Virus record (IMG/VR): IMGVR_UViG_3300010883_000698
Coordinates: 1 to 20,099 of that record
DNA length: 20,099 bases
Reading direction: 5' to 3' (one strand)
Source: a virus
Shown: positions 1 to 20,099 of the stretch, in pieces
Numbering within the stretch: the first letter of the stretch is position 1
Layout: every line of letters begins with the position of its first letter
The notes under the pieces: generated by a model
Databases searched by the model: none
Seen by the model: only the letters and a program-made list of their open reading frames with translations
What the model was told of the DNA's origin: nothing
Made by a program: the position numbers and the translations under genes

Positions 1-57
1 ATATCAAGAGCCTCAGACTACTTGCTAGCATATACTGCTGGACCAGAAGCAATTTAA
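1..57 (+). CDS. C-terminal end of an upstream gene (partial)
   Basis: Frame 1 is open from the window edge to a TAA at 55-57, giving an 18-residue tail ending YTAGPEAI. The next gene starts 19 bases later on the same strand, which fits the tight packing seen throughout. Too little is present for a family call. From its position before a probable virion protein it is most likely the end of a structural gene, but that is inference only. Confidence 0.45.
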   Translation: MSRASDYLLAYTAGPEAI

Positions 58-67
58 GTGATATAAT
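39..67 (+). promoter_or_regulatory. Candidate sigma70-type promoter with extended -10
   Basis: TGGACC at 39-44 (4 of 6 matches to TTGACA), a 17-base spacer, and a perfect TATAAT at 62-67 preceded by TG one base away (59-60), the extended -10 arrangement. The predicted start of transcription is near 74, three bases before the ATG at 77. The AGGAGA at 68-73 would therefore serve only transcripts coming from further upstream. Confidence 0.45.
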
Positions 68-76
68 AGGAGAACT

Positions 77-523
77 ATGGCAATTATTCCACTACCAGAA
101 CGAGGTCAACCACTTGACCTAACTTACATTTATCAGATCGCTAATGCGATTAACAATATCTCTACGCAGGTATCATCATCCACTTACAGGTATGTCACCA
201 TTGACACGCCATCAAATGGAAAGGAAAGCCTTAACGCATCCGAGACTAGAATGATAGCAGCACACAAAGAGGTAGTAAACAATACAACAGTGAGCGCTGG
301 CAATGAGAAGTCCTTTGAGTACTCAATCGAGCCAGAGCTAAAGTATCCTCCAGTAGTCACTGCCACGCCAGTAAACATTGGGGACACCTCAGCTGGCAAA
401 AACGTTAGCGTTGTTTTGAAAAGCGTTACAACGTCACGCATCGAGGGCGTTGTTAGATTCAACTCAAGCGGTGATGCATCCGTTGCTGTCAACCTAATAA
501 TTCTTGGTGTACCAAACCAGTAG
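77..523 (+). CDS. Small beta-rich protein, probable virion or tail-associated protein
   Basis: 148 aa. AGGAGA at 68-73 lies three bases before the ATG. The N-terminus (about residues 1-40, with LTYIYQIANAINNI) looks helical and could form a trimerising stalk. The C-terminal half (about 90-147) has alternating short hydrophobic strands starting with PPVVTATPVNI and ending VNLIILGVPN, a pattern reminiscent of H-type lectin-like or baseplate beta-sandwiches. No signal peptide or membrane segment is visible. It sits at the end of what seems to be the structural block, just before a possible regulator. The coding assignment is firm; the virion role is inferred from fold impression and position. 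Confidence 0.8.
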   Translation: MAIIPLPERGQPLDLTYIYQIANAINNISTQVSSSTYRYVTIDTPSNGKESLNASETRMIAAHKEVVNNTTVSAGNEKSFEYSIEPELKYPPVVTATPVNIGDTSAGKNVSVVLKSVTTSRIEGVVRFNSSGDASVAVNLIILGVPNQ

Positions 524-528
524 TCTAT

Positions 529-1077
529 ATGTCCAGTAATCCAAAACGAGGTTATAGAACTCGTGAAGAGTATAACGAAGCTGCCGTGATACCTGGTAAC
601 AAAAAGGTGTGGTTCTTAAATGGAGATCTTGTAAGATCTCATCATATAAATAGAGCTAACGGAATTATGTCTGTTTATAATATAATTCAAGACAGAATAG
701 AAAGCTGCCTCGTCAGTGATTTTAAAAAGAATCGTGAGAGAGCGTATACGGTTGGTCAAACGGCAGATCTTGTTAATAGACACAAGAAGTATATACCAGA
801 CCTTGTTAAGAGAGGGGTCATCGTAAAAGCTACTGGATCTCAAAAAGGCGGTATGACTGGGTGGCAAGTAAGAAGTTATTATTCCGAGTCGCAAGTTAAA
901 GATATTCGTGATACACTAGCATCCTACTCTATGGGGAGACCAAGAGCAGACAAGTTAATAACAAACAATATAACTCCTACAACTCAGGAGTTGACCAGAC
1001 GTATGGGTGATGGAATGTTAGCTTATACTAGAACAGAAGATGGCAGATTTATTCCTATCTGGTCAGAAAGCATTTAA
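529..1077 (+). CDS. MerR-like helix-turn-helix DNA-binding protein
   Basis: 182 aa. Residues about 72-135 (AYTVGQTADLVNRH, then DLVKRGVIVKAT, then YYSESQVKDIRDTL) follow the MerR/excisionase winged-HTH layout: a short HTH, a 'region of new specificity' wing, then a helix starting Y-S-x-x-x-V-x-x-I. Residues 1-70 and the C-terminal 45 residues match nothing I recognise. The ATG lies five bases after the upstream stop with no clear Shine-Dalgarno, so translation is probably coupled. Lying at the border between structural and replication genes, it is a candidate phage transcription regulator. DNA binding is well supported; its target is unknown. Confidence 0.8.
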   Translation: MSSNPKRGYRTREEYNEAAVIPGNKKVWFLNGDLVRSHHINRANGIMSVYNIIQDRIESCLVSDFKKNRERAYTVGQTADLVNRHKKYIPDLVKRGVIVKATGSQKGGMTGWQVRSYYSESQVKDIRDTLASYSMGRPRADKLITNNITPTTQELTRRMGDGMLAYTRTEDGRFIPIWSESI

Positions 1078-1094
1078 AAATTATTTCTTTGCAC

Positions 1095-1123
1095 TTGTAA
1101 TATTCTATTTTTTGTGGTATCTT
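1095..1123 (+). promoter_or_regulatory. Candidate promoter for the replication block
   Basis: TTGTAA at 1095-1100, a 17-base spacer, and TATCTT at 1118-1123 with TG at 1115-1116 (extended -10). Predicted transcription start near 1130 leaves a leader of about 20 bases containing AGAGG at 1143-1147. It lies in one of only two intergenic gaps over 70 bases (1078-1149), an AT-rich stretch, which supports a real promoter. Confidence 0.45.
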
Positions 1124-1149
1124 ATAAGTAAAGAAGTTCGAGAGAGGAC

Positions 1150-1368
1150 ATGATGGGTATGGAAAACGATAGCACTACAGTAAAGGTTGGTTTGGGGTAC
1201 ACCCTCAACCTGGGAAACTTTCAGTCACTACGTATTGACCTAGGGATTGAAGATAGTAAGCGAGACGGTGAGAATACCGCAGAAGCCTTTGAACGCATTT
1301 ACAGTTTTGTCGAGGCAAAGCTATCTGAAAAGGTCAATGAGGCAACCAGCGAGCTAGAAGGAAAATAA
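1150..1368 (+). CDS. Small acidic conserved phage protein, function unknown
   Basis: 72 aa. Three in-frame ATG codons (1150, 1153, 1159) follow AGAGG at 1143-1147; 1153 gives the best spacing (5 bases), so the true start may be one codon later. Residues 10-30 look beta (VKVGLGYTLNLGNFQSLRID), followed by an amphipathic helix (AEAFERIYSFVEAKLSEKV). I recall similar short proteins beside actinophage replication genes, but know no function. Its stop overlaps the next start by one base (TAATG), so it is probably co-translated with the helicase genes. Confidence 0.8.
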   Translation: MMGMENDSTTVKVGLGYTLNLGNFQSLRIDLGIEDSKRDGENTAEAFERIYSFVEAKLSEKVNEATSELEGK

Positions 1369-1676
1369 TGGCAGACCGCAAGGAGAGGTTTTCCTTGCTC
1401 AGTCGCTACAGTAAGCTGCATACTGCACGGTATGAGCAAAGACCTCAAATCAATTTAAACGTTGAGCAGTGGGCTTCAGACGCCCTAATTGAATCGTACA
1501 CTTTACAATACTGCTACGATCTGCTAGAATATTATTTCGAAGCAGCACAAAATCCGACCTGGAAATATTTTGCAAACTACGCACAGAACTTGGTTGACAA
1601 GCGTGACCAGTACGAGCAAGACATCAATGAGAGACAGCAGCGAAGAGCTGCAGCGAAGAAGTGGTTAAGTGAGTAA
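1368..1676 (+). CDS. Helical protein upstream of helicase, function unknown
   Basis: 102 aa, starting at the ATG of a TAATG overlap with the previous gene and ending 8 bases inside the helicase gene. Strongly helical and rich in Tyr, Gln, Arg and Glu; the C-terminal third (QYEQDINERQQRRAAAKKW) looks like a charged single helix. There is no P-loop and no zinc site. A role in helicase loading or regulation is tempting because it is translationally coupled to the DnaB-like gene, but no motif supports that. Confidence 0.75.
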   Translation: MADRKERFSLLSRYSKLHTARYEQRPQINLNVEQWASDALIESYTLQYCYDLLEYYFEAAQNPTWKYFANYAQNLVDKRDQYEQDINERQQRRAAAKKWLSE

Positions 1677-2889
1677 TACAGAAGCAAAACTAATATCGGC
1701 AGTGCTTGATGATAAGCAGGTACACGTTCTTCTACAAGCCAACGTGGATAACCTTCTGAGAACCCATAAGGATGTCTGGGAGTTCATTAGGCTATACTCC
1801 GAGAACAATGGCTCTGTTCCACCAACATCTCTTGTGATAGACAAGTTTAGAGATTTCCAGCCAGTCCAAGGTATTGGTGCAACCAAGCACCATCTAGAAG
1901 AGCTTCAGGCAGAGTACCTTAATGATAGTATTAAGGATATGCTTCGTGACGCTGCATCGGATGTTCAGAATGGAAACTCAACTGCAGCACTAGAAAAGCT
2001 CATAGGTCAAACAGCAGAGCTTAAAAAGAATACCTCAGCCATCCGCGACATTGACGCCACAGACCTTGACTCAGCAATTGCCTACTATGAGAATGCAAAG
2101 CTGCAGGCAGAGCTAGGGTCTATGGGTATTAAGACTGGGATGCCAGGATTTGATGACTACCTGCCAGCAGGAATTATGCCAGGACAGCTTGGCGTATTTC
2201 TAGCCTATCCAGGTATTGGTAAGTCATGGCTTTCTCTATACTTTGCAGTTCAAGCTTGGAAGCAAGGCAAGACACCTATGATCGTAAGCCTTGAGATGAG
2301 TGAGACAGAGGTTCGTAACCGTGTGTTTGCCATTATGGGTGAGGGTCTTTTCTCGCACCGCAAGCTGAGCTCAGGGCAGGTAGAGATTGATGACCTAAAG
2401 AAGTGGCACGCATCCAAGGTTCAAGGAAAGCCAGAGTTTCACATCATTTCCAATGACTCTGGAGGAGAGGTAACTCCAGCGGTACTCCGTGGAAAGATTG
2501 ACCAGTATAAGCCAGACTTCGTAATTGTTGATTACTTGCAGCTAATGTCTCCAAACCAGAAGTCAGATAATGAGACTGTTAGAATGAAGAACCTTTCTCG
2601 TGAACTAAAGCTTATGGCTATCTCCGAGGAAGTTCCAATTATAGCCATATCCTCAGCGACTCCAGATGACGTTACAAAGCTAGATACAGTACCAACACTA
2701 GGACAGACAGCATGGAGCCGTCAGATCGCTTACGACGCCGACTGGGTACTTGCTCTGGGTAGAGCAGCTAACTCGGACATCATCGAGTGTGTATTTAGAA
2801 AGAACCGTAACGGTTTTATGGGAGAATTCTTAATCCAAGCCGACTTTGACAAGGGTTGGTACAAGTACAAGGACTATGAAAACAGTTAA
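1669..2889 (+). CDS. dnaB: DnaB-like replicative DNA helicase
   Basis: 406 aa; ATP-driven ring helicase that unwinds DNA at the phage fork. The start is GTG at 1669, overlapping the upstream gene by 8 bases. Residues 1-120 resemble a reduced DnaB N-terminal helical domain. The RecA-fold motor has Walker A AYPGIGKS (179-186), a likely catalytic Glu in SLEMS (E209), Walker B FVIVDYLQLMSP (D288), and a late FRKNRNGFMGEF element (376-386) corresponding to the arginine-finger/sensor region of DnaB. It is shorter than cellular DnaB (about 450-470 aa), the loss being in the N-terminus and linker. Primase and SSB genes follow within 1.3 kb. Confidence 0.93.
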   Translation: MSNTEAKLISAVLDDKQVHVLLQANVDNLLRTHKDVWEFIRLYSENNGSVPPTSLVIDKFRDFQPVQGIGATKHHLEELQAEYLNDSIKDMLRDAASDVQNGNSTAALEKLIGQTAELKKNTSAIRDIDATDLDSAIAYYENAKLQAELGSMGIKTGMPGFDDYLPAGIMPGQLGVFLAYPGIGKSWLSLYFAVQAWKQGKTPMIVSLEMSETEVRNRVFAIMGEGLFSHRKLSSGQVEIDDLKKWHASKVQGKPEFHIISNDSGGEVTPAVLRGKIDQYKPDFVIVDYLQLMSPNQKSDNETVRMKNLSRELKLMAISEEVPIIAISSATPDDVTKLDTVPTLGQTAWSRQIAYDADWVLALGRAANSDIIECVFRKNRNGFMGEFLIQADFDKGWYKYKDYENS

Positions 2890-2906
2890 ACAATATTCAG
2901 ATTATA

Positions 2907-2935
2907 TTGCTTATTATTCAGATAACTAGTATAAT
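2907..2935 (+). promoter_or_regulatory. Candidate promoter with leaderless geometry
   Basis: TTGCTT at 2907-2912, a 17-base spacer, and a perfect TATAAT at 2930-2935. Six bases separate the -10 box from the ATG at 2942, so the expected first transcribed base is the A of the start codon. It lies in a 52-base non-coding gap between the helicase and the next gene. CTAGTATAATAG (2926-2937) recurs identically at 18573-18584 before the last gene. Confidence 0.6.
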
Positions 2936-2941
2936 AGGAAG

Positions 2942-3268
2942 ATGAACAGCCTTCATCATAAGCCAGTAAAAAGGTTTTATCTAGACGGCGACATCTACGA
3001 CGATGCCGCTATACCTAGACTTAAAATCGAATACGTCAAGTTACTAATGCTTGAGATGAAACTTTCTGGGTATGTTGTTAGGGTTGACATAGACCCAGAC
3101 TTCACAATAAAATATAACAGCGAAAAAGAAATATTCGAATTTAAATTATCATTATATGCAGTATACGTAGGCAAGAGGAAGAGCGAATGGATAGCAGGGG
3201 TAGACGGGACAACGGTCATATATACACCGCAGAGCAGATCAAAAGAGTTCTCACAGGAAGTGGTTTAA
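2942..3268 (+). CDS. Conserved phage protein overlapping primase, function unknown
   Basis: 108 aa. The ATG directly follows the promoter's discriminator and AGGAAG abuts it with no spacing, so initiation is probably leaderless from this promoter. The sequence alternates short helices and strands (RFYLDGDIYDD at 11-21, then a long helix, then VRVDIDPDF and a strand-rich C-terminus ending in GKRKSEWIAGVDG at 77-89). No catalytic motif is recognisable. Its last 82 bases overlap the primase gene in another frame. I recall proteins of this type beside primase in actinophages; the association is the only functional hint. Confidence 0.75.
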   Translation: MNSLHHKPVKRFYLDGDIYDDAAIPRLKIEYVKLLMLEMKLSGYVVRVDIDPDFTIKYNSEKEIFEFKLSLYAVYVGKRKSEWIAGVDGTTVIYTPQSRSKEFSQEVV

Positions 3269-4131
3269 CTATAGAGGGTGAGATTGACCTTGACTTTCTA
3301 TTGTTCTGCCCATTCCACCCAAACCATCGCACACCAGCTGGAGAAGTTGACAAGTCAAAGGGAACGTTCTTTTGCTTTTCTTGTCACAAGGTTGCCGACA
3401 TAAATGAATTAGTTATGCACGTAACTGGAAGGACCTACTTCGAGTCAGCCAGATTTATAAAGTCCAAAGAAGTTCCTTCAAATCTATCAGATGAGATTAC
3501 TAAGGCTCTCGTGGAAGTCCCAGAGTACGTACCATTTGACGAGCTGCTAATTAAAAGGCTTAGCTCAGATGCCCTGGCATCTCCAAGAGCAATGAGATAC
3601 TACAGCGGTCGGCAGATTACAGAAGAGTCTGTCAAAAAGTTTTCCCTAGGATTCTCAGAGAAGCAAGACATGATTACCATACCAGTACACGCACCTAACG
3701 GGCTGCCAGTTGGATTTGTCGGTAGGTCAATCGAGGGTAAAGACTTCAAGAATACACCAAAGCTCCCCAAAGGTAAGACTCTGTTTAACCTGCATAGAGT
3801 AAAGACATCCAGCAAGGTTTATGTAGTAGAGTCATCCTTTGATGCGATTAGGCTAGACCAATGCGGATTCCCTGCAGTAGCTACCCTTGGCTCTAACGTA
3901 TCTAATATGCAAACAGATCTTCTTCAAAAATACTTCAATGAAATTATTGTCATTGCAGATAACGATGAAGCAGGTGGCAACATGAAAGACAGGATAATTA
4001 AAAAGCTTGGCTCTCGTGTTTCCGTAATACAGCTAGACAAGAAATACAAAGACATTGGTGACATGGAGGACAGCGAAATAAAAAAGTTAAGCGTTTCGTT
4101 TGACAACTCTATAGCCGCCATGCTAAAATAA
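3187..4131 (+). CDS. dnaG: DNA primase, CHC2 zinc finger plus Toprim
   Basis: 314 aa; makes RNA primers for the phage fork. The CHC2 zinc site is C41-x2-H44 with C63-x2-C66 (CPFHPNH and CFSCHK). Toprim residues are E215 (VVESSFDA) and the D258-x-D260 pair in IADNDEAG, the metal site of DnaG-type primases. It is much shorter than bacterial DnaG (about 600 aa) and lacks the C-terminal helicase-binding domain. The ATG at 3187 is backed by AGAGGAA at 3174-3180 and is the only usable start before the zinc motif, which forces the 82-base overlap with the preceding gene. Next to helicase and SSB, it completes a primosome. Confidence 0.93.
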   Translation: MDSRGRRDNGHIYTAEQIKRVLTGSGLTIEGEIDLDFLLFCPFHPNHRTPAGEVDKSKGTFFCFSCHKVADINELVMHVTGRTYFESARFIKSKEVPSNLSDEITKALVEVPEYVPFDELLIKRLSSDALASPRAMRYYSGRQITEESVKKFSLGFSEKQDMITIPVHAPNGLPVGFVGRSIEGKDFKNTPKLPKGKTLFNLHRVKTSSKVYVVESSFDAIRLDQCGFPAVATLGSNVSNMQTDLLQKYFNEIIVIADNDEAGGNMKDRIIKKLGSRVSVIQLDKKYKDIGDMEDSEIKKLSVSFDNSIAAMLK

Positions 4132-4160
4132 TACAACAATAATAAATACAGGAGAAAAAA

Positions 4161-4817
4161 ATGAGCGTAATCAAAGGGCTAAAAGATATCAACGCATTAC
4201 TTGATAAGCCAAAATTCGAATCAAATGGTCCAAAAGTTCGCTGGCTAAAGCTAGTAGACGGACAGGCAGCAAAAATCAGGTTTGTAGAAGAACTTGACAC
4301 AGACTCTGCACACTACGCAGAAGACCGTGGTCTTTCGGTAGTTATCGCAGAGCACACAAATCCAAAGGACTACAAGCGTAAGGCTGCTTGTACCCAGGAG
4401 TCAGAGGGTCGCTGCTTCGGTTGCGAGATGTCACGTAAGGAGCCAAAGGCTGGCTGGAGAGCACGCCTACGCTTCTACTGTAACGTTCTGGCAGATGACG
4501 GTCTAGAAGACCCTTACATCGCAGTATGGTCACAGGGAGTTAGCAAGCAGTCTGCATTCAACACAATTCGTGAGTATGCACTAGAGACTGGTAGCGTATC
4601 AAACCTAGGCTGGAAGCTAAAGCGTAACGGCCAGGGAACCGAGACTAACTACACCTTGATTCCTACAAGCCCAGACTCTGAGCCATTTACATGGGCAGAG
4701 CATGAGCTACACAACCTAGAAAAGGTTGTTCGTGAAGTGCCTTACCCAGAGCAGGAAGCATTCTTCTTCGGGTTCGACACACCAACTTCTGTAACCTCTA
4801 CCAACATTGACTGGTAG
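4161..4817 (+). CDS. Zinc-containing ssDNA-binding protein, gp32-like
   Basis: 218 aa with AGGAGA at 4151-4156 and ATG at 4161. H65, C77, C85 and C88 are arranged almost as in the T4 gp32 zinc site (H64, C77, C87, C90), followed by an aromatic/basic strand region (GWRARLRFYCNVL) typical of the gp32 OB core. The C-terminus is acidic and aromatic (EAFFFGFDTP near the end). It would coat single-stranded DNA at the fork and during recombination. The gene lies between primase and polymerase, the expected place. Family by motif is good; I cannot confirm it by alignment. Confidence 0.8.
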   Translation: MSVIKGLKDINALLDKPKFESNGPKVRWLKLVDGQAAKIRFVEELDTDSAHYAEDRGLSVVIAEHTNPKDYKRKAACTQESEGRCFGCEMSRKEPKAGWRARLRFYCNVLADDGLEDPYIAVWSQGVSKQSAFNTIREYALETGSVSNLGWKLKRNGQGTETNYTLIPTSPDSEPFTWAEHELHNLEKVVREVPYPEQEAFFFGFDTPTSVTSTNIDW

Positions 4818-4828
4818 GGACTAACTAG

Positions 4829-7800
4829 ATGACATATGTTGGCTTACACGTTCACACACACTACTCACTGTTTGATGGCATTGCCACACCACAGGAGTAT
4901 GTAGATCGTGCCCAGGAACTGGGTATGCCTGCTGTTGCAATTACAGACCACGGTTCTCTCTCTGGTCACAGAGAGATTTACCGTTATGCAAAAGAGAAGG
5001 GCATTAAGCCAATACTTGGCGTAGAAGGCTATATTACACAGGACCGCTTCGATAAGCGTGCCAATGATGTAAGGGATGGTCTGCTAGACCTGGTTTATAA
5101 CCATATAGTTATTCTTGCCAAGAACAAGGTCGGACTAGAGAACCTCAACAGGCTAAATGAAATTGCTTGGACTGAGGGGTTCTTTAAGAAGCCACGTATT
5201 GACTACGAGGTGCTAGAGAAATACTCAGAGGGGCTTATAGTCCTATCTGGGTGTCTCTCTGGTGCCTTGGCAAAAGCTATAGAGGCAGAAGAGCTTGCAG
5301 AAGCCAAGCGTATTATTGAATGGCACAAGCGTGTATTTGGAGATGACTACTATATTGAGGTCATGCCACACAATCCTGCAGAAGTAAACAAGCAGTTGCT
5401 TGCCCTTGCAGATGAATACAGCGTAACCCCAGTCGTAACACCAGACTGCCACCACTCTGATGCTGGACAGAAAGAAATCCAGGAACTTAAACTTATCCTT
5501 AACTCTTACGCTAATAAGATTGAGAAGGATGCTACTTACGAGAAGTCTCTTAAGAAAGACAATCTTATGGATCGTCTAGACTACCTATACGGTGAGAGGC
5601 AAATTAGCTTTGCAAAGTTTGACATCCACCTACTTTCAGATGAAGAGATGCACGCCGCTATGGAGTCCCAGGGCATTAGTCGAGATGACATGTACGAGGC
5701 CACCATTGCAATTGCTGGTAAGGTACAAGACTACGATATCCAAGACCACCTAGACCTTCTTCCAGTACAGTATAAAGACCCCGATGGTGAGCTTCTAGAG
5801 CTTGCAATCCAGGGATTAAAAGACCGCTCAGTCCACACAGACGAGTATCTAGCAAGATTAGATGAAGAGCTAACTGTTATTAAGAACAAGAACTTTGGAC
5901 CATACTTCCTCGTAGTACGCTCGATGATCCATTGGGCAAAAAAAGAGGGAATCATGGTAGGCCCAGGACGTGGATCTGCTGCAGGCTCATTGCTTTGCTA
6001 CGCCTTAGGCATCACAGACATTGACCCCATAGTGCATGGACTCCTGTTCTTCAGATTTATCAATCCCGACAGAGATGATTTCCCAGACATTGATACAGAC
6101 ATCCAGGATACTCGTCGTGAAGAAGTAAAAGACTATCTAGTTAGACAGTATAAGCACGTAGCTTCTATTGCTACATTCTTGCAGTTTAAAGATAAGGGTG
6201 TGGTCCGAGACATCGCTCGAGTACTGCACATACCTCTAACTGACGTAAACAAGGTACTAAAGGTCATCGACACATGGGACGACTACTGCTATTCAAAGCA
6301 GGCAGCCTGGTTCCGTGAGAAGTACCCAGAGATTGAGTCTTATGGAGATCAGCTCCGTGGTAGAATTCGTGGTACTGGTATTCACGCAGCTGGAGTAGTT
6401 ACATCTAAACAGCCTATCTTCAAGTTTGCTCCAATGGAAACTAGGACATCTCCAGGAAACAAAGAGCGAATCCCAGTAGTTGCGGTAGACATGACCGAAG
6501 CAGAAAAGATTGGCCTTATTAAGATTGATGCACTTGGTCTTAAGACCCTTAGTGTTCTTAAAGACACACTAACCATTGTACAGCAACGTGAGGGCAAGAA
6601 AATTGACCTGCTATCTGTAGACATGGAAGACTCCAAAGTCTACCAGATGCTCTCTGACGGCTTTACAAAGGGTGTTTTTCAGTGTGAAGCTGCACCATAT
6701 ACAAACCTATTGGTTAGGATGGGCGTAAAAAACTTTGCAGAGCTAGCTGCCTCTAACGCTCTTGTACGACCAGGTGCTGCTAACACCATTGGCAAGGATT
6801 ATATTGCTAGAAAACATGGTAAGCAGAACATCAGATACCACCACCAGGTTATGAAAGCATTTACTGAAGAGACTTATGGATGTATTCTATACCAGGAACA
6901 GGTCATGCAGGCCTGTACAGAACTTGGCGGAATGTCAATGTCAGAGGCCGATAAGGTACGTAAGATCATTGGAAAGAAGAAGGATGCCAAAGAGTTCGAC
7001 GTCTTTAAGGAAAGATTCGTGACTGGTGCTTCAAGGTTCCTCACCCCGAATGTGGCTACTGACCTCTGGCACGACTTCGAGGCTCACGCAGGGTACTCTT
7101 TTAACAAGTCGCACGCTGTTGCGTACTCTACTCTTTCATACTGGACGGCATGGCTAAAGACATACTATCCTCTAGAGTTCATGTACTCCATTCTAAAGAA
7201 TGAAAAGGACAAAGATGCTCGCACAGAGTATCTAATTGAGGCAAAGCGTATGGGGATTAGCATTAAGCTACCACACATTAATGATTCAGACATGGACTTC
7301 AAGATCGAGGGCAAGGGCATTCGCTTTGGTCTAACGGGAATTAAGTTTATATCTGACAACATTGCCAACAAGCTTCTGGCTGCAAGACCTTTTGCATCCT
7401 ACAAGAACATTGAAGAATTTGTGTTTGAGAAGGGTAGCGGAGTCAATAGCAGATCCTTACAAGCACTAAGAGTCATTGGTGCAGCAACGTTCCCAGACAA
7501 CCCTAGGAATGATGATGAGATACGAGAGAACCTTTACGAATTTCTAAATCTACCAGAGTTCAATATATCTGTTCCACAGCACTACCACGCATTTATGAAT
7601 GACGTGGAAGAGTTTGAGGAAAAGGGTGCCTTTATCCTGATGGGCATGGTTAAGAACATTAAGCGTGGACAGGGATGGTCCAGGGTAGAGATCCTAGATA
7701 AGACAGGCAGCGTAAGCATCTTCGATGACGAGCAAACTACTATTGAGACTGGCAGGACATACATCCTACTATGTAGCGATAACAGGATAGTAAACGCTAT

Positions 7801-8104
7801 CCCAGTTGACCAAGTCGGAAAGCAGGAGTCGTCATTAATTAAATACTTAAACTACAAGACTCTTCCCTTCAAGGATGATGAGCTTTATGTAGTATCGTTC
7901 AAGCCAAGGATGACAAAGGCTGGAAAGAAGATGGCAACGCTAACACTAGCAGACTCCTCAAGGAGCTTGCTGCCAGTTACGGTGTTCCCAACCGCATTCC
8001 CTAAAGCTTATATGAAGATTAAAGAGGGTAGCTCATACGGCTTCTCTCTAGGTAAAACAAAAGATGGAACTATTATATTGGAGGATGTAATTGACAACGA
8101 TTGA
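4829..8104 (+). CDS. dnaE: DnaE-type DNA polymerase III alpha subunit with PHP domain
   Basis: 1091 aa; replicative C-family polymerase (cellular DnaE is about 1160-1180 aa). The PHP domain (1-about 270) keeps all nine metal ligands in the order found in mycobacterial DnaE1: H7, H9, D16, H41, E66, H92, C142, D206, H208, so intrinsic 3'-5' proofreading is likely. Polymerase motifs: GPGRGSAAGS (378-387), PDIDTD with catalytic D422 and D424, and IKIDALGLKTL with D567. An FNKSHAVAYS element (758-767) precedes the HhH region, and an OB-fold (about 934-992, ILMGMVKNIKRGQGWSRVEILD) is near the end. I see no clear clamp-binding motif. It ends inside recA by 14 bases. Confidence 0.95.
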   Translation: MTYVGLHVHTHYSLFDGIATPQEYVDRAQELGMPAVAITDHGSLSGHREIYRYAKEKGIKPILGVEGYITQDRFDKRANDVRDGLLDLVYNHIVILAKNKVGLENLNRLNEIAWTEGFFKKPRIDYEVLEKYSEGLIVLSGCLSGALAKAIEAEELAEAKRIIEWHKRVFGDDYYIEVMPHNPAEVNKQLLALADEYSVTPVVTPDCHHSDAGQKEIQELKLILNSYANKIEKDATYEKSLKKDNLMDRLDYLYGERQISFAKFDIHLLSDEEMHAAMESQGISRDDMYEATIAIAGKVQDYDIQDHLDLLPVQYKDPDGELLELAIQGLKDRSVHTDEYLARLDEELTVIKNKNFGPYFLVVRSMIHWAKKEGIMVGPGRGSAAGSLLCYALGITDIDPIVHGLLFFRFINPDRDDFPDIDTDIQDTRREEVKDYLVRQYKHVASIATFLQFKDKGVVRDIARVLHIPLTDVNKVLKVIDTWDDYCYSKQAAWFREKYPEIESYGDQLRGRIRGTGIHAAGVVTSKQPIFKFAPMETRTSPGNKERIPVVAVDMTEAEKIGLIKIDALGLKTLSVLKDTLTIVQQREGKKIDLLSVDMEDSKVYQMLSDGFTKGVFQCEAAPYTNLLVRMGVKNFAELAASNALVRPGAANTIGKDYIARKHGKQNIRYHHQVMKAFTEETYGCILYQEQVMQACTELGGMSMSEADKVRKIIGKKKDAKEFDVFKERFVTGASRFLTPNVATDLWHDFEAHAGYSFNKSHAVAYSTLSYWTAWLKTYYPLEFMYSILKNEKDKDARTEYLIEAKRMGISIKLPHINDSDMDFKIEGKGIRFGLTGIKFISDNIANKLLAARPFASYKNIEEFVFEKGSGVNSRSLQALRVIGAATFPDNPRNDDEIRENLYEFLNLPEFNISVPQHYHAFMNDVEEFEEKGAFILMGMVKNIKRGQGWSRVEILDKTGSVSIFDDEQTTIETGRTYILLCSDNRIVNAIPVDQVGKQESSLIKYLNYKTLPFKDDELYVVSFKPRMTKAGKKMATLTLADSSRSLLPVTVFPTAFPKAYMKIKEGSSYGFSLGKTKDGTIILEDVIDND

Positions 8105-9101
8105 TGAGGCTTTAGCAATGCTAGATCCAAAGATTAGAAAACGCTTAGGACCAGCTGTGGGCATTAAAACAGAGTTTCAGGCTACACCCAGTCCAGGCTT
8201 AAACGCTGCTTTAGGCGGTGGCTTCCCCTATGGAAGGCAGGTTCTTCTGTGGGGTAGCAAGTCCAGTGCAAAGTCTTCTCTTTGCCTACAGACAATTGGC
8301 TTGGCTCAAAAAGAAGGCAAGCTTTGTGCTTGGGTAGATGCAGAGATGTCCTACGATCAGGAGTGGGCAGAGAAGCTAGGGGTAGATACCTCACAGCTAA
8401 TCTACTCAGAAGCAAGAAGCGTTAACGACATGGTAGATGTAGTTGTAGCACTACTACACGCAGGCGTAGACATGATTGTAATTGACAGCATTAGCTCGCT
8501 TCTACCAGCGGTATACTTTGAAAAAGACTCTACAGAGCTAAAGGACCTAGATAGGACCAAGCAAATTGGTGCAGAGTCTAAAGACCTTAAGCACGCATGG
8601 ATGATGATAAACTATGCCAACAACCAGGAGAAGCCAGCACTGATCGTAGCTATCTCCCAGGCACGTAACAACATCACTGCAATGTACACGCAGTCTGTGC
8701 CTACTGGTGGCAATGCTACGCAGTTCTTCTCATCAACTATCGTAAAGCTGTTCTCGTCTTCGTCTGACAACAATGCAGTAAAGCGTAAGATTAAAGTTGG
8801 AGACAAGCTCATAGAGCAGAAGGTCGGACGACGAGTACGTTGGGAAGTCCAAAACTCTAAGACCTCTGCACCAGGCGAGTCGGGAGAATACGACTTCATG
8901 TTCAAGGGTGACTTGACAGGCATAGACATTATCGGAGATCTTGTAGATACAGCAGAGATGATGGGGTATGTAGAGAGAACTGGTGCATGGTATATCCTAC
9001 CAGATGGAAGTAAGATCCAGGGCAGGGATTCATTCGTTACTCATGTACGTGAAAATGCAGAACTACAAGAAAGTCTTAGGGCAAAACTAAATGGCGAATA
9101 A
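8091..9101 (+). CDS. recA: RecA/UvsX-like recombinase
   Basis: 336 aa; forms ATP-dependent filaments on ssDNA for strand exchange. The TTG start at 8091 is supported by GGAGG at 8080-8084 six bases upstream and overlaps the polymerase stop by 14 bases. The P-loop is GSKSSAKS (55-62): the Gly before the catalytic Lys (K61) is Ala, closer to the T4 UvsX P-loop (GPSKSFKS) than to bacterial GPESSGKT. Catalytic Glu E85 (WVDAEMSYD), Walker B D132 (MIVIDSISS), and an L2-like segment with PTGGNATQFF (204-213) follow. It is compact compared with bacterial RecA (about 350 aa), with a reduced C-terminal region. Confidence 0.93.
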   Translation: MTTIDEALAMLDPKIRKRLGPAVGIKTEFQATPSPGLNAALGGGFPYGRQVLLWGSKSSAKSSLCLQTIGLAQKEGKLCAWVDAEMSYDQEWAEKLGVDTSQLIYSEARSVNDMVDVVVALLHAGVDMIVIDSISSLLPAVYFEKDSTELKDLDRTKQIGAESKDLKHAWMMINYANNQEKPALIVAISQARNNITAMYTQSVPTGGNATQFFSSTIVKLFSSSSDNNAVKRKIKVGDKLIEQKVGRRVRWEVQNSKTSAPGESGEYDFMFKGDLTGIDIIGDLVDTAEMMGYVERTGAWYILPDGSKIQGRDSFVTHVRENAELQESLRAKLNGE

Positions 9102-9282
9102 ATACTCGTTGTACGGTGGAAAATTTCCTTGCCATACTTGTAAGGAAGTTGTTCCAAGCATTAGATTCTATCCTGAGAAAAAAGAAGTTACCTGGATGTG
9201 TGGACAAAAGCACGTATCCATGGTATCCTTAGTTATCACAAAAAAGAAAAAGAAAGACTATGAGCGAGAGATCAGAGACTAG
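9091..9282 (+). CDS. Small zinc-ribbon protein, function unknown
   Basis: 63 aa. C14-x2-C17 and C37-x3-H41 form a compact zinc ribbon (FPCHTC and WMCGQKH). The C-terminus is a basic KKKKKDYERE tail encoded by an A-rich tract at 9240-9256. It overlaps recA by 11 bases and the next gene by 23, so it is translated as part of the recombination cluster. Small ribbons of this kind usually bind nucleic acid or a partner protein; nothing more can be said from sequence. Confidence 0.75.
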   Translation: MANKYSLYGGKFPCHTCKEVVPSIRFYPEKKEVTWMCGQKHVSMVSLVITKKKKKDYEREIRD

Positions 9283-9550
9283 TCGTCTTGGTGCGAAAGC
9301 TATAAAGAATAGCGGTCGTGGCATAAAAAAGGGCGATGCTACCTGGAAAAACTTTACTGTTGACTTCAAGGAGTATCCTAAGGGGTTTACCGTAAACCAG
9401 GATAACTGGGCAAAAGCCACTACCGATGCCATGAAAAACAAAAACGATCCAGCAATCGTAGTGGTGCTTGGAGAAAACAACATAAAGACTAGACTGGCAA
9501 TCATCGAACTGAGTTTGTTAGAACAACTAATAGAGGGAAACCAAGAATAA
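9260..9550 (+). CDS. PD-(D/E)XK nuclease, Hjc-like resolvase candidate
   Basis: 96 aa. The core reads SGRGIKKGDATW, then FTVDFKEY: acidic D26 after Gly, then D35-x-K37, the GD...(D/E)xK arrangement of archaeal Hjc-type Holliday junction resolvases and small phage nucleases. A Glu-containing N-terminus (E3, E6), a helix (NQDNWAKATTDAM) and a hydrophobic strand (PAIVVVLG) follow in the expected order. It would cut branched DNA during recombination or before packaging. It sits between RecA and a DEDDy exonuclease and ends with TAATG shared with the next start. The domain is a motif-level call; an exact substrate cannot be assigned. Confidence 0.6.
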   Translation: MSERSETSRLGAKAIKNSGRGIKKGDATWKNFTVDFKEYPKGFTVNQDNWAKATTDAMKNKNDPAIVVVLGENNIKTRLAIIELSLLEQLIEGNQE

Positions 9551-10161
9551 TGAAGACACTATATTTAGATATTGAGACTACACCAATCAAGGCTTATGTC
9601 TGGGGACTGTGGGATCAGAACGTTAGTATAGACCAGATCATTGAACCAACAGAAATGCTTTGCTTTGGTGCAAGGTGGGGTACTAGCAAGAAGGTCATCT
9701 TTAAGTCAGTACACCATGACGGCAAGAAGGCTATGCTAGAAGAGCTACACAAGCTAATGGAAGAGGCAGATGTCCTTGTAGGCTGGAACTCAGCAGCGTT
9801 TGACCACAAGCACATCAACCGAGAGTTCCTGGAAAACGGCATGCTGCCACCATCAACTCCAACCAAAGACCTAGACCTAATGACTATTGTTAAGGCTAAC
9901 TTTAGGTTCCCATCTAACAAGCTAGACTATGTAGCACAGACACTTGGGGTTGGCTCTAAGGTCAAGCACTCTGGATTCAAGCTGTGGATTAGGTGTATGG
10001 AGGGCGACCCAAAGGCTTGGGTAGAGATGAAGAAGTACCAGATTCAAGACGTCAATCTACTCATTGACCTCTACGATGTACTGCTACCATGGTTTGTTGG
10101 CAAGGCCAGCGTTAGTAGCAAGGACAGGCAAAGTATTGTAAACGGCGAGTTCGTGGTATAA
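9550..10161 (+). CDS. DEDDy 3'-5' exonuclease (RNase H-like)
   Basis: 203 aa. Exo I is LYLDIET (D7, E9), Exo II is WNSAAFD (D85), and Exo III is the YxxxD form Y163-QIQ-D167, giving the DEDDy class used by family A/B polymerase proofreading domains. There is no polymerase domain in this protein. The ATG at 9550 overlaps the previous stop by one base. In this replication cluster it could proofread for the DnaE-type polymerase or trim recombination intermediates; which of these cannot be told from sequence. Cellular DnaE partners (DnaQ) are DEDDh, so the class differs. Confidence 0.88.
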   Translation: MKTLYLDIETTPIKAYVWGLWDQNVSIDQIIEPTEMLCFGARWGTSKKVIFKSVHHDGKKAMLEELHKLMEEADVLVGWNSAAFDHKHINREFLENGMLPPSTPTKDLDLMTIVKANFRFPSNKLDYVAQTLGVGSKVKHSGFKLWIRCMEGDPKAWVEMKKYQIQDVNLLIDLYDVLLPWFVGKASVSSKDRQSIVNGEFVV

Positions 10162-10162
10162 T
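10136..10162 (+). promoter_or_regulatory. Candidate promoter, leaderless geometry
   Basis: TTGTAA at 10136-10141 with a short 15-base spacer and perfect TATAAT at 10157-10162, which overlaps the stop of the exonuclease gene. Six bases separate it from the ATG at 10169, so transcription is predicted to start on that ATG. The -35 match is weak; the -10 position is the main evidence. Confidence 0.4.
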
Positions 10163-10168
10163 ATAGTG

Positions 10169-10486
10169 ATGGAACAAGAAGTAAAAGAAGAGAAGACAAC
10201 ACTAGAGATGGTAAATGGTCTTGCAGAGATCTCAGATTTCATGCAGGACGAAGAGCTTACGCAGGCATTAACTATGATTGCAAAGCTTATCGTAAGGCCA
10301 GACATTCCAATTCAGGTAGCAACTCTTGAGATTGTTCGATTGCAAGCAATTGCCGCCAAGATGTCCTTTAAGGCAACTTGGATGACAAACGTAGATAAGG
10401 GAGATAGGGCGAGAAAGAATATTTATTACACTGCAGCTGAGTCAATTAAAGACTTAGTAGCAGCTCTTAAATACATCACTCGTTAA
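10169..10486 (+). CDS. Helical conserved phage protein, function unknown
   Basis: 105 aa from the ATG at 10169; an in-frame GTG at 10166 is the alternative. I prefer ATG because the -10 box at 10157-10162 would start a transcript exactly there and no Shine-Dalgarno precedes either codon. Almost entirely alpha-helical, with an acidic N-terminus and the segment LEIVRLQAIAAKMSFKATW around residue 50-68, ending LVAALKYITR. No catalytic or zinc motif. It is followed after 6 bases by a Cas4-like nuclease, so a helper role for that enzyme is possible but unsupported. Confidence 0.75.
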   Translation: MEQEVKEEKTTLEMVNGLAEISDFMQDEELTQALTMIAKLIVRPDIPIQVATLEIVRLQAIAAKMSFKATWMTNVDKGDRARKNIYYTAAESIKDLVAALKYITR

Positions 10487-10492
10487 TATAAT

Positions 10493-11287
10493 ATGGCAAA
10501 AAGTCTATTAAGCGAAATAATGCTAAAGTCAGTAAAAAAGAAGTCTTTTCTAGACACAGACCAGCTGATAGAAAAGATTAGGACTGGCTATACCGTTAAG
10601 CGTGTGGCAAGGCACCAGCAGAAGAAGTCCTTTGCTCCAAGCACAGTCGCTTATAGTCATGGGGAATGCCCCAGGTACTGGTACTTGGCGTTTGACGGTG
10701 CAACCTTTGAAGACAATGCGGATGCATATGGCGGAGCCAATATGAACGCAGGAACTAAGGCTCACGAGCGTATCCAGGAAGCTATGGGTAACGTAGACGA
10801 TTTCCTAGTTGACTCAGAATTTAAGATTACAAGCGAGGACCCCCCAATTATGGGGTACGGCGATGTCATCTTAAACTGGGAAGGCCAGGATCTTCTTGGT
10901 GAGATCAAGACAATGCCAATGGAAGCATTTGAGTACCGCAAGGCTGCAGGCAAGCCAGCAAAGTATCACATAATCCAGTTACTTATTTATATGAAGATTC
11001 TAAATAAGAAGCAAGCTGTTCTTATTTATGAAAACAAAAACAATCACGAACTACTGATTATACCAGTAGAGATCAACGATTATTATGAACGGTGGGTAAA
11101 CCAGACATTTGATTGGATGAGGACAGTAAGAAAGGCTTGGGTCGACAGGACCCTGCCTGAGAAAAACTACAGGTCTAACTCTAAGATTTGCAAGACATGC
11201 CCACTAAGGGCAACTTGTGATTTGGCTGGCAAGGGAGACGTAAAGATACTATCTCTGGAGCCAATAGATGAAGAACAAGCATTGTAA
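10493..11287 (+). CDS. Cas4/RecB-like PD-(D/E)XK exonuclease with Fe-S cysteines
   Basis: 264 aa. Nuclease motifs in order: H91 in a GTKAHERIQ helix, D124 in MGYGDVIL, E137-I-K139 in LLGEIKT, and Q162 in the IIQLLIY helix. Four cysteines suitable for a 4Fe-4S cluster are present: C59 (GECPRYW) and C233, C236, C242 (CKTCPLRATC), the one-plus-three spacing of Cas4 and AddB-type enzymes. It should degrade or resect DNA ends, probably 5'-3', supplying single strands to the RecA-like protein. No CRISPR array or cas1/cas2 is near, so this is a phage recombination nuclease. TATAAT at 10487-10492 abuts its ATG and is probably not its promoter. Confidence 0.88.
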   Translation: MAKSLLSEIMLKSVKKKSFLDTDQLIEKIRTGYTVKRVARHQQKKSFAPSTVAYSHGECPRYWYLAFDGATFEDNADAYGGANMNAGTKAHERIQEAMGNVDDFLVDSEFKITSEDPPIMGYGDVILNWEGQDLLGEIKTMPMEAFEYRKAAGKPAKYHIIQLLIYMKILNKKQAVLIYENKNNHELLIIPVEINDYYERWVNQTFDWMRTVRKAWVDRTLPEKNYRSNSKICKTCPLRATCDLAGKGDVKILSLEPIDEEQAL

Positions 11288-11567
11288 ATGGTGTGACCAA
11301 GGTTTTGAAACAAGCATATCCTATCAGATATATTGCTCAGCCGAGTGTCGAGAAGGTGCCACTAAAGAGAAGATTGCAGAGAAATACGCCATTAAAAGGC
11401 GACGCAAGCTTCAGACAAAGGATAGGCGTTGCAACTCTTGCGGATCCAAGCTGTCTGCCTATAATGATGAAACGCTGTGTCAAAATTGCCTGGTAGACCC
11501 AAAAGAGGTGTCTAGAGCTATAAAGGACATTAAGGGATTGTCTAATGGTAAACCTCTCGAAGATTAA
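11268..11567 (+). CDS. Double zinc-finger protein, function unknown
   Basis: 99 aa. Two separate four-cysteine sites: C6-x2-C9 with C23-x3-C27, and C55-x2-C58 with C71-x2-C74, separated by a very basic helix (KYAIKRRRKLQTKDRR, 39-54). That layout suggests nucleic-acid binding. It overlaps the Cas4-like gene by 20 bases and the RuvC-like gene by 23, in different frames, so all three are translationally linked. No known family recognised. Confidence 0.75.
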   Translation: MKNKHCKWCDQGFETSISYQIYCSAECREGATKEKIAEKYAIKRRRKLQTKDRRCNSCGSKLSAYNDETLCQNCLVDPKEVSRAIKDIKGLSNGKPLED

Positions 11568-12126
11568 CCCCCGACCAGAAAAGATATGCTCTATTGATGC
11601 TAGCACCAATAGCTTAGCTTTTGCCATCTTTCATGGAGAGAAGCTACACTCTTTTGGAAAGATAAATTTCTCTGGTTCAAATACCTACAACAAGGTATCC
11701 GACTCTGCTCGTAAATGCGTGTCCTTCTTTGATAAGATAAAGAAAGATGTTGATGCAATAGTTATTGAGCATACAGTATATCTCAATAGCCCAAAGACAG
11801 CAGCTGACCTTGCATTGGTGCAGGGTTCACTGCTTGGTGCAGCATCTCAAAACGGTATCAGGATAGCTGGCTCAATTAATCCAATTGCATGGCAGACATT
11901 TATAGGCAACGGTAAGCTAACCAAAGATGAAAAGCTTAAGATAAGAGAAGGCACTCCAGGCAAGTCGGATTCATGGTACAAGAATTATGAGCGAGAGTTT
12001 AGAAAACTTAGAACAATAAGTGTTACCAATATCAATTATGATATAAACAATCACGATAACGACATAGCCGATGCCATTGGCGTTGGTCATTATGCTATCA
12101 ATAACTGGGGAAAGGTTGACAAGTAG
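11545..12126 (+). CDS. ruvC: RuvC-like Holliday junction resolvase
   Basis: 193 aa. RNase H-fold acidic residues occur in RuvC order: D18 in CSIDASTNS, E75 in AIVIEHTVY, and the late pair D173/D176 in NDIADAIGVGHYA. A long helix with LVQGSLLGAA between them fits the RuvC core. It would cut four-way junctions so that replicated concatemers can be packaged by the terminase encoded 0.6 kb downstream. The start ATG at 11545 lies within the previous gene (23-base overlap) with AAGGGA about 9 bases upstream. Similar RuvC-like enzymes are common in phages; the precise subfamily is not determined. Confidence 0.85.
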   Translation: MVNLSKINPRPEKICSIDASTNSLAFAIFHGEKLHSFGKINFSGSNTYNKVSDSARKCVSFFDKIKKDVDAIVIEHTVYLNSPKTAADLALVQGSLLGAASQNGIRIAGSINPIAWQTFIGNGKLTKDEKLKIREGTPGKSDSWYKNYEREFRKLRTISVTNINYDINNHDNDIADAIGVGHYAINNWGKVDK

Positions 12127-12127
12127 T

Positions 12128-12286
12128 ATGCCATCTGTTAAACTATATACATCAGAGTTATGGTTAAAGAAAAGATTTCACGTGGACAAGAAGACACCTG
12201 CCGAAATAGCAAAAGAATGTGGAACAAGCGTAGAGACCATATATGTTTATTTGGCTAAGTTTGGACTAAGAAAGTCGAGAAGATGA
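12128..12286 (+). CDS. Small helix-turn-helix protein
   Basis: 52 aa. The ATG at 12128 is one base after the upstream TAG and GGGGAAAGG lies about 11 bases before it; a longer in-frame start (12071) would extend back into the RuvC-like gene and is less likely. Residues 8-45 read as a homeodomain/resolvase-like HTH: LWLKKRFHVDKKTPAEIAKE, then CGTSVETIYVYLAKFGL, where TPAEIAKECGTS is the usual helix-turn. Probably binds DNA, either as a regulator or as an adaptor for packaging. The stop overlaps the next start as ATGA. Confidence 0.72.
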   Translation: MPSVKLYTSELWLKKRFHVDKKTPAEIAKECGTSVETIYVYLAKFGLRKSRR

Positions 12287-12453
12287 GAATCTTAAAGCAC
12301 TTCGTAAAGGTTGCAGGGTATCATGTAAAAAGAATTACCTGCAAGCACACGGACTCGCACGAGGCCTCCTGTCCGTTTACAGGATATACTTACACAACAT
12401 GCATTAATTGCGGAACAAGAATTGCAATAAAGGAGACAGATGTCCAGGCGTAA
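12283..12453 (+). CDS. Very small cysteine-rich protein, probable zinc binder
   Basis: 56 aa, ATG at 12283 overlapping the previous stop by 4 bases (ATGA) and TAA at 12451-12453, overlapping the next gene by 14 bases. C20, C30 and the pair C40-x2-C43, with H22 and H26 between, could hold one zinc ion. The N-terminus is basic (MRILKHFVKVAGYHVKR). Its perfect fit between two stop/start overlaps and its use of otherwise empty sequence argue that it is real. Function unknown. Confidence 0.65.
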   Translation: MRILKHFVKVAGYHVKRITCKHTDSHEASCPFTGYTYTTCINCGTRIAIKETDVQA

Positions 12454-12724
12454 AAAAGTAGTGATAGCCCCTAGTCACTTTGTGACAGTTCCTTACATGG
12501 AAGTCAATGGCTTCAGCATTGAGGCTGGAGATATTATAAAGGTCAAGGGCGAGTATGGAACTAAGTTTAAGTTTGTAGGCATAACTACTAATGAGCTAAC
12601 AGGATCTTATTGGGTAGACTGCTTTGAAATTTTCAGGGGTAAGGCTCAGCAATTCCGTGCATTCAAGGAAGACCGCATTAAGAGAATCCCACAAAAGGGA
12701 AAGAGGGCCAAGCGTGTCGTTTGA
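12440..12724 (+). CDS. Small basic beta-barrel-like phage protein
   Basis: 94 aa with AAGGAGA (12431-12437) just before the ATG at 12440. Short beta strands with GDIIKVKGEYGTKFKFVGI and GSYWVDCFEI suggest an SH3-like barrel; the C-terminus is very basic (RIKRIPQKGKRAKR). This could bind DNA or a protein partner. I recall uncharacterised phage proteins of this pattern next to terminase genes. It ends 11 bases inside the small-terminase gene, placing it in the packaging operon. Confidence 0.75.
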   Translation: MSRRKKVVIAPSHFVTVPYMEVNGFSIEAGDIIKVKGEYGTKFKFVGITTNELTGSYWVDCFEIFRGKAQQFRAFKEDRIKRIPQKGKRAKRVV

Positions 12725-13247
12725 AGACTTAACAGTTGAGCACCTAGATGTCGTAAACAAGGTTGTCGAAAAGTATCTAGCTGGAACACCAGAAACCCAG
12801 ATTTCTAAGGAGCTATCCCTTCCTAGGCAGAAGGTCGTATCATACATCAATGAGTGGCGAGCAATGGCATCTGATAATGCTGCCATCCGTGCAAGAGCCA
12901 AGGAAGCACTAGTAGGTGCAGACACACACTACAGCAAGCTAATACAAAAAGCTTATGAAGTAATAGATGAGGCTACCACCACCTCAAACCTAAATGCAAA
13001 GACTTCTGGCATTAAGTTGGTAATGGACCTAGAACGAACTAGAATTGATATGCTTCAGAAGGCTGGTCTTCTAGAGAACAAAGAGCTTGCAGAAGAGATG
13101 ATGGCAATCGAAGACCGACAGGATACGTTGATAGGTATCCTAAAAGACATTGCCTCTGAGCACCCAGAGATACGTGATGAGATTCTACGCAGGCTTTCTT
13201 CTGCTACTAAGCCAGGGGAAACCGTTACAATCGTAAGTGGTGAATAA
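12714..13247 (+). CDS. terS: Probable terminase small subunit
   Basis: 177 aa from GTG at 12714. That start is chosen over an upstream ATG at 12624 because GAGGG at 12703-12707 stands six bases before it and it leaves the normal short overlap with the upstream gene. The N-terminus holds an HTH (EKYLAGTPETQISKEL, then SLPRQKVVSYINEW), followed by a long helical region (AKEALVGADTHYSKLIQKAY, LERTRIDMLQKAGL), the DNA-recognition plus oligomerisation layout of small terminases. It ends with TAATG shared with the large terminase, which strongly supports the role by context. Confidence 0.75.
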   Translation: MSFEDLTVEHLDVVNKVVEKYLAGTPETQISKELSLPRQKVVSYINEWRAMASDNAAIRARAKEALVGADTHYSKLIQKAYEVIDEATTTSNLNAKTSGIKLVMDLERTRIDMLQKAGLLENKELAEEMMAIEDRQDTLIGILKDIASEHPEIRDEILRRLSSATKPGETVTIVSGE

Positions 13248-15028
13248 TGTTTGATGATTTCTTAGAGGCACTAGAGGACACTCCTTTTGCAGAGATACCA
13301 GTCGATGCTAAAACATTTGTAGAAGGCGAAGACTATCTGGGCCAACCACCCCTATCCGATGTTCAGTACGATATCGTAGAGGCCATGAGCCAGATATACA
13401 GGGAGGCCGACCTAATTCGGCTAATGGGCTCTGTGGAAGGTTCTAGATATTTTAAGAAGTATACTAAAAATGAGATAATCCTACAGCTTGGCAAGGGTAG
13501 CGGTAAAGACTTTACATCCACTGTAGCCTGCAGCTACATTGTTTACAAGCTTCTGTGCCTAAAGGACCCAGCTAGATACTTCGGCAAGCCACCTGGCGAT
13601 GCTATCGACATTATTAACGTTGCTATTAACGCACAGCAGGCTAAGAATGTTTTCTTTAAAGGCTTTAAGTCAAAGATTGAAAGATCCCCGTGGTTTCAGG
13701 GAAAGTATTACGCAAAGGCAGACAGCATTGAGTTCGATCATTCAATAACAGTTTACTCTGGTCACTCTGAGCGTGAGTCACACGAGGGCCTAAACCTAAT
13801 CCTAGCAGTACTGGATGAGATCTCTGGCTTTGCTCAAGAAGTTAATACTGGAAACGACCAAGGCAAGACCGCCGACAATATCTACAAAGCCTTTCGTGCC
13901 TCTGTAGATTCTCGTTTCCCCGACCTAGGCAAGGTAGCTCTACTATCCTTCCCGCGTTTTCCAGGAGACTTTATATCTCAGCGGTACGATGACGTAATAG
14001 CAGACAAAGAAGTAATCACAAAGACCCATAAGTTTATAATGAACCCAGATCTTCCAGAAGATGCTATCGGAAATAGCTTAGAGATTAGCTGGGACGAAGA
14101 CACCATTCTTAATTACAAGTTCCCAGGAATGTTTGCTCTAAAGAGACCCACTTGGGTGGTAAACCCTACTCGTAAGGTTGACGACTTTAAGCTAGCTTTC
14201 TATACGGACATTGGAGATGCCATGCAGCGCTTTGCGTGCGTTCCAACATTCTCGTCTGACGCCTTCTTTAAGCAAAGGGACAAGGTCCAGAATGCCATGA
14301 GCATTAGAAACCCACTAGACACCTTTAGAAGATTTGAAGAAACGTTTACCCCAGATCCAGATAAGATTTACTACGTACACGCTGACCTTGCCCAACGACA
14401 CGACAAGTGTGCTGTTGCAATAGCCCACGTAGATAAGTGGGTAAACATTCAGGTTATAAAAGATTATGAGCAGGTTGCTCCCATAGTGGTTGTTGATGCA
14501 GTCGCTTGGTGGGAGCCTAAGGTTGAAGGGCCAGTGGATCTCTCAGAGGTTAAGCAGTGGATTCAAAACTTGCGTAGAATTGGGTTTAACATTGGAATGG
14601 TCTCCTTTGATCGCTGGCAGTCGTTTGACATTCAGAATGAGCTAAAGGCTGTGGGCATGAGAACCGAAACGGTATCTGTTGCAAAGAAGCACTACGAGGA
14701 CATGGCTATGCTTATCTATGAAGAGCGTCTTGTGATGCCGACAATTGACCTATTGTTTGAGGAACTAACCGAGCTCAAGATCATGAAGGGCAACAGAGTG
14801 GACCACCCCAGAAAGTCGTCCAAAGACCTTGCTGACGCTGTTTGTGGTTCTATCTATGGAGCCATTTCTCATACTCCAAGAAACACTAACCAGGAGATTG
14901 ATATTCATACATTTAGGGATAGGCCAAAAACCCAACAAGAGGTTGCGGATATGCCAAACAATGTGATAAACTATAGACCACCTCAAAAAGAAATTGATGA
15001 ATATTTGGGGCAGTTTAAGACAATCTAG
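13247..15028 (+). CDS. terL: Terminase large subunit (packaging ATPase/nuclease)
   Basis: 593 aa; packages concatemeric DNA into proheads and cuts it. Walker A is GKGSGKD (82-88) and Walker B LILAVLDE with D190 and catalytic E191. The RNase H-like nuclease has D380 (YYVHADLAQ), D455 (MVSFDRWQ) and D530 (SKDLADAV). Length is normal for TerL. The ATG at 13247 overlaps the small subunit stop by one base. Portal and capsid genes do not follow; instead nrdIEF does, so the packaging genes sit at the end of the replication cluster. Confidence 0.94.
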   Translation: MFDDFLEALEDTPFAEIPVDAKTFVEGEDYLGQPPLSDVQYDIVEAMSQIYREADLIRLMGSVEGSRYFKKYTKNEIILQLGKGSGKDFTSTVACSYIVYKLLCLKDPARYFGKPPGDAIDIINVAINAQQAKNVFFKGFKSKIERSPWFQGKYYAKADSIEFDHSITVYSGHSERESHEGLNLILAVLDEISGFAQEVNTGNDQGKTADNIYKAFRASVDSRFPDLGKVALLSFPRFPGDFISQRYDDVIADKEVITKTHKFIMNPDLPEDAIGNSLEISWDEDTILNYKFPGMFALKRPTWVVNPTRKVDDFKLAFYTDIGDAMQRFACVPTFSSDAFFKQRDKVQNAMSIRNPLDTFRRFEETFTPDPDKIYYVHADLAQRHDKCAVAIAHVDKWVNIQVIKDYEQVAPIVVVDAVAWWEPKVEGPVDLSEVKQWIQNLRRIGFNIGMVSFDRWQSFDIQNELKAVGMRTETVSVAKKHYEDMAMLIYEERLVMPTIDLLFEELTELKIMKGNRVDHPRKSSKDLADAVCGSIYGAISHTPRNTNQEIDIHTFRDRPKTQQEVADMPNNVINYRPPQKEIDEYLGQFKTI

Positions 15029-15048
15029 AACAAAGAGAGGTATAATTA

Positions 15049-15456
15049 ATGTCCATAGATATTGTTTACTTCTCGAATCATTCTGGCAATACTAAGAGAT
15101 TTGTGGAGAAGTTAGATGGAAATTGTATTCGGATTCCTATTAGGGATAGCGATATTGGGCAGCGCTTTGTGGGTAACGAGTATGTACTTTTTGTACCTAC
15201 TTATGGTGGGGGTAGTGAAAAGTCTGCAATCCCCAGACAGGTTCGACGTTTTCTAAACGTACCTGAAAATAGAGCTTTGCTACGTGGTGTAGTAGGGTTT
15301 GGAAACACCAACTTTGGTGAGCACTTTTGCAAGGCGGCAGACCTGGTCTCCCGTAAAACAGGTGTTCCAGTAATTGCCAAGGTAGAGATATTTGGAACAC
15401 CAGAAGATGTAGAACGAGTTAAAGGACGGTTGAAACTACTATATGGAACAGAATAA
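15049..15456 (+). CDS. nrdI: NrdI flavodoxin-like protein
   Basis: 135 aa. NrdI supplies the oxidant that assembles the di-manganese tyrosyl radical cofactor in NrdF. The FMN phosphate loop [11 protein letters not shown] (8-18), the acidic strand [10 protein letters not shown] and a second flavin loop [11 protein letters not shown] are as expected, and the length matches the family. AGAGAGG at 15034-15040 precedes the ATG by eight bases. It overlaps nrdE by 14 bases. No nrdH glutaredoxin gene is seen, so host thioredoxin or glutaredoxin probably reduces the enzyme. Confidence 0.9.
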
Positions 15457-15793
15457 GATAAGCTATCATGAGCTAAACGCCATGCTAAATATGTACGACG
15501 AGAACAATCAAATTCAATTTGGAAAAGACAAAGAGGCAGCTAAGGCATACTTCCTAGACCACGTAAATCAGAACACCGTTTTCTTTCACACACTAGAAGA
15601 GAAGCTAGAATACCTTGTTGAAAATGAATACTACGACAAGACCATCCTGGATCAGTACTCCCCAGAGGACACCAAGGATCTATTCAAGCACGCTTATTCT
15701 TATAAGTTTAGATTCCCAACCTTTGTTGGGGCATACAAGTTCTATACTCAGTATGCACTAAAGAACTTTGCTGGAGACCGTTACCTAGAGTGA
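15443..15793 (+). pseudogene. nrdE: NrdE N-terminal fragment, ended by in-frame TGA
   Basis: 116 aa up to a TGA at 15791-15793. The sequence follows the class Ib NrdE N-terminus closely ([44 protein letters not shown]) and stops in the conserved element GDRYLE-(stop)-FEDRVV, where relatives have Arg at the stop. The reading frame continues unchanged past the stop into the rest of NrdE, so no frameshift is involved. A C-to-T change in CGA would produce it. It contains no catalytic residue. Whether it is a dead fragment, a separately made subunit piece, or part of a readthrough product cannot be decided here. Confidence 0.88.
15791..15793 (+). other. In-frame TGA interrupting nrdE
   Basis: GAG TGA TTC, at codon 117 of nrdE. 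Upstream and downstream coding are in the same frame (15443 and 15812 differ by 369 = 123 codons). TGA also ends the polymerase gene, the 52-aa HTH gene and the 94-aa gene in this window, so general reassignment of TGA is unlikely. Confidence 0.95.
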
Positions 15794-15811
15794 TTCGAAG
15801 ATCGCGTCGTA

Positions 15812-18507
<2,696 letters not shown>

Positions 18508-18522
18508 TTAAATAAGTTGAAG

Positions 18523-18560
18523 AAAGAGGGGGGCATGGCTTAGGCTGTGTCCCCCTTTTT
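18523..18560 (+). terminator. Strong intrinsic terminator after nrdF
   Basis: GGGGG at 18528-18532 pairs with CCCCC at 18551-18555; pairing continues inward with G-U, C-G, A-T and a GC pair to a four-base TTAG loop (18540-18543), a stem of about 12 pairs. A run of five T follows at 18556-18560, with AAAGA on the other side. It lies 15 bases after the nrdF stop and separates the replication/nrd block from the last gene. Confidence 0.9.
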
Positions 18561-18573
18561 AATACATAAACCC

Positions 18574-18589
18574 TAGTATAATAGTATAA
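18574..18589 (+). repeat. Tandem TAGTATAA repeat at promoter
   Basis: TAGTATAA occurs twice head to tail (18574-18581 and 18582-18589), perfectly. It doubles the -10-like element and might be a protein-binding site or a replication-slippage duplication. Confidence 0.8.
18577..18582 (+). promoter_or_regulatory. Candidate -10 box for the last gene
   Basis: Perfect TATAAT at 18577-18582 with a second -10-like TATAAG at 18585-18590, created by a tandem repeat. Only a T-rich, poor -35 (the terminator tail) lies at the proper distance, so an activator or phage-specific factor may be needed. Position, right after a terminator and before a Shine-Dalgarno, is the main support. Confidence 0.45.
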
Positions 18590-18624
18590 GGACACTTCCA
18601 GCTACCCCATACTAGGAGGATGAA

Positions 18625-20099
18625 ATTAAAACGTCACTCCGTGCTGTTGCAGCACTTTCATTGGCATTCTTGCCTATATTTGGCGTGCTCGAACCAGCCC
18701 ACGCTGTAGACAGTATTGTTGTAACATCCCTAGAAGACGATGGAACAGATGGTACTCTTAGGTGGGCCATTGCAGAATCAAACGCTGGACTTACATTTGA
18801 CAAGATTACCTTTGGAGTTAGCGGTACAATAAACTTAGCATCTAGTTTACCAGGGATTACCCGTAATGTTACCATAGAGGGGCCAGGAGAAGCAGCACTA
18901 ACCATCGACGGAGGAGATCTATATTCGGGATTGGTTCTTCAGGGCAAGAACATGACCATAGGTGGCTTAACTTTTAGCAACATGTACAATTCTAGTGGGC
19001 AGTCAGGATCTGCTATTTGGCTGGTAAGGGGAACAGTATACGTTAATAACGTTACGGTTACATCAAGTACAACAGCCATTGCTACGAAAGAAGGTGGGTC
19101 ATACATATACATAAACTATGGAACGTTCACAGGAAACACCACCGCACTATTCTCTAATCATGGTGGCACCCCAACTACCCCATCTGAAGATGACAACGCC
19201 TACGACAACAGAATTCACGTCTCTAATTCACTCTTTGAAAACAACAACACAGCGGTGTACGGTGAAAGAACAATACTAATAGACAGCTCTGCCTTTAACA
19301 GTAACAGCACAGCATTCTTAATGCGTGGTCTTAATAAGCATAGGGTAGTTAACTCCACATTTAGTGGCAACAGCGTTGGTGTTAATGTTTCATCTTATTG
19401 GCCCAACTTCCCTGGATATTTGTCCTCACCATACATAAACACAATCATAACGGGAAACACCTTTGCTGACAATACAACGGCAATTAGTCTTAATGCTAGG
19501 CACAACAACATCTATACACAGGTTGGTTCTAGTGTATCCAATAACATTTGGGATGAGGCTGGAACATTTATATATTCAAGCGAAGGTTCCTCTGCATTTA
19601 CTGACGGCTTAGATGCACGTGAGGGTGCAGAGTATTACGCTATAAACAATACATCTAGTGTCCCACCACCACCAGAGCCATCAATATCTGCACCAACTAA
19701 TCTTTCTGTAACTGTTAATCAGGATGGATCCGTAAGTCTAACTTGGGACGCATCAGTAGTTAATGAGACTGCATATCTTAACTACTACGTAATAGCCTGG
19801 AACACTGCAGATTCTGGATGGGCAATCACAACCACAAATACCTATGGCACTATCTCAGCCTCAAACTTTGAGAATACTGGCGGATTTGATACTGAGTACC
19901 TATTTAAGATTCGTGCAGATGACAATGACAATAGGATTTATGTATGGTCAGAGCCAGTAACAAACATAATGGTTTCAGTTACTGGACCTTCCGAAGAAGA
20001 GCTAGCCCAGGCCGAAGCAGACAGGTTAGCTGCAGAAGAACAGGCAGCAGCAGACCAAGCAGCCGCAGACCAAGCGGCAGCGGATCAACAAGCAGCAGA
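18625..20099 (+). CDS. Secreted beta-helix/FN3/Ala-rich repeat protein (3' partial)
   Basis: 491 residues visible, still open at the window edge. AGGAGG at 18614-18619 stands five bases before ATT 18625; no ATG, GTG or TTG lies between the in-frame TAG (18613) and the signal peptide. Residues 1-27 form a Sec signal peptide (MKTSLRAVAALSLAFLPIFG... ending AHA). About 30-345 is a right-handed beta-helix: VVTSLEDDGTDGTLRWAIAE opens it, followed by GTINL, TIDGG and many Asn/Thr/Ser turns. VPPPPEP (346-352) links to an FN3-like domain (about 355-452; LTWDAS, YYVIAW, YLFKIRA). From 455 an Ala/Glu/Gln coiled coil carries three AAADQ repeats. Likely an exported surface or adhesin-like protein, unusual in a phage. 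A one-base loss after ATG 18620 is the other start explanation. Confidence 0.85.
   Translation, partial: MKTSLRAVAALSLAFLPIFGVLEPAHAVDSIVVTSLEDDGTDGTLRWAIAESNAGLTFDKITFGVSGTINLASSLPGITRNVTIEGPGEAALTIDGGDLYSGLVLQGKNMTIGGLTFSNMYNSSGQSGSAIWLVRGTVYVNNVTVTSSTTAIATKEGGSYIYINYGTFTGNTTALFSNHGGTPTTPSEDDNAYDNRIHVSNSLFENNNTAVYGERTILIDSSAFNSNSTAFLMRGLNKHRVVNSTFSGNSVGVNVSSYWPNFPGYLSSPYINTIITGNTFADNTTAISLNARHNNIYTQVGSSVSNNIWDEAGTFIYSSEGSSAFTDGLDAREGAEYYAINNTSSVPPPPEPSISAPTNLSVTVNQDGSVSLTWDASVVNETAYLNYYVIAWNTADSGWAITTTNTYGTISASNFENTGGFDTEYLFKIRADDNDNRIYVWSEPVTNIMVSVTGPSEEELAQAEADRLAAEEQAAADQAAADQAAADQQAA

What the first reader, a model, noticed from the sequence alone, without database searches (positions are those of the whole stretch)
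18625..20099. Exported adhesin-like protein carried by a phage
A Sec signal peptide, a long right-handed beta-helix, a proline linker, an FN3-like domain and an AAADQ coiled coil together resemble cell-surface proteins, not virion tail spikes, which carry no signal peptide. It is its own transcription unit after a strong terminator, the layout of a moron. It could change the infected cell's surface (superinfection exclusion, aggregation) or be a novel secreted depolymerase or decoy.
Basis: partly seen in the sequence, partly recalled or inferred. Interest (0 to 1): 0.7.

Follow-up and report, generated by a model that had tools for sequence, protein, structure and literature searches.

The report
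Phage stalked surface protein, AUU start
The gene belongs to a large, unrecognised family (at least 343 uncultured viral contigs, apparently phages of actinobacteria) of exported, stalked, apparently membrane-anchored proteins encoded beside the lysis genes; many copies start translation at AUU, AUC or AUA instead of AUG, and the most likely job, not yet tested, is to coat or mask the infected cell's surface.

Summary
In detail: signal peptide, right-handed β-helix, Pro linker, FN3-like domain, Ala-rich coil, all cut off by the contig end. Three contigs carry the whole gene (815-830 aa). It ends in a conserved helical domain, a TM-like segment and a basic tail; no sortase motif. That C-terminal module occurs in 343 viral contigs, with no match found in the phage records, PDB or two pattern-limited genome scans. 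Heads differ between members: PA14 lectin-like in 33 of 51, β-helix+FN3 here. It is not a moron. It sits after terminase/RNR genes and overlaps or abuts a conserved ~59-aa two-TM protein, then a holin-like protein and an M23 endolysin. In three divergent phages a similar surface protein appears fused to a relative of the small protein. Unexpectedly, the start codon is AUU (18625). Of 88 non-redundant members with an assigned start, 52 use AUU/AUC/AUA, all 52 with TATAAT-like box 33-48 nt upstream; 36 use AUG/GUG/UUG, none with it. Best explanation: a low-dose, late, membrane-tethered surface protein that binds envelope glycans, probably masking the receptor against superinfection and readsorption. 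Anatomy and start codon are well supported by comparison; function is inference.

The parts
17542..18507 (+). nrdF (RNR small subunit), the gene upstream in this lineage
   Evidence: PF00268 E 7e-94
18523..18560 (+). strong intrinsic terminator between nrdF and the gene
   Evidence: fold -28.8 kcal/mol, z -6.0
18577..18582 (+). TATAAT -10 element of a putative promoter
   Evidence: a TATAAT/TATACT lies 33-48 nt before the start in all 52 non-redundant AUU/AUC/AUA members and in none of 36 AUG/GUG/UUG members. The consensus scanner found no -35/-10 pair
18614..18619 (+). Shine-Dalgarno AGGAGG, 5 nt before the start
18625..18627 (+). AUU start codon; in-frame TAG at 18613-18615 upstream, next in-frame canonical codon is a TTG inside the signal peptide
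18625..18705 (+). signal peptide (residues 1-27, AHA|V)
   Evidence: sequence pattern; same position in relatives. No SignalP run
18706..19614 (+). right-handed beta-helix ectodomain (approx. residues 28-330)
   Evidence: low-confidence model, consistent fold hits
19210..19614 (+). divergent cassette inside the beta-helix (residues 196-330): 60-61% nt identity to L002/L004, flanked by blocks of 90-93% and 98%
19657..19686 (+). Pro-rich linker SVPPPPEPSI
19687..19965 (+). FN3-like domain
   Evidence: PF00041 E 1.1e-4, under its cut-off
19987..20097 (+). start of the Ala-rich coiled-coil stalk, cut by the contig end; relatives continue with coil, helical C-terminal domain, TM-like helix and RRIK tail

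Best explanation
It is a phage-encoded surface-display protein, made late with the lysis genes. Export by Sec (inferred from sequence) and anchoring by the C-terminal hydrophobic helix with a basic tail (inferred) leave the N-terminal beta-helix/FN3 head (or, in relatives, a PA14 head) outside, held off the membrane by an Ala- or Pro-rich stalk. The neighbouring ~59-aa two-TM protein is its membrane partner (inferred from gene overlap and apparent fusion). The head binds the host's surface glycans, most likely the phage's own receptor, blocking superinfection and readsorption of progeny to debris (inferred). Where the gene opens its transcription unit, an AUU/AUC/AUA start is kept; by analogy with infC, pcnB and S. 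aureus genes this should hold its translation low (inferred). Shown here, by comparison of sequences: the anatomy, the context and the conserved AUH codon. Not shown: localisation, timing, binding and effect.
For: Architecture and anchor; hydropathy median 1.92 over 77 C-termini; no sortase motif in 139 C-termini. Family size: 343 viral contigs. Lectin-type heads: PA14 in 33 of 51 and GLEYA in 10; PA14 found once in each of 7 of 12 larger records. Context: ~59-aa TM protein in 71 of 78 loci, M23 endolysin cluster in 52, holin-like in 49, terminase upstream in 40 (annotation). Apparent fusion of a surface protein to a two-TM tail in DSL-LC01, L179 and L180. Heads differ between members with similar C-termini, and a 135-residue cassette of the beta-helix diverges sharply, as expected for a binding surface under allele exchange. 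Start codon. Host: WhiB family genes (PF02467 in L004 and L025; cluster in 39 loci), which PMC10611076 states are exclusive to actinobacteria and their phages; terminase closest to Streptomyces phages.
Against: No binding partner, location or timing was measured. Late expression rests on gene order only. The phages' tail-fibre genes were not compared with these heads. Superinfection-exclusion proteins are usually made early (PMC9586334), whereas this gene sits with presumed late genes. The TM-like helix is Ala-rich, and AlphaFold confidence is low there. The basic tail is encoded by AGG/AGA codons that double as the next gene's Shine-Dalgarno, so it may partly be a by-product.
Confidence: 0.42

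Rival explanations
1. Lysis accessory: the stalked protein and its two-TM partner act in envelope rupture, the head gripping or cutting a surface polysaccharide so that the outer layers open when the endolysin acts (a functional counterpart of spanins or LysB).
For: Position in the lysis region with holin-like protein and M23 endolysin; apparent fusion with a holin-like-sized two-TM protein; a beta-helix head is the fold of many polysaccharide lyases.
Against: PA14 and FN3 heads are binding rather than cutting domains (established knowledge); strong diversification of the head is not typical of lysis proteins; a low-efficiency start suits a stoichiometric rupture protein poorly (inference).
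Confidence: 0.22
2. Adhesin: makes infected cells or lysis remnants stick to neighbouring cells or particles and so brings progeny to new hosts.
For: Architecture like stalked adhesins of Gram-positive bacteria; PfbA pneumococcal adhesin among fold hits; GLEYA/PA14 domains.
Against: No direct evidence; the same anatomy serves masking equally well.
Confidence: 0.15
3. Virion component (tail spike or head decoration) with an unusual leader.
For: Beta-helix resembles tailspikes of HK620 and P22; weak tail-protein PHROG match over the FN3 region.
Against: Signal peptide, C-terminal TM-like helix, lysis-region position, coupling to a two-TM protein.
Confidence: 0.06
4. The AUU is not a start; translation begins at a downstream TTG/ATG and the true product lacks the n-region, or the frame is entered by frameshift.
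For: Canonical codons exist inside many of the signal peptides; the window and L004 have an out-of-frame ATG next to the Shine-Dalgarno.
Against: Six of 28 distinct AUH members show no canonical codon in the 59 codons after the AUH, and most have none upstream in frame; the Shine-Dalgarno sits at a steady spacing from the AUH; L059 has a stop codon directly before its ATT; the out-of-frame ATG is absent from L002/L003.
Confidence: 0.06

Closest known systems
T5 Llp and similar superinfection-exclusion proteins (PMC9586334)
   Same: Phage protein exported to the envelope to block the receptor and stop readsorption to debris (the proposed function here)
   Different: Llp is a small outer-membrane lipoprotein; this is a large stalked protein without lipobox, with an apparent C-terminal anchor, in the lysis region
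Cryophage T9SS-exported PA14 protein (PMC7468147)
   Same: Variable phage gene for a secreted PA14-domain protein thought to use the host export system
   Different: That one carries a Type IX sorting domain for Bacteroidota; here a Sec signal peptide plus C-terminal membrane helix in presumed actinophages, no T9SS domain found by Pfam
Lysis cassettes of Gordonia and mycobacterial phages (PMC9671378; PMC13056207, abstract only)
   Same: Endolysin next to several small TM, holin-like proteins
   Different: In PMC9671378 a text search found no PA14 or fibronectin; one small signal-peptide protein (Amok gp23, 102 aa) and one signal+TM protein (DumpTruck gp33) are reported
Non-AUG starts of infC, pcnB and S. 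aureus cvfC1/ccpN (PMC13009471 and its reference to Binns & Masters 2002)
   Same: Conserved AUU/AUA start with strong Shine-Dalgarno; cvfC1 is first in its operon; the S. aureus starts give about 10% (up to 30% in one case) of the AUG yield
   Different: Here in a phage surface-protein family, with AUU, AUC and AUA interchanging; no expression measured
Gram-positive stalked surface proteins
   Same: Signal peptide, head domain, Pro- or Ala-rich stalk, C-terminal hydrophobic helix, basic tail
   Different: No LPXTG-type sorting motif in 139 C-termini

Membership tests
Superinfection-exclusion lipoproteins (Llp type) | lipobox signal peptide | tested here: not met
   Lipobox-like pattern in only one member with an assigned start (L050); the L003 protein has no Cys. 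The window's signal peptide has no Cys
Superinfection-exclusion lipoproteins (Llp type) | blocks the phage receptor | not testable with these tools
   needs infection assays
Sortase-anchored surface proteins | LPXTG-like motif before the C-terminal helix | tested here: not met
   0 of 139; the window's own C-terminus is missing
Phage tailspikes | beta-helix fold | tested here: inconclusive
   listed hits almost all beta-helices, best E 2.8e-3, model pLDDT 47
Phage tailspikes | no signal peptide or membrane anchor | tested here: not met
   signal peptide and, in relatives, TM-like C-terminus
PA14-domain lectins/adhesins | PA14 domain | tested here: not met
   not in the window protein; present in 33 of 51 relatives
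FN3-containing proteins | FN3 domain over the curated cut-off | tested here: inconclusive
   22.8 bits against a cut-off of 25
Genes with AUU-type starts (infC, pcnB, cvfC1, ccpN) | conserved AUU/AUA/AUC codon with Shine-Dalgarno at start distance | tested here: met
   52 of 88 non-redundant members; starts partly assigned by hand, see full report
Genes with AUU-type starts (infC, pcnB, cvfC1, ccpN) | translation actually initiates there and is limited by the codon | not testable with these tools
   needs reporter fusions or N-terminal peptides
Moron | accessory gene, scattered among relatives and independent of neighbours | tested here: not met
   conserved beside the same two-TM, holin-like and endolysin genes

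The most novel reading that the evidence does not exclude
A widespread two-component phage system: a diversifying, membrane-tethered lectin-like coat protein and a conserved two-TM partner, produced with the lysis genes and dosed by a selected non-AUG start plus a structured 5' leader, which remodels or shields the surface of dying actinobacterial cells. It would be a new kind of phage surface-display module, and a phage gene family that depends on AUU/AUC/AUA initiation; I found no report of one in three literature searches, which cover open-access papers only.
Probability: 0.3. Interest if true: 0.85.

Novelty: new variant of a known kind. Interest (0 to 1): 0.7.

Why it matters
A family in at least 343 viral contigs had no Pfam model over its defining domain and no match to it in 50,697 phage records. 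It offers a tractable test of how phages of uncultured actinobacteria manage superinfection or lysis, and of why selection would keep a poor start codon: AUU, AUC and AUA interchange, and no AUG/GUG/UUG start was found where the -10 element is present. Gene callers limited to ATG/GTG/TTG miss this start and cut the signal peptide, so such proteins are easily mis-annotated.

Tried and rejected
Moron layout: rejected by conserved context. Phage-encoded IF3: PF00707 not found in 12 larger records, which may be incomplete. Special initiator tRNA: no tRNA with an unusual anticodon for AUU/AUC/AUA initiation in the 14 loci scanned. AUH starts as a general habit of these phages: a screen of 1363 ORFs gave 60 candidates not flagged as family; two are the L002/L004 copies of the gene itself, and I read the rest by eye as internal or chance sites, without a formal test. 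Leader hairpin as a Shine-Dalgarno mask: expected from folds seen by eye, but in the hairpin clade the GGAG is more open than with a shuffled 5' arm (0.76 vs 0.42); in the window lineage it is somewhat more paired (0.15 vs 0.28), not clearly so (a first version of that script failed). Hairpin in the window: not found by the R1 model, z about 0. C-terminal domain in the PDB or by fold: no match. Homology of the juxtamembrane domain with DSL-LC01: not detected by hhalign. Heads shared with the phages' own tail genes: looked for only with PA14, one match per positive record. The fold search was run against the PDB only, not the viral library.

Full report
What is there. The window is a 20,099-bp virus record. 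From 18625 to its end it encodes 491 aa of an exported protein: signal peptide, beta-helix, Pro linker, FN3-like domain, start of an Ala-rich coil. Three other contigs hold the complete gene (815 to 830 aa), N-terminal part 87% identical. In L003 the coil runs about 222 aa (50% Ala), followed by a conserved helical domain with the signature NVGADMSPxxRE, a hydrophobic helix and a basic tail. AlphaFold2 on 45 members gives an all-helical model of modest confidence (pLDDT 67), without a fold or sequence match in the PDB.

The family. A search with that C-terminal domain found 119 viral contigs and, with a broader profile, 343; at most 80 per scan were fetched and read, some near-identical. tblastn of the domain against 50,697 phage records gave nothing. 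Two scans of 84,980 bacterial and archaeal genomes gave nothing, but these need a short exact peptide pattern first and are weak negatives. Members with a complete N-terminus begin with a signal-peptide-like stretch and end in the same module, but the heads differ: PA14 in 33 of 51 aligned members, GLEYA in 10, FN3 in 10; the window has the beta-helix type. Members with more than 60% identical C-termini can have unrelated heads. Between the window and its closest relatives, residues 196-330 of the beta-helix are only 60-61% identical in DNA, while the blocks on either side are 90-93% and 98%: a replaced or fast-changing cassette. The cassette borders were chosen by eye from the alignment. The FN3 block has dS 0.04-0.15 against about 0.96 for nrdF, so recombination is likely.

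The neighbourhood. In 78 loci a ~59-aa protein with two hydrophobic helices follows directly or overlaps (71 loci), then commonly a holin-like protein (49) and an M23 endolysin (52); terminase lies upstream in 40. In this lineage the RNR genes lie between terminase and the gene. 'Holin-like' rests on a weak holin PHROG match (E 0.001 to 0.004) beside a strong match to a PHROG annotated 'nuclease'. The Arg codons of the basic tail are mostly AGG/AGA and can supply the next gene's Shine-Dalgarno: an SD-like motif lies in the last eight codons of 96 of 105 members. In DSL-LC01, assembled from Dishui Lake and predicted to infect Actinomycetia (PMC10611076), a similar surface protein (FN3 and one head region related to family members, best E about 1e-10) carries a C-terminal extension with two hydrophobic helices that hhalign pairs with the ~59-aa protein (probability 89%, 37% identity); I chose that 55-aa stretch by eye. 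L179 and L180 have the same extension by eye. The juxtamembrane domain of DSL-LC01 is not detectably homologous. I take this as suggestive that the two products work together.

The start codon. 18625 is ATT, 5 nt after AGGAGG, with an in-frame TAG at 18613; the next canonical codon is a TTG in the hydrophobic core of the signal peptide. The same holds in the nearest relatives. How the count was made matters. Starts were first assigned by script as the candidate (ATG, GTG, TTG, ATT, ATA, ATC) with the best Shine-Dalgarno in the first 40-50 codons. After seeing the sequences I overrode this by hand for 18 loci of the first set; 17 of those hand choices are canonical codons and the eighteenth (L077) came out as TAC and was dropped. 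In the second set I moved two (L142, L150) to an upstream codon and set 12 aside because the automatic pick did not look like the start. I printed 11 of the 12 afterwards (L172 was left out, it had given the same output line as L171): most have an AUG or GUG in a plausible place, a few such as L137 and L138 are unclear, and by eye none shows a TATAAT at the expected distance. Promoter presence was not part of the rule, but these choices were made unblinded, with the upstream DNA in view, and there was no second rule to compare with. With them, and after removing duplicate leaders, 88 members remain: 52 AUH (44 ATT, 5 ATC, 3 ATA), all with TATAAT or TATACT in the allowed range, and 36 canonical, none with it. 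The Fisher value (1.6e-25) treats members as independent, which they are not: on a tree of 54 members of the first set the label needs about 3 to 5 changes. So the pattern is strong but rests on few independent events, and it coincides with having an own promoter, so the two cannot be separated. What does not depend on my choices: six of 28 distinct AUH members show no ATG/GTG/TTG in the 59 codons after the AUH, and most have none upstream in frame. A screen of 1363 ORFs for the same signature in other genes gave, by eye, no convincing case. In S. aureus, conserved AUU/AUA starts give about 10% of the AUG yield, up to 30% in one case (PMC13009471).

The leader. In 25 aligned members, chosen because a hairpin was visible, the transcript should begin with a hairpin ending at the Shine-Dalgarno: 92% of cells paired, 11 cells with changes on both sides against 4.2 in shuffles (0 of 500 as high), and better than all slid versions. 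Ten of the 11 come from one G-C/A-U pair and may be one or few events. A covariance model finds the element at most once per contig, only before this gene, and Rfam has no match for it in the four sources searched. The window and its nearest relatives lack it. It leaves the Shine-Dalgarno core open, so I favour a stabilising or insulating role, unproven.

Function. Signal peptide, TM-like helix (median hydropathy 1.92, minimum 1.16), no sortase motif in 139 C-termini and a single lipobox-like pattern (L050) point to a protein displayed on the infected cell. Binding-type heads, head diversification and lysis-region position fit receptor masking or shielding best; lysis accessory and adhesin remain open. 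No step of the function is shown.

Noticed in passing
window 15791-15793: nrdE of the window is interrupted by a single in-frame TGA where L002 has AGA; nonsense change or sequencing error.
   Followed up: partly
window 15049-15456: Flavodoxin-like gene (phrog_883, E 2.4e-27) between terminase and nrdE, possibly an NrdI-type partner of the RNR.
   Followed up: no
L015 4319-5320: An exported-looking ~330-aa protein with a weak Ig-like (Big_1, E 0.0096) match just upstream of the family gene; its cluster occurs in 11 loci.
   Followed up: no
L004 7206-8321: A 371-aa exported-looking protein downstream that resembles a subtilase by eye; no Pfam match.
   Followed up: no
L002 8329-9576: A 415-aa protein with a lipobox-like leader (LSGC) and weak DUF1570 similarity (E 0.011) downstream of the gene.
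   Followed up: no
leaders of the window, L003, L015, L113, L114: The window lineage shares a leader motif like ATTCCAGCTACCCC instead of the hairpin; meaning unknown.
   Followed up: partly
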